Part shown: positions 1-64,000 of the stretch, in pieces | Position numbering within the stretch: the first letter of the stretch is position 1 | How the letters are laid out: every line of letters begins with the position of its first letter | Assembly (NCBI GenBank): GCA_016926735.1 | Contig: JAFGOA010000080.1 | Coordinates: forward strand, 1 to 64,000 | From: Promethearchaeota archaeon | GTDB taxonomy: Archaea; Asgardarchaeota; Lokiarchaeia; Sigyniarchaeales; SOKP01 | Direction: 5' to 3' | Length of the DNA stretch: 64,000 nucleotides | Notes under the pieces: generated by a model | Seen by the model: only the letters and a program-made list of their open reading frames with translations | Database searches by the model: none | What the model was told of the DNA's origin: nothing | Made by a program: the position numbers and the translations under genes

Positions 1-684
1 AAAAAAAAAAAAATTTTTGATTCTTTAGGATCAGGTCCTGCAAGAGCCAAAAGTAGAGTTGAAGAAAAATTGTTTAATGAGATTCAATATAGTGATGATT
101 CCAATTGTGCGATAATTTTTTTTGAAACATCCCAACGGCCAAATGAAGAAGTAATGCAAATAATTGCTGATAAATGTAATATTGATGTAAATAAGACATA
201 TGCTTTATATGCTCCAACAGCTAGTTTAACGGGATCAATTCAAATTGCCGCTAGAATTGTTGAAACAGGAATTCATAAATTACATGAAATTGGATTTCCA
301 ATTGATATTATTCAAATTGGATTTGGAACTACATCTGTTGCCCCTGTAGCTAAAAATGATATAGAAGCGATGGGTAGAACAAATGATTCAATAATTGCTG
401 GAGGAATGGTATATTATACAATTTATATTGATGAAGCACAGGAGCCTTCCCTTTTTAAATTAATAGAAAAAGCACCTGCTAACCAATCTTCTAGTTATGG
501 AAAATCTTTTATTGATATTTTTAAGGAAGTAAATTATAATTTCTATGATATAGATCCAGGATTATTTGCTCCAGCGATTTTTAATGTAATAAACATAAAA
601 ACTGGAAATTCAATAACTTCTGGTTCGCTTGATTTAGAATTATTAAAATCTTCTTATCGACTAGATGAACTACACACAATTTAA
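1..684 (+). CDS. mch: Methenyltetrahydromethanopterin cyclohydrolase (Mch), 5' end outside window
   Basis: Interconverts N5,N10-methenyl- and N5-formyl-tetrahydromethanopterin in archaeal C1 metabolism (methyl branch of the Wood-Ljungdahl pathway). The frame is already open at base 1: the family motif GSGPARA is encoded at about 28-48, ahead of the first in-frame TTG at 70, so that TTG is internal and the gene runs off the left edge. Further family signatures are APTASLTGSIQIAAR followed by VETGIHK, then the glycine-rich GFGTTSVAPV and AMGRTNDSI near the middle. About 227 codons are visible of a family usually slightly over 300, so roughly the N-terminal quarter to third is missing. The gene is followed by a short non-coding gap and a convergent gene. 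Assignment is confident; the start lies outside the window. Confidence 0.93.
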   Translation, partial: KKKKIFDSLGSGPARAKSRVEEKLFNEIQYSDDSNCAIIFFETSQRPNEEVMQIIADKCNIDVNKTYALYAPTASLTGSIQIAARIVETGIHKLHEIGFPIDIIQIGFGTTSVAPVAKNDIEAMGRTNDSIIAGGMVYYTIYIDEAQEPSLFKLIEKAPANQSSSYGKSFIDIFKEVNYNFYDIDPGLFAPAIFNVINIKTGNSITSGSLDLELLKSSYRLDELHTI

Positions 685-903
685 AGACTATAGGGATCTA
701 TCAGAACATAATCTCCTATAATGGATTGTTTTTTTTTAAATTCCACTTCATCGCTTTGAGAAGGATTTTCCATTCATAAAGTATCTATATAATACGAAAT
801 TGATTTTCTCCTAAGACTTGATTCATTTCCTTCATAAATGATAATTTTTTCTTGAGCAATAAAGATTAAAAAAATTAAAAATAGAAATCTTTTAAAAATA
901 TTA

Positions 904-2052
904 TTATATATTCGTTAATTCCTCTTGATATTTTAATATTTCATCATATGAAATATCATCATCAAACTTTATTTTTATTTGAATTCCTAAATACGCACAA
1001 GATAGGTTTGCTGCTGCTACAATCTCTGCTTTTTTAAGGGTAACTGAATATTCATCATTTGGATATTCATTTCCATTTGTTGGCAATGAATTTTTTTGAA
1101 ATTGGTTTTCATTGAGTCTAAAAGAACGTTCTGTTTTCATCTTATGAAGTAATGTGGCCATTTTATCAGCTACTAAAAAAGATAAATCATTTTTATTAAT
1201 TAATCTGGCAATATTATTTACATCAAAATAATTTAAACTTTCGAATTTACTTCTCAGATAATTTTTTAGATTTTCTGAATTCCGCTCACATTCAATTTCA
1301 GTCCAATCATGTATTGCTAATCTTCTTCTAAAAAATAATAATTCCCAATCTATTTCTATTTCTTTAAGTAATTCTAAAATTTTATCATCATTAGGTATTT
1401 TAGATTCTAAAACAATATATAATTGAAGACCATAATATTTATGTTCCTGTTGAAGATAAAAACCTCTTTGTTGCATAGACGCAAGAATTTTTAATTTTAG
1501 CGAAAATATATTTTCAGAAAGGTTTTTTCTACCACAACTTAAATAAATAACATTTCCTTCTTCACTGATATAATCACAATCAAGAAATCCTAAGATACTA
1601 TCAGTATTTTCTCCAATAAAATTTATTAATCCAGTTAGAGTAGGTTTCACATCAAATTTAATTAAATCATTTTCATCAATTGTCACATAATCTATTTTAC
1701 TTCCCCCAATTGCTAATTTAATTGAATTTAAAGAAAGTTCCTTCTCATCACCAAAGACCCTCTTTATTGCTTCATTAATAGGAAATACTTCTTCTTCTAA
1801 AATCTTGATATCTGCCATAGATGATTCATAAGGTTCTGGTTCAGTTAAAACTTTATTTAATATTGGGGCTTCTGAAGCATCTACTTCTATTTCATAATTT
1901 TTGGCTAGATCCTTACGGATAACACAATAAGAATGGTTTTTTTTATTATACATTGATAAAGAAGTATTTATATCAATCACTGCTCGAAATTTTTCAGTAA
2001 TTTTGCTTTCAGTCCTGTCTGACTTGGTTCTGCGTCGTCGCATTTTCTTCAA
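904..2052 (-). CDS. Uncharacterised 382-aa protein
   Basis: I do not recognise this protein. It is soluble-looking, with no signal peptide or membrane segment. The first 15 residues are very basic (MKKMRRRRTKSDR), which could be a nucleic-acid-binding tail. The body is mixed alpha/beta and rich in acidic residues, with a Cys pair around FLDCDYIS and YLSCGRK but no clear metal motif. A helical segment with charged residues (WELLFFRRRLAIHDWTE) lies past the middle. Codon use and A+T content match the neighbours, so it is probably a native gene. It converges on mch and shares no obvious operon. The ATG at the upper end follows an A+T-rich stretch compatible with a promoter. Confidence 0.7.
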   Translation of the reverse strand: MKKMRRRRTKSDRTESKITEKFRAVIDINTSLSMYNKKNHSYCVIRKDLAKNYEIEVDASEAPILNKVLTEPEPYESSMADIKILEEEVFPINEAIKRVFGDEKELSLNSIKLAIGGSKIDYVTIDENDLIKFDVKPTLTGLINFIGENTDSILGFLDCDYISEEGNVIYLSCGRKNLSENIFSLKLKILASMQQRGFYLQQEHKYYGLQLYIVLESKIPNDDKILELLKEIEIDWELLFFRRRLAIHDWTEIECERNSENLKNYLRSKFESLNYFDVNNIARLINKNDLSFLVADKMATLLHKMKTERSFRLNENQFQKNSLPTNGNEYPNDEYSVTLKKAEIVAAANLSCAYLGIQIKIKFDDDISYDEILKYQEELTNI

Positions 2053-2193
2053 ATAATTAACTTTAGTTCTCTATATTTAAATAAAAAACAAACTTTTATA
2101 TTCTTAACTAAACTATATTATAAATTTTCAATATATTAAAATAAAAGAATCTTAATGGAACATCAATGAGTTGTATTAAGGTTAAAAGAAAGA

Positions 2194-2370
2194 TTACAAT
2201 TCATCTTCAAGAAAATAATTTTCTCCTTTTTTAATATATACAATTTCAGAACCAAAATTGTTAAGAACTTTATATTTATCCCCTTGAATTTCTAAAATTT
2301 GTAATGAATAAGGTAATCTTCTTTTATCAATAATGTCTTTTATTATTGCTTTTTCTTCTTTGGGATCCAT
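2194..2370 (-). CDS. Small 58-aa hypothetical protein
   Basis: An ATG-started frame of 58 codons ending in TAA, starting MDPKEEKAIIKDIIDKRR. It lies upstream of, and on the same strand as, the unknown 382-aa gene. It has a natural composition: an N-terminal charged helix, then a probable small beta unit (YSLQILEIQG, YKVLNNFGSEIVYIKKG) ending in acidic residues. It reads like a compact alpha+beta domain rather than random A+T-rich translation, because charged and hydrophobic residues alternate and Lys/Asn homopolymers are few. No family is recognised. It may be co-transcribed with the downstream gene, about 140 bases away. Moderate confidence, as it is short and has no homology evidence. Confidence 0.5.
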   Translation of the reverse strand: MDPKEEKAIIKDIIDKRRLPYSLQILEIQGDKYKVLNNFGSEIVYIKKGENYFLEDEL

Positions 2371-2516
2371 AATATTTAGTTATGTTTACTCAAAAAAAAA
2401 ATTTACCAATTTAGAAAAAGTTCCATATACATGTAACTTTTTTAATTTTCCAAGATAAAAATGTACAAATTTGAATAAAATATTTAATTTTCATAAAATA
2501 TAAGACAAATGAAATT

Positions 2517-2589
2517 TTAATCTAAAATATTATAGGAATTTATCATTATTCCGAATTTTTAAAATTCGAATAATAGCATTTTAGATTAA
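2517..2589. repeat. Nested inverted repeat (stem-loop) upstream of the GT4 gene
   Basis: This lies in the 376-base gap 2371-2746. The outer arms are a perfect 12-bp inverted repeat: TTAATCTAAAAT at 2517-2528 and its complement at 2578-2589. Inside is a second inverted repeat, ATTATTC-C-GAATTTT at 2545-2559 with AAAATTCGAATAAT at 2561-2574, with one bulged C. A perfect 12-bp palindrome TAAGATATCTTA follows at 2593-2604. The rest of the gap is plain A+T-rich sequence with a TATA-like ATATATTTAAA near 2680 for the gene at 2747. The element could be a structured RNA, a terminator for the small minus-strand gene, or a DNA-level site. Confidence 0.5.
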
Positions 2590-2746
2590 TTTTAAGATAT
2601 CTTATCCCAAATCATTTGAAAATAAAAAAAGTTTGACTAAGATTATTAAAACAAAATTGAGGTTTTATTAAGATAGAAATATATTTAAACAAATCTATGT
2701 CTAGTTGAATTATATCTCGAAATTCAAAAAATTTTGGTAATTTATT

Positions 2747-3994
2747 ATGGTTAGAGAAAAACTTGAAATTGGCATGTTTTCAAGCATGTATAGCCAGATG
2801 AATGGTTCTGCACATGCAACAAGATTCCTTTGTGAAACAATTGCAGAATTAGGACACAATGTACATGTCTTTGCCCCTCGTATTACATATGATTCTAAAA
2901 AACCAAAAAATCTTCACTTTCATGATTTGGGAGGAGCAAGAGTTGCAAAAAAAACTGGTTTAGTTCTAAGTGCTCCAATACAAAAAATATTTAAATGTGA
3001 TTATAATGATTTAGATATTGCTCATATTCAGACCCATGCTTCAATTGGAGTTTTGGGTGTTAATTGGGCAAAAAAACAAGGAATACCCATGGTGGGATCT
3101 CATCATAGCCCCCTTACCTTTTACACTGCTCAATATGTTCCTATTATTGGAAAATTATTGGTAAAAAATGACCTTATCTGGAAATGGGAACGATTTCTTT
3201 TAGATAAATACGATTTATGTCATACTCCTACAAAGACTAAAAAAGATATGCTTTTGGATTATAAATTTAAAGAACCAATCGTTGCTCTTACCAATGGGAT
3301 TAGAGATTTTTATTTCTCAAATGTAGAAGAGAATGGAATTAAGGAAAAATATAATATAGTGGGTAAAAAGGTATTACTATATGTTTCAAGATTATCTCCT
3401 GAAAAACATCCAATAAGAATCATTAAAACATTTAAAAATATAAAAGAAAAAGTACCTAATGCTCATCTATTGATGGTTGGAAGTGAAGGACCTTCGACTG
3501 AAGCTGTAAAAAAAATCGTAGATAATAATAAATATAAAGATTTTGTTTCATTCGCTGGAAGAGTCCCATTCGAAGATTTATTACGTTTATATAAAACTGC
3601 TGATGTTAGTTGTTTATGGTCTCTAATTGAAGCTGAAGGATTAGTCCTATTAGAAGCAATGGCTCAAGGAACACCTAGTGTTGGTACAAACGCAAGTGGG
3701 ATTGCAAATATAATAAGACATGGAGAAACTGGATATTTAGCAGATAACTTAAAACAATTTGAGGATTATGTTGTTAAATTATTAAAAGATGACGATCTTC
3801 GAAAAGAGTTTGGAAAAAATGCAAGGAATATTGCTGAAAATTATAGACTTAAAGAAATAGCAAAAATTTGGATTAAATTATATAAATTTACTCTTGAAGA
3901 ATTATATCCTTTACGATATTATAGAAAAGAAAGAAAAAAAAGAGTTGAATTAGTAAAAGAATTTGTAAAAGACCTCCCTAACGTATATTTTTAA
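2747..3994 (+). CDS. Glycosyltransferase family 4 (GT-B fold)
   Basis: Predicted retaining glycosyltransferase that transfers a sugar from a nucleotide donor to a lipid or glycan. It is 415 aa, normal for GT4. The N-terminal Rossmann half starts after EIGMFSSMYSQMNGSAH, a pattern resembling diacylglycerol glucosyltransferases and GT4 mannosyltransferases (acceptor-side loop with Gly and His). The donor half begins near residue 205 (VLLYVSRLSPEKH). The GT4 E-x7-E signature is near residue 294 (EAEGLVLLEAMAQGTPSV). The C-terminal 25 residues are strongly basic (YYRKERKKRVE), possibly for membrane binding, which suggests a role in membrane lipid glycosylation. It stands alone between two minus-strand genes; ATG start, with a TATA-like box near 2680. 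Donor and acceptor cannot be read from the sequence. Confidence 0.88.
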   Translation: MVREKLEIGMFSSMYSQMNGSAHATRFLCETIAELGHNVHVFAPRITYDSKKPKNLHFHDLGGARVAKKTGLVLSAPIQKIFKCDYNDLDIAHIQTHASIGVLGVNWAKKQGIPMVGSHHSPLTFYTAQYVPIIGKLLVKNDLIWKWERFLLDKYDLCHTPTKTKKDMLLDYKFKEPIVALTNGIRDFYFSNVEENGIKEKYNIVGKKVLLYVSRLSPEKHPIRIIKTFKNIKEKVPNAHLLMVGSEGPSTEAVKKIVDNNKYKDFVSFAGRVPFEDLLRLYKTADVSCLWSLIEAEGLVLLEAMAQGTPSVGTNASGIANIIRHGETGYLADNLKQFEDYVVKLLKDDDLRKEFGKNARNIAENYRLKEIAKIWIKLYKFTLEELYPLRYYRKERKKRVELVKEFVKDLPNVYF

Positions 3995-4009
3995 AATAAT
4001 ACTATGTAG

Positions 4010-4798
4010 TTAGAAATTATTTATTTCTCTAATTTTTATTAATTTTTGATAACATTTATCACAAAATCTAATTGATTTATTATCTATTCCTTCAATCTCT
4101 CTTGAGAATGTCATAACACATAAATTATTATCACAATGTTCTGGTCCTATGATAAGGTGACCAAGTTCATGAGTAGTTTCTTTTATTAAACGAAGCTCTA
4201 AAATAGTTTTATTTTTAGCCCTATTATAATATTCTTCTTTTAATTTAAGTGAAGATACAACACAGCAATTATGTCTTATATGAGCCTCACCAAAAAGGAA
4301 AATGATATTACTATTATTGCTTGAGTAAAGAGGTAAATCTGTTACTGCTAATATCATATCAAGATTGTTTGACTTAGCAAGATCTATTAGTAGTTGGTAT
4401 ATTTTATTTGTTGGATGTAATTCTAATAACTCTGTTGTGTTTTCTATCTCTTTTAATTCTCTTTTAATTCCTTTATTAAAGACCTCTTTAGGAAATTTAT
4501 ATCGTCCTAAATTATATATATTAAAGAAAAAGGAATCAAATTTTTGTTCTATATTATATTGAATTTTTTGAATTAGGTTTAGATTAAATTTACCTATAGA
4601 AACTATTCCTAAATGACATGGTAAAGAGATATTTAATAACGAAGGTTTAACTAATTCAAAATCTTCTTTTGTTGATATTCCAAACTTGAAAACATAATTT
4701 TTAAATTGATATAATTTCCTCTTTAATTTTACACGACTTTTTCGTATTTTTTTTTCATATTTTTGTATTTTTTTTTGTAAACTCTTATATCTTGCCAT
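4010..4798 (-). CDS. amzA: Archaemetzincin-like zinc metallopeptidase
   Basis: Predicted zinc-dependent peptidase of the archaemetzincin family (M54). The C-terminal half carries THELGHLIIGPEHCDNNLCVM followed about 20 residues later by CDKC, matching the family layout of a zinc-binding His/Glu helix, Cys pair, Met and distal CxxC. The helix motif is one residue longer than the usual HExxHxxGxxHC: three residues (LII) rather than two separate the second His from the Gly, so the third His is displaced by one. The first 50 residues are very Lys/Arg-rich with coiled-coil tendency, unusual for the family; the middle resembles the family's alpha/beta core. Length 262 aa versus about 180-200 for many archaeal members, explained by the basic extension. 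Catalytic competence is uncertain. Confidence 0.82.
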   Translation of the reverse strand: MARYKSLQKKIQKYEKKIRKSRVKLKRKLYQFKNYVFKFGISTKEDFELVKPSLLNISLPCHLGIVSIGKFNLNLIQKIQYNIEQKFDSFFFNIYNLGRYKFPKEVFNKGIKRELKEIENTTELLELHPTNKIYQLLIDLAKSNNLDMILAVTDLPLYSSNNSNIIFLFGEAHIRHNCCVVSSLKLKEEYYNRAKNKTILELRLIKETTHELGHLIIGPEHCDNNLCVMTFSREIEGIDNKSIRFCDKCYQKLIKIREINNF

Positions 4799-5033
4799 CT
4801 TGAGAGAATTAATTTAATTCTTATATTCTAAATAGAAAAATCATTTCAATAATAAAAATACTTAATTTATATTATTAAATTTTTAAGTATAAATAAAAAT
4901 ATAATCTTATTAATTAAGGTTTTAATTGAATAATCCATTTATAAGGATTAAAGCTTGATTAATATTATTTTCAATTATATGGTGTATTATTATTACAGAT
5001 AGAAATGAAAAAAAGGATAATAATTCTGAAAAA

Positions 5034-6020
5034 ATGGAATCTGAAATAGATCAAAAAGAAATAATTACAAAAGAACCAGTTCCCCATTTCTTTCCAACAT
5101 TTAGAATAAAAAGAAATCTTTATTCTCTTCCTATTATAACGGCTGTTGTATGTTCAGCAATATTAGCTTATATTGCAAGTTACTTTCCAGATCTGAAAGG
5201 TTCAGGAGCATATATCCCTGAAGATGATCTAGGAATCGTAGCAGGACTTATTAATGGTATCCTTTTTACTGGTTTTGCTGTATTCTTTGCGTTTATAATT
5301 ATATATTTGGTTAAAAAAAAGGGAATTAATGTTTTAAAATATATTTTTGGAGCAAGTATGGGATTTATCTGTTTCTTTTTGACATGGTTGTTTGGAGATA
5401 TGATTTTATCTCTTATAATTTATGGAGGATTGTTCGCTGAATCAGAAACTCTTAATTTAATATATATCATACTTTATATAATTCTTCTTATAACCTATGC
5501 TATATTCAGTTTGGAATTAATCTATAAATATTTTACAACAGAATCCCTGTTTATCAAGAATTTCACAATTCTTTATGTAAGTGTTTTAACTGGGGCTATG
5601 CTTGGTGCATCTATGCCTTATTGGACTACGTTTGCTATATTAATTGGAATTTCCTTATGGGATTTATTTGCTGTCCTTACAAAAAAAGGACCAATTAAAC
5701 AAATGATAGATTTGATGTCTGAAAGTAAAAGTGAAGAATTAGATAGTCAAATAAAAAAAGGAGAAGCAGAATATGATACGTCAAAATTAGAAATTGGGAT
5801 TGGAGATTTTGCTTTTTATAGTATGTTGACATCTGCAGCATTAGTAATTACAGGAAATATATATGTTATGATTTTTTCCGCAATTGCGATTATTATAGGA
5901 ACTGGAATTACAATACAAGGATTAAAAAGAAATAAAATTTTACCTGGACTTCCGATTTCAATTTTTCTTGGTATAGGAACTTTATTAATTTCTTGGGCAA
6001 TTATTGAATTTCTAATATAA
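5034..6020 (+). CDS. Presenilin-type intramembrane aspartyl protease (A22 family)
   Basis: Polytopic membrane protein of 328 aa with about nine hydrophobic segments. Three presenilin signatures occur in order and spacing: SLWDLFAVLTKKGP (Asp210, the equivalent of the YD motif, with Trp for Tyr), GIGDFAFYSML (Asp258, the GxGD motif) and LPGLPISI (residues 303-310, the PAL motif as P-G-L-P). A charged soluble loop (residues 220-250) separates the two catalytic helices, as in presenilins. Family knowledge: these proteases cut transmembrane helices within the bilayer. The cytoplasmic N-terminus is acidic and about 28 residues long. No gamma-secretase partners are visible nearby. The gene precedes a small winged-helix gene by 46 bases. 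ATG at 5034 is the first ATG in frame, although the frame is open further upstream. Confidence 0.86.
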   Translation: MESEIDQKEIITKEPVPHFFPTFRIKRNLYSLPIITAVVCSAILAYIASYFPDLKGSGAYIPEDDLGIVAGLINGILFTGFAVFFAFIIIYLVKKKGINVLKYIFGASMGFICFFLTWLFGDMILSLIIYGGLFAESETLNLIYIILYIILLITYAIFSLELIYKYFTTESLFIKNFTILYVSVLTGAMLGASMPYWTTFAILIGISLWDLFAVLTKKGPIKQMIDLMSESKSEELDSQIKKGEAEYDTSKLEIGIGDFAFYSMLTSAALVITGNIYVMIFSAIAIIIGTGITIQGLKRNKILPGLPISIFLGIGTLLISWAIIEFLI

Positions 6021-6066
6021 CCTTTATTTACAAAAATAATTTTATTAGTTATTATAAAAGTTGAAA

Positions 6067-6381
6067 ATGAAACAAAAAATTAAAGATTGGAGTGAATTAA
6101 ATATTTCTAATAAAAATAATCATCTTACACCAGGATTTAAAAAAATAATTGAGTATATGAATTATAAATTGGAAAAAAATACTCCTATTGATATTGCAAA
6201 AATAGTTGATGATACTAATCTTTCTTGGACATATGTAAAAAAAAATCTTGAATATATAAAAAAAAAAAATTATTCTGGTTTTAATTTTGAAAAATTAGGT
6301 AATAGTTGGATAGTGTGGAAAACTAGAGATAAGATTATCGCAAAACTTAATAATACTTGTGGTAAATTAATTAAAGACTGA
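6067..6381 (+). CDS. Small winged-helix-like protein
   Basis: A basic protein of 104 residues from the ATG at 6067 (a TTG two codons upstream is an alternative). The central part, TPGFKKIIEYMNYKLEKNTP followed by IDIAKIVDDTNLSWTYVKKNL and a hydrophobic GNSWIVWKT strand pair, has the spacing of a helix-turn-helix with a wing: helix 1, a short specificity helix pair (DIAKIVDDTNLSW), a recognition-like helix, then a beta hairpin. I infer a DNA- or RNA-binding role; no family name is supported. It lies 46 bases after the presenilin-type protease on the same strand, so the two may be co-transcribed. A plus-strand reading of the following region is only the shadow of TFB. Confidence 0.6.
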   Translation: MKQKIKDWSELNISNKNNHLTPGFKKIIEYMNYKLEKNTPIDIAKIVDDTNLSWTYVKKNLEYIKKKNYSGFNFEKLGNSWIVWKTRDKIIAKLNNTCGKLIKD

Positions 6382-6474
6382 TTAATATTTAAAATAAGAA
6401 AAATGAAATCTAAAATATTTTATATATTTTAGTGCTATTTATGTAAAATTTTTGAAAATTGTTTTAAAAAAATT

Positions 6475-7398
6475 TTATAAATTTTTACTTATATCTTTGA
6501 CTCTACTCCTTAAAGTCACTTCTGTTATACCAGCGATTTCTGAAATTTCTGCTTGTGTCTTTCTGCAATTTGAATTCTTGGCTGCCATATATAATACTGA
6601 AGCAGCGAAACCTTTTGGATCTTTCCCAATTCTATTAAGCCCTCCCTTACTGGAGTTATTTAATAGATTTAAAGCTTCTTTCTGGGTTTCTAAAGGTAAT
6701 TCTAAATCATTTCCAAATCTAAACACTAATTGTTCTGCTGTAATTGGACGATATTTCAAATTTAAATCTGGCAAAATCTCCTTTACAATCATTCCAAGAG
6801 AACGAATAATTGTATGTCTTGATGTCATTGAACTATCACTTACTTCCTCAAGCAATCTTGGAAATTCATGTACTCTGATTGCAGCATATAAACAAGCTCC
6901 AATAAATCCATCAATGGATCTACCCATTGTTAATTTTCTTTTTGCTACCTCAGAATAAACTCTCCAAGCAGTTTCTTCGATATATTCTGGAATATTTAAT
7001 TTTGAAACAAGCATTTTTAATTTTGGTTTTGCTTCCCAGAAATTTCTTTCAATACTGGATACTAAGGATTGTTGAATTTTAGATAATCTTGAGAATAGTG
7101 TTTTTTCTTTTGCTCCCATTCTATTTCCTTTTGAATCAACTTTATCATTTGGTAAAATAGTTCTTGGGCCAAATCCTCTCCATCGTGGTTCAGTTCTTCT
7201 TCTCTTTTCAACTTCTTCTGCAGTATAAGCTCTTCTTTCATTACCTACAATGTCTCTTCCTATTACCATACCGCAATTTATACATACAGAATCTCCATTT
7301 CTATTTTCAATGTTTGGACTACCACAGCAATTGTCTTCTCTTTGTTCAGACAAATCCTTCTTTTTGACGCGGAGTCGATTCCTATAATCTATCGACAT
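6475..7398 (-). CDS. tfb: Transcription initiation factor TFB (TFIIB homologue)
   Basis: Bridges TBP-DNA and RNA polymerase at promoters. It is 307 aa, normal for TFB. Order: N-terminal zinc ribbon (residues about 20-50, second knuckle CINCG), B-reader with RRRTEPRWRGFGPR, linker, then two cyclin-fold repeats (repeat 1 containing GRSIDGFIGACLYAAIR, repeat 2 containing GKDPKGFAASVLYMAAK and ending TEVTLRSRVKDI). The first zinc knuckle is unusual: it reads EDNCCGS, with two adjacent Cys, where most TFBs have CPxCGS, so the normal first cysteine is an Asp. Other archaea often have several TFBs with altered ribbons; this could be a variant paralogue. It faces a 485-base gap shared with a divergent GNAT gene. 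Confidence 0.95.
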   Translation of the reverse strand: MSIDYRNRLRVKKKDLSEQREDNCCGSPNIENRNGDSVCINCGMVIGRDIVGNERRAYTAEEVEKRRRTEPRWRGFGPRTILPNDKVDSKGNRMGAKEKTLFSRLSKIQQSLVSSIERNFWEAKPKLKMLVSKLNIPEYIEETAWRVYSEVAKRKLTMGRSIDGFIGACLYAAIRVHEFPRLLEEVSDSSMTSRHTIIRSLGMIVKEILPDLNLKYRPITAEQLVFRFGNDLELPLETQKEALNLLNNSSKGGLNRIGKDPKGFAASVLYMAAKNSNCRKTQAEISEIAGITEVTLRSRVKDISKNL

Positions 7399-7883
7399 AT
7401 TTTTTACTCCTTTATATATTTTTTTTCTCGAACTATATATTTTTTTGGTTAAATTTTAATTATTTGAAAAATAAGAAATACTTACTTTTCTATTACAAGA
7501 GATTTCCTAAGAATATCTCCATTGATTTTTTCTATCAAACTCATAAGTTATTAGTAAACTTTAAGCTAGAACTACGGAGATTATGAAAATCTTCCTTTTT
7601 ATTCTTTATCGTTATAAAATATACTACAAATAATCCAAAACCAAAAAAGCGGGGAAATTTTTCCCACAATCCTTATCCAATGATTTTGGGTGCAGTTTTT
7701 CAAACAATAATGATATTAAGATATATTTAAACTTGTCAATATATAAATATTCTCTATATAATCTATATATATTTTTTAGAAAAAATAAATATATTAAAAA
7801 ATAAAAAATTTCTACATTTCAATTTACTAGATATTATTCTAAAATAATTAAATTAAATAAAATGTATAATATTAATATGTATA
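7399..7883. other. 485-base intergenic region between TFB and GNAT genes
   Basis: A divergent promoter region with no convincing reading frame. It contains one conspicuous G+C-rich island in A+T-rich surroundings: GCGGGGAAATTTTTCCCAC, with a 6-bp inverted repeat GGGAAA/TTTCCC at 7652-7665 around two T residues. TATA-like runs occur on both sides: TATATATTTTTTTCTCG-type sequence just above the TFB start, and several TATATAA stretches near 7740-7800 upstream of the GNAT gene. The hairpin could be an operator or the footprint of a small RNA; there is no tRNA-like structure. Confidence 0.4.
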
Positions 7884-8384
7884 ATGTCTAGTGAGATATA
7901 TTTTAGACCTATAGAAAATAAAGATTTGAAATTTATTTCAGAAGTATACAATTATTTTATTTTAAAATCAACTGCAACATACCACATAAAAATATTAACT
8001 GAAAAAGAGATCAGAGATTATTTCATGTTATTTGATCCTTTAATAGATGGATTCATTGTATCCTTAGGAAAAGAAGATGCTGGTTTTTGCTTAATTAAAC
8101 CTTATAATAAAAAAAAAGGAGGATATTTTCGTACCTATGAAATAACTATATATATAAAAAATCAGTATCAAAAAAAGGGGATTGGTAAAAAAGCAATAGA
8201 ATATTTAGAAATTATAGCAAAAATCAAAAATATACATGTTATTATTGCTGGAATTTGCACTGAAAATATATCAAGTATAAGACTTTTTGAAAGATGTGGA
8301 TATATAAAATGTGGATTTTTTAAAGAAGTTGGTTATAAATTTGATAGGATACTCGATAATGTATATTATCAAAAAATATTTTAG
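7884..8384 (+). CDS. GNAT-family N-acetyltransferase
   Basis: Predicted acetyl-CoA-dependent N-acyltransferase of 166 aa. The fold order is visible: N-terminal strand IYFRPIENKDL, helices, beta strand EITIYIKNQYQKKGIGKKA with the acetyl-CoA pyrophosphate loop QKKGIG (the Q/R-x-x-G-x-G/A motif) near residue 97, then VIIAGICTENISSIRLFERCGY, the classic N-x-x-S-x-x-(L/F)-(F/Y)-x-x-x-G-(F/Y) motif, and a C-terminal strand. The overall pattern is closest to the phosphinothricin acetyltransferase-like branch, but the substrate cannot be deduced. It stands alone, with flanking promoter-like A+T-rich runs on both sides. Confidence 0.88.
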   Translation: MSSEIYFRPIENKDLKFISEVYNYFILKSTATYHIKILTEKEIRDYFMLFDPLIDGFIVSLGKEDAGFCLIKPYNKKKGGYFRTYEITIYIKNQYQKKGIGKKAIEYLEIIAKIKNIHVIIAGICTENISSIRLFERCGYIKCGFFKEVGYKFDRILDNVYYQKIF

Positions 8385-8508
8385 TTAATAGATTTAGATT
8401 TTTTTAATCAAATCATTTAAAAAAACAATTTAAGTCCATAGTGTGAAATCTCAAACTTAAATTAATAGAAATCATTTTACATTATGATATTACAGAGGTA
8501 TCTATAAT

Positions 8509-9450
8509 ATGAAAGTAGAAAAAAGTTCTCAAGATTTAGAATCTGAAGTTATATATGCAGGATTATGTATTCATTGCGGAAGTTGTAATGCTTTTTGTCC
8601 CCATATGGATTTTAATAAAGAAACTGGGGAAGCATTTGTAGTTGATGAATGTGCTGAAACTGTTGGGTTATGTTATAATGCTTGTCCTCGTACGTTTTTA
8701 CCAATTAATAAAATTGAAAAAAAAATTTTTGGTGAAAATCGTATTGATTTAGGGCTTGGAGTTTATAAAGATATTATACAAGTTAAATCAAATAATTCTG
8801 ATGATGTACTCTATAATCTTGTTAAAATTGCTTTTGACGAGAAAATTATAGAATATATTATTTTAGGAGATCAAAAAACTGAAAAACCTCCTTTAGCTTT
8901 CCCAGTTATTATCGATAATCCAAAAGACGCTAAAAATTACATACCAAAATCTACAATAGCAAATGCAGGTCCATTAATCACGGGTATAGGACAAGCTTAT
9001 TTAGAACAAAAAAAAAAAGTAGGGATCATAGCAAATCCATGTCATTTACAGGGTCTTTCTAAGCTTTTAACGTCAGATTTTAATACAGGTGCAAAAGAAA
9101 CAGTATCATTAAAAATTGGTTATGCCTGCTCTTCAGGAGGGATGTCAGGATGTAAATTTTGCATAGATTTCTCTGGAGAATTCTCAGACATATCATATTC
9201 TCCTTGGGGTGCTCCTAAAGGTGAAATAATGCTTATTATTAGGACTGAATTAGGACAGAAAATTGTGGATAAAGCAGTAAGTAAAAAATTGATTGAAATT
9301 ACTGAGAAAAATCCAAATTTAAGCGAAATGAAAAAATTCATTAATAAAAAACGAAAGAAAAATTTGAAAAATCTTATTGGAAATTCAATGATTTCTGTAA
9401 AATATTTAAAATTAAATATTGATCAATTAAAGGATTTTTTAGCTGATTAA
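8509..9450 (+). CDS. Coenzyme F420 hydrogenase/dehydrogenase beta-subunit family iron-sulfur protein (FrhB/FdhB-like)
   Basis: Predicted electron-transfer subunit that oxidises or reduces F420 (or another carrier) through FAD and iron-sulfur clusters. It is 313 aa. The N-terminal cluster motif CIHCGSCNAFCP (from about residue 18) is followed by CYNACP near residue 56. The FrhB core follows: KKVGIIANPCHLQGL, then GYACSSGGMSGCKFC and DFSGEFSDISYSPWGAPKGE, equivalent to the family's FCxDFxxExADIxxG segment. No hydrogenase, formate dehydrogenase or Hdr gene is adjacent, so its partner is unknown; many archaea carry such stand-alone paralogues used with other oxidoreductases. ATG start; TATA-like sequence upstream. 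Confidence 0.88.
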   Translation: MKVEKSSQDLESEVIYAGLCIHCGSCNAFCPHMDFNKETGEAFVVDECAETVGLCYNACPRTFLPINKIEKKIFGENRIDLGLGVYKDIIQVKSNNSDDVLYNLVKIAFDEKIIEYIILGDQKTEKPPLAFPVIIDNPKDAKNYIPKSTIANAGPLITGIGQAYLEQKKKVGIIANPCHLQGLSKLLTSDFNTGAKETVSLKIGYACSSGGMSGCKFCIDFSGEFSDISYSPWGAPKGEIMLIIRTELGQKIVDKAVSKKLIEITEKNPNLSEMKKFINKKRKKNLKNLIGNSMISVKYLKLNIDQLKDFLAD

Positions 9451-9476
9451 ATCCACTAATTATTTATCTTTTTATT

Positions 9477-9995
9477 TTAATTAGTTTGTTTAAAAAGATT
9501 TATTGCTAGTTCATCAAATAATTCCTTTACATTGTGTCCTGTTTTCGATGATGTTTCAAGAGAAAGTTGAATATTTTTTTTCTTTTTAAAATCATCAATT
9601 TCAGATTTTGTAATTACCTTTTTCTCCTCATCTAAATCATCTTTACATCCAACAAGAATAAAAATTGGATTGTTTTTCTTATCAATAATATCATACCATT
9701 GATTTAAACGCTCAAAAGTCACACGTCTTCCAAAATCATAGCATAATAAACATCCTTTAACTCCTCTCGAATAATTTGGAAGAAAAAATTGAAATCTACG
9801 TTCACCCGCAAAATCCCACAGTTGTAATATTATTTCTTCATCTTCAAAAATAGTCTTGTATGTTGATAAATCTGCTCCTATAGTAATCTTTTGTTCAATA
9901 TATTTCCCTGTGATTAGTCTTTTAACCATTGTGCTTTTTCCAACACCACCATCTCCAACAATACATATTTTAAATAGAAATTTTCGTCTCAACAT
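9477..9995 (-). CDS. Ras/Rab-like small GTPase
   Basis: A 172-aa single G-domain protein. G1 is GDGGVGKST (residues about 14-22), G2 threonine lies in KITIGADL, G3 is WDFAGERRF, and G5 is ETSSKTG. The G4 motif reads VGCKDDLD, so the usual N of NKxD is Cys, which may weaken guanine selectivity. The switch II pattern W-D-F-A-G-E-R-R-F and the TIGAD switch I are Rab/Ras-type as in other Asgard GTPases. There is no C-terminal prenylation Cys; the protein ends LFKQTN. It is convergent with the FrhB-like gene. It belongs to the same broad class as the GTPase at 34113 but is clearly divergent from it. Confidence 0.92.
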   Translation of the reverse strand: MLRRKFLFKICIVGDGGVGKSTMVKRLITGKYIEQKITIGADLSTYKTIFEDEEIILQLWDFAGERRFQFFLPNYSRGVKGCLLCYDFGRRVTFERLNQWYDIIDKKNNPIFILVGCKDDLDEEKKVITKSEIDDFKKKKNIQLSLETSSKTGHNVKELFDELAINLFKQTN

Positions 9996-10066
9996 ACACT
10001 ATTAATTCTATTTTTTAGTTATACTAAAGGGTAGTAATAATACTATACAAAAGATGTATTAAATTA

Positions 10067-10942
10067 TTATTTTATATTCTTCTTTTTTTTAAATTTTATA
10101 TTTAAAATTCGAAAATTTTCTGAAATTAAATTTTTTATTTCTTCTGAACAATTATTAAAAATATTTTCAACTTGATTAGGATCTAATTTATTAATTTGAT
10201 TATAAATTATAAAAAAAAGAATAATTGTAAGAATAGGGGAGATTAAAAGTGATAAGAATAGAAGATAGTTTAGTAATAATCCTTGAGACAATTCGAGATT
10301 AGTTCCGGGTAAATTTAATTCAATTCCAGGAATGATTGAATTTAAGGTAAGGAATGAAAATAAAGTATTCAATATATTAAGAATTAAAAATACAATTAAG
10401 CTGAGATATGATATTAATTTTATAAATTTGATATCAATTATATGATTAAATTGAGTAATATTTTGTTTAGTTTCATCTGAATTTTTATATTCTTTAAGGG
10501 GTGTTATTATTATATGAGAATAATTCCATATATCTAAAAAAATCCAGAAAAATGTAAAAGTATAAGTAAAAATATATAAAATTTGAAAAAATAAGCTATA
10601 ACTGCTAATTAATTGTGGATGATAATAAGATTCTGCACCTATCCAAAATAAAAAGATTAAAAGGAGAAGGGATGAAAAGAAAAAACGGTTAGAATGAATT
10701 TTTTCAGAACCCAAAGGATTATAGTTTAAGATATCACTTTTAATACTAATCCTCCATTTATTATCATTGATTATTTGAAAAATAATAGACAATGAAAAAG
10801 TGATTATTGGAAATATAAAAAGGATAATATTATCCCATTCTTGGGTAATTGTAAAAATAAATAACGTAAAAAATAAAATACAATTTCTTAAAATCTTTTC
10901 AGAGAATAAATCTCTTACAGATAAATATAATTCTTCACTCAT
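10067..10942 (-). CDS. Multi-pass membrane protein, unknown function
   Basis: A 291-aa protein with about seven strongly hydrophobic segments: two in the first 75 residues (CILFFTLFIFTIT; IILFIFPIITFSLSIIFQII), two around residues 90-150 (FFFSSLLLLIFLFWIGAE; ILYIFTYTFTFFWIFLDIW) and two or three between 170 and 265. The C-terminal tail is basic (RILNIKFKKKKNIK) and presumably cytoplasmic. No catalytic motif or family signature is recognised. It sits between a small GTPase and the divergent XPD gene, sharing with the latter a roughly 100-base A+T-rich intergenic promoter region. It is a genuine gene by length and consistent amphipathic/hydrophobic layout. Confidence 0.65.
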   Translation of the reverse strand: MSEELYLSVRDLFSEKILRNCILFFTLFIFTITQEWDNIILFIFPIITFSLSIIFQIINDNKWRISIKSDILNYNPLGSEKIHSNRFFFSSLLLLIFLFWIGAESYYHPQLISSYSLFFQILYIFTYTFTFFWIFLDIWNYSHIIITPLKEYKNSDETKQNITQFNHIIDIKFIKLISYLSLIVFLILNILNTLFSFLTLNSIIPGIELNLPGTNLELSQGLLLNYLLFLSLLISPILTIILFFIIYNQINKLDPNQVENIFNNCSEEIKNLISENFRILNIKFKKKKNIK

Positions 10943-11044
10943 TTTGATTATTAAACCAACTTAATAAATAAACTTTTATGGAGTTTAATTATATAAACTA
11001 TAAATTAGTAATTAATTTTATCAAGTCTTTTTTGGTGAAACACT

Positions 11045-13021
11045 ATCAATTACAATCAATTCTTTCCTTATAATGAATTTAGAATTTCCCAAGAGAAAAT
11101 AATTCAACAAATTGAAAATAATGCTAGAGATAGAAAAAATATATTATTATCAGCCCCGAATGGAACTGGAAAAACAGTAATTGCATTAAGTGCTTTACTC
11201 CCAATCGCTATTGAGCAGGATTTAAAAATAATATATCTTTGCCGTACACATTCACAAAATACAAGAGTAATAAGAGAAATGAAAAAAATATCCTCATTTA
11301 TTTCTAAAAAAAAAGAAAGATATTTATTAAATGGTATTTCTATTAGAGGAAGAAATGAAATGTGTCTCAATAAGACTTTAATTTCTTTGAAACCAAATTC
11401 TAGTGAATCAATGTCAATCTGTAAAGATTTAAGAAACAATCATAATTGTTCTCATTTTTTAAATTTGTTAAAAAAAAAAGATAGTATAGATAATCCGATC
11501 CTATTATCTCCAGAACTATTTAATAAACCAATTGATGCTGATGATCTTATTAATCTGTGTAAAGAAAAAAAAATATGTCCATATTTTCTAAGTAAATTTC
11601 TCTTACCTGAAATGAAAATTATCATATGTAATTATCAGTGGATTCTCAATCCATATATCAGAAAGTCATTTTTAAAATTTATAGGAAAAGAACTTCATGA
11701 ATGTATAATTGTTGTAGATGAATGTCATAATATAGTTGATTTGGCAACTGAAATAAATTCCCTTAAAATTTCACCTTATTCTCTCAGATTATGTCTTAGA
11801 GATTTAGAACTTTATAGAGCACCTTCCATTATGCATAATTTTGCTAAGATTCTATTAAACCATCTTTTAAAAAAAAAAAAAAAACTCAATGATATTGAAT
11901 TATCGATCTCTCCAGAAAAATTATTAAATAACATTTATTTAGCATTAGGACATACAGATTTAAATGAATTTAAGAATTTTATTAATGATTTATATGACTT
12001 TAGTGTTGCCATACATGAAGAAAAAACAGCAAATGGATTAATCTCTCGTGATTATATTGGAATTTTAGCAGAATTTTGGTTAATATGGATAAAAACTGTA
12101 TCTTCAGATAAATACTTTTTTTGTTATTCTATTATAGAAAGAAACGAAAAAAAATCTATTAATTTAGAAATAGTTGCGTTAGATCCAAGAGAAATAACTT
12201 TACCTTTATTAAAATATTCTTATTCGATATTACATCTTTCTGGAACAATTAATCCTTATGTATATCACAATCTAATAGGATTGAATCAAAGTGGAAAATC
12301 ATATAAAGGAATAATAGCAGAATCACCTTTTAAAAGAGAAAATGTCAAAGCTCTTATAATCGATGGTGTTGATACAAGAAAAAAAAACAGAAATCCTTCT
12401 ATGTTCAAAAAAATAATTCAAAAAATTAATGAAGTATTATATTGTACCCCTGCAAATATAGGGATTTTTTGTGCCTCATATGGGATTTTAAAGGCTTTAA
12501 TAAACAATGGAATTGAACAAATAGTATTAAATAATAATAAAAAATTATTTGTTGAAAATTCAGGATTAACAGCCCAAGAGAATTCCTTATTAATAGAGGA
12601 TTTTAAATCTCTGGCAGATCCCCCTAATAATGGGGCTGTTCTTTTGGGTGTTTCAGGAGGAAGAAATTCAGAAGGAGAAGATTATCCTGGAAATTATATG
12701 AATGCTGTAATTATTACTGGATTTCCATATCATTTACCCACTCCCCGAATAGAGGCAAAAATCCACTACTATGATAAAGTTTTTCACAACCAAGGATGGG
12801 ATTTTGCATATTTATATCCTGCAGTTCAGCGAGCAAATCAAGCTTCTGGAAGACCAATAAGAAAACTTGATGATAAAGGAGCAATCATTTTTATGGATTG
12901 CAGATTTATCCAAAAAGTTAAATGGATCTCAAATTGGATAAAAAATCGGTTGGAAGTGATACCTGATAAACCTGATGTAATAAAACAAAAATTATATCCA
13001 TTTTGGAATATTGATAAGTAA
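11045..13021 (+). CDS. xpd: XPD/Rad3-family DNA helicase with 4Fe-4S cluster (start uncertain)
   Basis: Superfamily 2 5'-3' DNA helicase for repair. From about 11045 the frame encodes FFPYNEFRISQEKI, Walker A SAPNGTGKT and motif Ia LCRTHSQNTR, all ahead of the first ATG at 11279; that ATG lacks the ATPase site and cannot be the true start. Between the upstream stop (11036-11038) and 11279 there is no in-frame ATG, GTG or TTG; ATC at 11045 is the assumed start, giving 658 aa. Downstream: four Cys for the FeS domain (in GRNEMCLN, SICKDLR, NCSHF, KICPYF), the DEAH-type box VVDECHN, and motif VI QASGRPIRK. Alternatives are a non-standard start or a small indel in the 5' end. The family assignment is firm, the start is not. 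Confidence 0.88.
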   Translation: MNYNQFFPYNEFRISQEKIIQQIENNARDRKNILLSAPNGTGKTVIALSALLPIAIEQDLKIIYLCRTHSQNTRVIREMKKISSFISKKKERYLLNGISIRGRNEMCLNKTLISLKPNSSESMSICKDLRNNHNCSHFLNLLKKKDSIDNPILLSPELFNKPIDADDLINLCKEKKICPYFLSKFLLPEMKIIICNYQWILNPYIRKSFLKFIGKELHECIIVVDECHNIVDLATEINSLKISPYSLRLCLRDLELYRAPSIMHNFAKILLNHLLKKKKKLNDIELSISPEKLLNNIYLALGHTDLNEFKNFINDLYDFSVAIHEEKTANGLISRDYIGILAEFWLIWIKTVSSDKYFFCYSIIERNEKKSINLEIVALDPREITLPLLKYSYSILHLSGTINPYVYHNLIGLNQSGKSYKGIIAESPFKRENVKALIIDGVDTRKKNRNPSMFKKIIQKINEVLYCTPANIGIFCASYGILKALINNGIEQIVLNNNKKLFVENSGLTAQENSLLIEDFKSLADPPNNGAVLLGVSGGRNSEGEDYPGNYMNAVIITGFPYHLPTPRIEAKIHYYDKVFHNQGWDFAYLYPAVQRANQASGRPIRKLDDKGAIIFMDCRFIQKVKWISNWIKNRLEVIPDKPDVIKQKLYPFWNIDK

Positions 13022-13026
13022 AAATC

Positions 13027-13404
13027 TTAAACAGAAGCAATAACATCAATTTCTATTCTAAGATTTGATTTTGGTAGATTTGAAATTTCCACAGTTGTTC
13101 TTGCTGGAAAATCTTTAATAATACCCTTTTCACGGAAAAATTTCTCATATATTTGATTCATTTTCTCAAAATCATTTATATTTTTTAAAAAAATTGTGAC
13201 TTTTATTATTTTTGAAATATCTGAATTTCCAGCTTCTAAAATATCGCTTATTTTTTCAAAGATATATAACGTCTGTTCTTTAATAGTTTTCATAGTTGGA
13301 TCTGAAATCTGTCCTGATATAAAAATAAGATTACCAATCTTTATTGCATCACTATAAGGCCCAGCTTTATTAGTTTTTATATTAATTGCTTTAATATCAA
13401 CCAT
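13027..13404 (-). CDS. RidA family (YjgF/YER057c/UK114) imine deaminase
   Basis: Hydrolyses reactive enamine/imine intermediates released by PLP enzymes, yielding 2-keto acids. From the ATG at 13404 it is 125 aa, the standard family length, starting MVDIKAINIKTNKAGPYSDA; a longer reading to 13512 adds 36 low-complexity residues and is rejected. Family signatures: AGPYSDAIKIGNLIFISGQ at the N-terminus, the FEKMNQIYEKFF helix, and the C-terminal PARTTVEISNLPK, whose Arg is the substrate carboxylate ligand in family members, followed by LRIEIDVIA. It converges on the XPD gene, with only five bases between their stop codons. Confidence 0.93.
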   Translation of the reverse strand: MVDIKAINIKTNKAGPYSDAIKIGNLIFISGQISDPTMKTIKEQTLYIFEKISDILEAGNSDISKIIKVTIFLKNINDFEKMNQIYEKFFREKGIIKDFPARTTVEISNLPKSNLRIEIDVIASV

Positions 13405-13629
13405 ATTTATCCTTTTTATTTTAAATTTTTTATATTTATTATATATAATAGAAATTTTTATATAGTTAATATTGAAATGATTGAGAATTGCTCTAGTTGT
13501 CATAACAAACAAATTCTAATTTAATTAAACTTTTATTAATAATATTTTTTTAGAGAATTGGATTGATGTTTTTTAAGAATATATCAAAATTATTTTTAAA
13601 ATAATAAAATAGAATAAAATAGATTCACG

Positions 13630-15408
13630 TTGATAGGCCCAAAAAAGAAAGTCTGGATTTTAACTTTTGAATATACAGGAATTGTAAAAATTGGGGGATT
13701 AGGAGAAGTTCCTACTAATCAAGCTAAATATTTAAAAGATATTTTTGATATAACTGTATTTATACCTTCACATGGTCAAATTGAAAGACTAAAAGAGTTC
13801 TATCTATGGAAAAAATCTCCTTATATTTATCATACGAAAATTGATCCTAGTTTTCTGGGTATTTTTAACCAAGAAGAGGAAATAATGATCTCTTATTATG
13901 AGTTTTTGATGGATGGTGTAAAAATTTTACTGATTACAGGAGAAAATGCTTTTACTAAAAGATTTTTAGATGATAATGCAGTATATAATCCAGAAACGTT
14001 TAATGGTAAAATTATCTTTTTTAGTTTAGGAATACGTGCATATATAAATTATCTCTTATCAAATAATTACATTGGTTTACCATTTTTAGTTCATCTCCAT
14101 GATTATCATGTTGTTCCTGCATATATTAATATTAAACAAGAATTACATAAAAAACAAAAAGATATTTCTTCAATAATAACTCTTCATCTACTTACTCATC
14201 CAAGACAACCTATACAATTTTATGAAAAATGTGGTATAGATAATACACCAATTAAGATACGAATGAAAGAGGAATATAAAAATTATACTATAGAACAGAT
14301 CTTTTCTATATGTGATAATAATTCTATATTTAGAAGTGTAAATTTACCCTCAATTGAAAAAATTGGAGCAATAGTAAGTGATTTAGTAACCACCGTTAGT
14401 GAATCCTATTTAAAATCAGATATCATCCCTAATTTTGGAGCAGAATTAATAGAATTTAAAACTGATTTCATTTGGAATGGATGTGATTGGGATTATGAAG
14501 AAATTAATACTAAAGTTCTTAATAATTTTGGGAATGAAATCCGGGAATTTTTAAAAATACCAATTAATTTAAGTATAACCAGAGAAAATTTAAAGAAATA
14601 TTTACTTACCTATAAAATTGGAAACCTAAATAAAAGTCCATTAATTAACTCAAAAAAAATTCTTGATGTAATTAACGTAATTTCTAATGATAATCCTCTT
14701 ATTAAAAATGGTAATACTAAAGTTTTTGAAGATTCTGGACCATTAGTAATAACTACAGGTAGAATATCTCCTCAAAAAGGTTTCGAAGTAGTATTTGAAT
14801 CTATCTCTGAAGTCATAAAAATATTTCCAAATGCTAAATTCTTATTTCTCGTCCTTCCAACAGAATATAGTTTAAATGAGATACAATATTATGCCTCATT
14901 TGTTAAAACATTTCCAAATAATGTAAGAATAATTTTTGGAATTGCATCAGAGATTTTTTATTTAGCTCATATGGCAGCTGATGTCTACTGTGCTTTATCT
15001 AGATGGGAACCTTTTGGAATAATTGCGCTAGAAGCAATGGCTCTTAAATTACCCATAATTGCTACAAAAGTAGGAGGATTACAAGAATCTATCATTGATA
15101 TAAGAAGTGATAAAGAGAATTGCACAGGATACTTAATAGATAAAGAAACACCAAAGCAATTTACAGAAGCATTAATTTCTTTCTTTCATTTAGCAGAGAT
15201 ATCAAAAAGTGACGATGTCTATAAGACAGAAATTCTCCAAATGATAAATCAAATTCCTGATGAAGTTATAAAATCCAGAGTTATATTAGATCCTCATTTT
15301 TATCAAAAAATCAGAGAAAATTGTTATAATAGAGTACAAAACAATTTTCGTTGGAATATTGTAACTAAAAAACTTATTAAATTGTATAATAGCTTTATTA
15401 ATTATTGA
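13630..15408 (+). CDS. Glycogen/starch synthase-like glycosyltransferase (GT5)
   Basis: Predicted alpha-1,4-glucan synthase using ADP- or UDP-glucose. It is 592 aa, GT-B fold. The N-terminal donor-binding motif KIGGLGEVPTNQAKYL (residues 20-35) is the K-x-GGL signature of GT5. HLHDYHVVPAY follows near residue 157 (equivalent of the bacterial HDW segment), then GRISPQKGF near 375 and the catalytic E-x7-E region RWEPFGIIALEAMAL near 458-472. A long middle insertion (residues about 285-365, Asn/Lys-rich) is typical of archaeal members. TTG start at 13630. An acyltransferase-like membrane gene follows 21 bases later, so the two are probably co-transcribed. Together with the GH57 gene at 22489 this suggests glycogen-like storage. 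Confidence 0.86.
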   Translation: MIGPKKKVWILTFEYTGIVKIGGLGEVPTNQAKYLKDIFDITVFIPSHGQIERLKEFYLWKKSPYIYHTKIDPSFLGIFNQEEEIMISYYEFLMDGVKILLITGENAFTKRFLDDNAVYNPETFNGKIIFFSLGIRAYINYLLSNNYIGLPFLVHLHDYHVVPAYINIKQELHKKQKDISSIITLHLLTHPRQPIQFYEKCGIDNTPIKIRMKEEYKNYTIEQIFSICDNNSIFRSVNLPSIEKIGAIVSDLVTTVSESYLKSDIIPNFGAELIEFKTDFIWNGCDWDYEEINTKVLNNFGNEIREFLKIPINLSITRENLKKYLLTYKIGNLNKSPLINSKKILDVINVISNDNPLIKNGNTKVFEDSGPLVITTGRISPQKGFEVVFESISEVIKIFPNAKFLFLVLPTEYSLNEIQYYASFVKTFPNNVRIIFGIASEIFYLAHMAADVYCALSRWEPFGIIALEAMALKLPIIATKVGGLQESIIDIRSDKENCTGYLIDKETPKQFTEALISFFHLAEISKSDDVYKTEILQMINQIPDEVIKSRVILDPHFYQKIRENCYNRVQNNFRWNIVTKKLIKLYNSFINY

Positions 15409-15429
15409 TTATTAATTAGAGATTTTATT

Positions 15430-16590
15430 ATGAATTTAACTCAAAGAATAAAGAGTATTGATTTTTTTAGAGGATTATGTATTACTTGGATGATTTTTGG
15501 ACATCTTTCTGAATGGTGGATGCAGCAAGATTTATTTGACTTTATAAATACTCCTGGAAGAGGTTTTTTTACAATAATGGATTTTCTTGGAGCAGCAGGA
15601 TTACTTTTTATTTCTGGAATGAGTATTACTATCTCTTATCGTAAAAAATTGGAAAGAAAAAGACAATATAATGATTTTAATTTTAAAAAATATCGAATTG
15701 AATATATTATACGGGCTTTTTTACTTTTTATTATAGGAATACTATATAATATATTTGAATCCATTAAAATAGGTGATTATAGTAAAATGTGGATATGGTT
15801 TATATTACAAACACTTCCATTATGTTTACTTATTTCATGGCCATTTTTAAAGTTAAATAAATATTATAAAATAATTGTTGCAGTTATCTTTCTAACAATA
15901 AATGAGATACTTATTTTTTATTTATTACCATATAAAGGTCAATATAATAATATAGAGGGTATTTTATTTTATATACTTTATAATGGTGTAAATTTAAGTC
16001 CGATATTGCAGTTCTTTTCATTTTTTATTATTGGTAGTTTTATTGGAGATGTTATTCATGAAAATATATCATCAATAGAACTAAATAAACATACAAGTGT
16101 TGAATTTTTAAAAAAAATTACTTTGCCATTGTTATCTTTAGGAATATCCCTTATTATCATATCTACACTAATTCTACCAAATAATCCATTCCAAGATTAT
16201 TATGTACCCAGAAATTTTTCTTGGGTTCTTTATTCAATAGGTTGCTTAACTTGTTTATACATATCAATATTAATAATTGAGAAATGTGAATTAATAAGAA
16301 TTAAGACTAAATATCGGTTCTTTTATTATTTTTCATTTTATTCATTTTCTATTTTTCTGATACATCTTCCTCTTTTTTACATTTTTTATAAGAGATTAGA
16401 CTTCCTATCATTTATACTTATTACTCCAATAACCATCATTTTAATTGGTTTGATGTTAAAAATCATTCATAATAAACTAAATACACATTTCTCAATAAAA
16501 GTTCAAATAAGTCGTATAAGCTCTTATATAGCTCGAGTTTTTATAAAAGATCAAAAAGATTCTAAGGAAAAAAATAAGATCACTATTTAA
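15430..16590 (+). CDS. HGSNAT/DUF1624-like membrane acyltransferase
   Basis: A 386-aa protein with about ten transmembrane segments. The N-terminus RIKSIDFFRGLCITWMIFGH matches the signature of the heparan-alpha-glucosaminide N-acetyltransferase / DUF1624 group (R-x-x-S-I-D-x-x-R-G-L-x-I), including the membrane-embedded His at the end of the first helix. Family knowledge: members move acetyl groups across the membrane onto sugars or glycans. The C-terminal 30 residues are basic and soluble. The position 21 bases behind a GT5 glucan synthase suggests co-expression and possibly cell-surface or storage glycan modification, which is inference. The acceptor is unknown. Confidence 0.78.
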   Translation: MNLTQRIKSIDFFRGLCITWMIFGHLSEWWMQQDLFDFINTPGRGFFTIMDFLGAAGLLFISGMSITISYRKKLERKRQYNDFNFKKYRIEYIIRAFLLFIIGILYNIFESIKIGDYSKMWIWFILQTLPLCLLISWPFLKLNKYYKIIVAVIFLTINEILIFYLLPYKGQYNNIEGILFYILYNGVNLSPILQFFSFFIIGSFIGDVIHENISSIELNKHTSVEFLKKITLPLLSLGISLIIISTLILPNNPFQDYYVPRNFSWVLYSIGCLTCLYISILIIEKCELIRIKTKYRFFYYFSFYSFSIFLIHLPLFYIFYKRLDFLSFILITPITIILIGLMLKIIHNKLNTHFSIKVQISRISSYIARVFIKDQKDSKEKNKITI

Positions 16591-16675
16591 TCTCCCAAAA
16601 ATCTAAAATTTTTTATTTTTTCTTACATTTTAATTTTTATAATTTTGAAATTTTATATTAATAAAGGTTACTTTA

Positions 16676-16969
16676 ATGGCAATAAACAATTTGGAAATAT
16701 TGGGGATGGAAGGAGCAATTGTTAATTATCGTAGGGGGCGTCATACAGTTCATCTTAAACATTGTATCTTGGTCTTTCCTAGCATAACATCAAAAAAAGA
16801 AGCTAATAAACTAATTAGTAGAATAGTTTTATGGACAAGTCCAAGCGGTAAGGAATTAAAAGGAATGATTACTCGTTCTCATGGTAATAATGGAGCTGTA
16901 AGAGCTCATTTTAAGAAAGCAGGACTCCCAGGACAAGCATTAGGGCAAAAAATTAAGATAATTAAGTAA
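16676..16969 (+). CDS. rpl35ae: Ribosomal protein eL33 (L35Ae)
   Basis: Large-subunit ribosomal protein of the archaeal/eukaryotic set; 97 aa, the normal length. Recognised by EGAIVNYRRGRHTVHLKH near the N-terminus, GRHT-type rRNA contacts, VLWTSPSGKELKGMITRSHG in the middle and a C-terminal GLPGQALGQKIKI, all characteristic of L35Ae. It has its own A+T-rich upstream region (TATA-like run near 16650) and is followed by a 290-base gap with no gene. The presence of eL33 is restricted among archaea and consistent with an Asgard or thermoproteal lineage. Confidence 0.95.
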   Translation: MAINNLEILGMEGAIVNYRRGRHTVHLKHCILVFPSITSKKEANKLISRIVLWTSPSGKELKGMITRSHGNNGAVRAHFKKAGLPGQALGQKIKIIK

Positions 16970-17259
16970 TTTAAATCACCTTACTATAAATATTTAATTT
17001 CTCATTTTAATTATTGAAACAGTATCAATCTCAATTAAAGATACAACTATTATAGATATTTTGAATAAAAATATTATAAAAAAGAATCACAAGTGCAAAT
17101 TAATAGCATTTATTTTTTTATATCTTATTTTAAATAATATTAGTAGGTTAGTGATGATTTTTTAGATAATATATGTATAACATTAGTATTTTTCAATAAA
17201 AAATAATGTTTTATTGATATAGCGATTTTTTTAGTTAAATAATTTAAGGATAGATTAAG

Positions 17260-19317
17260 ATGTCAGAGCGATTTATGCAAGGAGATATATGTTGTTTTTG
17301 TCAAAGAAATGAGAAATTAGCATATTTTTGTGAAAATTGTGGCGTAAGTTGTTGCTCTGATTGTTTGGATATTGAAAAAGTCGAAACATTAGTGTGTGAT
17401 GATTGCAATTCAAGATACTTAGATATAAAGAGTACTGATAAAAAGGAGAATAAAAAGATATGCAAAATATGTGGTAAAGAAAATGTGATTAAATTATCTC
17501 AATACATAAAAACATGCCCTAAATGTCACTCACAAAATATCATTAATATCTATGAAAAGAAAGAAAAACTTGAACAAAAATTCTTAGAATTAATAAAAAG
17601 TTCAAGATTATACATAGAACCATTTAGAGATGTAATAAATAAAATATATCTTCTCAGACAAAAAGTAAGAAAAGCTAGAGATCCTCCAATTACGTGTTTT
17701 CATTTTCCGAAAATGGAATCAAAGTTATTATCATTGTTTAAACTGGTAAAATATCTTGAAATTAGTCTATTAGAGAGAATTACTACATATTTCCATTATT
17801 TAGCATCAAATGAAGATTATTTTTTTGCTATATATCAACAACCAAATTCAAATATTAAGGTAATCGAAGGAATTCTGGAAAATTTAAATAAAAGTCATGT
17901 TTCAATCAAAGAATTCATAGATAAAAATATAGATATGATGAATAATGATATCAACATACTTAATAAAAATCTAAAATTTATTAACAAAATAACAGAATAT
18001 TTCTCAACATATAAAAGATTTATAAATTTAGCTGAAAATGAAAAACCTGTTTATGCTATAAAATCAAAGTTATCCAATGGATCTACAAATCAAGATATGA
18101 TGAAAAAAAATAAAGGCTTTCTATTTATCACAAATATTGATTTATCATTCGTTCAAATATATGGAATTATAAAAAAAAAGCAAGGATTAATCTTTAAAGC
18201 ACCAGTGAATGATTTGTTAAGAATAAAAGAAAAGGGAAAAATATTAAAAAAATTATATTTGGAATTTTCTTATGGGACTTATGAATTTTCGCTACCTAAC
18301 AAATCAATTTCAAGAGTTATCGAATATATCCTTCTAGCCAGAAATTTTGATGAAACTACATTATATGATGAAGAATCTGCAAAGAAATTAGATGAAATTG
18401 ATATTGATCTTAATAAACTAAATACATTTATAGAAGATGGTATAAATTCATTCTTCAGTATAAAATGTGAACAAAATTATATATCTAACGTTAAAACTGA
18501 ACAAGAGGAAAATAATAAAAATGATTATCCGTACTATCACTATGATCATCCAAATATCCCTCCAAATAGATTACATCCTTCTTACTGTAATCCATCAGAA
18601 CCAATATATCCTCCAATGATTCCAGATTCTGACACAGATATATATCCAAATAATCCAAATAATCCAAATAATTATCAAATCATTTTCCAAAACAATCATG
18701 ATGCTCCTAAAAGTAACTTATTTAAAAATAGACTATATCCAAATAGATTCCAAAATTATGATCCTAGATTGCTAAGAAAAGACCTAAAACAGAAAGAAAT
18801 TGATCAAGAAGAAAAAAATATTCTTATGAAAAAATTAATTCAAGCTCAAAAATTTGGACAATATAATCCAGAGCAAAGAAATCGGATTATCAAAGATCTC
18901 ATAAACAAAGACTCTATAAAAAATTATCCTGAAACAATTTATCCCGATCCAATAAAATCAAATCCTTTTTCAGACTACAATATGAATCATTTATCCGAAT
19001 TATTTAATTCTGAGAATAATCCTAAAGAAAAATTATATAACTATGATAATGAAGATTTTTTTGAAAATGTGGACAAAAATACTAAAGTAATGATGGATCT
19101 GAAAACACAAAGATTTAGTATACAAGAAATTCTAGATGATTTAGATAAGAAATTTGATAGAAATAGAATATCAGAGAGAGATTACTATAGAGCTTTTAAA
19201 CATCATAAACAGGAATTGTATATGATAAATAAAAAAATAGAACAAATAAAAAAGAAAATGGAAGACGATAAAAATCTACGGGAATTTAAAAGAAAATATG
19301 AAAATCAATATACATAA
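17260..19317 (+). CDS. B-box-like zinc-finger protein with PH/GRAM-like and coiled-coil regions
   Basis: A 685-aa multidomain protein without a recognised family name. Residues about 10-55 form a B-box-like zinc finger (CCFCQRNEKLAYFCENCG, then CCSDCLD and CDDC), immediately followed by a second zinc ribbon (CKICG...CPKC, residues about 70-92). Residues 100-260 are helical. Residues about 275-360 form beta strands with KNKGFLFITNIDLSFVQIYG and LYLEFSYGTYEFSLPN, resembling a GRAM/PH-like fold. Then comes a disordered Pro/Asn/Tyr-rich stretch with a PNN tripeptide repeat (18649-18675), and a C-terminal charged helix hairpin with a SHOCT-like start. The architecture recalls eukaryotic TRIM-type adaptors, but no RING is present. 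It stands alone. Confidence 0.65.
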   Translation: MSERFMQGDICCFCQRNEKLAYFCENCGVSCCSDCLDIEKVETLVCDDCNSRYLDIKSTDKKENKKICKICGKENVIKLSQYIKTCPKCHSQNIINIYEKKEKLEQKFLELIKSSRLYIEPFRDVINKIYLLRQKVRKARDPPITCFHFPKMESKLLSLFKLVKYLEISLLERITTYFHYLASNEDYFFAIYQQPNSNIKVIEGILENLNKSHVSIKEFIDKNIDMMNNDINILNKNLKFINKITEYFSTYKRFINLAENEKPVYAIKSKLSNGSTNQDMMKKNKGFLFITNIDLSFVQIYGIIKKKQGLIFKAPVNDLLRIKEKGKILKKLYLEFSYGTYEFSLPNKSISRVIEYILLARNFDETTLYDEESAKKLDEIDIDLNKLNTFIEDGINSFFSIKCEQNYISNVKTEQEENNKNDYPYYHYDHPNIPPNRLHPSYCNPSEPIYPPMIPDSDTDIYPNNPNNPNNYQIIFQNNHDAPKSNLFKNRLYPNRFQNYDPRLLRKDLKQKEIDQEEKNILMKKLIQAQKFGQYNPEQRNRIIKDLINKDSIKNYPETIYPDPIKSNPFSDYNMNHLSELFNSENNPKEKLYNYDNEDFFENVDKNTKVMMDLKTQRFSIQEILDDLDKKFDRNRISERDYYRAFKHHKQELYMINKKIEQIKKKMEDDKNLREFKRKYENQYT

Positions 19318-19452
19318 ACTATAACTTTTCTTTTTTTTTGCTGCATTCATGAATATAGTAAATATCTTTTTTTTGGAATAAATCAGAAATATTAATCTAA
19401 TTGTTATTTTTATATTAATTATTCAATCTATCATAATTAAAAGTGTTGTTTT

Positions 19453-20472
19453 ATGGATAAAGATGGATTATGGACTTCAGTTACAGGAAGTTTTCCTTTA
19501 AAAAATAATAATGAGAATATCAGAAGGACAATAAAGGATCAAATTGATATAGGTATAGATTATCCTTGCTATGGACAATTAGAATCTATATTAACTCAAT
19601 TTTTAAGACCATTAACTGAAAAATTACCTGAATTTACATATTCAAATAATAGATTTTACCTAAATGATGAATTTTCGGTACCAAATGAAACAATAGGTTT
19701 AGATTATGTACGGTTCTTAATCAATTTCTTGGATGAAAGAAAAGCTTTAAAAAAAAAGATTAAAGGAACAAAAGGATGCCTCACAGGACCCTTTACACTT
19801 GCAAGCGAAATAATTCTCGGTGAAAATCTCTCAAAAGGATTAAAATCTTTATTATTTAATGAACCTCGAGGTGTTATGGTGGAGTGGATTGTTAGTAAAT
19901 TAGGAGATATAATGAAAAATGTTGCAAAAGATTACTACAATATGGGTATAAATATTATTGCAATGGATGAACCTATTTTAGGATTGTTAGTAGGAAGAAA
20001 AATAATGTTCCATTCTGAAGATTTTATCATCAAAACATTAAATAATGTTATGTCAGAAATAGATTGTCTTTCTTCTGTTCATGTATGTGGTCAAGTTAGT
20101 CCTAATTTAAGAGATATACTCTTAAAAACGGATATTAATATCTTAGATCATGAATTCCAGACTAATGCTGAGAATTTTAATATTTTCAATAAAAGTCATT
20201 TTGAAAGAAATGATAAATATCTTGCATTTGGTACGGTAAAAACAAAAATCCAACCTATAAAAAACAGTAAAATTAATGATTACGTTGAATCAGAAAAAGA
20301 AATCAAAGTAATTCTTAAAAAAGCTATTAATTTCTATGGAAAACAGAATCTTTTTATAAAACCAGATTGTGGATTTTTGCCATTGAGAGATGCATTTGAT
20401 GAAGATTTTGCATATCAAATTGCGTTGAGAAAATTAAAAAATATGGTTTCAGCTGTAAAAAAATTAAGATAA
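19453..20472 (+). CDS. metE: Core-type cobalamin-independent methionine synthase (MetE C-terminal domain family)
   Basis: Predicted zinc-dependent methyltransferase making methionine. It is 339 aa, matching archaeal core MetE, which lacks the N-terminal half of the bacterial enzyme. Signatures: TSVTGSFPL at the N-terminus, GCLTGPFTLASE around residue 108, NIIAMDEPILGLL around 170, the zinc ligands HVCG near 216 and PDCGFLPLRD near 304-313, with the intervening Glu in the DHEFQ region. Family knowledge: archaeal core MetE enzymes are thought to use a corrinoid methyl donor rather than methyltetrahydrofolate. It stands alone with its own A+T-rich promoter region and is convergent with the ESCRT-III gene. 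Confidence 0.88.
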   Translation: MDKDGLWTSVTGSFPLKNNNENIRRTIKDQIDIGIDYPCYGQLESILTQFLRPLTEKLPEFTYSNNRFYLNDEFSVPNETIGLDYVRFLINFLDERKALKKKIKGTKGCLTGPFTLASEIILGENLSKGLKSLLFNEPRGVMVEWIVSKLGDIMKNVAKDYYNMGINIIAMDEPILGLLVGRKIMFHSEDFIIKTLNNVMSEIDCLSSVHVCGQVSPNLRDILLKTDINILDHEFQTNAENFNIFNKSHFERNDKYLAFGTVKTKIQPIKNSKINDYVESEKEIKVILKKAINFYGKQNLFIKPDCGFLPLRDAFDEDFAYQIALRKLKNMVSAVKKLR

Positions 20473-20497
20473 AACATTTTTAAAAAAAATATAAAAA

Positions 20498-21148
20498 CTA
20501 ACCTTCAAGTTCTTTACGTAGTTTTTCAATTTCTTCCTGTAATTTCTCTTTCGATTCACCTGGTATTTCTTCTTCTTCAATTGGATAATCTGGAAGATAT
20601 ACTAAATCATCTGTTGGTACCTTAGGCATTGATCCACCTTTCTCTAACAACATTTCAGTTTCTAATTGATCTAATTCTTCACTCACATCGATTGCCAGAT
20701 CAATTTCTGGATCACCTGCAAGAATGTCTGCTGCTTCTTCTATTTGAGTGACATAAAGTTCAGAATCTTCAGCGATTTCAGCTGCCTTTTCAGGGGATGC
20801 TTTAGTTGCAATATATTCCAATTCATCTCTCATTCCTTCCATAACTGAACCTGTTTGTGAAACAATCTGTCCTTCCTCCAAGGCTTCTATCTGTCTTTCA
20901 ATTTTACTTCGTATATTATTTGCTCTATCTACCTTTGTTTGATAGTTTTTATATTGAATCAGATAATTCTTTGCTCTATCTTTTTCTCCTCTTTGTAATG
21001 CTATCTTAGCATTCTTTCTACTTATTTCTGCTCGTTTGCTATAATTCTTATTAATCATAGCAAGTTTTCTTATGTGTGTTTTTGCTTTTGTGACTATTAA
21101 ATCTTTACTTTGTCCTTTTTTAGGAAATAATTTATCTTTTAGACCCAT
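20498..21148 (-). CDS. ESCRT-III / Snf7-domain protein (Vps20/32/60-like)
   Basis: Predicted membrane-remodelling filament protein. It is 216 aa with the ESCRT-III layout: basic N-terminal start MGLKDKLFPKKGQS, a long basic helix hairpin (residues about 18-90) containing RKNAKIALQRGEKDRAKNYL and YKNYQTKVDRANNIRSKIE, an acidic regulatory half (residues 100-170, EIAEDSELYVTQIEEAADIL), and a strongly acidic Pro-containing tail (PDYPIEEEEIPG) resembling a MIT-interacting motif, ending in a short coiled coil. The KDRAKNYL pattern with the following NYQ-type helix favours the Vps20/32/60 side. No Vps4, ESCRT-II or second ESCRT-III gene is adjacent in the window, so its partners lie elsewhere. Divergent from DHQ synthase II. 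Confidence 0.87.
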   Translation of the reverse strand: MGLKDKLFPKKGQSKDLIVTKAKTHIRKLAMINKNYSKRAEISRKNAKIALQRGEKDRAKNYLIQYKNYQTKVDRANNIRSKIERQIEALEEGQIVSQTGSVMEGMRDELEYIATKASPEKAAEIAEDSELYVTQIEEAADILAGDPEIDLAIDVSEELDQLETEMLLEKGGSMPKVPTDDLVYLPDYPIEEEEIPGESKEKLQEEIEKLRKELEG

Positions 21149-21310
21149 CTTTTTTTATCACACAGCTAAAAGTTTTTAATTTTTTTATTCTTTCTATTAT
21201 AGATATAAGTTTCTAATTTAAAAATTTATTTTGATTCCTTTATTTAATACTATGAGAAATTATGTAATTTTAAATAATAAAAATTTATAGAGACCAAATT
21301 TTGATAAAGT

Positions 21311-22423
21311 ATGAAAAGAATAATTTTAAACATCGAAAATAAAGAAGAAGATTTTAATGAATTTGTTCAAGAAGCATTCAATAGAGATATACTAAATTTT
21401 CTCGTATCTAAAGATACATTTTCAGAATTTAAAGATATTGAACGTATAAAAACATTTTCAAAAGATTCAGAGTTAGAATGTGATTATATTATTTATGAAG
21501 ATAAAGAAATCCTAGTGAAAGATTTAGAAAAGAATAATCTAAAAAGGAACATTGGATTTTTTAAAGAATTAAGATCTAAAAATGATGAATTAGAAATCAA
21601 AAAATTATCAAATAATCCTAATATTGATTTTATAATTGTATCAGCTACTGATTGGAAAATTATTCCTTTTGAAAATTTAATAGCAGATATGCATAATAAA
21701 GATACAGAACTTATTGCTCAAGTGGAAAATATTGAAGAAGCACAATTAATGTTTAATACTTTAGAGATAGGTGTTGATGGAGTACTAATTAAACCAAAAA
21801 ATATCAATGATATTTTAGAACTAAAAAAAATAATAGGCTCTAAACTAAATATTGAACTAATTAAAGCTAAAGTAATTAATATACAAGAAATCTCAGAAAG
21901 TAATCGAGTATGTGTCGATACAACTTCAATATTATCTGAAGGAGAGGGTATGTTAATCGGATCAACCGCGATGGGTTTTGTTCTTGTTCATGCTGAAGTT
22001 TTTGAAACTCAATTTGTGGCATCAAGACCATTTAGAGTCAATGCAGGAGACGTTTCTGCTTATGTTCTAGTTCCTAATGAGGGATCAGATAATATATATC
22101 GTACAGAATATTTAAGCGAATTAAAAGGTGGAAAAAAGGTTTTGGTGGTCAATAATAAAGGTGAAGCAAGAATAGTATCTGTTGGTAGAGTAAAAATTGA
22201 GATACGACCGATGTTACGTTTTGAATTAGAAGTTGAAAAAGAAGGAAAGAAGATACCAATAAATTGTATATGCCAAAATGCAGAAACCATTCGTTTAGTA
22301 GATAGTAATGGTAAAGCAAAATCTGTTGTTGATATTAAAATTGGTGATGAAATTTTAGCTCATATTGGACCTGGAGCAACACATTTTGGTACTGCTATTA
22401 GAGAAACTATTATTGAAAAATAA
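21311..22423 (+). CDS. aroB': 3-dehydroquinate synthase type II (archaeal AroB')
   Basis: Converts 2-amino-3,7-dideoxy-D-threo-hept-6-ulosonate to 3-dehydroquinate with NAD+, the archaeal entry to aromatic amino-acid synthesis. It is 370 aa, normal for the family. The N-terminal half has the characteristic NPNIDFIIVSATDWKIIPFE segment; the C-terminal half carries VDTTSILSEGEGMLIGSTA, then FVASRPFRVNAGDVSAYV, and ends with IGDEILAHIGPGATHFGTAI, all hallmark blocks. It is divergent from the ESCRT-III gene and followed 66 bases later by a GH57 gene. The partner gene (ADH synthase) is not in the window. High confidence. Confidence 0.94.
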   Translation: MKRIILNIENKEEDFNEFVQEAFNRDILNFLVSKDTFSEFKDIERIKTFSKDSELECDYIIYEDKEILVKDLEKNNLKRNIGFFKELRSKNDELEIKKLSNNPNIDFIIVSATDWKIIPFENLIADMHNKDTELIAQVENIEEAQLMFNTLEIGVDGVLIKPKNINDILELKKIIGSKLNIELIKAKVINIQEISESNRVCVDTTSILSEGEGMLIGSTAMGFVLVHAEVFETQFVASRPFRVNAGDVSAYVLVPNEGSDNIYRTEYLSELKGGKKVLVVNNKGEARIVSVGRVKIEIRPMLRFELEVEKEGKKIPINCICQNAETIRLVDSNGKAKSVVDIKIGDEILAHIGPGATHFGTAIRETIIEK

Positions 22424-22488
22424 TTTTTCTTTACTGCTTTTTTTATGATTCCTTGATACTCTAATCCTACATATCAATTTTTTAAGCT

Positions 22489-23817
22489 TTGTCTCATTTT
22501 CTAATACAGATCTCTAAAAAAAAACATATAATTGGTAATAATTTGACAACTTTTTGGGCACCTTTACTTCATATTTATCAACCACCTACGCAAGATATAG
22601 AAGTATTAAGAAGAATAGATGCTGAATGCTATAAACCTTTATTTAAGGTATTAGATAACCTTGATAGGGTTAAATTTAGTTTAAATATAAATGGTATACT
22701 AATTGAACTTTTAAAAGAATTTGGAATGGGCGATAGTATAGATTTATTAAAAAATCTAGTTTCTGAAGATAAAATTGAAATACTTGGAACAGGAAAATTC
22801 CATCCTATTTTACCTCTTTTTCCAAGAAAAGAAATATCTCGACAAATTAGATTAAATGAAGAAATAAATAGAGAAGAATTTGGAAATAACTGGATTAAAA
22901 AAGGATTTTTCCCACCAGAAATGGCTATTTCAACAAAAGTAGCTAAAATTGTACGTAATTATGGATATAAATGGTTAATAATGAGTGGTATTGCATGTCC
23001 TACTGATTGGCCATATGATAGAATTTATACGACTCCTGATGGACTTCAACTATTTTTTAGAGATGATCTATTAAGTAATAGAATTTCTTTTAAGGATATA
23101 AATGCAAAAGAATTTGTTTCTGAATTAGCATCTTTACATAAAACCAAACTTCAATTATATAAAAACAACACTTATATAATTACAGCTATGGACGGAGAGA
23201 CATTTGGTCATCACATTAGAGGTTATGAAAAAACATTTATAGCAAAAACATTCAAACTAATAAATGAAAATAATAATGATCTAACCAAGGAGAATGATAA
23301 AATTGAAATGGAATTTATTTCAAACTTAGATCATTTTTTTCCTACAGCAAAAGATAAATTAATTCCTTGTCCATCTAGTTGGAGTACAACTTCTGATGAC
23401 TTAAAAAATAAAATACCATATCCCTTATGGAAACATCCGGATAATTCCATTCATAAATATTATTGGAAAATTATAAAAAGTCTCAATAAACTAATTAATT
23501 TAGCAGATCGATTGGATATAGAAAAAGATTGGAATATTGAAAATTATCATAATACTGCCAGATATTTTTATGATAGGGGTCTTCATAGTTGTCCCATATG
23601 GTGGGCAAATGCTACTAGAAATATCTGGAGTCCAAATTTAATTTATAAAGGTATAGAGCTACTTATACGAGCAGCACTTAATGCTCAATTAGCTTTAGTA
23701 AATGCTGGAGAGAGTAATGGAGATGGATATTTTGATTCTATTTCTTATTATCATGGTCTTCTACTAATGGAATTATATTCAATAAGTAAACAAAACCTTA
23801 GAAAGCAAAAAAAATAA
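22489..23817 (+). CDS. Glycoside hydrolase family 57 enzyme
   Basis: Predicted alpha-glucan-acting enzyme (amylase, 4-alpha-glucanotransferase or branching type). It is 442 aa. Family motifs are in order: LLHIYQPP (His28), GTGKFHPILPLFP near residue 101, FFPPEMA with the presumptive nucleophile Glu144, and AMDGETFGHH with the acid/base Asp235. A WW-type segment (CPIWWANATR) follows toward the C-terminus, resembling the GH57 helical bundle. The length is shorter than typical 4-alpha-glucanotransferases (about 600 aa or more), so the exact specificity is open. TTG start at 22489. It follows DHQ synthase II by 66 bases. With the GT5 synthase at 13630 it supports storage-polysaccharide turnover. 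Confidence 0.84.
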   Translation: MSHFLIQISKKKHIIGNNLTTFWAPLLHIYQPPTQDIEVLRRIDAECYKPLFKVLDNLDRVKFSLNINGILIELLKEFGMGDSIDLLKNLVSEDKIEILGTGKFHPILPLFPRKEISRQIRLNEEINREEFGNNWIKKGFFPPEMAISTKVAKIVRNYGYKWLIMSGIACPTDWPYDRIYTTPDGLQLFFRDDLLSNRISFKDINAKEFVSELASLHKTKLQLYKNNTYIITAMDGETFGHHIRGYEKTFIAKTFKLINENNNDLTKENDKIEMEFISNLDHFFPTAKDKLIPCPSSWSTTSDDLKNKIPYPLWKHPDNSIHKYYWKIIKSLNKLINLADRLDIEKDWNIENYHNTARYFYDRGLHSCPIWWANATRNIWSPNLIYKGIELLIRAALNAQLALVNAGESNGDGYFDSISYYHGLLLMELYSISKQNLRKQKK

Positions 23818-23979
23818 CTCTGTTTTCTTTTCATATTTTGTCTTCTCTTGATAATTTTTTTTTCATAAATCTTTAAATTTCAATATTTCCGTTATAAGCT
23901 AATCTTAATTTTAAAATCATAAATTATATAATTTTTAGTATATAATTATAACAAAAAGATGTATTTAATTTCATGAGAA

Positions 23980-25083
23980 ATGTCCGAAGAAAAACAAGAT
24001 AAAATTAGATATTGCGCTTATTGTGGTCATAAACTGGAAAATGATCGTATATACTGTCCAAAATGTGGGAAATTAGGTGTAAAAATAAAATCATCAAATT
24101 ATCATAATGATACTCTCATTTCAAAAAAACATATACCTTCTCTTGAAATTCCTGAAAGAGTTTGCGCAAATTGCGGTTCTATTATAAAATCTATGATTCT
24201 TAATCAATGTCCTATATGTAATACCAAACTAAAAGAAATTCCAAAAGAAAATATTGAAAAGATTCAAGAAAAAAAACCAAGCTTTCTTTTCACAGGTAAT
24301 AAATTAGTGTCAGAAAAAGAATTAAAAATAAGTGAAGATTCTTGGAATTTCAAAGAAGGTTTAAGTGTTTTCTCAAATAGTATCCTTCTTTTTATAACCG
24401 TTTTTTTTTTTATTATAATTGCGTATAGCTTTGGTTACGAAGGAGATACCCCTCCTGAGAATATCTATAGTCTAATTGTCTTTTCTTTACCAGATATATT
24501 ATTTGGTATATTACCAATTTGGTATATTTCTTCAAAAAATCATTCTTTTCAAAAGTTAAAATTAGATATTGACAAAAAAAAAATAGCATTTATCATAATC
24601 ATTGGAATTATTGCCGGCATTTGTTTATATTTTATCAGTATTTTTTCAGATTTTTTAATTCAAATCTTTATTGATTTAGGTTTAGAAAACATTCTCCCAA
24701 TAAAGGATGATATTGAGACAAACACATTAATTATAAAGAATGCAGAAATATATTGGATTATATTAATAATGATAATAAATATATTGAATTCAATATCTAT
24801 TGAAATTCTTTTCCGGGGAGTACTTCAAAATACATTAAAAACGAGATATAAAAATGGATTAATAGATAAACTTATTATAATTTCTCTAACTACACTAGCT
24901 TATACGATAATATTTTCGCTAATTTCATTTAACCATGCTATATACTTTATTCCCTATTATTTATTAATTAACTTTGTAATAGGTATCATTTTTGAATATA
25001 GTGATTCTCTTTATACGACAATTATAGCACATTGTTTCTTGAATGTATTCGGTTTAATTGTAATTTATTTCAATCTTTTTTAA
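23980..25083 (+). CDS. Double zinc-ribbon protein with CPBP-type membrane protease domain
   Basis: A 367-aa protein. Residues about 12-33 form a zinc ribbon (CAYCGHKLENDRIYCPKCG) and residues about 66-87 a second (CANCGS...CPIC). After a linker there are about seven transmembrane helices (residues 125-367). The membrane part carries CPBP (Abi/CAAX protease) features: IEILFRG near residue 274, a His-containing helix (SFNHAIYFI) and the terminal HCFLNVFG motif. The normal EExxxR is IExxxR here, so one of the paired Glu residues is Ile, and activity is uncertain. Family knowledge: CPBP proteases cleave prenylated or membrane proteins. Compare the better conserved CPBP at 33249. ATG start; stands alone. 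Confidence 0.75.
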   Translation: MSEEKQDKIRYCAYCGHKLENDRIYCPKCGKLGVKIKSSNYHNDTLISKKHIPSLEIPERVCANCGSIIKSMILNQCPICNTKLKEIPKENIEKIQEKKPSFLFTGNKLVSEKELKISEDSWNFKEGLSVFSNSILLFITVFFFIIIAYSFGYEGDTPPENIYSLIVFSLPDILFGILPIWYISSKNHSFQKLKLDIDKKKIAFIIIIGIIAGICLYFISIFSDFLIQIFIDLGLENILPIKDDIETNTLIIKNAEIYWIILIMIINILNSISIEILFRGVLQNTLKTRYKNGLIDKLIIISLTTLAYTIIFSLISFNHAIYFIPYYLLINFVIGIIFEYSDSLYTTIIAHCFLNVFGLIVIYFNLF

Positions 25084-25205
25084 AATCTGATATTAACCAT
25101 TTCATATTTAATTTTAATAATAATAAATCAATTTAGTCTATAGTAAATAATAACAAAAGAATTCTATAATTATATTAAATAGTTTTTGCAATTGGAGTAT
25201 CTGGA

Positions 25206-25925
25206 TTGACAAGAAAAAGCTATAAGAATAAAGGACTGAAGCAAAATATCGTTATTTCTCTTGCTGGAGCACATGGAGTAGGAAAAACGACTATTTTTTA
25301 TCTATTAAAAAAAGAAGTTATCGATAATCCTAAATTTAAATTTTTTCCTGAAAGATATAAAAAAAATCCTCCTTTTCCATTTGGATCAAAAAATAAACAA
25401 ATAGCTTTTCGATCAGAAATTCATTTTTTACAACAACTTATTAAAAGAAATAAAAATATTATCAATTATGATCAAAACTATAATGGCCGCATAGTTATTC
25501 TTGATAGAACGCCTTTATGTGTTTTAATCTATTCAAAAGGTCTTTTTCTTAAAGAAAAGGATTATAACCTCATCAAGGATATGTATAATTCTGTTTCATG
25601 GAGAGAAGATTATATTGTATATTTAACAGCAGAGCCAGAAACTATTCTAAAAAGAACAATTCAAAGAGGATCATTAGAAACAATAAGAAAAGAATGGAAT
25701 GAAACTGAAATGAATTATCTTAAAAATATTCTTACGTTTTATCAGCAAATGTTAATAATAAAACAACAGGAAAAAAAACTTTTTATAATAGATACTGAAA
25801 ATGAAAGTCCTCAAAATATAGTAGAAAAACTGAAAAATATTATCACAGAAATAACACACTATTCATTTAAAAAATGTCTTGCTTCTCCTTCTTGGCAAAT
25901 GAATTTGTCTAAATTTTTAAATTGA
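25206..25925 (+). CDS. P-loop nucleoside/nucleotide kinase-like protein
   Basis: A 239-aa protein starting at TTG 25206, with the Walker A motif SLAGAHGVGKTTIF at residues about 19-32. A conserved DRTPLCVLIYSKG segment near residue 97 is equivalent to the DR(T/S) substrate-site motif of deoxynucleoside and thymidylate kinases. LTAEPETILKRTIQRG near 140 resembles the LID-proximal segment with conserved Arg residues. The overall order matches the dTMP-kinase-like/AAA ATPase group; the substrate is not readable. The C-terminus extends with a Ser/Trp-rich short tail. It lies 87 bases upstream of the roadblock protein on the same strand. Confidence 0.75.
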   Translation: MTRKSYKNKGLKQNIVISLAGAHGVGKTTIFYLLKKEVIDNPKFKFFPERYKKNPPFPFGSKNKQIAFRSEIHFLQQLIKRNKNIINYDQNYNGRIVILDRTPLCVLIYSKGLFLKEKDYNLIKDMYNSVSWREDYIVYLTAEPETILKRTIQRGSLETIRKEWNETEMNYLKNILTFYQQMLIIKQQEKKLFIIDTENESPQNIVEKLKNIITEITHYSFKKCLASPSWQMNLSKFLN

Positions 25926-26012
25926 AAAGTAATAAATTTTATTAATAAAGTGCATTATCTTTATCTATATTAAGGTACAATCAAACATAACAGAAATAAA
26001 TTTCGTAAAATT

Positions 26013-27056
26013 ATGTCAACTTTAGCTGATGATGTCAGAGAAAAATTAATGTATCTACTAAAGGATGAGGAACAAAAAACCGATCTAGAGGATCTGGCTG
26101 TTTTATCTCGAGTTGGGATGAAAATATCTACGGCAAAATCCTTTATTCTAGATGCTGATGCTATCTCCGCATCTAGTACTGCCCTCATTGATTTAGGTCT
26201 AAGACTAAGTGAAGCAACTAATCATGGATCTCTAAGGGAAATAATACTTCATAATTATTCGGGTTATAGCATTCTTATGGCTATTAATGATGAATATATT
26301 GTTTTTGGAGGTCTCTGTGCCGTTCATAGAATTGGATACTATTTAGGATATCTTCGTGATTTAGCAAAGAAGTTAAATAGACTTATTTCTGGTGATGAAG
26401 AAACCGAAATGGCCCTAACTCTTGAAGATGCTGAATTAGACAAAATACGAAAGCAAAAACAAGAAGAAAAACTAGAAGAAGAAGTATTAGTAATTAAACC
26501 TCCTTCTATTGAGGAAGATAAAGCTGCTCTCGATGGGCTACTTGGATTTCTTGATGATTGGGAAAAAGAGGGAAGCGATTTTGAAGCTTTAGAGCAAGAT
26601 AATGCAAGTAACATTGTATCAATTCCTAAAACTAAAATCCCTGAAGCTGGAATTACTCCTCATAATACTCCAATTGCATCATCTAAGATATCAGAAGAAG
26701 CTGAATTTAAAGTATATGATGATGAAGTACCCCCAATACCTCTTGATGATTACACTCCGATGGAAATAGATGAAGGAGAAGGAGGAACTGATTTGAAAAA
26801 AGAAGAGATTATTCCCCCTCCCCCAGAAGAATTTGCTCAAGAATATGATGATTCAGCGATTTCTATTCCATCATTGGAAAAACCTTCAAAAACTGAAGCA
26901 TCTTCAAATCAATTACCTACTTTAGATAATTTAGTTCCTCCTGATTTTGAATCTGAAGAAGCTTCTGAGTATCAAACTGAATTTATTCTAGAAGAAGAAT
27001 CCGAGTCTTTAGATGCTGTATTAAAAGATCTAGGATGGGATCTTGAAGAAGAATAA
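26013..27056 (+). CDS. Roadblock/LC7-domain protein with long acidic tail
   Basis: A 347-aa protein. Residues 1-125 resemble a roadblock/LC7 domain: helix, then VLSRVGMKISTAKSFILDAD (first strand pair), ALIDLGLRLSEA (long helix), REIILHNYSGYSILMAINDEYIVFGGL (strands 3-5), and a final helix DLAKKLNRLI. Residues about 130-347 are predicted disordered and very acidic with Pro-rich patches (IIPPPPEEFAQEYDD), ending in a short helix LDAVLKDLGWDLEEE that could be a partner-binding peptide. Family knowledge: roadblock proteins dimerise and act on Ras/Rag/MglA-type GTPases; in this genome the six small GTPases in the window are possible partners. No GTPase is directly adjacent. Confidence 0.82.
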   Translation: MSTLADDVREKLMYLLKDEEQKTDLEDLAVLSRVGMKISTAKSFILDADAISASSTALIDLGLRLSEATNHGSLREIILHNYSGYSILMAINDEYIVFGGLCAVHRIGYYLGYLRDLAKKLNRLISGDEETEMALTLEDAELDKIRKQKQEEKLEEEVLVIKPPSIEEDKAALDGLLGFLDDWEKEGSDFEALEQDNASNIVSIPKTKIPEAGITPHNTPIASSKISEEAEFKVYDDEVPPIPLDDYTPMEIDEGEGGTDLKKEEIIPPPPEEFAQEYDDSAISIPSLEKPSKTEASSNQLPTLDNLVPPDFESEEASEYQTEFILEEESESLDAVLKDLGWDLEEE

Positions 27057-27226
27057 CAAATAAAAATCCTATATCTAATCTAACGAAATATTATTATTTA
27101 CATTATAAAATAATATTTTTTTCTAAAACTTATAATTAATATAGGAAAGTCAGATTAGATTTGTATAATTAAAAAAAAACTAAAAGCAATAATAAAATAA
27201 ACAATACCTAACTAATTCTATCAATA

Positions 27227-28588
27227 ATGAGTATCTTTAATAAAGTGTTAGAAATTTATCAAGATCAATATATCTGTTTAGATTGTCTTGGAAGAATGTT
27301 CTCTTTATTAGGAACAGATTCAACTAATAAAGAAAGAGGAAAATCATTATTACTTTCATTAACTATGGAATATCATCAAAAATATCTAACAGGAGAAGAA
27401 AAAGTAAGAAGTAATGCTATAGCATATTTAAAATTAATTGCAAATCGAGCAAAATTTACACCTGCTCGAGAGATATTAAAAAAAGAGGGATTTAAAACAT
27501 CTCTAACGGATGAAAATCCTTATTGTTATCTCTGTCATAATATCTTCCAAAGTCTTGACAATTATGTTCAACAAGGAATAAATGCTCTTAATAAAATTGA
27601 GTATTCAACTTTCTTAGTTGGAACAAGTCCAAGTGGTAAAATTATTAATAATGAAGATAAATTTAAAGCAAAACATAATATAATTGAGGCTGAATCTTTT
27701 AAAACACATTTAAATAGAGAAATTGGAAAAAAATTATTAAATGAACTTGATAAACTAACAGATTTTACTCAGCCTGATATAACTCTTATTTATTCAATAG
27801 ATTATGATAAATCTTCGATAAATTTAATTATACGCTCTTTATTTATTTTAGGTAGATATAAGAAACTGATCAGGGGTATCCCCCAAACCCGATGGCTCTG
27901 TAGAAAATGTAGTGGAGATGGATGTGAAATATGTAATCATACGGGTAAACAATATGAAACAAGTGTTGAAGAATTAATTACTCCTGAATTCATTAAATCT
28001 TCTCAAGCAAATGATTCTAAATTTCATGGAGCTGGAAGAGAAGATATCGATGTTCGAATGATAGGCACTGGAAGACCATTTATTATTGAACTTAAAAATC
28101 CAAAAATTAGAACATTTGACTTAGAAAACATTCAAAACATAGTTAATAATGTTAATAAAGATAAAATTGAAATAAGTAATCTTTCTTTTACCAATAAAAA
28201 ACAAGTAATTTCAATGAAAGAAAATGCTGAAAATACAAAAAAAACATATAAAGCTATTACTGAGAGTACAAGTGAATTATCAGACGAAAATTTTCAGGAA
28301 AAATTAGTAAAAATAATAAATACATTTGAAAATAAAAAAATTAATCAAAGAACTCCACATAGAGTCGCACATCGAAGAGCAGATAAAATTCGAGATAAAA
28401 TGATTTTCAAAATTGAGGGTAAATATATAAAATCGAACTTATTTGAATTTTTAATTGAAACCCAAGGTGGTACTTACATAAAAGAATTAATAAGTGGAGA
28501 TGATGGTCGAACATCCCCTTCTTTTAGTGAAATTCTTGAAATTCCATTAAAATGTGCAGAATTAGATGTATTAAAAATAGATTATTAA
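27227..28588 (+). CDS. pus10: tRNA pseudouridine synthase Pus10
   Basis: Makes pseudouridine at positions 54/55 of archaeal tRNA. It is 453 aa, normal length. The N-terminal zinc-binding THUMP-containing part has YICLDCLGRMFSLLG and the second Cys pair PYCYLCHNIF; a further Cys cluster WLCRKCSGDGCEICNHTG precedes the catalytic domain. The catalytic block is GAGREDIDVRMIGTGRPF, with the conserved Asp in REDID. C-terminal HRRADKIRDK and LIETQGGTYIKELISGDDGR are standard. It is the first gene of the archaeal cluster pus10-eL21-rpo4-DUF655-ksgA-HemK-like. High confidence. Confidence 0.95.
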   Translation: MSIFNKVLEIYQDQYICLDCLGRMFSLLGTDSTNKERGKSLLLSLTMEYHQKYLTGEEKVRSNAIAYLKLIANRAKFTPAREILKKEGFKTSLTDENPYCYLCHNIFQSLDNYVQQGINALNKIEYSTFLVGTSPSGKIINNEDKFKAKHNIIEAESFKTHLNREIGKKLLNELDKLTDFTQPDITLIYSIDYDKSSINLIIRSLFILGRYKKLIRGIPQTRWLCRKCSGDGCEICNHTGKQYETSVEELITPEFIKSSQANDSKFHGAGREDIDVRMIGTGRPFIIELKNPKIRTFDLENIQNIVNNVNKDKIEISNLSFTNKKQVISMKENAENTKKTYKAITESTSELSDENFQEKLVKIINTFENKKINQRTPHRVAHRRADKIRDKMIFKIEGKYIKSNLFEFLIETQGGTYIKELISGDDGRTSPSFSEILEIPLKCAELDVLKIDY

Positions 28589-28800
28589 ACGATACAAAGA
28601 ATTATTAGCTATTAAAAATCTTTAGAAAAAATTTAATGATAATATATAAATCTCAAAATAAGCTAAATAATTATTATAAATTTCTTTGTTTATAGATTAA
28701 AGAAGAAGTATATTTCCACTTTCTCTTTTTTTTTCCATTTTTTAAAATCAAAAAATAATTAAATTATCCTTCATGAATTTTAATAAGAATACTATATAAT

Positions 28801-29127
28801 TTGGTGATTAGAATAACTCTTCACAAGGGCTACAGAAATAAAACAAGAAAAAGATATAGAAAAGTACCAAGAACCAAGGGTCTTGGAGCTGTAGATAAAT
28901 ATTTATTAGATTATTCTTTAGGTGATAAGGTAGATATTATTACAGATCCATCACAACATAAACGTGGATTTCCACATCGTAGATTCTATGGTAGAACGGG
29001 AACTGTTATTGGTTCAAGAGGAAGATGCATTGAAGTAGAGGTAAAATTAGGGAACTCTAAGAAGACTTTAATCATCGGAAAAGAACATCTTAGATTGAGT
29101 TTTGCTTCGAAAAAAGAAGTTGTTTAA
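28801..29127 (+). CDS. rpl21e: Ribosomal protein eL21 (L21e)
   Basis: Large-subunit protein, 108 aa. Signatures: KGYRNKTRKRYRKVPRTKG near the N-terminus, YSLGDKVDIITDPSQHKRGFPHRRF, then YGRTGTVIGSRGRC, typical of L21e (SH3-like barrel). The start is TTG at 28801 (or GTG at 28804); no ATG is available, which is notable for a ribosomal protein. It follows Pus10 and precedes Rpo4 by 29 bases, the conserved order in archaea, so it is co-transcribed with rpo4. Confidence 0.95.
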   Translation: MVIRITLHKGYRNKTRKRYRKVPRTKGLGAVDKYLLDYSLGDKVDIITDPSQHKRGFPHRRFYGRTGTVIGSRGRCIEVEVKLGNSKKTLIIGKEHLRLSFASKKEVV

Positions 29128-29156
29128 TTTTTAATCTAAAAGAATTATTAAATATT

Positions 29157-29522
29157 ATGTTTGGTAAAAAAATTGAAGAAAAATCTGTTTCAATTCCAGA
29201 AGTTAAAAAGATAATGGAAAACATAAAAGAGCAGATGATAAAAATTGATCCTGAAGAAGGTATGTCACATTTTCAAGAAATTACTCATGCATATGTAGAA
29301 AAATATGCTAAGATGTCACATAAAGATTCTGTTAAAATTAAGAATTTTTTAGTGGAGAAATATGATATTGAAGAGGTATATGCTATTAATATTGTAAACA
29401 TCGATCCTAAGACAATACAAGAATTAAAAATGATTTTGGAAAAGAGTTATACAGGAAAAACTTTTAATGATGATAAACTCCAAGAAATCTTATATCAAAT
29501 TGAAGAATTAAAAACATCTTAA
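29157..29522 (+). CDS. rpo4: RNA polymerase subunit Rpo4 (RpoF)
   Basis: Subunit of the Rpo4/Rpo7 stalk of archaeal RNA polymerase, which binds emerging RNA. It is 121 aa. The start MFGKKIEEKSVSIPEVKKIM and helical C-terminus with AINIVNIDPKTIQELKMIL and FNDDKLQEILYQI are the HRDC-like Rpo4 pattern. It sits 29 bases after eL21 as in most archaea. A 159-base gap follows, containing a small inverted repeat (GTTCT-TTTTT-AGAAC near 29554-29568) and a TATA-like TTTATAAATATAG at 29575-29587, suggesting that DUF655 and ksgA have a separate promoter. Confidence 0.93.
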   Translation: MFGKKIEEKSVSIPEVKKIMENIKEQMIKIDPEEGMSHFQEITHAYVEKYAKMSHKDSVKIKNFLVEKYDIEEVYAINIVNIDPKTIQELKMILEKSYTGKTFNDDKLQEILYQIEELKTS

Positions 29523-29681
29523 ATTTATAAAGTAAAAAATAGGCGAACTATTTGTTCTTTTTTAGAACGAAGAATTTATAAATATAGAAGGGTTTAACTT
29601 TAAATGAGCAACTTGTTCATACTAATTATTTTTTAAAAAAAATGGATAATGCAATAATAAAAAATAGGAAGATCAGCAATT

Positions 29682-30329
29682 ATGAGTGGAAGAGATCGAT
29701 ACAGAAGACCTTCCAGAAAACCTTATCAAGGAAAATCAGGTTTTCGGGAAAAAAAACAATTTATCAAAAAAGAAAGAAAAGTAGTTATATTAGATCTCTT
29801 ACCGCATGGACATATTGGTGATGAAAAACCAAGTTGGTCTCGCAATCCTATTGCACAAGTTATTACATTTCCAGATTTTGTTCTTTATGAAGTTAAATTC
29901 AACAGAGATTCAAAAATAAAGGTTCAAGATATAAATACTTTTGAATATTTTAGTGAAAATAAGCAATTAAACGAAGTTTTAACAAAAATAGATTTCAATG
30001 ATTTAACAAATACATCAAAAGCATTGATTCAATCAATTATTGAAAAAGAAATAATTGAATCTGAAGAAACTTTTATAAATTTTTTTAATAATTCGACATC
30101 AATTACACCACGACTTCATGCTTTAAAATTAATACCTGGAATTGGTGAAAAACATATGTGGGAAATTTTAAAAGCAAGAGATCGTCAAAAATTTGTGACT
30201 TTCCAAGATATTGCTGATAGAACAAGTTTATCAAATCCGGCTAAACAAATCGCATTACGAATAGTTAAAGAATTGCAACGAGAAGATATTAAATATTATC
30301 TTTTTAGCAAAACTAAAAGATATGAATAA
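29682..30329 (+). CDS. DUF655 family putative nucleic-acid-binding protein
   Basis: A 215-aa protein. The start is very basic (RDRYRRPSRKPYQGKSG, up to residue 30), then a compact OB-like N-terminal domain VVILDLLPHGHIGDEKPSW, then a C-terminal helix-hairpin-helix domain with ALKLIPGIGEKHMWEILKAR and NPAKQIALRIVKEL. This is the DUF655 layout, always linked to ksgA in archaea. The role is unknown; the fold and neighbours suggest rRNA or tRNA processing. It precedes ksgA by 14 bases; the TATA-like box near 29575 may drive this pair. Confidence 0.9.
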   Translation: MSGRDRYRRPSRKPYQGKSGFREKKQFIKKERKVVILDLLPHGHIGDEKPSWSRNPIAQVITFPDFVLYEVKFNRDSKIKVQDINTFEYFSENKQLNEVLTKIDFNDLTNTSKALIQSIIEKEIIESEETFINFFNNSTSITPRLHALKLIPGIGEKHMWEILKARDRQKFVTFQDIADRTSLSNPAKQIALRIVKELQREDIKYYLFSKTKRYE

Positions 30330-30343
30330 ATCGAAATTTCAAA

Positions 30344-31195
30344 ATGAATAAAGAACAAATACAATTTATTTTAAAAACTTTAGAATTTATACCAAAGAAA
30401 TCTCTAGGACAGAATTTTCTAATAAATTTTAATGTCTTGGAATATATACTTAAGCTTGCAGAACTTAAAAAAGAAGATATAGTCTTAGAGATCGGACCCG
30501 GTTTAGGTGCAATAACAGAACAAATTCTAAAAAAATGCCAAAAACTATATGCATATGAAATAGATAAGGTATTATATAAAAATTTATTAGAAAAATTTTC
30601 AATCTTTAATCATTTAAGATTATTTAATAGTGATATTTTGGATGTAAAACTTCCTTTATATAATAAAGTTATTTCAAATATACCTTATACAATTACAGGA
30701 AAAATATTTGAAAAAGTATTTTTTACTACCGATCCTCCAGAAGGAGTATTATTAATTGAAAAAGCTATAGCAGATCGTATTTTTTCTTATAATACTTATA
30801 AAAAATTCTCTAGGATTACCATTACAGTTAACTCTTTTTTAAATCCTATAACTAGGGTAGAAATTTCTCCAGATTCTTTTTATCCTAGTCCAAAAATTAA
30901 ACTATCCCTAATAAAACTAAAACCAAAAAAAGAAATACATAATTTCCTCAGAAAAAAGCACAAAATTAAATTTTATCTTAAGTTTGTTGCTGGAATTATG
31001 CCTTATAAAAATAAAAATATTGGAAATGCTATTGATTTATTTTTAAAAAACATAAATAAAAAACATATAACTAGAGCTCATATTATTGATATATTAGAAA
31101 AAAATAATTTTAAAAATAAAAAATTATCACAATTAGAAATTAATAGCTTTCCGGAGTTATGTAAGATTATCTATCATCTTATAAATAGAGAATAA
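30344..31195 (+). CDS. ksgA: 16S rRNA dimethyladenosine transferase KsgA/Dim1
   Basis: Dimethylates two adjacent adenines near the 3' end of 16S rRNA. It is 283 aa. Signatures: KKSLGQNFLINFNVLEYI (N-terminal), SAM motif I VLEIGPGLGAITEQIL near residue 47, acidic EID at motif II, NIPYTITGKIF as the catalytic NxPY motif near 110, then SPDSFYPSPKIKLSLIKL. The C-terminal helical domain is Lys-rich as in neighbours. It lies between DUF655 and a HemK-like methylase, only three bases from the latter, so it is clearly co-transcribed. Confidence 0.95.
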   Translation: MNKEQIQFILKTLEFIPKKSLGQNFLINFNVLEYILKLAELKKEDIVLEIGPGLGAITEQILKKCQKLYAYEIDKVLYKNLLEKFSIFNHLRLFNSDILDVKLPLYNKVISNIPYTITGKIFEKVFFTTDPPEGVLLIEKAIADRIFSYNTYKKFSRITITVNSFLNPITRVEISPDSFYPSPKIKLSLIKLKPKKEIHNFLRKKHKIKFYLKFVAGIMPYKNKNIGNAIDLFLKNINKKHITRAHIIDILEKNNFKNKKLSQLEINSFPELCKIIYHLINRE

Positions 31196-31198
31196 ATA

Positions 31199-31882
31199 AT
31201 GAAATACATAAATAGATATAGAGATCCTGAGATATATTATGAATCAGAAAAAGTTTACGCTCCTTCTGATGATAGCTATCTCATTATTGATTTTATAAAA
31301 AAAAATCTAAACAATGACTATTTTAATGGAACAAAATTAGAAAATATAAATAATATTTTAGATATGGGTACTGGAACAGGCATTATTTCTATTATATTAT
31401 TAATGATGAAAGAAGAAAATCCTAAATTTAAAGCCCAAATGTATGCATCTGATATCTCAGAAGAAGTATTAAATTGTGCAAAAAAAAATGAAAAAGTAAA
31501 TGGATTTACATCAAAAATTAACTATATTCATTCTGATCTATTTAAGTCATTTCCAAATTCTCTTCATAACATATTTGATATTATTTTTTTTAATCCTCCA
31601 TATTTACCTTTGATAAGCAATTCAGAATATAAAAAAAATGAGAATGATTTCTGTTGGGATGGAGGAAAAGGTGGGATTGAGTTATTCATTCGATTTCTCA
31701 AAGATGTTAAAAATTTTTTAAATATAGACAATAAAAGTTGTGTCTATTATATTTCATCTTCTAACGCAGATCAAAGAGAATTAAACAAAATAATCAAAGA
31801 TAAAGGGTTTAAAAGTAGTATTATTGAAAAGAAACATATTTTTTTTGAAGATATTCTTCTAAATAAATTAGTTCTTGTTTAG
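31199..31882 (+). CDS. HemK/Mtq2-like release-factor glutamine methyltransferase
   Basis: Predicted SAM-dependent N5-glutamine methylase; the archaeal homologue of Mtq2 modifies the GGQ glutamine of aRF1. It is 227 aa. The N-terminus YAPSDDSYLIIDFI is the HemK-family gate, followed by SAM motif I ILDMGTGTGIISIIL near residue 50 and the catalytic motif FFNPPYLPL near 126. GGKGGIELFIRFL after the NPPY motif is typical. It starts three bases after ksgA, as in many archaea. The substrate assignment is by neighbourhood and family. Confidence 0.9.
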   Translation: MKYINRYRDPEIYYESEKVYAPSDDSYLIIDFIKKNLNNDYFNGTKLENINNILDMGTGTGIISIILLMMKEENPKFKAQMYASDISEEVLNCAKKNEKVNGFTSKINYIHSDLFKSFPNSLHNIFDIIFFNPPYLPLISNSEYKKNENDFCWDGGKGGIELFIRFLKDVKNFLNIDNKSCVYYISSSNADQRELNKIIKDKGFKSSIIEKKHIFFEDILLNKLVLV

Positions 31883-31885
31883 ATT

Positions 31886-33169
31886 TTAAAAAGGTCTTCT
31901 ATTTCGTCTTTTCTCTAATAAATATATTCCATATTTATTTAATTTTCTTTTCAAGTTGTTGAATAATAAATTTACTTCATAAGGTTTAAATACTGCTCTT
32001 TTATGAGCTTCAATTTGTGGAATTGGCAACCCATAATGATCATTTAAACTAGATATAGGCAAAATAATTGAAGAAATCAAATCTGCTTTTTTTACAGCTT
32101 CATCTAAATCATGTTTTTCATCTACATAGAATTCAATTCTACAAGGGATATCATATTTCGTAGTTTTTAAATAATAAGCATAAAAAGTAAGTGGAAAATA
32201 ATAGGAAATCTCTTTTTTGATTCCAGTATCTCGAATTTTATCAATTTCTCTTTTACAATTAAAGATACAACTTCTCTCATTTTTATTTAAGATTCTATTA
32301 AATAGATCCAAATCTGAAAAGTACTTTATAATATTTCTATATCCTATTTCCATGAATTCATATAAATTATTATAATTTGGTTTCAATAATTGAATGCTAT
32401 CTCGAAGAAGATTACATAATGCTGAGGTTCTTGAATCTTTGATAGAACCAATAAGGATTATACCATTTTCGTTACAATTTTGATATAATTTTTGATATTC
32501 TCTTAATAAATTATCATATTTCTCTATAATTTGAGGGTCTTTTGAAAATATAAGATTTATTGGCATAATTACTATGGAGCCATCAATTATTATAAATTCA
32601 ATATCATTAGATTCTTTTATTATTCTATTTATTAGTTGAATTTCCATGAAATTCATATCTAATGAAGTATTAAAGTCAATACATTGTTCATTTGTATTTA
32701 CTATTGTTCTCTTTATTGAATAATTATTAAATCCATTTAAATCCGGAAAATACTCAATTTTAGCATCTCTATTATTATAAAAATGATATTTCACAGCTAT
32801 TGCTTTCAAAAATGAGAAATCAATATTCATAAATTTTCTTATAACGGAACTTCCATCAACACTGACTATATTTAACCCTCCAATTTTTGATGGAATGATC
32901 GATTTTCTTAATTTTTTCTCTTTAATAAAATATTGTGGATGATTTATAAATTCAGTAAAATCTAATTCTTTTTCTTTTTCGATTAAAAGGGTCGTAAATT
33001 TCTTTTTAATATTCTCAATTTCATTACATTCAATTGCAATATTTTCTAATTGTTCAGTCAATATTTTTTCTTTAGTTGTTCCACTAAGTTTTAAATCCAC
33101 GTTTATTTCTGAATTTTGATAAAACCTTTTTTGATTAATTAGAAAATCTTTTCCATTCAACATCGACAA
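31886..33169 (-). CDS. nurA: NurA-family 5'-3' nuclease
   Basis: Predicted Mn-dependent nuclease that works with the HerA helicase at DNA ends in recombination repair. It is 427 aa. RNase H-like signatures: NIVSVDGSSVIRKF (first acidic site, near residue 105), EFIIIDGSIVIMP (second, near 200), LIGSIKDSRTSALC in the middle and the C-terminal NDHYGLPIPQIEAHKRAV block (with the catalytic-loop His/Asp). Usually nurA lies with herA, rad50 and mre11; here it is alone and convergent to the ksgA cluster. It is longer than the average NurA because of Asn/Lys-rich loops. Confidence 0.9.
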   Translation of the reverse strand: MSMLNGKDFLINQKRFYQNSEINVDLKLSGTTKEKILTEQLENIAIECNEIENIKKKFTTLLIEKEKELDFTEFINHPQYFIKEKKLRKSIIPSKIGGLNIVSVDGSSVIRKFMNIDFSFLKAIAVKYHFYNNRDAKIEYFPDLNGFNNYSIKRTIVNTNEQCIDFNTSLDMNFMEIQLINRIIKESNDIEFIIIDGSIVIMPINLIFSKDPQIIEKYDNLLREYQKLYQNCNENGIILIGSIKDSRTSALCNLLRDSIQLLKPNYNNLYEFMEIGYRNIIKYFSDLDLFNRILNKNERSCIFNCKREIDKIRDTGIKKEISYYFPLTFYAYYLKTTKYDIPCRIEFYVDEKHDLDEAVKKADLISSIILPISSLNDHYGLPIPQIEAHKRAVFKPYEVNLLFNNLKRKLNKYGIYLLEKRRNRRPF

Positions 33170-33248
33170 TTCTTATAAATTTATAAATATTTATTATTTA
33201 TAGAGTGACTAAGTTTATTGATTTAATAATAAAAAATCAACATATAAT

Positions 33249-33911
33249 ATGATATGTCAACTTGGAGATAGTCCATGGATCTTAATTTTAATTACATTTT
33301 TCGAATTAGTTTTTCTTATTATTCCACCATTTATTGCTTCAAAAGTTGAGCATAATACATTAAAAGAACAGCTTATTGATCTGGGCTTTTCAAAATCAAA
33401 TGATTCAATATTAGAAAAATTATTAAAAATAATTTCTGGACTTGGATTAAGTATTATATTTGTAGTATTAGCTCATTATCTCTTTTTCTTTTTTACATAT
33501 ATTTCAGAATTGATCTATGGAATTAATTTTGTTGATACTGCACAAAAAGGTATTGTATCAACAAGCCCAATAAATCCAAATTTTTTACAATTAGTAATTA
33601 TAATTTTTCAGCAAATTTTGATAATAGGGCTCTGTGAAGAAGCATTCTTTAGAAGTTTCCTTATAAGAAAACTCAACAATAAATTTAGATATTCAGTTTG
33701 TATCATAATTTCATCTTTATTATTTGCCTTTTATCATGTTCCTCCATTTATTGTACCTTGGTCAACAATAATTACATATTTTGGATATTATTTTACTTTT
33801 GGGGTAATATTATCGATAATATTTCTTTTTTATAAAAAATCATTGTTACCAGTTGTAATCTCTCATGGATTTTTTAATAGTTTCTTAGTAATGATTTCAT
33901 TTTTCAATTAA
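33249..33911 (+). CDS. CPBP family intramembrane metalloprotease
   Basis: A 220-aa membrane protein with about six helices. It has the complete CPBP (Abi/CAAX) catalytic set: EExxxR as EEAFFR at residues 130-135, FAFYHVPPFI (the Fxx(x)H helix) near 157, and HGFFN near 207 as HxxxN. Family knowledge: a glutamate-dependent intramembrane protease that processes prenylated or membrane-tethered proteins. It is not adjacent to a GTPase with a CAAX motif; the Ras-like GTPase that follows (34113) has no terminal Cys. It resembles the membrane part of the zinc-ribbon protein at 23980. ATG start. Confidence 0.85.
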   Translation: MICQLGDSPWILILITFFELVFLIIPPFIASKVEHNTLKEQLIDLGFSKSNDSILEKLLKIISGLGLSIIFVVLAHYLFFFFTYISELIYGINFVDTAQKGIVSTSPINPNFLQLVIIIFQQILIIGLCEEAFFRSFLIRKLNNKFRYSVCIIISSLLFAFYHVPPFIVPWSTIITYFGYYFTFGVILSIIFLFYKKSLLPVVISHGFFNSFLVMISFFN

Positions 33912-34112
33912 TCTTATTAATGAAATATATAAAAATTAATAACAATCAAAATATTTTTTTTCCCATTATTACTTAGATATCTTAAGATTTTTTACCAAAG
34001 AAATCATTTGTAATATTATTAAATATTTTTATTTACTATTAATGAAACAATCTCTATTTTTAAATGAAAAGAATTTTCCTTTTTCAAAAAAAATTAAGAT
34101 TGTTTTTCATAT

Positions 34113-34667
34113 GTGGTAAGAAATTTGACAGATTTTGATTATACATTTAAAGTAATGATGGTTGGTGATGCGTCCGTTGGTAAAACATCACTTACTATTA
34201 GATTTATTTCAGGATCGTTTTTAGAAGATCTTAAACTCACTATAGGAGTGGATTTTTATAGTAAAATTATGTCTTATAATGATAAAAGGGTCAAATATCA
34301 AGTCTGGGATTTTGGTGGAGAACAAAGATTCAGATTTTTATTACCACAATACTGTAGAGGTGCGAATGCGGCTTTTTATCTTTATGATATAACAAATCCA
34401 GTCACTTTAGAGCATTTACCCGATTGGACAAGTATTATACGTGAACATGCTGGTGATATACCTATTTTTCTAATTGGATCCAAACTTGATTTAGATCAAT
34501 TTAGAGGTATTACTAAAGAAGAAGGAATCAGAGGTAAAGAAAAATATAATCTAACAGCTTTCATAGAGCTTTCCTCAAAAACCGGAGAAAATGTTGAAAA
34601 AGCATTTAAAGATATGACTGAAGTTTTGTTCAATAAATATGTATATATTAACAAAAGAGAACTTTGA
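34113..34667 (+). CDS. Ras/Rab-like small GTPase
   Basis: A 184-aa single G-domain protein, GTG start. G1 is GDASVGKTS, the switch I threonine lies in LTIGVDFYSK, G3 is WDFGGEQRF, G4 is IGSKLDLD (Ser instead of Asn) and G5 is ELSSKTG. The switch II WDFGGEQ with Gly-Gly is Arf/Rab mixed, typical of Asgard GTPases. No C-terminal Cys motif is present (ends NKREL), so membrane attachment by prenylation is unlikely. It has its own upstream A+T-rich region, and an unlinked ClC gene follows after 251 bases. Similar in size and type to the minus-strand GTPase at 9477. Confidence 0.92.
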   Translation: MVRNLTDFDYTFKVMMVGDASVGKTSLTIRFISGSFLEDLKLTIGVDFYSKIMSYNDKRVKYQVWDFGGEQRFRFLLPQYCRGANAAFYLYDITNPVTLEHLPDWTSIIREHAGDIPIFLIGSKLDLDQFRGITKEEGIRGKEKYNLTAFIELSSKTGENVEKAFKDMTEVLFNKYVYINKREL

Positions 34668-34918
34668 TATATTTTATTTATATATAAATTATTTTTCCAC
34701 TTTTAGGTTTTAAAAATTATATAACATTAAATTAAAGAATTGGGTATTGAATAAATCTTTTAATTTTTTATCAATAATTTAATTAATTTTTAAAAGAATA
34801 CCTACTAATTTAAGGGAATGATGTTCTAATTTAATTAAGTTAAATTGAAAAATAATCCACAACTATAAGCGATTGTCAATTTTACATGAAAGAACTAAAA
34901 GTTTATAAGGAATAATTT

Positions 34919-36262
34919 TTGCAGATTAAGTTTGCTTTTTTTATAATTCTTGTAGGAATTGTTGGAGGAATTGGAGCATGGATATTTAGATTATTTATCA
35001 TTTTTATCTTTAATATTTTTTATTTAGAACCTCAAAAATTATTTAATGGTACAAATATTGAGTTTTTATCTTGGCTTCCATTTCTTACAGCACCTATTAT
35101 TGGAGGCTTAATTGTTGGGTTATTGACTTCAAAGATATCAAAAGAAGTCAAAGGACATGGAGTTCCTGAAATTATTGAAGCAATTCATGTTAATGAAGGT
35201 AAAATGAAAATGAGGATACCTTTTATAAAAATTATTGCTTCAGGATTCACAATTGGAACGGGTGGATCTGCCGGTAGAGAAGGTCCAATTGTGCAGATTG
35301 GAGCCGGTTTTGGATCAATTGTTGGACAAAAAGTTAATTTAGAATCTAAAAACCTAAAAATTCTTGTCTCTGTGGGTGCTGCTGCAGGAATATCGGCAAC
35401 CTTTAATAGTCCTATTGGTAGTGTTTTTTTTGTTTGTGAAGTAATTTTAGGTATTTATTCGATATCATTAATAGTTCCACTTCTTGTTGGCTCATCAACA
35501 GGATTAATAATAAGATATCTTATTATTGATACAAATGTTATATTTAATAATGTTCCAATGGTTGGCCTCAACAATTTTCTTTTTATTCCTATTTTTATCC
35601 TATTAGGAATTTTTATGGGAATTATATCTGCATATTGGATAAAAATTTTTTACAAATCTGAAGATAAATTAGATTATGTTTTTGAAAAAACGAAGATTCC
35701 TGGGTTCCTTCAACCGGCTATAGGGGGTTTATTTGTTGGAATAATATTAATGATTATATATCTAATTACCAATGACAAATGGAATGATTATTCTGTGATG
35801 GGAATAAATTACACCCCAATGGAAGCAATATTCTCTGGATCTTTACTCCAGGCTCCTATATTGATAGTCCTACTTATTATTAGTATCCTTTTAATTTTAA
35901 AAATAGTTAGTACTATTTTTACTATCATGTCTGGAGGATCAGGAGGTGTTTTTGCTCCAACCATCTTTATCGGATTAATGTTAGGTGTAATATTTGCTTT
36001 GATTTTTCAATTTTTCTTCTTTCTCTCTGAAACAGAAGTTATCTTATTTTCTGTTGTAGGTATGGCGAGTTTTTTTGCAGGAACCGCTAGAGCTCCACTA
36101 ACAGCTATTATAATGACTGCTGAATTAGTTGGTAATTATTTATTAGTTGTTCCTTTAGCCATTTCCGTGATTATAAGCATTATTATTTCTATTAAATTGC
36201 AATCTGAAAATATATATATTCGAAAACTTACCAAACGTGGTTCTAAGATTACTGCATTTTAA
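34919..36262 (+). CDS. ClC-family chloride channel/transporter
   Basis: A 447-aa polytopic membrane protein with a TTG start. ClC signatures: the anion filter GGSAGREGPIVQIGAG (about residue 117, containing the gating Glu in GREGP), the SVFFVCEVIL helix whose Glu aligns with the internal proton Glu of H+/Cl- exchangers, and GGSGGVFAPTIFIG (about residue 340) for the C-terminal filter. The tail is basic and short, with no CBS domains. I infer that it could be an exchanger because both Glu residues are present. It stands alone, and its stop lies 45 bases from the convergent coiled-coil gene. Confidence 0.93.
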   Translation: MQIKFAFFIILVGIVGGIGAWIFRLFIIFIFNIFYLEPQKLFNGTNIEFLSWLPFLTAPIIGGLIVGLLTSKISKEVKGHGVPEIIEAIHVNEGKMKMRIPFIKIIASGFTIGTGGSAGREGPIVQIGAGFGSIVGQKVNLESKNLKILVSVGAAAGISATFNSPIGSVFFVCEVILGIYSISLIVPLLVGSSTGLIIRYLIIDTNVIFNNVPMVGLNNFLFIPIFILLGIFMGIISAYWIKIFYKSEDKLDYVFEKTKIPGFLQPAIGGLFVGIILMIIYLITNDKWNDYSVMGINYTPMEAIFSGSLLQAPILIVLLIISILLILKIVSTIFTIMSGGSGGVFAPTIFIGLMLGVIFALIFQFFFFLSETEVILFSVVGMASFFAGTARAPLTAIIMTAELVGNYLLVVPLAISVIISIIISIKLQSENIYIRKLTKRGSKITAF

Positions 36263-36306
36263 TATATAATTTAACACTTTAAAAAAAACAAAAAGATTTA
36301 TAGTCA

Positions 36307-37020
36307 TTAGACTAATTCTTTCTCTAAAATCTTTTCAAATTCTTTATCAGAAACAAATCCTTTATTTTGCATTATATCAATAATGTTTTTAATAACATTT
36401 GGCGCGCATTGAACTTCGGATATTTGTGTATAAAGTGCATCGATTGTATTGGTTAAATCATTGACTTTATCAATTTTAGCTTCTAAATCTTTTTCTAATT
36501 TTTGTATAATATGATCTTTACTTATTATTGCTCGATTTAGATCTTGTTTTGTAATTCTTATTTGTTCATCTTTTACCATCAATTCTTCTTTTATTCTTCT
36601 CATTTCTTTGTTTGATTCTGGAATTGTTTTTTCAAAGTTGTCAATCAAATTATCTAATCTTTCATTTATTTGCCCAATTTCAGATTTGTTTATTGTAAAT
36701 TCGTTTATATGTTCTGTTTGGAATTTTTGTAATTCTAATTTTATATTGTCAATATCTTGAGATATTTTATGCATTGTCAAGGTATTTGAAAAATCTTCTT
36801 TTTTAGGAATTAAAGTTGTTGCTGATTTTATTTTTGGTAGAGGACCTTCATAATATTTTAATTTTTTATCTTTTTTATCTAGATCATCTTCAGCTTTCTC
36901 TAATTTTTCTTTTAAGGTACTAATATTTACTTTTAGGTCCTTTTCGTTTGTCGAAATTCTATCGATTATTTCTGTAAAATTTCTTTCTGTCATTAAGTAT
37001 TTTTCTTTTGATTTATTCAA
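36307..37020 (-). CDS. Coiled-coil protein (start uncertain, frame extends upstream)
   Basis: A predicted long coiled coil with heptads of Leu/Ile/Lys/Glu over nearly the entire length and a short C-terminal helix pair (PNVIKNIIDIMQNKGFVSDKE) that looks like a small folded end. No family is recognised; function may be structural or cytoskeletal. The bound used here is the TTG at 37020. The same frame remains open upstream to 37155 and keeps protein-like character: INWEKAYSRPNSCQKIKG followed by heptad sequence LLKLKERISDLEDDL. There is no ATG, GTG or TTG in that stretch above 37020, so the real start may be an unusual codon such as the ATC at 37143. It is convergent with ClC. Confidence 0.65.
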   Translation of the reverse strand: MNKSKEKYLMTERNFTEIIDRISTNEKDLKVNISTLKEKLEKAEDDLDKKDKKLKYYEGPLPKIKSATTLIPKKEDFSNTLTMHKISQDIDNIKLELQKFQTEHINEFTINKSEIGQINERLDNLIDNFEKTIPESNKEMRRIKEELMVKDEQIRITKQDLNRAIISKDHIIQKLEKDLEAKIDKVNDLTNTIDALYTQISEVQCAPNVIKNIIDIMQNKGFVSDKEFEKILEKELV

Positions 37021-37155
37021 TTTTTCTAAGAATTGTTCAAGATCATCTTCTAAATCAGAGATTCGTTCTTTTAATTTTAGTAGATCTTTTCCTTTTATTT
37101 TCTGGCAAGAATTAGGTCTTGAATATGCTTTTTCCCAATTGATACTAATAATAAA

Positions 37156-37684
37156 TCACCAAATTTGATTTAGTATTTTTAATAAGTAGTTAAAGAATAA
37201 ATAGTACATTCTAATTAATAAATTTATATTAATTATTTATTATATTTCTTTGGAAATTCAACAAATAATTGTATAATTATATTGAAGAATGAACTTTTTT
37301 TTAAAATATATGCAAAAAAATAAATCAATTATATTAGAAAATAATATATATCAAATTTAGAGTATTTTATCTTTTATTAAATATTCCAATTAATAATAAT
37401 TGGACACATGATTAAACAGATATACTAGATAGTTACTATCTTCTGATCACAAACATCATTAATACAAAATAGTCATTCATCAAATCATTCAATAAAGTTC
37501 ACTAGTAAAAAATTTTGTTTCTATCAATGAGTAATTTTTTTGTCGAATAAAATTAAGTGATATTTTTGCTCAGTTTAACCAACACATTTATATATAACAA
37601 ATACTAAAATAAATATAAGATAATAAAAATTATCTAAAAAATAATTACATTAAATTATAATATAAGTGGAGGAATGAATAAAAA
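37156..37684. promoter_or_regulatory. 529-base upstream region of the histone gene with TATA box and ribosome-binding site
   Basis: The longest gap in the window. Most of it is featureless A+T-rich DNA with no convincing frame. The histone promoter is at its downstream end: a TATA box TTTATATATA at 37588-37597, preceded by AACACA at the BRE position. A start of transcription about 25 bases later would give a leader of some 60-65 nt. A clear Shine-Dalgarno-like GGAGG at 37668-37672 lies 12 bases before the histone ATG, in a genome where most genes show none. A second ATG at 37674 opens a 12-codon overlapping frame that may be a decoy. Confidence 0.55.
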
Positions 37685-37894
37685 ATGGGAGCATTTGCTT
37701 GGAGCCCACTAAGGGCATTAATGAAGAAAGCTGGAGCAGAAATTGTAAGTAGAACCGCAGTTGATAAATTAATGGACTACTTAGAAGAATATGCTAAAGA
37801 ATTAACTACATGTGCTTTAGATATTGCTAAACACTCAGGACGTAAGAAAGTTACTTCTCAAGATATGAAGATTGCTATTGATCTAATAGTTTAA
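37685..37894 (+). CDS. Archaeal histone (HMf/HMt-like)
   Basis: DNA-compacting histone-fold protein, 69 aa, the canonical tailless size. Sequence order: WSPLRALMKKAGAEIVSRTA (helix 1 and loop 1 with the conserved R-x-T-A), then VDKLMDYLEEYAKELTTCALDIAKHSGRKKVT (long helix 2 and loop 2 with the R-K-x-V-T motif) and SQDMKIAIDLI (helix 3). It forms dimers and longer hypernucleosome-like stacks in other archaea. ATG start with GGAGG 12 bases upstream. No N- or C-terminal tail as in eukaryotic histones. It lies just upstream of the RNA polymerase genes. Confidence 0.97.
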   Translation: MGAFAWSPLRALMKKAGAEIVSRTAVDKLMDYLEEYAKELTTCALDIAKHSGRKKVTSQDMKIAIDLIV

Positions 37895-38109
37895 AGCTTC
37901 AGCTTAAATTTTTTATCTTTTTTTTTTCTTATATAGTTTTAAAATTCAAAATATTACATAATTAAAATAGAATAAATTCCTTTTTTATCTGATTCTAACC
38001 ATAAAATTTTTATTTTTTACTTGATTAACACTCATACAGTGGAGAACTTATTAACTGATTTTTTAATATATTATAATTTTAAAAATACAAATAAGGATGC
38101 TTTCTTTTT

Positions 38110-41085
38110 ATGAGTTATACATTCTCAAGAACAAAATTAATTGAAAAAATAAAATTTGGTCTTCTTAGTCCTGATGAAATCAGAAAAATGTCATCTGCAA
38201 GAATTATAACAGCAGATACTTATGATGAAGATGGTTTACCTATTCCTTCTGGCTTAATGGATCAAAGATTAGGTACTATAGAACCAGGACAAAGATGTCA
38301 AACATGTGGTAACCTAGTAAGCAACTGTATGGGGCACTTTGGTCATATTGAATTAGCAAGACCAGTTATCCATGTAGGGTATTCTAAAAAGGTATTAAAA
38401 ATTTTACGGTCAATTTGTCCAGAATGCTCAAGATTGATGCTTTCTGAGGAGGAAAAAGAAAAACTTCGACAAGAACAAATTACTCATCGTAAGATATTTG
38501 CTGAAGGAGATGAAGAAATTACAAGACTTGTTTTTAAAAGAGCAAGGAAAAATAAGGTATGTCCATATTGTGGTGCTAAAAAAAAAAAGATCATTTTAGA
38601 AAAACCCACAACCTTTTATGAAGAGGAAGAGGTTAAAGGGTCAAGAAGATTGACTCCAATCGAAATACGAGAAAAATTAAAGAAAATGATTGATGTGGAT
38701 CTTCGAATTCTAGGAATTTCTCCCCAAAATGCAAGAATGGAATGGGTTGTTTTTACCGTATTGCCTATACCTCCTGTATGTGCGAGACCCTCAATAACAC
38801 TTGATAGCGGAATTCGTTCTGAAGATGATCTTACACATAAACTTGTTGATGTTATAAGAATTAATCAAAGATTAAGAGAAAATATTGATGCAGGAGCTCC
38901 TCACTTAATCGTAGAAGATTTATGGGAATTATTACAATATCATATTACTACTTATTTTGATAATCAAGTATCCGGAATCCCTCCTGCTAGACATCGTTCT
39001 GGTAGAGCTTTAAGAACATTAACTCAGAGATTAAAGGGAAAAGAAGGTAGATTTAGAAGTAATCTCAGTGGAAAACGTGTTGACTTCTCTGCAAGAAGCG
39101 TTATTTCTCCAAATCCCCATATAAGTATTAATGAAGTTGGAGTACCACGTAAAATCGCAAAAATTTTAACTATTCCAACAAATGTTAATGACTGGAATAT
39201 AGAACAAATGAAACAGTTAATCTTAAATGGTCCTAATATACATCCCGGAGCTAATTATATTATTAGAAATGATAGAAGAAGAATAGATTTACGATATGTT
39301 AAAAATAGAAAAATAATCGCTGATATGGTTGCTCCAGGATTCACGGTTGAAAGACACCTTAATAATGGAGATTTAGTTCTTTTTAATAGACAACCTTCTC
39401 TGCATAGAATGTCTATTATGGCACATGAAGTAAAAATAATGATAGGTAAAACCTTTCGCTTAAATCTCACCGTTTGCCCGCCCTATAACGCAGACTTCGA
39501 CGGAGATGAAATGAATCTCCATGTGCCTCAGAGTGAAGAGGCAAGAACAGAAGCAGAATTATTACTAAAAGTACAAGAACATATATTATCACCTCGTTTT
39601 GGCGGTCCTATCTTAGGAGGAGTACAGGATTTTATTTCTACTATTTTCCAATTTACCAGTAAAAATTCTGTGTATAATGTTAAGGATACATTAAAATTAC
39701 TTTATATGGGTAATATTTTCGATTTACATCCCGATTTTGATTTAAATAAAATTGAACCTTATATAAAAGAACCTGAACCAATGTATTCTGGTAAACAAAT
39801 TTTTAGTACACTATTACCAGAAGATTTGAATATAAGAGTAAGATCAAAATTCTGTAAAAAATGTTTTATCAAGGAAGGTCAAAGCTGTAAAGAAGAAAAA
39901 TGCGAATATGATGCTTATGTAACTATCAAAAATGGACACTTAATAGCAGGTACAATCGATGAAAACTCATTTGGAGCTATGCAATCAAATAGTATATTAC
40001 AAAGAATTATCAAAGATCATGGTAATGCAACAGGAAGACAATTTTTAGATAATTCTACAAGAATGCTTCTATATGTTATTAGACTTAATGGAATCACAAT
40101 GGGACTCGATGAAGTATATATTAAAGGGGAATCTCATGAACATATACAACAAGTATTACATGAAGCAACTGAAGAATCGAAAAAATTAATTAAAGCATAT
40201 CGAGAAAATGATACTAAAACCCTTAAAAGAGCTCCAGGACGTTCATTAAAAGAAACATTAGAATTAAGAATCCGGCAAGTTTTAGCTGAAGCAAGGAAAA
40301 AAGCTGAAGAATTAGCAACTCATTTTATTGGTGATGAGGCTCATTCAGTTATTATGACAAAATCAGGAGCAAGAGGAAATATTCTAAATCTTGGTCAAAT
40401 GTCGGCAGTTGTTGGTCAACAAGCTATAAGAGGTGAAAGAATTAACAGAGGATATTCATCAAGAACACTTCCACACTTTAAAGTTGATGACCTCACACCT
40501 AAAGCCAGAGGATTTGTAGAACAATCATACCGCAATGGACTTGAACCCGCTGGCTTTTTCTTTCATGCTATGGGGGGAAGGGAAGGTTTGGTTGATACAG
40601 CGGTCCGAACAAGCACAAGCGGGTATATGCAGCGACGTTTAGTTAACGCTCTACAAGATATGGTAATAGAGAATGATGGAACAGTCCGAAATTCAGATAA
40701 AAATATTATTCAATTTGAATTTGGTGATGATTCTATTAATCCTCAACATACTGATCATGGAGATGCTGTTAATTTGGATGTTTTATTACTTAAAGCAAAA
40801 ACTTTAGATCTTGATGAAATCAGAAATCTTAAATCTAAAAAACCAATAAAAACCTCTAAAACAATAAAAATTGAAGAAAAATCCCCTCAAGCACCATTAA
40901 AACCTACACCAAAACCAAAAACTACATCCAAACAAGAAAAAGTAAAAAAATCTCAAGATTTACCAGATGAGAATGAATTACAGCAACAATTCAAAGACGA
41001 GACTGGAAAGAATGCTGTTTGGAGAGGAAAAGTAACTCAACAATTTATTGAATGGAAAGAACAAAATTATGGGATTAAAGAATAA
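38110..41085 (+). CDS. rpoA1: RNA polymerase subunit Rpo1N (A') with C-terminal extension
   Basis: Catalytic N-terminal part of the split largest subunit. It is 991 aa versus roughly 870-900 for most archaeal A' subunits. The N-terminal clamp zinc sites are CQTCG...CMGHFGH (near residue 60) and CPEC...CPYC. The catalytic [10 protein letters not shown] is near residue 460, and the typical CKKC...CKEEKC insert is near 580. The polymerase body ends near residue 890. The extra tail is Lys/Pro-rich linker ([14 protein letters not shown]) and a terminal module [20 protein letters not shown]. Next gene: Rpo1C, 20 bases on. The classical RpoH-RpoB genes are not upstream; a histone gene is. Confidence 0.97.
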
Positions 41086-41105
41086 ATTTACGAGGGAAAT
41101 TAAAA

Positions 41106-42299
41106 ATGGCAAAAATGACAACTCAATTATTGAATAAATCTTTAGAAGAACTTCAGAATGATGGAATACCTGAAGATTTAATTAACAAAATAAGAAATAA
41201 AATTAAAAATGAAGATCTGGAAGAAGAGCAACTTGAATATCTTCTGAATAAAGTCTATATTAATTTTAATAATGCTATAGTAGAAACTTCTGAACCTGTT
41301 GGAACCGTTGCAGCTCAATCCATTGGAGAGCCTGGAACTCAGATGACTCTTAGAACATTTCATTATGCAGGAGTGGAAGAATTCTCGGTAACCCAGGGAT
41401 TACCTCGCCTCATTGAGATAGTGGATGCACGTCGTTTCCCTAGTACCCCACAGATGACAATATATTTAGATTCCGCGCATCGGAATGATGAAAAAGAAGC
41501 TATAAAAGTTCATAATAGGATTGAACAAATAAGAATTGAACAAATAAGTTCAGAAGTCGATTTAGATTTTGTAAATTGGAATATAATAATTAATTTAATA
41601 CCAAAAATATGTGAAAAGAAAGGAATTGATGTTGATTCAATACCTGAAATTTTAAAAAGATATAAGAAAAAAGGGTCAATTAAAAGGGAAGGAAATAAAA
41701 TTATTGTTGATCCTGGTATTGAAGACTTACAACAACTTCAAAAATTACGTGAAAAAATACTGAAAAAGGTTGTGAAAGGTATAAGAGGTGTAAAAAGAGG
41801 TTTACTTACACCTGGAGATGACGGGAAAGAATGGGTAATAAAAACTGAAGGTACAAATATGGTTGGAGTTGTTCAAATAGAAGGTGTAGATATTTCAAGA
41901 ACAGTTTCAAATCATATCCATGAAGTTGAGAAATTATTTGGAATTGAAGCTGCGAGAAGTTTAATAATCGAAGAAGCTAAAAAAGTACTTGAACAACAAG
42001 GTCTTGATGTTGATTTAAGACATTTGTTAATACTTTCTGATTTGATGTGTACAACAGGATCCATTCAATCTATAGGAAGACATGGAATATCAGGAGCAAA
42101 ATCAAGTGTTTTTGCTAGAGCTGCTTTTGAAGTTACAGTAAATCAATTGCTTGATGCAGGACTTTATGGTGAAGAAGAACGCTTACTAGGAATTCCAGAA
42201 AACGTTATCGTAGGACAAGTATGTCCCATAGGAACTGGACGTGTTTCTGTTCAATTTGATCTTGATAAAAACTTAGAAATTCTAAAAGCTAAGAAATAA
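41106..42299 (+). CDS. rpoA2: RNA polymerase subunit Rpo1C (A'')
   Basis: C-terminal part of the split largest subunit, 397 aa as expected. The bridge-helix/trigger-loop portion is [20 protein letters not shown] followed by RTFHYAGV near residue 65. Later blocks include [32 protein letters not shown] and the terminal [19 protein letters not shown], all standard. A GAGGG element sits 10-14 bases before the ATG. It follows Rpo1N directly and is followed by eL30 after 78 bases, keeping the canonical archaeal order rpo1N-rpo1C-eL30-nusA-uS12. Confidence 0.97.
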
Positions 42300-42377
42300 C
42301 CCAAAAAAATTAAAATAACAAAACATTTTTTTTATTTACTTATTAAATTGTATTAATTATCTACTAAGTGAAGAATC

Positions 42378-42749
42378 ATGGCAAAGAAAAATAATAAACC
42401 GATGGAAATAGACTTATCTAGGAAAAAAGAAAAAGGTTTCGATATAGACGTTAATATAAAGGTTGCATTGAAAACCGGTAAAGTTGTATATGGAAAAAAC
42501 CAAGTATTAAAACAATTAAGAGAAAATCCATATAAAATGTTAATTGTCGCAAATAATTGTTCTGAAGATATTATGAATGAGTTAAATCATTATAACAAAA
42601 TATCAAAAACTAATATTCATATTCATAAATATAAAGGTTCAAGCTGGGATCTCGGGCTTGCTTGTGCTAAACCTTATATGATAAGTGTAATTGGAATACA
42701 TAATTTTGGAGATAGCGATCTAAAATCCTTAATTAATAGAAATAATTAA
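42378..42749 (+). CDS. rpl30e: Ribosomal protein eL30 (L30e)
   Basis: Large-subunit protein, 123 aa with a 20-residue basic extension before the family core. The core begins VNIKVALKTGKVVYGKNQVLK, continues with MLIVANNCSEDIMNELNHY and HKYKGSSWDLGLACAKPY, then ends ISVIGIHNFG, matching the L30e/L7Ae-type fold (k-turn binder). It lies in the conserved polymerase-ribosome operon between Rpo1C and NusA. Confidence 0.93.
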   Translation: MAKKNNKPMEIDLSRKKEKGFDIDVNIKVALKTGKVVYGKNQVLKQLRENPYKMLIVANNCSEDIMNELNHYNKISKTNIHIHKYKGSSWDLGLACAKPYMISVIGIHNFGDSDLKSLINRNN

Positions 42750-42779
42750 AAATAAAACAATATACTAAACGTTGTAGTT

Positions 42780-43259
42780 ATGATCAAGAAAAACATAAAG
42801 ATTGATAGACAATGCATGGAATTAATTAGTCTTTTCAATAATATTTCTGGTGCTATAATAAAAGATTGCATTATATATGATACCCCTGAAAGTTATGGAG
42901 AAATTATTATTTTCCTTGTTAAAAAAGATGATGTAGGTAAGGCTATTGGTAAAGATGGAGAACATGTAAAAGACTTAACTACAAAACTTCAAAAAAAAAT
43001 TGATGTTATTCCTTTTTCTGAAAAGCTTGAAGTATTTATAAAATATATACTAAATACTACAAAAAATTCAATAAAAGTAAATGGTATTGAAGTAAAAGAA
43101 GGTAAAAATTTTAAAAAAACTGTCATCATATCAGTTCGCCCTCAAGATCGAGGAAAAGCTATCGGAAAAGAAGGCTCAATGATAAGAAAAGTTAAAAAAT
43201 TAGTAACACGACATTTTGAAATAGATAATGTAATAATTGATACCCGTCCTTTACATTAA
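42780..43259 (+). CDS. nusA: NusA-like KH-domain transcription factor
   Basis: Archaeal NusA homologue made of two KH domains only (159 aa), without the S1 and N-terminal domains of bacterial NusA. KH signatures: the GxxG loop GKAIGKDGEHVKDL near residue 58, and GKAIGKEGSMIRKVKKL near 130. The following VTRHFEIDNVIID closes the second domain. It binds RNA and is thought to act in transcription termination or elongation. It is located between eL30 and uS12, as is typical. Confidence 0.94.
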   Translation: MIKKNIKIDRQCMELISLFNNISGAIIKDCIIYDTPESYGEIIIFLVKKDDVGKAIGKDGEHVKDLTTKLQKKIDVIPFSEKLEVFIKYILNTTKNSIKVNGIEVKEGKNFKKTVIISVRPQDRGKAIGKEGSMIRKVKKLVTRHFEIDNVIIDTRPLH

Positions 43260-43472
43260 TTTTTTTTACTCCTCTGAATAATAGGAACTATTTTTATATT
43301 TAAAATTTTCATTCCAATAAAGCATAAAATTCATTTATAGATATTAATTATGAAATTTAATCTGTAATTTTCATTATTACCTACATATTTTTATCTTTTT
43401 CAATAATTTTAAGTTAAAAGAAATATTTACAGAAATATAAAAAAAATTTTATATTTTAAGGTTTAATTTAAT

Positions 43473-43901
43473 ATGCCAAAAGGATTATATGCTGCACGAA
43501 AACTTAAAGCAAATAGAAAAAAGTTCCGTTGGTCAAAGACAAAATACAAAAGAAAAAAACTGAAACTAAAACAAAAAGTTGATCCTTTAGAAGGAGCACC
43601 TGCAGCTTCTGGAATCGTTTTAAAGAAGGTTGGAAGAGAAAGTAAACAACCTAACTCTGCAATTAGAAAATGTGTCCGAGTACAATTAAAGAAGAATGGT
43701 AAATCTATAACTGCTTCATTACCTGGAGATGGTGCTTTGAATTTTATCGAAGAACATGACAGAGTTATCGTTGAAGGAATCGGAGGTGCTAAAGGTAGAG
43801 CTGTTGGAGATTTACCTGGAGTACGATGGAAAGTGACTAAAGTTAATGGAGTCAGTCTTGATGCTTTAATAAAAGGTATTAAAGAAAAACCAATGAGATA
43901 A
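43473..43901 (+). CDS. rps12: Ribosomal protein uS12 (S12)
   Basis: Small-subunit decoding-site protein, 142 aa. Signatures are [55 protein letters not shown] and a basic N-terminal tail. It ends the polymerase-NusA-uS12 run. In most archaea uS7 follows directly; here uS7 is 14 kb further (57983), separated by signalling genes. Its upstream spacer of 213 bases holds A+T-rich, promoter-like sequence but no gene. Confidence 0.97.
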
Positions 43902-44112
43902 ATTTCTTTATTACAATTTCTAATTTTAAACCTATGTCATTATTATTTATATCTATAGAAGATTAAAATAATCCCTAATTTATTTCTAATAAAATTGATA
44001 TTCATCAAATGTGTTATTTTGGATATCCTATCTATTTTTTATAATAATTTAAATATTATGTTTAAGTTATATTTCATAATTAAAAGGCAATGTTTGGGAA
44101 ATAAATGATTTA

Positions 44113-45981
44113 ATGCCAATAAATTGGAATATAGAAGTAATTTCTGCTCTAATAGGTTTTTTTTTCTTTTTGGGATTTAGCTTGTTATTTCTATATCTAT
44201 CAATAAAAAATAAAAATAAGATTTATTTTTCATTGTTTTTTGTCTTTCTCATTTTTACATTCTTTCATATCCTTGAAGCAATGGCTTACCTTTTTCTCAA
44301 TTTTGAAATTAAACGTTTAAGTGCCATTATGTATTCATTAGGATTGTTTACATTAATACTAATCGTAGATTTCGTTTCTAAAGATAAAATAACTTTATGG
44401 AAAAGTATTTTATCAAGTTTTATAATAGGTTGCACTGTTGTATTAGCATTTATTCCAGAAAATATTGTTCTTTATAATCATGAAATCTTTGGATATCCAA
44501 CTTTAGCTTTTTCTGGGGTTTTAAATTATATTAATATTTTTGCATTATTCCTAGTTATATTTCAATTACTTCTATGGTTTTTTAAAGTATGGAAAAATTC
44601 TCCTTCTGAAATAAAAAACCAAGCATTTTTTCTTTTTATTATAGTCATAACCTTCTTTATTTCTATATTTATTATATATTTAACAGGTTTGTGGTTAATA
44701 TTCCCCCTAGGGTATCTTATTGCAGCAGGGTTAATCTCGATAATAATTGTATTTGTACTAAGATATCCAAAACTCTTACATATTTTATCATTTTCTACAT
44801 ATAGGATCATAGTAATTTCAAATATTTCTGGAAACCTATTATTTAATTTATCATGGAATCTTAAAAGTGAAAATCCTGATGAAGAACAAATAATACTTGC
44901 CAAATGGATACCAATTATCCAACACTTAGATATTAAATTCGATAATTCTATAAAAGTATCCGAAATAATACTTAAAAATAATATATTACATTTTAAACGT
45001 GGAGAATATATAACCGCCATTTTTCTCTCTAAAACATCTACTTTTGCCCTTAAAGATGTTTTAAATAACTTTGTTGAAGGTTTTGAGAAAAAATATAACT
45101 TATTGCTCAAAACAGGTATGGATAATAGCTCTTATTATTGTGATGCTATTGAATTAATCGATAAATTTTTTCCTTTAGGTATTATATCACCAATAAATTC
45201 TGATGATTCTTTAAGTAATTATTTGGAAGTTCTAATAAAACAGCGTACTGATAAATTAAAGAAATTAAGTCAAGAATATAAAGAAGCTAATAGATTAAAA
45301 TCACTCTTTATTGCTTCGATGAGTCATGAACTACGTACACCGCTCAATTCTATTATAGGGTTTTCGGAATTAATTCTCTCAGATCCTTTTAATCATTTGG
45401 ATGACACATTAAAGGATTATATCCAATGTATATCTGAAGAAGGGATCTATTTATTGGATCTAATAAATAGAATACTTGATATTTCTAAAATTGAAGCTGG
45501 AAAACTTGAAATATATCCTACTGAATTTGAATTAAAGGATCTAATAGAATCTATAACACAAATGTTATCAGTGAAAATCAAAGAGAAAAATTTAAAATTA
45601 ATCTATAAAATACCAGATTCTATAATTCTTTTTTCTGACATAAATAGAGTAAGACAAATTTTGATAAATTTGATTCAAAATGCAATAAAATTCTCAGATA
45701 AACCAGCTAATATAAAAATTGAAGTGGAATTAAAAGAAAAATTTGTAGAAATTCATATAATTGACTATGGAATAGGGATTTCAAAAAATAATCTTAATAA
45801 ATTATTTCAACCTTTTCAACAAATTGATATGTCTGACTCAAGAAAATATAGTGGTACTGGATTAGGTTTATATCTCTCTAAAAAGATTGTTAAGCTTCTT
45901 GGTGGAAAAATTTACGCTAAAAGTGAATTTGGTAAAGGAAGTGATTTTTATTTTACTATTTTAAAAGAACTTAAGTTTTAA
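44113..45981 (+). CDS. Membrane histidine kinase with 7TM-type N-terminus and longin-like middle domain
   Basis: Sensor kinase, 622 aa. Residues 1-225 have about seven transmembrane helices, resembling the 7TM histidine-kinase N-terminus. Residues about 230-355 (RIIVISNISGNLLFNLSWNL, then LKNNILHFKRGEYITAIFLS, then FVEGFEKKY) have the strand-strand-helix pattern of a longin/roadblock-like domain. The HisKA helix carries SMSHELRTPLNSIIGF with His405; HATPase motifs include RQILINLIQNAIKF, DYGIGIS and GTGLGLYLS. Domain order TM-longin-HisKA-HATPase is unusual. A response regulator lies convergently 9 bases from its stop and is a likely partner. First gene of the signalling island. Confidence 0.85.
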   Translation: MPINWNIEVISALIGFFFFLGFSLLFLYLSIKNKNKIYFSLFFVFLIFTFFHILEAMAYLFLNFEIKRLSAIMYSLGLFTLILIVDFVSKDKITLWKSILSSFIIGCTVVLAFIPENIVLYNHEIFGYPTLAFSGVLNYINIFALFLVIFQLLLWFFKVWKNSPSEIKNQAFFLFIIVITFFISIFIIYLTGLWLIFPLGYLIAAGLISIIIVFVLRYPKLLHILSFSTYRIIVISNISGNLLFNLSWNLKSENPDEEQIILAKWIPIIQHLDIKFDNSIKVSEIILKNNILHFKRGEYITAIFLSKTSTFALKDVLNNFVEGFEKKYNLLLKTGMDNSSYYCDAIELIDKFFPLGIISPINSDDSLSNYLEVLIKQRTDKLKKLSQEYKEANRLKSLFIASMSHELRTPLNSIIGFSELILSDPFNHLDDTLKDYIQCISEEGIYLLDLINRILDISKIEAGKLEIYPTEFELKDLIESITQMLSVKIKEKNLKLIYKIPDSIILFSDINRVRQILINLIQNAIKFSDKPANIKIEVELKEKFVEIHIIDYGIGISKNNLNKLFQPFQQIDMSDSRKYSGTGLGLYLSKKIVKLLGGKIYAKSEFGKGSDFYFTILKELKF

Positions 45982-45990
45982 TTATAACTT

Positions 45991-46353
45991 TTATAGATAT
46001 TGTCTCAGTTTTTCCTTAAAATCTAAAACTCTTATTGGTTTTGTGATATATTCATTAAAACCAGCATTTAATATTCGTACTTCATCACCTTTCATAGCAT
46101 AAGCAGTAACCGCAAGTATTGGGATAGATTTAAACCTTTCAATTTTTCTTAATTCTTGACAGATTTCTATCCCTGTCATCTTTGGTAACCTAATGTCAAG
46201 AATAATTAGATCAGGACTACCAGATTTTATAAGTTCTAATCCTAAATCGCCCTCCACTTCTTCAAAAACTTCTATTTCAGGAAATTGTTTCAGAATCGCC
46301 TTATATAATTTCATATTTTTTGGATCATCTTCAACAATATATACCTTTTTCAT
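45991..46353 (-). CDS. Single-domain response regulator (CheY-like)
   Basis: A receiver domain alone, 120 aa. Acidic pair near residues 8-10 (VEDD), phospho-acceptor Asp53 in LIILDIRLPKMTG, Thr in LAVTAYAMKGD, and Lys in YITKPI. The Asp, Lys and Thr sites are all intact. It has no output domain, so it presumably acts by protein contact or in a phosphorelay. By eye it is about two-thirds identical to the response regulator at 56493, at the other end of the same island, including ELRKIERFKS and GLELIKSG. It is convergent with the 7TM kinase. Confidence 0.94.
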   Translation of the reverse strand: MKKVYIVEDDPKNMKLYKAILKQFPEIEVFEEVEGDLGLELIKSGSPDLIILDIRLPKMTGIEICQELRKIERFKSIPILAVTAYAMKGDEVRILNAGFNEYITKPIRVLDFKEKLRQYL

Positions 46354-46590
46354 TTTTATAAACTCTGCAAATAGGAATTTATGGTATTTTTTAAGTATTA
46401 AACAAAAAGTAAGAAAAATTCTAATTATATAACTTTAAGTTTTATTGATAATTGCATTATCAGATTTTTGTTATAAATAATAGAATAATATAAGAGTATA
46501 GAATATTAAATTCAACTTTTATGATATATCTACATATTATTTTTATTTATTTCTACACAAATTTAAAAATTCTGAATTAATGTTATAATA

Positions 46591-48015
46591 ATGTCAAATT
46601 CATCAAAGACAATAATCAAGTATTTCTGTGATAGATTTTTAAACTTAGAATACTATCCTGAAAACATTAAAACCATTTTAGATCTTCCTTTAGACAAATT
46701 AAAAGATACAAAGAAAGAAGAAATTTCAATATTAAACAATATTAATATTAATACTATTCGAGATTTTGCTTCTATTGATATGTCAATTTATGATACATTG
46801 TTAGAGTCATCAACCCTTACTGAAAATACTTTAAAAAAGCTTTATATTGCATCAAAACTAATTGCAAATGCTTGGGGAAAAAGAACTACCTACCTTAAAA
46901 AACCTCAAATGAAAGTAATTGTTGCCGGTTTAGATTATGCTGGAAAAACTTCTTTAATCAATAGATTAATGAATGATTATAATTATAATGATGTAATTAA
47001 TTTAGAACCAACTGTTGGAGTTAATGTAGAAGAATTCAAATCAGAAAGATTAAATCTGATTCTATGGGATTTGGGAGGACAAAAAAATCATATTGATGAA
47101 TATCTTGAAGAACCTGAAAGATTTTTTATTCAAATGGATGTATTAATTTTCGTTATAGATTCCCAAGATGATGTAAGATATGATATAGCAATAAAATATC
47201 TTAATGATTTAATAGAAATTTTAGGATATTTAGATGAATTTCCTTTTATTCTTGTACTGCTAAACAAAGCCGATACTGATATAATAAATGATCCTGATTA
47301 TCAAATCAAATTGGAATATATTACTGAAAAAGTAACTGATTTATTCATAGAACATGAAAAATCATGGATTGTGGAAATTATTCCTACAAGTATATATAAT
47401 TTTTATTCTAATACCCCTGAAATTGCAAAAAATATTAAAAATATATTTTCAAAAGATATCAGTCAACAAAAAGACGATAAACTACCAGAAATTGAAAAAA
47501 AGGTGCAAAAAATACTAGATATAAATCTCCAATTTATGGATAAAATCTCAGCTGATCTTGCGGAAATAAAAAAGATTATGTTTAGAACACTACCAACGGC
47601 TATTTCGGGTTCATTATTTGAAGTTCCATTTCAAAAAGTTTCTTTTGAAGAGCAGCCTGAAAAAAAAAAGAAAAAGAAAAAACTAAAGCCATCCAAAAAA
47701 ACTTCTATCCCTCAAGTAATCCCTTCAATTAAATTACCCCAAAAAACTCAAACTACACTACTTGATCAAATAAAAAATGTCCAATTAAAACCTCCAGCTA
47801 TATCTTCTGATCCAAATAATCCCCCAATGGCCCCACCAAAAACTCAGAGAATTGAAGGATTGAATCCTCCACCAAAATCTACAGAAAAACTCACATCTAA
47901 ATTAGAAAGTTCTCAAGAATCAAATCAAGAACCCCCTATTAATCGTGCCCAAACAAGGCAACAAATAATATCAGAATTGAAAGATTTGTTTGTTAAAAGA
48001 GGTATTGTTGGATAA
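46591..48015 (+). CDS. Arf-like GTPase with N-terminal helical domain and C-terminal coiled coil plus Pro-rich tail
   Basis: A 474-aa protein. Residues 1-100 form a helical domain with a helix-hairpin-helix look (ILNNININTIRDFASIDM, LTENTLKKLYIASKLIANAW). The G domain (about 107-290) has G1 GLDYAGKTS (113-121), switch I LEPTVGVN, G3 WDLGGQKNH and G4 LNKAD, which is Arf/Sar-type. Residues about 300-360 are a coiled coil (PEIEKKVQKILDIN), then a poly-Lys stretch and Pro-rich disordered tail, ending with the short helix ISELKDLFVKRG. The last motif recurs at the end of the GTPase at 57022 (SQLKEIFVRK). The central signalling function is inferred; the N-terminal domain has not been seen by me in other GTPases. 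Confidence 0.88.
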   Translation: MSNSSKTIIKYFCDRFLNLEYYPENIKTILDLPLDKLKDTKKEEISILNNININTIRDFASIDMSIYDTLLESSTLTENTLKKLYIASKLIANAWGKRTTYLKKPQMKVIVAGLDYAGKTSLINRLMNDYNYNDVINLEPTVGVNVEEFKSERLNLILWDLGGQKNHIDEYLEEPERFFIQMDVLIFVIDSQDDVRYDIAIKYLNDLIEILGYLDEFPFILVLLNKADTDIINDPDYQIKLEYITEKVTDLFIEHEKSWIVEIIPTSIYNFYSNTPEIAKNIKNIFSKDISQQKDDKLPEIEKKVQKILDINLQFMDKISADLAEIKKIMFRTLPTAISGSLFEVPFQKVSFEEQPEKKKKKKKLKPSKKTSIPQVIPSIKLPQKTQTTLLDQIKNVQLKPPAISSDPNNPPMAPPKTQRIEGLNPPPKSTEKLTSKLESSQESNQEPPINRAQTRQQIISELKDLFVKRGIVG

Positions 48016-48295
48016 TAAAAAGACTTATATTGCCTAAAAAATCTATGAATGTACTCCATATATCATAATAGAATAATTTAATTGAAAGTTCTATAAAGAT
48101 TTTTTTTTTCTAACTTAATAGATTTAAACTAATCAAAATCAATATATGTTTATTTTCTACTTTATAGAGGAAGATATATTAACTAAATCTAATATAAATT
48201 AATTGTTAATCTTAAAATTATAATTACTAACCAAAAGAATTATTCTTAAGATATAAAAATAATAAAAATACCAAAAAACATAATAAAATCAAAAA

Positions 48296-48937
48296 ATGCA
48301 TTCATTCAATGAATTAAATGATCTTCTTGATAATTTACCTTTTATCGTTATAATTGGAAAATATGATCATATACTTGGTCCTAGAGCTATTTTCTCTCCA
48401 ATTAAGATCGTTGATGATCAATTTATACGAAATCTACTTCGCGATGCTTTAAATACAAAAAATAAATTTGTAATTCTTAATTATGATGATTTCTATTCTC
48501 AAGTATGTAAGGTAGATGTTAAGGATGAAACTGCAAGAGGGAAAAAACAACTATATGCTATTATCTTACTAAGGCATGTCGATTATCCATTGATCCCAAC
48601 GGTCTATTTTCAAAGGATCGAAATGATATTTAGAAAACTAGGGGAAAAAAAAATACTCATTGATGATGAATCCATTTTTAATAAATTTGCTGAGGAAATT
48701 CAAAATATTTATCTTGAGAAAAATGAAATAATTCCGCTAGAATCTGCAAATCTTGAAATCAGAAGTGAGATTAATACAATAAGGGGTTTTTGTGAATTAA
48801 TTCTTGAAGAAAAAGACAAATCAGGTAAATTATCTGATGATTTAGTAATAAGATATGTCGAAATTATATTAGATTCATGTGATGATATAATTGAAACAAT
48901 AGAAAAGAATATGCATAATCAATTACAGGGAAATTAA
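48296..48937 (+). CDS. Longin-like protein with C-terminal pseudo-HisKA (phospho-acceptor His replaced by Leu153)
   Basis: A 213-aa soluble protein. Residues 10-140 look longin-like: PFIVIIGKYDHILGPRAIF (strands), then RNLLRDALNTKNKFVI, YAIILLRHVDYPLIPTVYFQ and a helix. Residues 150-207 match the dimerisation helices of the kinases in this island position by position: NLEIRSEINTIRGFCELIL corresponds to SHELRTPLNSIIGFSELIL at 44113, and the second helix (IRYVEIILDSCDDIIETI) corresponds to the second kinase helix. At the phospho-acceptor site is Leu153 instead of His, and there is no ATPase domain. It probably pairs with kinases as a scaffold or decoy. The gene is 22 bases before a Rag-like GTPase and likely co-transcribed. 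Confidence 0.7.
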   Translation: MHSFNELNDLLDNLPFIVIIGKYDHILGPRAIFSPIKIVDDQFIRNLLRDALNTKNKFVILNYDDFYSQVCKVDVKDETARGKKQLYAIILLRHVDYPLIPTVYFQRIEMIFRKLGEKKILIDDESIFNKFAEEIQNIYLEKNEIIPLESANLEIRSEINTIRGFCELILEEKDKSGKLSDDLVIRYVEIILDSCDDIIETIEKNMHNQLQGN

Positions 48938-48959
48938 TTTAAATAAGTCAAATGTAAAA

Positions 48960-49853
48960 ATGACCAATAAAAAAAAAATCATATTAGTAGGTCCTCCTGC
49001 CGCGGGGAAGACTACAATAACAAAAGTATTTTTCCAAAAATCTAACCCTAAAATTTTATTGGAAAAACCTTTAGAACCAACGAGAGGTGTACATACATCA
49101 CTTTTTTCATTATTTAACTCAGAATTAGGAATCTTTGACTTGGCTGGACAAGAAAATCAAAACTGGTTTTCAAAAGATAATGATATTTTTGAACATTCTA
49201 ATATAATAACTTGTATTTTTGATATAAATAGTTCGTTAGAAAACATAACTTCATTTTTAAATAACATAATTGATATAAAAGCAAAATTTGATTCCCTCTC
49301 AGAGTGCAAAATATTTAGTTTTCTCCATAAGATTGACACTGTAGACAATTCATACTTAAATGAGAAAATTAATGCAATTAAAAATTATTACAAAAGAAAA
49401 TTTCCTTCTAATGGATTTTATATGGAAATATTTGGCACTTCTATTGCTAAAGAAAATTATTATCCTACATTTCATATTCTTTCAAACATATTAATTTCTA
49501 TTTATCCAGAGGATAATGCATCAATAAATTTGTCTGAATATGAAAATATAAAACAAGATCTAAAAATTATTGCAAATTGTAAATTATCTGTTAAATATAA
49601 GGTTCTTAATCTCTCGAATAAATTTAATCTTAGTTTTGATGTTCTTAAATTCCATTTAGAGAGATTAGATAAGCTAGGAATGATTGAATATTTATCATAT
49701 AAGAATTTTATTCGATTAACTTATAGAAGTGAATTATTAAAAAAAGATCTAAAAAAAGAAATCGATGATATGGATAAAATCAGGGAAGATAATGATATTA
49801 AACTTTTCAATATTTTTCTAAATCTTAATAAAATCCCTTTATCAGATTTTTAA
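48960..49853 (+). CDS. Rag/Gtr-like GTPase with C-terminal winged helix
   Basis: A 297-aa protein. G1 is GPPAAGKTT (residues about 11-19), switch I is PLEPTRGVHTS, G3 is DLAGQENQNW, and G4 is HKID, the HKxD form of Rag/Gtr GTPases (instead of NKxD). The C-terminal part (residues about 195-297) lacks the usual roadblock domain and instead has CKLSVKYKVLNLSNKFNLS and LKFHLERLDKLGMIEYLSY, a winged-helix pattern with recognition helix and wing, followed by a charged tail helix. The fusion suggests DNA, RNA or protein binding regulated by GTP. It follows the longin/pseudo-HisKA gene by 22 bases. Confidence 0.85.
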   Translation: MTNKKKIILVGPPAAGKTTITKVFFQKSNPKILLEKPLEPTRGVHTSLFSLFNSELGIFDLAGQENQNWFSKDNDIFEHSNIITCIFDINSSLENITSFLNNIIDIKAKFDSLSECKIFSFLHKIDTVDNSYLNEKINAIKNYYKRKFPSNGFYMEIFGTSIAKENYYPTFHILSNILISIYPEDNASINLSEYENIKQDLKIIANCKLSVKYKVLNLSNKFNLSFDVLKFHLERLDKLGMIEYLSYKNFIRLTYRSELLKKDLKKEIDDMDKIREDNDIKLFNIFLNLNKIPLSDF

Positions 49854-50020
49854 CTTTTAATAACTCAAAAAAAATAATTAGAATTCAAAATCCATACTAA
49901 GGTTAAGTAAATTTAAATTTGACACCTTTTATAATTATGACAAAAGCATATAATAATAAATATATTGCTTTTAAACCCCAAAGATAAAAAAAAAAATTCT
50001 AAATAGAAGATAAAATTCTT

Positions 50021-52255
50021 ATGAACATTAATATTGTTAAAATTCTTTCAATTTTAGATCATATTGAAATTTTAGATTATATAAGAACAATTTTAAATTC
50101 TTCAAATAGATTCAATTATGAACTTTTTAGTTGTAATTCAATTAAAAAAGGAATGGATTTTATATCGAATTATCAGATAGATATAATAATTCTAGGATTA
50201 TATCTTCTTGATAGTAATGGATTTGAAACATTTTATAATCTAAGATTAAAAACAAGAAATATACCTATAATTCTTATAGTTTCTCAAGAAGATGAAGGAA
50301 TAGCAAAAAATGCTGTTCAATTAGGTGCCCAAGAGTATTTAATTCAAGAACAAATAAATCCAGAATTACTGGAACATTATATTTTTACAGCAATTACTAG
50401 ACATAATATGATGCTCACAATTGAATCTTTAGCTAATAAAATTCAAGAAAATGAACAATATTTAAAACAGATTATAGAAAAAAACATTGATTCAATTATA
50501 ATCACAGATAAATGTGGTAAAATTCGTTATGTAAATCCATCAGCTGAAAAACATTTTAATAAAACCAAGGAGGAATTGTTAGGACAATTATTTAAAGATT
50601 CTTCATTTAAGGAGAGAAAAATAGGTTTCAATATTATTCAAAATAATGAACTTACATCAATTTCAGAGGTCCACACTGTAGAGATAGAATGGGAAGGGCA
50701 ACCCGCATATTTTTTCTCAATAAGAGATATTTCAGAACGTAAACAAATTGAGCATATGTTAAAAGAATCTGAAAAAAAATATACTCTTTTATTCGAGAAA
50801 TCACCTCATCCTATATTAATTTTAAATTTAGAAGGTTTTATAATAGATAGTAATTCTGTAGTAGAAGAATTGATTGGATTTTCAAAAAGCCAGATTATTA
50901 ATCAAAGATATGAAAATCTAATTCTATTTCCAAAACAATATCTCCATGTTTTTAATATGATTTTTAATGCTCTAAAAGAAAATAAAATTCCTGATCCTTT
51001 AATTTTGAATATAAATAGAGAATTTAAAAAAGATCTATGGCTCAATATGAATTTTTCATTAATTAATTTAGATAATCAAAAGTTAATTTTCCTTTTAATT
51101 CAAGATATTACTGAAATACGACAATCAAAACAAGAAGTAAGAATACTTGAGCAAACTTTGCATGAAATGAATGCTCTAATAGAAAATGCTCCTTCAGCTA
51201 TTTTTTTACTACATCAAAATGGAAAAATATTAAGAGCGAATAATAAATCAAAAGAATTATTTGGTTATGAAGAAGAAGAATTTCTTAATTCTAAAATTTT
51301 GGATCTGTTTGATCCCGAATATTTAGAAATTGTAAAAAAACACTATACAAATGATATTTATGAATCATTAAAAGATAACTCTTTAGAAGCAAAAATCATA
51401 AAAAAAAATGGAGAATTTATCAATGTAGATATAGTATCAAATATCATAAAAATTGCTGATAATATAATAATACAATCATTTATTTCTGATATAACCTCAA
51501 GAAAAGATTTCGAAAGAAGTAGAGAACAATTATTGGATCAATTGATAAAATCTCTTGAGTATAAATCAAAATTTTTTGCTGCGATGTCACATGAATTGAG
51601 AACTCCTCTGAATGCAATCATAGGATTTTCGACATTATTAATTGATGGAGGATATGGTGTATTAAATGATGATCAAAAGGATTATTTAAACGATATATAT
51701 ACTGCTGCTGAGCATTTAAATGGATTAATTAATTCTATATTAGATCTCTCAAAAATTGAAATTGCTAAATTTAAATTAGAAAAAGAAGAATTTCAATTAT
51801 ATCCCATCATGCAACAAATTCATTCAATATTTAAACCCATCTATATGAAAAAAAAATTATATTTTAATTTGGAAAATGTTGATCAACATACTGTAATATT
51901 TGGAGACCAAATGAGATTCAGACAAATACTTTATAATTTAATTGATAATGCTATAAAATTTACAAGTAAAGGTGGTATAGAGGTAAAGGGATTCGAAAAA
52001 TATGATCATTGGGAATTTCAAATTATAGATTCTGGTGTTGGGATTGATAAAGAAGATTATGATGTTGTTTTTAGAGAATTTGGGAGGATTGAAAATGATC
52101 TTACCAAAGATGTAAGTGGTTCTGGCATTGGATTAGCTTTAACTAAAAGGTTAGTTGAACTTCATGGTGGAGAAATATGGTTTGAAAGTCAAAGAGGAAA
52201 AGGAACTACATTTTATTTTACGATTCCAAAAAAAAAAGGTGATAATCATAAATAG
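50021..52255 (+). CDS. PAS-domain hybrid histidine kinase with degenerate receiver
   Basis: A soluble 744-aa kinase. Residues 1-125 are receiver-like but the phospho-acceptor is Gly59 (IDIIILGLYLLDSNGFETF) and the conserved Lys is Gln (YLIQEQ), so it is a pseudo-receiver. Three PAS domains follow (about 150-240, 250-370, 380-495: for instance GKIRYVNPSAEKHF, GFIIDSNSVVEELIGF, GKILRANNKSKELFGYEEEE). HisKA contains AMSHELRTPLNAIIGF with His524; HATPase contains RQILYNLIDNAIKFT, DSGVGIDKED and GSGIGLALTKR. No transmembrane segment, so cytoplasmic sensing is likely. It overlaps the start of the next kinase by 17 bases. Confidence 0.92.
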   Translation: MNINIVKILSILDHIEILDYIRTILNSSNRFNYELFSCNSIKKGMDFISNYQIDIIILGLYLLDSNGFETFYNLRLKTRNIPIILIVSQEDEGIAKNAVQLGAQEYLIQEQINPELLEHYIFTAITRHNMMLTIESLANKIQENEQYLKQIIEKNIDSIIITDKCGKIRYVNPSAEKHFNKTKEELLGQLFKDSSFKERKIGFNIIQNNELTSISEVHTVEIEWEGQPAYFFSIRDISERKQIEHMLKESEKKYTLLFEKSPHPILILNLEGFIIDSNSVVEELIGFSKSQIINQRYENLILFPKQYLHVFNMIFNALKENKIPDPLILNINREFKKDLWLNMNFSLINLDNQKLIFLLIQDITEIRQSKQEVRILEQTLHEMNALIENAPSAIFLLHQNGKILRANNKSKELFGYEEEEFLNSKILDLFDPEYLEIVKKHYTNDIYESLKDNSLEAKIIKKNGEFINVDIVSNIIKIADNIIIQSFISDITSRKDFERSREQLLDQLIKSLEYKSKFFAAMSHELRTPLNAIIGFSTLLIDGGYGVLNDDQKDYLNDIYTAAEHLNGLINSILDLSKIEIAKFKLEKEEFQLYPIMQQIHSIFKPIYMKKKLYFNLENVDQHTVIFGDQMRFRQILYNLIDNAIKFTSKGGIEVKGFEKYDHWEFQIIDSGVGIDKEDYDVVFREFGRIENDLTKDVSGSGIGLALTKRLVELHGGEIWFESQRGKGTTFYFTIPKKKGDNHK

Positions 52256-55022
52256 CAGTAAATATAGTATTCAAGATATTTTTAGTTCTTTTTTAGATAA
52301 TTCTTTAGATATAATTTATATATTTGATATTAATGGGAAATTTATTGATATTAATGATATTGCTTTAAAATTATTTGAATATAATAGAGAAGAGCTCTTT
52401 AATAAATCTTTTGTAGAAATATTGGATAAAGGACAAGATGAAAAATTTTTTACTCTATTAGACAATCTCAAAGCTAATGTTAAAAAATCCAATTATATAA
52501 ATTATAAAGTTAACACTAAGAATGGTAATATTATATTATTAGATACATATACTATACCGATAATGAATAATAATCTCATAGCAATTATCAATATATCTAA
52601 GATTATATCCAATAAAGATCATATTTATAAAGATTCTAATAGACATGAATTTAATTTTAGCAATATTTTTGATCATATTCCTGTTGGATTTCATTTATAC
52701 TCATTAAACGCAAAAGATCAATTAATTTTAAAAGATTCAAATCCCGCAGCTAATGAAATTCTTGGGATTGACTCCTCAAAATTACTATTAAAACCAATTG
52801 AAGAAATATTTATTTCCTATAAAGAATCCGATATTCTTAAAAGATATATAAACATTGCTAAAAATGGTGGTATAGAGAAATGGGATCATATTGAATATCA
52901 CCTTGATGCTATTGAAGGAGCATATGAAATAATTGCATTCCAATCATCTCCAAATAATATAGTAGTTTCTTTTGTAGATATAACTAAACGAATAACATAT
53001 GAAAAAAAATTAGAGGAATCTGAATCAGAATTACGTAATTTATCTGAAGAATTGGAAAATAAAATTTCGAGAAGAACAAAAGAATTATATGAATCAGAAG
53101 AATTATATAGAAATCTATTTGAGAACATCCCTAATGCTATTATTCTAATGGATATGAATAAAAATTTTCTAATAACAAATCCTGCATTTAATAAAAATTT
53201 TGGTTATAAAGGAGATGAGTTTATTGGCAAAAATATACAAGAAAATTGTTTTTGCACAGAACCATCTTTAAAAAAAATCTCTGACTCATTATTAAAAATA
53301 GAAAAAGATAAGAAACCAGTAATGTTTGAAGCAGAAATATATAGAAAAGATAATACTATAGCAAAGATTTTTGTTCAATTAAATCTAATTGAATTTGAAG
53401 AATTAGAGTTAATATTACTCATTATACAAGATATTTCCAATTTAAAATTTGAACAAGAAAAAGCTAAACTATATTTAGAAACTGCAGGTGTTATAATTGT
53501 AGCTTTAGATAAAAAAGGTAATATTAATTTACTAAATAAAAAGGGTTGTGAAGTATTAGAATACGAACAAAATGAACTAATTGGTAAAAATTGGTTTAAT
53601 AATTGCATTCCTATAAATTACAGAGATAAAATAAAAAAAATTTTTGAAGATATTATTGAAAATAAGAATGTAAATATAGAATTTTATGAGAGTCCTATTA
53701 TTTCTAAAAGTGGTAAAGAAAAGATTATAGCATGGCATAATACCATTCTATATGATAATAATAACGACGTTTTAGGAACATTGAGTTCTGGAGAAGATGT
53801 AACTGAAAGAAAAAAAATGGAAGTAGAATTAAGAGAATCAGAAATTATATACCGTAAATTATTTGAATCACATATTGATGGAATTATTATGATGGATCTT
53901 AATGGAATGTTTATCGATGCTAATAAAACTTTCTTAGATATGAGCGAATATAAATTAGCACAATTAAAAAAATTCTCTATTTTTGATATAACACCAGAAA
54001 AATGGTATGATGATATAAAAACTATAATAGATAGTAAATCTAAAACATTGTCTAGAGAATTCGATATAGAACTTAAGAAAGAAAATGGAACTATCATTCC
54101 AATTAATTTAAAATTATGGACAAAAACTGATATATATAATGAACCTTCTGGTTTCTGGGCTATTATAAGAGATATTTCAAAAAAAAAACAAGATGAATTA
54201 TTACAAATAGAATTTAGGAAACGTTTAGAAAAAGAAGTTAAAAAAAGGACAAAAGAACTCAATAAAGCTTTAGAAAAACAAAGATTATTTCAATCAGAGA
54301 TTATTAAAGCTTCTAAATTCAAATCTGAGTTTCTCGCTACTATGTCACATGAATTAAGAACACCATTAAATGCAATAATTGGATTTACAGAATTAATGTT
54401 AGATGAATCATTTGGTACATTAAACAAAGAACAGTATGAATATATGATGGATATAAAAACCTCCGCTGAACATCAATATGATATGATAAGTAGCATTCTA
54501 AATATTACTCAAATAGAATCAGGTCAAGTAATTCTAAATAAACAACAATTTTCTATAAATACTATCATTGATCAAGTTATATCTACAATCAAACCTATGT
54601 ATACAAAAAAAAAAATACAATTTATCGTTGAAGGATTGGAATCAGATATAAAAATATTAGCTGATCCTTTAAGAATAAGAGAAATACTCATTAATCTATT
54701 AACTAATGCAATAAAGTTTACAATCGAAGGGAAAGTCAAATTAATTATTAAAGAATTATTTGATAAATGGGTTTTTAAAGTAAGAGATGAAGGAATCGGA
54801 ATCGCTCAAGAAGATTTTGATATTATTTTTCGAGATTTTTCAAGAGTTGATTCTGCTTATGTAAGATCTACGCCAGGTACAGGATTGGGACTTTCTTTAA
54901 CAAAAAGATTAGTTGAATTACATAATGGAACAATAAATTTTACGAGTGTTTTAGGAGTAGGGACAACTTTTACATTTACTATTCCCAAACCTTCAGAAGA
55001 ATACGATTTAGATTCCTATTAA
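52239..55022 (+). CDS. Multi-PAS histidine kinase
   Basis: A soluble kinase of 928 aa from the GTG at 52239, which overlaps the previous stop by 17 bases (translational coupling); the longer reading from 52155 would overlap by 100 bases and is less likely. Five PAS domains are visible in order: DINGKFIDINDIALKLFEYN, the EFNFSNIFDHIPVGF region, FENIPNAIILMDMNKNF, VIIVALDKKGNINLLNKKG, and IDGIIMMDLNGMFIDANK. HisKA has TMSHELRTPLNAIIGF with His704 (from the GTG). HATPase has REILINLLTNAIKF, DEGIGIAQED and GTGLGLSLTKR. No membrane segment. Part of a two-kinase operon with the previous gene. It is convergent with the longin-Rag-roadblock gene. Confidence 0.93.
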   Translation: MIIINSSKYSIQDIFSSFLDNSLDIIYIFDINGKFIDINDIALKLFEYNREELFNKSFVEILDKGQDEKFFTLLDNLKANVKKSNYINYKVNTKNGNIILLDTYTIPIMNNNLIAIINISKIISNKDHIYKDSNRHEFNFSNIFDHIPVGFHLYSLNAKDQLILKDSNPAANEILGIDSSKLLLKPIEEIFISYKESDILKRYINIAKNGGIEKWDHIEYHLDAIEGAYEIIAFQSSPNNIVVSFVDITKRITYEKKLEESESELRNLSEELENKISRRTKELYESEELYRNLFENIPNAIILMDMNKNFLITNPAFNKNFGYKGDEFIGKNIQENCFCTEPSLKKISDSLLKIEKDKKPVMFEAEIYRKDNTIAKIFVQLNLIEFEELELILLIIQDISNLKFEQEKAKLYLETAGVIIVALDKKGNINLLNKKGCEVLEYEQNELIGKNWFNNCIPINYRDKIKKIFEDIIENKNVNIEFYESPIISKSGKEKIIAWHNTILYDNNNDVLGTLSSGEDVTERKKMEVELRESEIIYRKLFESHIDGIIMMDLNGMFIDANKTFLDMSEYKLAQLKKFSIFDITPEKWYDDIKTIIDSKSKTLSREFDIELKKENGTIIPINLKLWTKTDIYNEPSGFWAIIRDISKKKQDELLQIEFRKRLEKEVKKRTKELNKALEKQRLFQSEIIKASKFKSEFLATMSHELRTPLNAIIGFTELMLDESFGTLNKEQYEYMMDIKTSAEHQYDMISSILNITQIESGQVILNKQQFSINTIIDQVISTIKPMYTKKKIQFIVEGLESDIKILADPLRIREILINLLTNAIKFTIEGKVKLIIKELFDKWVFKVRDEGIGIAQEDFDIIFRDFSRVDSAYVRSTPGTGLGLSLTKRLVELHNGTINFTSVLGVGTTFTFTIPKPSEEYDLDSY

Positions 55023-55037
55023 ATTTTATTTTATTAT

Positions 55038-56339
55038 TTATTTTGATTTTTTTCTTAAATAATAATAATCATTAATTTTTCTTCTTATTTTTCCCATAAG
55101 AATAATTAGTTTGTTCACATCCATTGATTCTGAAATCAAGATTAAATTTTTGATTGAAAATTTTTGAAGATTAAGATAATTTAAAATAGTATTAATTGAT
55201 TTTGAGCTTGAAATTATAAGATGTGCTATATTATCATTTAAAACCATATTTTCAAATGATTGAGTTATCTGTGCTATCATTTTATGAATATGATTTATTA
55301 AGATCGTATTAAAATCTCTTGACATAGATTGTATTATTATTGAATTGTTATTATTTGTGATATAACACATAGATTTTGGAGTATTAATAAAAGATTCATC
55401 TAGTATTTTTTTTATCTCAAAAGAATCTTCAGAAAAATTACTAATAATACTATAAAAAGCGTTGTAAAGATTATATATTAATTTTGGATATATACTTGTA
55501 AAATATATTAAACCATTAAAATCTTTTTTAATCTCTTGAAGTACGTTATCTCTTTTATTTTCCTCTATTAAATCTATTTTATGAAGAAAAAGGATAAATT
55601 CAACTTTATTATTTTGATTCTTTATTATATTCCTGATTTTTTCTATGTCTGTGAATATCATTTTTTTTTGAGAATTCCATAAAGATACATCAAAAAGATA
55701 TATAACTATATCTGTATTTTCAAATGCTAAAGTCTGTTCCATTGTTTCATCATTAAGTAGATCTTCAATTTCCTGACCGGAGGTATCAAATAAACCTAAT
55801 TTTGCATCTAACCAAGAATAAACTGAAGGTGTAATCCCTCGAGTTGGTTCTAATGGATTATATAATAATTTTCTTGGATCTTTTCCCTCAAATATTATTT
55901 CTTTGATAGTACTTTTACCAGTTCCAGCCCTTCCCAAAAGTAATATTTTTTGTGCTGTTCTTTTTTGAAAAAATTTATCCATATTATCATAGAAAAACCT
56001 TTTTCTTTCTTCTCTATGTTTGCTAAACAATGCTTTCCCGAAATCTAGGAGATCTTGTTTTAATTTATATATATTTTCCTTTTCTATATCTTCAATAACA
56101 ATAACAATAACTTCATATCCTACCTGTGCTACTCTATTTTTATCACAATAGCTAATAATCGTTTGATTATTAAAAGTTACTTCAAGTAATTCTTCTTTAT
56201 TAAAATCTTCATTAAAGGCGTGGGACATATATATTTTTTGGGTTAAAGAGTTTGAAATATCAAATCTTTCTGGATATTTTAAATCTAAAATAGACCCAAT
56301 TTTTTGATCCCAAATAAAGACAGCAATACCTTCAGGCAT
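55038..56339 (-). CDS. Longin-GTPase-roadblock protein (Rag/Gtr-like)
   Basis: A 433-aa single chain with three parts. Residues 1-105 have a longin-like pattern (GIAVFIWDQKIGSILDLKYP, TIISYCDKNRVAQVGYEVIVIVIE, then a helix LKQDLLDFGKALF). Residues 130-310 are the G domain: G1 GRAGTGKS (136-143), switch I PLEPTRGITPS, G3 DTSGQEIED (185-193), G4 HKID (Rag/Gtr form). Residues about 315-430 look like a roadblock/LC7 domain (SMCYITNNNNSIIIQSMSR, LINHIHKMIAQITQSFENMV, IKNLILISESMDVNKLIILM). Eukaryotic Rag GTPases have a G domain plus roadblock CRD, and longin/roadblock regulators as separate proteins; here all are fused. It is on the strand opposite the kinases. Confidence 0.85.
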   Translation of the reverse strand: MPEGIAVFIWDQKIGSILDLKYPERFDISNSLTQKIYMSHAFNEDFNKEELLEVTFNNQTIISYCDKNRVAQVGYEVIVIVIEDIEKENIYKLKQDLLDFGKALFSKHREERKRFFYDNMDKFFQKRTAQKILLLGRAGTGKSTIKEIIFEGKDPRKLLYNPLEPTRGITPSVYSWLDAKLGLFDTSGQEIEDLLNDETMEQTLAFENTDIVIYLFDVSLWNSQKKMIFTDIEKIRNIIKNQNNKVEFILFLHKIDLIEENKRDNVLQEIKKDFNGLIYFTSIYPKLIYNLYNAFYSIISNFSEDSFEIKKILDESFINTPKSMCYITNNNNSIIIQSMSRDFNTILINHIHKMIAQITQSFENMVLNDNIAHLIISSSKSINTILNYLNLQKFSIKNLILISESMDVNKLIILMGKIRRKINDYYYLRKKSK

Positions 56340-56492
56340 ATAATAGTGGTTCTCCTTAGTAAAGATATAAATAAATAATACTTCAATTTATATATAAACG
56401 TATGTAATAAAACATGATTAAAGTTCTAATACATCTATATTAAAATAAAGTTAAATATTCAAATCATTTCATAATTATTTAGAGGTTTATTA

Positions 56493-56864
56493 ATGACTAA
56501 AAATGTATATGTTATTGAAGATAATGAAAAGAATATGAAATTATTCAAAGCTATCTTAAATTTAATTCCTAACATTCAAATCTTTACAGAAACTCAAGGA
56601 GATTCAGGATTAGAACTTATAAAATCAGGTAATCCTGATCTTATTATTCTTGATATTCAATTACCCAAATTGAGTGGGATTGATATAACAAAGGAATTGA
56701 GAAAAATTGAAAGGTTTAAATCTGTTCCAATTATCGCTGTGACTTCTTTTGCTATGAAAGGTGATAGAGAAAGAATTCTTAAGGCAGGAATAGATCAATA
56801 CATATCAAAACCTATAAAAGTACAAGAATTTCGAGAAAAAGTTACTGAAATTTTAAAAATATAA
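56493..56864 (+). CDS. Single-domain response regulator (CheY-like)
   Basis: Receiver domain alone, 123 aa. Intact Asp54 (LIILDIQLPKLSG), Thr/Ser region IAVTSFAMKGD, and Lys in YISKPI. A paralogue of the regulator at 45991 with long shared stretches (ELRKIERFKS, GLELIKSG, PDLIILDI), and a little longer at the C-terminus. The two copies flank the island in opposite orientation, consistent with duplication within the island. Partner kinases are probably those at 50021 and 52239. An Arf-like GTPase follows after about 150 bases. Confidence 0.94.
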   Translation: MTKNVYVIEDNEKNMKLFKAILNLIPNIQIFTETQGDSGLELIKSGNPDLIILDIQLPKLSGIDITKELRKIERFKSVPIIAVTSFAMKGDRERILKAGIDQYISKPIKVQEFREKVTEILKI

Positions 56865-57021
56865 TCATATATATATTATCTAAAGAGATAAAAATTAATT
56901 ATAATTAAATTGGAATAGTACAATTTTATAATGAATTCCTTACATATAAATAATTTTAATAGATTTTAATAGTAAATCTATTAATATAATTAAAATTAAA
57001 TTTAAAAAAAACTTGGTTAAT

Positions 57022-57822
57022 ATGGAACAAAAAATAATTGTTTTGGGTTTAGATAATGCTGGAAAAACTTCCTTATTGTCTAGATTCGGAGGAACTTTAG
57101 GAATAGACGAACTTGCATCTTTAGAACCTACTAGAGGCGTAATTAGAAGAGAAATTGATACAAAAGATATGAGGTTCTTTATATGGGATTTTGGAGGTCA
57201 GGAAGATCATAGGATCCAATATATACAAGATCCTGAACATTATTTTATAGGAATAGATTTAATTATATATATTATTGATATAAAAGATGATAAAAGATAT
57301 AATGAAAGCATTTCTTATCTTGAAAAGATATTAAACCTCGTGAAAAAAATGGGTCAAAATAGATATATCCTTATCTTTATACATAAATGTGATCCTGAAA
57401 TTAAGGGTAAAAAAGAAACTATTTCTAATATTGATTTTTTGAAAAAATCTATAGAACCCCTTCTAATTGAAAAAGATTTTGAATATGAGATTTTTCTAAC
57501 TTCTATATACTCTGGATTCCCAAAAGAACCAAAATTTGTAAATTTAGTAAAGCAAATTATCGATGGTCAACCAATTAAAGATGGAACTGTCGATTTAAAA
57601 TTAAATCGAATGGCAGAAGTTTTAGAATCAACGATGAACGCTGTGATTAAAATTAGTTCGAATATAATGGACATCGAGGATAGGATAAGAAATATTGAAA
57701 AATCCACCGTATATAGCAATAAAAAATTGCCTGAGATTGATTCAAAAATTAAAGATATGGAAACCCTGAAAAATAATACAATATCACAATTAAAAGAAAT
57801 TTTTGTTCGAAAAGAAGAATAA
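57022..57822 (+). CDS. Arf-like GTPase with C-terminal coiled coil
   Basis: A 266-aa protein from the ATG at 57022 (a TTG three codons upstream is possible). G1 is GLDNAGKTS, near-identical to eukaryotic Arf; switch I is LEPTRGVIRRE; G3 WDFGGQEDH; G4 FIHKCD. No N-terminal myristoylation-type Gly2 is visible. After the G domain a coiled coil (residues about 200-255) ends with TISQLKEIFVRKEE, a motif very like the end of the GTPase at 46591. It follows the response regulator and precedes uS7, being the last gene of the island. The role is inferred to be regulatory, in the same system as the island's other GTPases. Confidence 0.9.
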   Translation: MEQKIIVLGLDNAGKTSLLSRFGGTLGIDELASLEPTRGVIRREIDTKDMRFFIWDFGGQEDHRIQYIQDPEHYFIGIDLIIYIIDIKDDKRYNESISYLEKILNLVKKMGQNRYILIFIHKCDPEIKGKKETISNIDFLKKSIEPLLIEKDFEYEIFLTSIYSGFPKEPKFVNLVKQIIDGQPIKDGTVDLKLNRMAEVLESTMNAVIKISSNIMDIEDRIRNIEKSTVYSNKKLPEIDSKIKDMETLKNNTISQLKEIFVRKEE

Positions 57823-57982
57823 TATAATCCGACTTTTTTTTATTTAAAAGAGATTAAAAAAAAGATTTAAAAAATATAAAAAAACATCAAATCTATTATT
57901 TTTTAATTTAAATCCATAAAAAATTAAAATAATCAAATATTTTTCATCTTAATTATTTTATTATGATTTTTGTTGTACTAAT

Positions 57983-58600
57983 ATGAGTGAAAAAGAAAAC
58001 GATATCAAATTATTAGATCGATGGTCTTATGATGATGTTGAGATCAAAGATTGGACACTTGAGAGATATATTAATTTAAAAAAAATTATCATACCTCACT
58101 CATGTGGAAGACATGAAAAAAAGACTTTTTGGAAAACTTCAAAAGTATCAATCATAGAGAGATTTGTTAATCGATTATTATCTCCTGGATTTATAGCAAC
58201 CAAAACTAAAGGACGTAAGAGTTCTTATCATCAAGGTAAAAAAAGTCTTATTTTAAAGACAGTAATGAATGCTTTCATTCTTATAGAATTGAAAACAGGT
58301 AAAAATCCTATTCAAGTATTGGTTGATGCAATTTCAAATACTGCTCCACGAGAAGAAATTACAAGAATTGCAATGGGAGGTATATCATATAGCTCTGCTG
58401 TAGATATTGCTCCTCAAAGACGTATAGACTTAGCAATTAAATATTTAGTCCAAGCTATAGGTACATCTGCTCATGGAAATATTAGAACTTTTGAAGAAGC
58501 AATAGCTCAAGAATTAATTCAAGCGGCTAAAAACAGCCAAGATTCAAAAGCTGTTAAAAAGAAGGATGAAATCGAGAGAATTTCCTTATCTGCAAGGTAA
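57983..58600 (+). CDS. rps7: Ribosomal protein uS7 (S7)
   Basis: Small-subunit protein, 205 aa including an N-terminal extension of about 25 residues. The core begins LKKIIIPHSCGRHEKKTFWK and continues with SIIERFVNRLLSPG, KTVMNAFILIELKTGKNP, then APREEITRIAMGGISY and IDLAIKYLVQAI, all diagnostic. In most archaea uS7 follows uS12 and precedes EF-1A; here uS12 is 14 kb upstream and EF-1A does not follow. ATG start after an A+T-rich gap. Confidence 0.96.
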   Translation: MSEKENDIKLLDRWSYDDVEIKDWTLERYINLKKIIIPHSCGRHEKKTFWKTSKVSIIERFVNRLLSPGFIATKTKGRKSSYHQGKKSLILKTVMNAFILIELKTGKNPIQVLVDAISNTAPREEITRIAMGGISYSSAVDIAPQRRIDLAIKYLVQAIGTSAHGNIRTFEEAIAQELIQAAKNSQDSKAVKKKDEIERISLSAR

Positions 58601-58792
58601 AAATCTCTTTTTAAATTTAATTATTTATCTATTTATTATTTTAGAGTTATTACATCGATTTATCTTTAAAATATTTAAAAAACTCCTTTTTAAATTGTAT
58701 TTTTATTTTAAAAGAATAATATATATATATTCTCTGGTATTTCAGAATGACAATAACAAATCTATTTTTAACTAATTTATAGTGATATTTAT

Positions 58793-59872
58793 ATGATTTT
58801 TCAATTAACTCCTGATCAAATGATATTTCTTAACCATTTAATGATGTATTTATCAACTATTGGTTTTGGTTTTGCATTAGCAAATGCTCTTATTGGTATA
58901 TCCCATATTAAAAATTTAAAAGAACTCTCTATTTCAGAGATAAAAGCGCATAAAGGATTTGGACGGACGGGTGGGCTGATTTTTTATTTATTATCAATAT
59001 TATGCATATATTTTGCAGTAATACCAAAATTAAATCCATCAGGTTTAGAAGATTTTATAAAACCAACAATATTTTGGCATACTTTCATTGGCGGTATAGT
59101 AGCATTTATTTTTCTTACAATAAAATTATCTATAGCAAAATTTAAGAAAGACTTAATTTATAAATATGGTAAATTTATAGGACCATTAGGATTTTCTGGA
59201 TGGTTTTTAGCTTATTTTACAAGTAATATAGATTTCTATTTTTATGTAATTCCAAATATTTCTTTTATGTCGAATCCGTATTTAATGCCCAATTTTTTTG
59301 TTTCCCTTATTTTTTCATTATTTATGGGCATTGTATTATTTATTGTTGTAAAAGCAATAAAATATAAAGAATATGGAGGTAAGAGTAAAGCACAATCTCT
59401 TCATGGTGTTGCTATGATTCTTCACGGAATTACATTTGGATATGAAGGAAGCGCTAAAGATCTAATTGGAACACCAGTACTTTATAAATATGTTTTTCCT
59501 AAGACCTATCAATTTTTAGAGAGATATGCGGGGCAAATTGGTTTAGATTTAGAAGAACTTAAAAAACATAATCTTAATGATGCATTAGAAATTGCAATGA
59601 ATAAATTCGCAAGTATAGGAATGGCTGAAAAACTAAAAATAAGATGGTTGTCTGATAATGAATTGACTATCGAATCTATAAATTGTTCGACCGCTGTCGT
59701 AAGATCATATATGAATTCAGATGAATTAATAGGATCTATATGTCCATGGGCAATTCTATCAGCAACGATTATTAATACACTAATTGATAAGGAATTAGAA
59801 ATAAGTCCAAGCGAATTTAATCAAATTGGAGCATTAACAAAATTAAAAATTATTGACAAAAAGAATATTTAA
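58793..59872 (+). CDS. Membrane protein with conserved histidines and C-terminal soluble domain
   Basis: A 359-aa protein. The first 200 residues have about six transmembrane helices with His residues positioned as in heme-b binding helical bundles: HLMMYLS (first helix), AHKGFGRTGGLIFY and IFWHTFIGGI. The pattern resembles DUF4079/cytochrome b561-like membrane domains, but this is an inference. Residues about 200-359 form a soluble domain with GITFGYEGSAKDLIGTPVLY and ELIGSICPWAIL, containing two Cys; it may be a ligand-binding sensor. I do not recognise the full architecture. The gene is downstream of uS7 and has its own promoter-like spacer. Confidence 0.6.
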   Translation: MIFQLTPDQMIFLNHLMMYLSTIGFGFALANALIGISHIKNLKELSISEIKAHKGFGRTGGLIFYLLSILCIYFAVIPKLNPSGLEDFIKPTIFWHTFIGGIVAFIFLTIKLSIAKFKKDLIYKYGKFIGPLGFSGWFLAYFTSNIDFYFYVIPNISFMSNPYLMPNFFVSLIFSLFMGIVLFIVVKAIKYKEYGGKSKAQSLHGVAMILHGITFGYEGSAKDLIGTPVLYKYVFPKTYQFLERYAGQIGLDLEELKKHNLNDALEIAMNKFASIGMAEKLKIRWLSDNELTIESINCSTAVVRSYMNSDELIGSICPWAILSATIINTLIDKELEISPSEFNQIGALTKLKIIDKKNI

Positions 59873-60057
59873 TCGGAATTGGATACACATACTATTCTAT
59901 CCTTTTTTTCTAAAATTAAAGAGAAAGATTATACTCTTCGGTAGTTAATTTTTGTTTATTGATTTTTTTTTTTCTAAATACAAACAGATAAAAATTTCAA
60001 TTTCTATTTTCAATAATAAAAAAAATAATTTTACATAAAATAAATTGGTTTTTTAGA

Positions 60058-60372
60058 ATGGATAAAAAGAAAGACACAGTAGATAAGGAATTAGAATGTT
60101 ATTCTAATATAATTAATCTTTTTTCAAAATTTGATAAAGATCCTGTAACAATTGAAAAATGGAAAAATAATCTTATTACAAGACTTATGAATGCTTTAAA
60201 AGAACCTAAAAATGAAAGCTGGTTAAAAAATGCCCTTATTATATTACTTTCTTTAGTTGATAAAAAGCCATCAGATCTATATGCTAATATGGGTGAAAAT
60301 TTCAATATTCTTTCAAAAGAGGAAAAAGAATTAGTTCTTTCAAAATTAAAAGAGGAATTATCACTTGAATAA
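60058..60372 (+). CDS. Small helical protein, unknown
   Basis: A 104-aa, highly charged, all-helical protein beginning MDKKKDTVDKELECYSNIINL. No signature is recognised. Leu/Ile and Lys/Glu alternate over three to four helices (RLMNALKEPKNESWLKNALI, LSKEEKELVLSKLKEEL). Codon use matches its neighbours. It lies 113 bases before the winged-helix/ATP-cone protein on the same strand and could be in the same unit. Function unknown. Confidence 0.55.
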   Translation: MDKKKDTVDKELECYSNIINLFSKFDKDPVTIEKWKNNLITRLMNALKEPKNESWLKNALIILLSLVDKKPSDLYANMGENFNILSKEEKELVLSKLKEELSLE

Positions 60373-60485
60373 AAATTGGTTCTATCATGTAATTACTTTA
60401 AATCATTCCTAAATTTTTATATATTCAAAATAACTATTTTTTATTAAAAGAATTTTATTATTAGATATATCTGATATAATAAATT

Positions 60486-62393
60486 ATGAATTCCGACAAA
60501 ATCCCTAAACTTTTAGAGAGATATCTCAAAATAATTGGAAAAAAAACTAGGTTAGATATATTAAAATCATTAAGTAACAAAGATAATGCATTAACTTTTT
60601 CTGATATTCAGAAAGAAATATTTAATTTGGAAAATGGGAATATAAATCTTTCATTTCATTTAAATGCATTAAAGAAATTAGAACTTATAGAAACATCTCA
60701 ATCTGGGTATTCGATCTCAAATCTTGGTAAAGATATTCTTAAGAAGATTCTTGAAATTGAACAAACTTTAAACCATTTTAATAAATGTCTCTTGATTAGA
60801 ACCTCAAAATATATAACTGAACCCTTTGACTCTAAGAAAATTAATAATTTTCTCATTAAAGAAGCTGGTATGGAATCCTTTTTAGCCAAAAAAATTTCTA
60901 ATTTAGTACAAAATAAACTTTCAAAAACAAAGATAAAATATCTAACTTCACCTTTATTGAGAGAATATATAAATGGTATTCTTTTAGAGGAGGGATTAGA
61001 AGAATTTAGACATAAATTAACTAGATTGGGCGTACCACCTTATGATACAAATATTTTTTTTCAAAATAATTCATTAGATCCAGAATTATTTATAAAACGT
61101 ATGGGTTCTGAAGTATCAGAACAATTTCTTTTACTAAATCTTTTGCCAAATAATCTTGCAGATCTCTATCTTTCAAAAAAAATTATTTTAAAATTTTTGG
61201 ATTATTGGGCTTTAAGGCCTTTAAGCGTTTTTATCCAATTAAAAACCCTATTTAAATATTTAACAGATAACAATAACTCAGTCTATAATTTTGAAAATTT
61301 CTTCGAAGATAATCTTTATATGAAATTTAATACCAAACTACAGCATATCCTGAATTTAATATCTCCTTTTTTTTCAGATAATATATTTTTATTTAATAAT
61401 GAAGATCTAAATGAAAATATCTATAATGATGGGAAAAAAATAGATATATTTTTTAGTTCATTAGTATCTCAAATTAATATTTTTAACCAATTTAATAATT
61501 TTCCAAAAATAAATATTGGAATTAGTTATAATTATTCATCAATTGTTCAAATTATTAAGAAATTATTATCATTTGATTATTTATTAGAAACTAATCCTCT
61601 TATTTTTTATTTAGATCACTCCGAATTATATAATACAAATATATTTACCGAGATAACCCGTAATCCTTTAATATTAAAACACATAAATAAAATTGTATTC
61701 CAAATTGTACAAAAAAAATCAAATTCTTTAATTCTACCAAATCCTAATATAGAAAATGCTCAAAATTCGAATAGAATAGTTCTGGATAAAATTTTAATCA
61801 ATTTAAATCAAATTGCACAAGAAGCAAAAACAAATGATAATATTTTTTTTGAGATTTTGGAAGATCGTTTGAATTCAACATTTTCCTTGTTTGAATTCAA
61901 AGAAGACCTGATCCAAAAAAAAATAGGAAATTCAAAAACGTGGAGAATTATCATAGAAAATTTAATTCAAAATGATTTAAGTAATTGGATAAAGAAAACA
62001 ATAAAATCAATTAGTTTTATTGGTTTAAATGATGCTGTGCTGAACCATTGTGGATTAGAAATAGATAAGATTGAACAGAGTGAATCATTTGCTTGTAGCA
62101 TTCTTGAATTTATGAAAAAAAAAATAATTGAAAAAAACAATTTCGATAATAACATGTATTGTCTATCTCAACCCTCAATAGAATTTGGTTCATCTGATTA
62201 TGATTTAATTAGGCAAGATTCTAATTTACCACTTGAAAACAAAATAATTTTATTTAAAAAAATAAGTCAATTTATTGATGATGGGGCAGTATTTAATGTA
62301 AATTTAAAACCTGATGAAGAAGATCAAATTATACCTGTATCTAAAATAATAATAGATTCAAATATAAATAGGTTTAAATTTAATTTAAAATAG
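60486..62393 (+). CDS. Winged-helix / ATP-cone / NrdD-like protein lacking the glycyl-radical site
   Basis: A 635-aa protein. Residues 1-95 are an ArsR-like winged helix (KTRLDILKSLSNKDNALTFS, ISFHLNALKKLELIETS-type recognition). Residues about 105-190 match an ATP-cone (YITEPFDSKKINNFLIKEAG, LTSPLLREYINGILLEEGLE, HKLTRLGVPPYD). The remainder resembles anaerobic ribonucleotide reductase NrdD: VLDKILINLNQIAQEAK, FIGLNDAVLNHCG (511-523), MYCLSQPSIEFGSSDYDL, GAVFNVNL. The C-terminal glycyl-radical motif (R-V-x-G-Y) and the zinc Cys pairs are absent and the protein simply ends, so it cannot perform radical catalysis. Most likely a nucleotide-sensing transcription factor, analogous to bacterial NrdR; inference. 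Confidence 0.78.
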   Translation: MNSDKIPKLLERYLKIIGKKTRLDILKSLSNKDNALTFSDIQKEIFNLENGNINLSFHLNALKKLELIETSQSGYSISNLGKDILKKILEIEQTLNHFNKCLLIRTSKYITEPFDSKKINNFLIKEAGMESFLAKKISNLVQNKLSKTKIKYLTSPLLREYINGILLEEGLEEFRHKLTRLGVPPYDTNIFFQNNSLDPELFIKRMGSEVSEQFLLLNLLPNNLADLYLSKKIILKFLDYWALRPLSVFIQLKTLFKYLTDNNNSVYNFENFFEDNLYMKFNTKLQHILNLISPFFSDNIFLFNNEDLNENIYNDGKKIDIFFSSLVSQINIFNQFNNFPKINIGISYNYSSIVQIIKKLLSFDYLLETNPLIFYLDHSELYNTNIFTEITRNPLILKHINKIVFQIVQKKSNSLILPNPNIENAQNSNRIVLDKILINLNQIAQEAKTNDNIFFEILEDRLNSTFSLFEFKEDLIQKKIGNSKTWRIIIENLIQNDLSNWIKKTIKSISFIGLNDAVLNHCGLEIDKIEQSESFACSILEFMKKKIIEKNNFDNNMYCLSQPSIEFGSSDYDLIRQDSNLPLENKIILFKKISQFIDDGAVFNVNLKPDEEDQIIPVSKIIIDSNINRFKFNLK

Positions 62394-62397
62394 AAAA

Positions 62398-63318
62398 TTA
62401 TTCTTTTAAAATTTCTGCTAAAATAGCTTGTCTCATTTTTAATCCATAAAATGTTTGCTTAAAATAAATAGCTTTTTTTGAATTATCAATATCTGTAGAT
62501 ATTTCATTAATTCTTGGTAAAGGATGTAATAATTTGAAGTTTTCTTTCGTTTGCGATAGATCTTTTTTAGTAAATATGTAAAAATTCTTAACTCTTTCAT
62601 ATTCTTCTAGATCAGCAAATCTTTCTTTTTGTATTCTTGTTATATATAGAACATCCAAATCATCTAAAATCCGTCTATAATCTGTAATCTCTTTAAATTT
62701 AAATCCTCTATAATGAAATAAATAATCTTTATATCTATTTCGCATTCTTAATTCTTCTGGACTAATAAAATAAAGTCCAATATTATATCGAGATAATAAA
62801 ATTGCTAGTGAATGAACTGTTCTTCCATATTTTAGATCTCCCATAATTCCTATATTTAATCCATCTAATTTCCCTAATTCTTCTTTAATTGTAAAAATAT
62901 CTAACAGTGCTTGTGTAGGATGCTCTTTACTTCCAGAACCCGCATTAATTATTGGAATATTAGAAAACCTTGCTGCCATCTTAGCAGAACCTTCACTAGA
63001 ATGGCGAATTACTATACAATCACTATAATTCTCTACTGTCCTAATAGTATCTGCTAAACTTTCACCTTTCTTTATAGATGATACATCCCCCGATTGGAAA
63101 CCAATAATGTTCCCCCCTAATCGAAGCATAGCTGATTCAAAACTTAATCTTGTTCTTGTGGATGGTTCAAAGAATAAAGTAGCTAAGATTTTTCCCTTTA
63201 AAATAGTTGAATCTTTAACTTTCAACATTTCATGTGCTTTTTTTAATAGATGATCTATATCTTCTCTATCAAAATCACGAGCACTTATTATCCCATCCTT
63301 AAATTTCTCCTTAAACAT
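62398..63318 (-). CDS. pyrB: Aspartate carbamoyltransferase catalytic subunit (PyrB)
   Basis: Catalyses carbamoyl phosphate + aspartate to carbamoyl aspartate in pyrimidine synthesis. It is 306 aa. Carbamoyl-phosphate site: FFEPSTRTRLSFESA near residue 50; GSGSKEHPTQALLD near 127; aspartate site and domain 2 with GDLKYGRTVHSL; and LLHPLPRINEI near 265. No regulatory subunit gene (pyrI) is next to it. A TATA box (63354-63364, minus strand) and a perfect 16-bp palindrome just upstream of it suggest controlled expression. It is convergent with the NrdD-like regulator gene (4 bases between stops). Confidence 0.95.
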   Translation of the reverse strand: MFKEKFKDGIISARDFDREDIDHLLKKAHEMLKVKDSTILKGKILATLFFEPSTRTRLSFESAMLRLGGNIIGFQSGDVSSIKKGESLADTIRTVENYSDCIVIRHSSEGSAKMAARFSNIPIINAGSGSKEHPTQALLDIFTIKEELGKLDGLNIGIMGDLKYGRTVHSLAILLSRYNIGLYFISPEELRMRNRYKDYLFHYRGFKFKEITDYRRILDDLDVLYITRIQKERFADLEEYERVKNFYIFTKKDLSQTKENFKLLHPLPRINEISTDIDNSKKAIYFKQTFYGLKMRQAILAEILKE

Positions 63319-63353
63319 ATTTTTTTTTTTTTTATAATTTATTAGAGGAGCTT

Positions 63354-63394
63354 CTTATATATTATTTTTTATTTAAAAAAATGTAGCTACATTT
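63354..63394 (-). promoter_or_regulatory. pyrB promoter with 16-bp palindrome
   Basis: On the minus strand, the TATA-like TAATATATAAG covers 63354-63364 and lies about 36 bases before the pyrB ATG, which fits a short or leaderless transcript. Immediately upstream of the TATA/BRE region, at 63379-63394, is the perfect palindrome AAATGTAGCTACATTT. A 16-bp dyad with a G+C centre in very A+T-rich DNA, right next to the promoter, is the expected position for a dimeric regulator; the direction of control cannot be read from the sequence. Confidence 0.5.
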
Positions 63395-63580
63395 AAATCA
63401 TTATTATGAAGAATTCTCCTGGCATCTTTTTTTTAATCTTATATGAATCTTAAAAAAATAAAGAAACCTTGCTATTTTTAAACCATATTTGAATCAACTA
63501 AAATTAAGTTATTTTTGAAAAAATTTAAAATTTATAAAAAATTTTAAGCTATAAGATATAGGAAAATAGATTGAATTAAA

Positions 63581-63862
63581 ATGAAATACCCTAAAGAAGT
63601 AAATCGTTACTGTAAAAGTTGCCGCAAACATTCAAATCACTTAGTTTCTGTATATAAAAAAGGAAAAGAACGTATGCTTAATCATGGAAGAAGAAGAGTT
63701 GAGAGAAAAAAGAGAGGTTATGGTTCTTTTCCAAAGGAAATCTTTCATAAAAATGCTAAAATCAACAAAAGAACACAATTAATGTTTGAATGCTCTGAGT
63801 GCAAAAAGAAATTTTATGGAAAATCTTTTAGAGTTAAAAAATTTGAACTGCAACAAGTATAA
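63581..63862 (+). CDS. rpl44e: Ribosomal protein eL42 (L44e)
   Basis: Large-subunit zinc-binding protein near the E site; 93 aa, normal. MKYPKEVNRYCKSCRKHSNH carries the first Cys pair; the basic mid part GRRRVERKKRGYGSFPKEIF is diagnostic; the second pair is CSEC near the C-terminus, followed by KKFYGKSFRVKKFEL. ATG start. In most archaea eS27 and aIF2-alpha follow; here the next gene is on the opposite strand, so the usual cluster is broken. Confidence 0.96.
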   Translation: MKYPKEVNRYCKSCRKHSNHLVSVYKKGKERMLNHGRRRVERKKRGYGSFPKEIFHKNAKINKRTQLMFECSECKKKFYGKSFRVKKFELQQV

Positions 63863-63904
63863 TTTTAATTCTTATTATTATCATTAAACTCATAATTATT
63901 ATAA

Positions 63905-64000
63905 TTATTTTCTTCCAATGACTATCATTGGTTCCATTAAAAGTTCTAATTTTGAATATTCAACCAATAGTTTTTTAATATCATTAGTCAAATATTGTTT
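63905..64000 (-). CDS. C-terminal end of an unidentified protein (cut by the window edge)
   Basis: A frame open at the right edge of the window, 31 visible codons ending in TAA, reading LVEYSKLELLMEPMIVIGRK at its C-terminus. It is coding-like: the helix (LTNDIKKLLVEYSKLELL) is amphipathic and is followed by a strand-like MIVIGRK ending. The protein begins outside the window and its family cannot be told. The ending resembles the last beta strand of some Rossmann-fold enzymes such as SAM methyltransferases, but this is only a hint. It is convergent with eL42. Confidence 0.5.
   Translation of the reverse strand, partial: KQYLTNDIKKLLVEYSKLELLMEPMIVIGRK

Follow-up and report, generated by a model that had tools for sequence, protein, structure and literature searches.

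A relocated module of histidine kinases, response regulators and Rag/Arf-type GTPases between the uS12 and uS7 genes of a lokiarchaeon

The interval between the ribosomal protein genes uS12 and uS7 of a Promethearchaeota archaeon (Lokiarchaeia; contig JAFGOA010000080.1) holds a signaling module, conserved but accessory, that has relocated there. In the window, i.e., the whole 64,000 nt stretch that was analyzed, uS12 (43473..43901, + strand; 96% identity to the sister species) and uS7 (57983..58600, +; 93% identity) are 14,084 bp apart, and positions 44113-57822 are occupied by ten ORFs, all signaling genes according to the ORF list and Pfam, as expected from an initial, sequence-only reading that described about 14 kb of signaling genes splitting the pair. 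Pfam searches returned three kinases, two single-domain regulators, four Gtr/Rag/Arf-type GTPases and one weak Folliculin match, and none of the island proteins showed a DNA-binding output domain. The leader/promoter region of uS7 (57910..57982, +) is near-identical to that of the sister species and has been retained despite the insertion. A 46 nt imperfect direct repeat lies at the island edges (43928-43973 and 57889-57934) and is weak (8 of 500 shuffles were equally good). It is not claimed to be a target-site duplication, and a mobile element was rejected, as Pfam detected no transposase or integrase among the ten proteins.

The adjacency of uS12 and uS7, taken to be normal in the sequence-only reading, is indeed the rule. 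Spacing was compared in 83 genomes of the same class (Lokiarchaeia), and the two genes lie within 310 bp of each other in 70 of the 75 that could be scored. Among the 83, there are 51 genomes with a same-strand gap of 40 bp or less, 12 with a gap of 41–700 bp (303 bp at the widest), seven in which the genes are divergent with 146–206 bp between them, three with the genes on separate contigs, and only two with gaps above 700 bp, the present genome and G004 (49 kb). The spacer of the sister species is just 303 bp. A conserved uS12-uS7 insertion was rejected, as the island is found in that interval in this genome only. The usual cluster site is between an amidohydrolase-like (AmH) gene and a coiled-coil gene, where a Robl_LC7-family gene adjoins it (outside the island), and since this site is empty in the present genome, the cluster must have relocated to uS12-uS7. 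That the location is an assembly or binning artefact, with a real module lying elsewhere in the genome, is very improbable: the assembly is in 238 contigs and uS12-uS7 is contiguous in the sister species, but both junctions are intergenic, the uS12 tail and uS7 leader are intact, the window contains no N, the ancestral site is contiguous as well as empty, and the island proteins are mostly 71–85% identical to collinear pieces of the sister species (HK3 and part of RagA/HK2 are lower). A chimera at these junctions is unlikely because the assembly would have had to make two false joins, both clean, while leaving the cluster between them intact.

An island confined to this genome, with its genes scattered in relatives, would have spoken against the sequence-only reading; instead, the same gene set, often in the same order, recurs at other loci in about 25 Lokiarchaeia. 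It is patchy, and is absent from the remaining Asgard genomes searched, about 145. LonHK (48296..48937, +), in which a longin-like domain is followed by a HisKA-like pseudo-DHp, is a single-copy marker of the cluster. Within the window's family, 20 genomes carry both LonHK and LonRag (55038..56339, −), three and one carry a single one of the two, and 41 carry neither (Fisher p = 1e-12). The Gtr1/RagA-type GTPase gene RagA (48960..49853, +) starts 22 bp past LonHK, and in 14 genomes these two genes share an orientation, with a median of 28 bp between them, and sit near DivK-like regulators and intact kinases. Gene order is kept across genera and, together with the co-occurrence of LonHK and LonRag, indicates one module, so a random pile of paralogues was rejected. 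Relatives of ArfA are found in most clusters, RR genes recur, and HK1 is accessory, with close relatives in four other genomes. Clusters differ in size, and the number of kinases and regulators varies so widely that their pairing is not fixed. Recent transfer from outside is not favored, as the distances of LonHK (r 0.59, p 0.0005) and LonRag (r 0.42, p 0.008) correlate with the distances for AmH, a chromosomal gene, and viral carriage was rejected because a search of viral contigs found no LonHK. Of the combined two-component and small-GTPase system proposed at the outset, the existence of one module is supported, the wiring is a proposal (see later), and the position between uS12 and uS7 is specific to this genome.

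All three kinases have HisKA and HATPase_c domains with intact HELRTPLN, N, G1 and G2 boxes. HK1 (44113..45981, +) has about seven predicted transmembrane helices and a 130-aa domain of unproven fold; HK2 (50021..52255, +) has an additional N-terminal REC, PAS repeats and no predicted transmembrane segment; and HK3 (52155..55022, +), which overlaps the end of HK2 and has an uncertain true start (52155-52231), carries four PAS domains. The single-domain response regulators RR1 (45991..46353, −) and RR2 (56493..56864, +) retain the Asp/Thr/Lys phospho-acceptor set and form an inverted duplication (393 nt, 72%), in line with the duplicated regulators noted earlier. Among PDB sequences the best match of RR2, and its closest solved structure, is DivK (E = 1e-29). 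A longin-like domain had been read in a kinase, a GTPase and the pseudo-kinase, and this holds for LonRag and LonHK. Residues 222-355 of HK1 have a predicted strand/helix pattern plausible for a longin/roadblock-like domain, but no profile match to the longins of LonHK and LonRag and no relevant Pfam match, and one common longin family across the three proteins was rejected for want of profile similarity.

P-loop, LEPT(R/V)G, DxxGQ and (N/H)KxD motifs are present in all four GTPases, including the shared switch I recognized from the start, and the best Pfam matches are Gtr1_RagA and Arf. ArfA (46591..48015, +) is Arf/Rag-like with intact G1-G4 motifs, an N-terminal helical extension and a low-complexity tail, while ArfB (57013..57822, +), also Arf/Rag-like, ends in a coiled tail. 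LonRag consists of an N-terminal longin-like domain, a Rag/Gtr G domain (Pfam 5.6e-19) and a C-terminal roadblock-like domain; its monomer model matched RagA/Gtr1 over about 310 columns in Foldseek (E 1e-12), with a roadblock-like strand/helix order past residue 320. Switch I contains an arginine (LEPTRG) in three of the four GTPases, so these might supply an arginine of their own.

The N-terminal domain of LonHK appears to be a longin domain of folliculin/NPRL2 type. The top Foldseek matches of its AF2 model were GATOR1 and FLCN complexes (prob 1.00, E ~2e-4), the predicted domain resembles NPRL2/FLCN structures, and its strand/helix order fits a longin fold followed by a helical hairpin alone. 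The model is moderate (pLDDT 81, pTM 0.63) and neither Foldseek nor Pfam gave more than modest scores (E ~1e-4 to 1e-3); Pfam Folliculin matched all 23 LonHK orthologues weakly (best E 1.9e-4), and a PDB sequence search gave only spurious CheY matches. Between predicted strands 66-76 and 84-94 (beta4 and beta5), the loop 77-83 contains the motif D77-x-x-A80-R81-G82, which is invariant in 23/23 orthologues, R81 included, and aligns without gaps with KDSLARG of human FLCN (D160-x-x-A-R164-G; PDB chains). It has been proposed that DENN/longin GAPs are marked by a catalytic arginine in the loop joining beta4 to beta5 (PMC12803157), and Arg147 of SMCR8 has been observed in the ARF1 active site (PMC8213707), which suggests R81 as a putative arginine finger. 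No DENN domain is present in LonHK. The longin GAPs so far known function either together with a DENN domain or when two longin proteins form a heterodimer. Neither the folliculin-type arginine loop, nor the DivK-like character of the regulators, nor the relocation featured in the sequence-only reading.

The C-terminal hairpin of LonHK (residues ~143-210) is, judging by sequence comparison, a DHp homologous to HisKA in which the phospho-accepting histidine has been replaced. That histidine is found in 58/58 kinases and in 0/23 LonHK proteins, where all 23 orthologues have L/M/I/V, and Pfam detects no HATPase_c (CA domain). The hairpin could conceivably be a mere coiled dimerization element that has converged on HisKA, since Pfam HisKA matched just 10 of 23 members, below the cut-off (best E 0.006), but this is quite improbable: hhalign aligned it (prob 90, E 1.5e-6; 0.12 for a longin domain control) with the H-box in register and NxIxGFxxL kept, and LOV-histidine-kinase structures are among the Foldseek matches of LonHK.

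Building on the observed gene content, linkage, relocation, catalytic motifs, lost histidine and FLCN-like loop, we infer a wiring through which the module would couple two-component phosphorylation to Rag/Arf-type GTPases, a tentative proposal given slightly less than an even chance. HK1, at the membrane, and the PAS-bearing HK2 and HK3 would autophosphorylate and hand phosphate to the DivK-like RR1 and RR2. A phosphorylated regulator would then dock on the phosphate-dead hairpin of LonHK, as DivK~P does on DivL, setting the activity or dimer state of the longin domain, whose Arg81 would be the arginine finger for the adjacent RagA and also for LonRag and the Arf-like GTPases; the output would be GTPase state rather than transcription. 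Stand-alone REC proteins of archaea usually exert their output by contacting other proteins (PMC5847659), DivL senses DivK~P by its His-less DHp (PMC4211667), and LonHK holds the longin-like and kinase-derived domains on a single chain. Against the wiring, LonHK lacks a DENN domain and the CA domain that DivL keeps, its fold rests on a moderate model and modest scores, three of the GTPases might use their own switch I arginine, and kinase and regulator numbers vary between clusters. The fullest form of the wiring, that in an archaeon a longin GAP of folliculin/GATOR1 type acting on Rag/Arf GTPases is under the direct control of a His-Asp phosphorelay, and that arginine-finger longin GAPs predate eukaryotes, is somewhat unlikely. 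LonHK might be a dimer scaffold or GEF (MglB/Ragulator-like) instead of a GAP, with the kinases forming mixed DHp bundles with it and no regulators needed. Longin and roadblock proteins are often dimeric GTPase platforms or GEFs (PMC10933270), DHp domains dimerize, the LonHK H-box matches kinases of its own cluster, and conservon kinase, roadblock protein and GTPase operate without a response regulator (PMC4316618). The invariant ARG loop is hard to reconcile with a pure scaffold, however, and RR genes recur in the clusters, making this alternative fairly unlikely. It is also unlikely, and slightly more so, that kinases/regulators and GTPases are two unwired sets sharing a hot spot where paralogues can expand and are tolerated; Lokiarchaeal genomes are rich in such genes (71 Arf-profile matches here) and cluster composition varies, but LonHK joins both kinds of domain, and its order with RagA and the kinases is the same in different genera and has outlasted the relocation.

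Asgard genomes encode dozens of eukaryote-like GTPases, and it is difficult to match GAPs and GEFs to them, since as a rule GTPase genes do not share operons with their regulators (PMC10933270). The conserved linkage names candidate partners, LonHK with RagA and the regulators with LonHK, and R81 is a single candidate residue. Were the arginine loop functional, FLCN, NPRL2 and SMCR8 would use a longin-GAP mechanism older than eukaryotes, and if the dead DHp works, it would be a route by which two-component input reaches Ras-superfamily switches. Should the phosphorelay gate a GAP, one adaptor would wire prokaryotic phosphosignaling to the GTPase machinery controlling TORC1 and membrane traffic in eukaryotes. 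By combining sensor kinases of bacterial type, eukaryote-like small GTPases and such an adaptor, the cluster suggests a direct link between these two kinds of signaling.

Bacteria are known to couple kinases to small GTPases through the conservons (CvnA-D), the actinobacterial G protein systems (PMC13343842, PMC4316618). These include a CvnA sensor histidine kinase, and intact histidine kinases are present in the island. The conservons differ in using MglA-group rather than Rag/Arf-type GTPases, and at E 0.01 none of the ten proteins had a Robl_LC7/MglB-type (CvnB) or CvnC-type domain, whereas the island, in Lokiarchaeia and not Actinomycetota, has response regulators and the longin/pseudo-DHp protein. 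In the Frz/RomR-RomX-MglA/MglB system of Myxococcus, it is a response regulator that connects kinase signaling to a small GTPase and to the roadblock protein regulating it (PMC3441718); the island has no Che-type proteins, a longin-pseudo-DHp in place of RomR, and other GTPase families. DivK-DivL-CckA of Caulobacter resembles it in combining a DivK-like single-domain regulator with a kinase relative whose phospho-His is replaced (PMC4211667), but LonHK has a longin-like domain in place of PAS repeats and a CA domain, and would act, putatively, on a GTPase rather than a kinase. With FLCN-FNIP, GATOR1 NPRL2, C9orf72-SMCR8 and DENN GAPs LonHK shares a longin-like domain with D-x-x-A-R-G at the arginine-finger position, with Rag/Arf as putative substrates; unlike those eukaryotic GAPs it has no DENN and is fused to a pseudo-DHp, and its own GAP role is putative. 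A GTPase fused between longin and roadblock domains has been described in the Asgard MK-D1 (PMC10933270), and LonRag has the same fusion. According to the same paper, small-GTPase genes of Asgards mostly lie outside operons that contain longin or roadblock genes (PMC10933270), whereas the conserved cluster joins GTPase and longin genes, along with two-component genes. The literature searched yielded no description of this gene set, as the sequence-only reading had supposed, although kinase/regulator-GTPase coupling in bacteria and longin-GTPase fusions in Asgards are known.

The sequence-only reading had taken close pairing of uS12 and uS7 to be the norm, and this is borne out: the two genes are at most 40 bp apart on one strand in 51 of 83 genomes of the class, and in 12 more the gap stays below 700 bp (widest, 303 bp). 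They are divergent and 146-206 bp apart in seven (G014, G015, G016, G017, G018, G023 and G030), an inversion of the otherwise conserved pair, and on separate contigs in three. Only the window's genome (Lokiarchaeia-like, 3.88 Mb, 238 contigs) and the distant G004 exceed 700 bp, with gaps of 14,084 bp and 49 kb, respectively. In the sister species (G022) the spacer is gene-free and 303 bp long, and the 73 bp uS7 leader is nearly identical to window positions 57910-57982, indicating that the insertion left the upstream region of uS7 in place. This spacer (L025, 756-1058) is long for its family and weakly resembles the region upstream of the first kinase gene, HK1 (1 of 300 shuffles); from its sequence, it is possibly an excision scar. 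The island edges carry an imperfect 46 nt direct repeat (43928-43973 and 57889-57934), weak when compared with shuffles (8 of 500).

The interval (island, 44113-57822) holds ten genes. Pfam and motif checks recovered the expected three histidine kinases, whose catalytic boxes are all present, two single-domain response regulators (RR1 and RR2), and four GTPases of the Gtr/Rag and Arf types with complete G motifs, all four carrying the LEPT(R/V)G sequence first noted by eye. RR1 and RR2 are indeed duplicates, inverted and with 72% DNA identity, and the closest solved relative of RR2 is DivK. One GTPase, LonRag (55038-56339), consists of a longin domain, a Rag G domain and a C-terminal roadblock, and the tenth product is a small protein, LonHK (48296-48937). 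HK1 has about seven TM helices and a 130 aa domain, for which a longin fold is unproven. This module (44113-45260; L119-L143) belongs to a large Lokiarchaeal family without a Pfam name, with 11 matches in the window's genome, and occurs stand-alone (~360 aa), as a ~440 aa form, or fused to kinases.

Strong matches to LonHK occur in 26 of the 83 class genomes, as a rule one per genome and all within the window's order, with none in the remainder of the Asgard phylum sample; its named relatives are all Candidatus Lokiarchaeota or Prometheoarchaeum. Its neighbours there are RagA (a Gtr1/RagA-type GTPase), paired kinases, LonRag, Arf-like GTPases and RR2-type regulators, together with a second Rag gene (Rag510, ~510 aa) that is missing in the window. 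The commonest neighbour pairs are HK-HK and LonRag-Rag510 (16 genomes each), followed by LonHK-RagA (14 genomes, median gap 28 bp), the divergent LonRag/RR pair (12) and RagA-HK (12). Within the window's family, 20 genomes have both LonHK and full-length LonRag, four have one only and 41 have neither (p = 1e-12; table compiled by hand, one contig-end fragment scored as present). The sister species has the same gene order, split over two small contigs. An island limited to one genome, its genes scattered in relatives, is thus not what is found; the cluster is real, conserved and relocated.

In many relatives the cluster is flanked by an amidohydrolase-like gene (AmH) on one side and, on the other, by a coiled-coil gene, which is followed by roadblock and SDR genes (locus coordinates: L099, 4664-7700; L104, 10241-10804; L105, 12050-12391). 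These neighbours are adjacent, and the site empty, in five cluster-less genomes (G052, G055, G056, G030 and G042), as well as in G028, which carries the cluster elsewhere, in the sister species, and in the window's genome (contig C140, 88 bp from AmH to the coiled-coil gene). Two other genomes retain a lone regulator-like remnant there, a sign of past cluster loss. LonHK and LonRag distances track those of AmH. The simplest account is that the cluster descended vertically and underwent repeated loss and relocation, and in the window's genome all of it now lies between uS12 and uS7.

In the AF2 model of LonHK (23 orthologues, pLDDT 81), an alpha/beta domain of longin-like fold precedes a pair of long helices at the C-terminus. 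Foldseek matched GATOR1/KICSTOR and FLCN complexes best and histidine-kinase DHp structures next, and Pfam Folliculin matches all 23 orthologues weakly. D77, A80, R81 and G82 are invariant, in a loop between strands 66-76 and 84-94 that aligns without gaps to that of human folliculin (PDB chains), which reads KDSLARGFQRWYSII, with R164 at the position of R81. The literature assigns the catalytic arginines of longin GAPs to this loop, beta4-beta5 (PMC12803157), and Arg147 of SMCR8 was observed in the ARF1 active site (PMC8213707). The corresponding loop in the longin of LonRag contains no invariant Arg, which means that an arginine loop is not general among the cluster's longins. HisKA domains from the cluster itself align in register with the C-terminal part of LonHK (E 1.5e-6), the histidine position being L, M, I or V in 23/23 LonHK sequences and H in 58/58 kinases.

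Of 228 Asgard genomes, 88 have Folliculin-profile matches, 40 of them above the curated threshold, whereas 14 control prokaryotes gave none. All nine Asgard examples aligned share the [A/S]-R-G loop. From these sequence matches, arginine-loop longins form a broad family in Asgards, of which LonHK is the two-component-linked version; a literature search, mostly outside subscription journals, turned up no account of this. Folliculin-type longins with a D-x-x-(A/S)-R-G loop occur across many Asgard genomes (L151-L158), and some are fused to Arf-like GTPases. The window's genome encodes one such fusion, a 470 aa protein conserved across Lokiarchaeia (L159, G000:C197:17500-20800, 1261-2673, + strand), and ARG-loop longins are joined to Ras-like GTPase domains in Lokiarchaeal proteins of 336-354 aa (L144-L147).

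We predict that the kinases pass their signal to the DivK-like RR1 and RR2, which would act on the dead DHp of LonHK, which in turn would act on the Rag/Arf GTPases via Arg81; these interactions and activities are putative. The regulator step has a precedent by analogy in DivL, a repurposed transmitter that senses DivK~P without phosphotransfer (PMC4211667), and stand-alone REC proteins working through protein contacts are common in archaea (PMC5847659). The GTPase step is suggested by the loop of FLCN type and by the pairing of the LonHK and RagA genes. A real alternative is that the GTPases supply their own arginine, since three of the four in the island have an Arg beside the switch I Thr. 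The predicted wiring, from kinases through regulators and LonHK to GTPases, shares its theme with known kinase-plus-small-GTPase modules, the conservons and Frz-MglA. The cluster is a variant of that theme but differs in that one adaptor, LonHK, joins a eukaryote-type longin-GAP signature to a dead histidine-kinase domain, and this adaptor is its distinguishing feature.

Follow-up and report, generated by a model that had tools for sequence, protein, structure and literature searches.

A predicted regulator of ribonucleotide reductase genes derived from an inactivated class III reductase in Asgard archaea and Bathyarchaeota

Close to the 3′ end of the window (the whole 64,000-nucleotide stretch of Lokiarchaeal DNA analysed here) lies a gene whose predicted product joins a winged helix and a putative ATP-cone to the body of a class III ribonucleotide reductase (RNR), NrdD, and which converges with pyrB (Table 1). 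This domain order had been proposed in a first-pass annotation made from the DNA letters, and Pfam matches together with the predicted model confirm it. In the N-terminal head, the Pfam families DUF7347 (34.6 bits, cut-off 27.6) and HTH_5/ArsR (22.2 bits, cut-off 22) jointly cover residues 14–88, and a family profile of residues 1–254 matches CadC, ArsR and HlyU by sequence with a best E value of 8e-5. The winged helix modelled alone reached a pLDDT of 89.8; because Foldseek returned no match for it at E ≤ 0.001, with many winged helices just above this threshold, its family assignment rests on the sequence profiles. The putative ATP-cone scored 18.6 bits with PF03477 at residues 105–173, under the cut-off of 25.8. 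The model aligns with ATP-cone-bearing NrdD chains, and within the region R105, T106, S107, E112, F114, Y152, T154, P156, R159, E160, R175, T179 and R180 are invariant in all 62 rows of alignment A2, which holds the window protein and 61 of the best 80 loci described below, 19 having been omitted as truncated, masked or near copies.

Table 1. Features of the predicted regulator gene and its neighbour, in positions of the window
Feature	Position	Strand	Basis
Coding sequence, 635 aa, ATG start: winged helix, ATP-cone and inactive NrdD body	60486..62393	+	ORF list, Pfam/NCBIfam, model
Winged helix of ArsR type, extended by a long helix at its C-terminal end, residues 1–100	60486..60785	+	HTH_5, DUF7347, family profile
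Putative ATP-cone, residues 103–185	60792..61040	+	PF03477 below cut-off, conserved residues, model alignment
Predicted NrdD barrel lacking the catalytic Cys, the zinc ribbon and the glycyl-radical domain, residues 200–635	61083..62390	+	Pfam, model
Ser247, where NrdD has its first catalytic Cys (Cys184 of the G012 enzyme)	61224..61226	+	alignment
Candidate operator CCGACAAAAT, codons 3–6	60493..60502	+	motif comparison
TATA-like box TTTTTATAT, 79 bp 5′ of the candidate operator	60414..60422	+	promoter reading
pyrB, aspartate carbamoyltransferase, convergent, 4 bp from the regulator gene	62398..63318	-	Pfam, ORF list

The C-terminal part is matched by NRDD (PF13597) at 57.9 bits (cut-off 26.2) over residues 427–561 only, a match that by itself would lead an annotator to mislabel the gene as an RNR. 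With the NCBIfam NrdD model TIGR02487 the score was 53 bits, where the equivalog cut-off is 326, and the protein is therefore related to NrdD without being called one. The model of the whole protein, predicted from alignment A2, has a mean pLDDT of 82.5, and a Foldseek search of the PDB placed class III reductases on top, led by P. copri NrdD (8p2c, E 3.1e-15). In a second structural alignment, residues 200–634 superposed on 8p27 with a Z score of 26.5 and 3.5 Å over 415 residues, and the top 21 rows were all NrdD. Residues 200–635 are thus predicted to have the NrdD fold, as the first reading of this body had it.

True NrdD enzymes of relatives (n = 13) carry two invariant cysteines, numbered 184 and 392 in the G012 enzyme, and end in two CxxC pairs and an RxxGY motif; Cys184, Cys392 and the radical-loop glycine were equated, partly via alignment, with Cys171, Cys416 and Gly711 of P. 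copri NrdD (PMC11226230, available in part). The window protein has four cysteines (101, 522, 537 and 559), none of them at a catalytic or zinc position, with serine at the first catalytic site and no cysteine near the second, and its C terminus stops short of the zinc ribbon and glycyl-radical domain. Throughout alignment A2 the same losses recur: the first catalytic cysteine is missing in 62/62 rows, the second column holds cysteine in 0/62, RxxGY is found in 0/62, and the radical-loop tyrosine is missing in 62/62 with the glycine kept in 6. The zinc cysteine columns are retained in 14–17 of the 62 rows, and the NxN flap and HxH substrate motif are lost or mostly lost in the relatives. In the Bathyarchaeal rows L161, L170, L171 and L174 a cysteine stands a few columns from the second (thiyl) site; it may be the counterpart of the second catalytic cysteine, misplaced by the alignment. 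No separate glycyl-radical piece was found when the host genome, which is 99.3% complete, was searched with an NrdD profile at E ≤ 1e-5; only the window gene matched, and the same search does pick up isolated C-terminal pieces in other genomes. One of these, an 87-aa frame at G015:C28:22813-23043, matches only the C-terminal part of NrdD (profile 506–580) and would be either a spare part or a relic. The absence of radical-site residues and the origin as an ex-enzyme, both claimed in the first-pass annotation, hold on the evidence of sequence, fold and tree.

An initial scan of a genome contig collection with the single protein as query gave no match; a further scan of the collection confirmed 316 relatives, and the loci of the best 80 of these were analysed. 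They come from Lokiarchaeia, Freyarchaeota, Jordarchaeia, Baldrarchaeum, Helarchaeota and Bathyarchaeota. The window protein itself has matches at E 1e-5 in 52/58 related genomes, many of these rows covering the ATP-cone or NrdD only, and the profile of the first 254 residues has full-length matches (from model position ≤10 to ≥240) in 28/89 Asgard genomes. A tree built from 58 rows after trimming off the winged helix placed all 34 family members together beyond a branch supported at 100/100; L167 and L158 had long branches. The regulator family thus appears to have arisen once, from a class III reductase, and to span Asgard archaea and Bathyarchaeota. An archaeal solution using the enzyme body had been suggested at the outset; its enzymatic ancestry stands, and instead of one archaeon's invention it is a single-origin family. 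Values of dN/dS lay between 0.11 and 0.37 across 18 pairs, some with a common member, so these are taken to be working genes kept by purifying selection; by region, residues 1–200 gave 0.06–0.20 and the remainder 0.13–0.53 over the 18 pairs. An NrdD match over the cut-off is also present in 17/18 Bathyarchaeal, Jordarchaeal and similar genomes carrying the regulator gene, and a true nrdD directly adjoins that gene in L161 and L158.

Within Lokiarchaeia, two more NrdD lines have decayed, groups B (91/87) and D (100/100) of the tree. Family f1 has a second NrdD-like line of 544–625 aa (L051, L052, L062, L064, L067, L070, L071, L080, L091 and L092; 7/10 in the 58-row tree) with an ATP-cone, lacking winged helix, zinc ribbon and radical loop, and with no exact copy of the motif described below within 200 bp upstream. 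NrdD-like proteins of family f2 (L078, L079 and L083) have lost the catalytic cysteines and carry Asp or Asn in place of the radical glycine, and proteins of 144–187 aa at L047:3526-3960, L048, L087, L088, L089 and L085 consist of an ATP-cone and little more.

The upstream sequences of Lokiarchaeal regulator genes revealed the element CCGACAAAA, which mostly overlaps codons 3–6 and marks 55/56 of these genes, the window's included. The motif lies between −60 and +40 of the start in 50/56 and is reversed upstream (−87 or −119) in 5 more; the remaining gene has CCGACAGAA. The motif is a DNA-level signal: its Asp codon is GAC, which makes up only 19% of Asp codons elsewhere in the regulator genes, and in L136 and L141 it precedes the start codon, out of frame, at a retained spacing of 79 bp. 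A forward motif is present in 51 regulator genes, of which 47 have a good TATA box; in 34 of these 47, among them the window gene (TATA at 60414, motif at 60493), the motif starts 79 bp 3′ of the TATA box, and this distance is kept in L136, L141, L109 and L115 although the distances to the start codon differ. The motif is present at the regulator gene in genus g13 of family f2 and in f3, with a one-mismatch form in g10. There was no match at the regulator gene in g15 (L037 and L042, where it is also missing before pyrB, which precedes the regulator gene there), in f5–f7, in Jordarchaeia, or, apart from L171, in any Bathyarchaeal gene read. A comparison of regulator and nrdD promoters across 11 Bathyarchaeal genomes gave no common word beyond shuffles; one candidate pair in G068 was set aside, being coding sequence before nrdD by the look of L222 and L224. 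These lineages would need a different operator; outside f1–f3 the motif is mostly missing.

The same motif is found at the genes of the real enzyme. CCGACRAAA occurs in 22/26 nrdD promoters of families f1 and f3, and 24/26 come within one mismatch. A first set from both families had it in 14/17, at 58–117 bp 5′ of the start, with 16/17 within one mismatch of CCGACAAAAW, and held-out f1 promoters in 8/9. The held-out set comprised 9 of 19 stretches; the others were repeats of known promoters (L212, L213), a stretch without upstream sequence (L211), stretches with no N-terminal NrdD match (L199, L205, L206, L207, L210) and f4 controls (L208, L209). In a de novo count, the motif was the top excess 10-mer, ahead of the TATA box, in 14/17 non-redundant nrdD promoters against a mean of 0.03 in 30 base shuffles. 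Among the 20 of 26 promoters used for spacing, the TATA-to-motif distance was 72 bp in 14 and 80 bp in two, a constancy which ties the position of the motif to the promoter. The nrdD loci are syntenic, and their promoters are therefore not independent.

Background and negative cases delimit this signal. Among other genes at the loci, the exact 10-mer occurred in 0/726 on the same strand from −130 to +20 (9 within one mismatch) and in 0/696 on either strand from −200 to 0 (25/696 within one mismatch). The motif was missing, even at one mismatch, from the nrdD promoters of G028 and G023, and also from six nrdD promoters outside f1–f3 (L050, L074, L077, L084, L158, L161) and from the promoters of two distant nrdD genes of family f4, in incomplete genomes without a regulator match; eight PF02867 RNR loci (L093–L100) had no exact copy. 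Genome-wide, the 10-base pattern was not in excess in the host genome (15 sites against 22 for the reversed control), where the 14 other sites showed no nucleotide gene by eye, nor consistently in six other genomes. The motif alone is thus unable to list targets, and a genome-wide regulon drawn from it was dropped. A supposed cut-off nrdD behind a motif near the end of contig C108 was likewise rejected, there being no open frame. At L068:4228-6102 (G018) and L069:623-2497 (G004), NrdD-like genes each share a contig with the PLP decarboxylase gene that neighbours nrdD; they have kept the putative operator (−84) and lost the radical domain, and are seemingly decaying nrdD genes. A gene for a MazG-type nucleotide pyrophosphohydrolase lies directly 3′ of nrdD at L065:6999-7316 (+).

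The first-pass annotation had pointed to the true nrdD elsewhere in the genome as the place to look for binding sites. That gene is gone: in the host genome and a congener (L258, L259) nrdD has been cleanly lost at the syntenic locus, where the genes that flank it elsewhere (PAN ATPase, TGT_PUA, NAC, MazG and PLP decarboxylase) are contiguous. The sites themselves are found at the nrdD promoters of relatives, as given above, and at the genes of a class II enzyme. The host genome has neither a true NrdD nor a PF02867 match, and the notion of an 'RNR-less' archaeon was entertained and withdrawn, as TIGR02505 matches a class II monomeric-type RNR in 7/7 apparently RNR-less genomes (G004, G007, G018 and G027 lying outside this comparison), in 6/7 above the cut-off and below it for the host's copy, which is cut by the contig start. 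PF02867 missed these RNRs in all seven Lokiarchaeal genomes and alone is therefore no basis for claiming RNR absence. In the host genome and its congener the class II frames measure 1338 aa (cut, on contig C105 of G000) and 1666 aa (in G001), with room for an insert. A deoxynucleoside-kinase-like gene in the window at 25254-25856 (+) has a match in 19/20 genomes tested.

The class II promoters have the motif within one mismatch in 6/6 cases, exact in 3, on the reverse strand and 84–178 bp upstream, in an intergenic region common to a divergent gene. The divergent neighbour differs between genomes (by eye an ABC ATPase, a transporter-like protein or another membrane protein), which favours the reductase gene as the target. 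The six cases span three genera only and are therefore not independent, and no constant TATA-to-motif spacing was seen. In the host genome, the class II gene runs off its contig with its promoter beyond the contig end, so the target site there is unreadable. Taken together, one motif, the candidate operator CCGACAAAA, is common to the regulator gene and to the promoters of nrdD or the class II gene that replaces it in families f1–f3.

Because one short DNA motif is shared by the regulator gene and RNR genes, control of the real enzyme's genes is probable. We put at roughly 0.75 the probability that the window protein regulates transcription of RNR genes as an archaeal counterpart of NrdR, and that it arose a single time, out of a class III reductase. 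Briefly, the winged helix would bind CCGACAAAA, probably as a dimer held together by the NrdD body, and the ATP-cone would discriminate between ATP and dATP; when dATP is plentiful, the protein would block transcription of the reductase gene and of its own. With the motif some 72–80 bp 3′ of the TATA box, the site is probably within the transcribed region, which would fit a roadblock repressor; the usual archaeal promoter spacing would put the motif start near +40 to +48.

A different protein could in principle read CCGACAAAA, the dead NrdD being itself only a member of the regulon and adjusting the living reductase through protein contact, for instance in a mixed dimer. A common motif speaks for co-regulation and says nothing about which protein binds it, and the NrdD body and ATP-cone have indeed been kept. 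This is nevertheless unlikely, given that the protein has its own conserved ArsR-type winged helix, and that it is retained, with dN/dS 0.114 for the pair L163/L176 (G046, G050), where the genomes encode a class II enzyme and neither an NrdD match nor an NrdD partner was found.

A main role in pyrimidine control was considered in view of the pyrB neighbour, whose adjacency had been pointed out from the start and is both real and conserved: a pyrB homologue is near 66 of the best 80 of 316 related genes, from Bathyarchaeota to Lokiarchaeia, and in L158, L163 and L176 it flips to a place directly upstream on the same strand, 1–4 bp away. However, the motif is present within one mismatch in 0/62 pyrB promoters, and in most Lokiarchaeia the two genes have no common promoter since they only converge at their 3′ ends, which makes this role improbable. 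Very improbable is a motif that works as an RNA feature or as a conserved protein start (residues SDK) instead of an operator; its overlap with codons 3–6 in most Lokiarchaeia would suit this, but its orientation is reversed at five regulator genes and also, if one mismatch is allowed, at six class II genes; in L136 and L141 it stands ahead of the start codon, it lies well upstream of nrdD, and it keeps a constant distance to the TATA box.

Compared with known systems, the predicted regulator would correspond in role to NrdR, a protein of about 150 aa composed of a zinc ribbon and an ATP-cone. It differs in having an ArsR-type winged helix in place of the zinc ribbon (its first Cys is residue 101), an entire NrdD barrel and another box. 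As described in the available part of PMC9110341, NrdR carries an ATP-cone as presumed nucleotide sensor, the role proposed here for the putative ATP-cone; like the predicted operator, its box marks its own gene as well as RNR promoters of more than one class, and NrdR is said there to be rare in archaea. With NrdD it shares the barrel, a clear fold match, and the putative ATP-cone (PMC11226230, in part). It departs from NrdD in lacking the catalytic cysteines and glycyl-radical loop and in its added winged helix. That winged-helix head, predicted to bind DNA, is shared with ArsR/SmtB regulators such as CadC and HlyU; the window protein has no metal-binding cysteine cluster (no Cys in residues 1–100), a cluster which is not universal among ArsR-type members, and is fused to the body of a nucleotide enzyme. 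Bacillus PurR follows the same design principle, a nucleotide enzyme without activity (here a phosphoribosyltransferase) that carries a winged helix at its N terminus, but it belongs to another enzyme family and pathway and is bacterial. The large RNR subunits of herpesviruses are catalytically dead too, but they are class I and viral, and we know of none acting as a DNA-binding regulator. In the open-licence literature, including the accessible portions of PMC9531940 and PMC9669993, no description of a winged-helix NrdD regulator was found; PMC12770985, as far as available, deals with primases.

On balance, a broader history is also probable, in which inactivation of a class III RNR gave rise, a single time and long ago, to an archaeal regulator that now controls the RNR gene in use in each lineage. 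After Lokiarchaeal NrdD was swapped for the class II enzyme, the operator would have appeared at the new gene, leaving the corpse of the old enzyme to govern its replacement. The separately decayed NrdD lines of the same archaea are available for comparison. Little is known of how archaea control the supply of DNA precursors, for which a candidate regulator, a 9-base putative operator and predicted targets are now given; if the reading is true, a transcription factor has been made from RNR itself.
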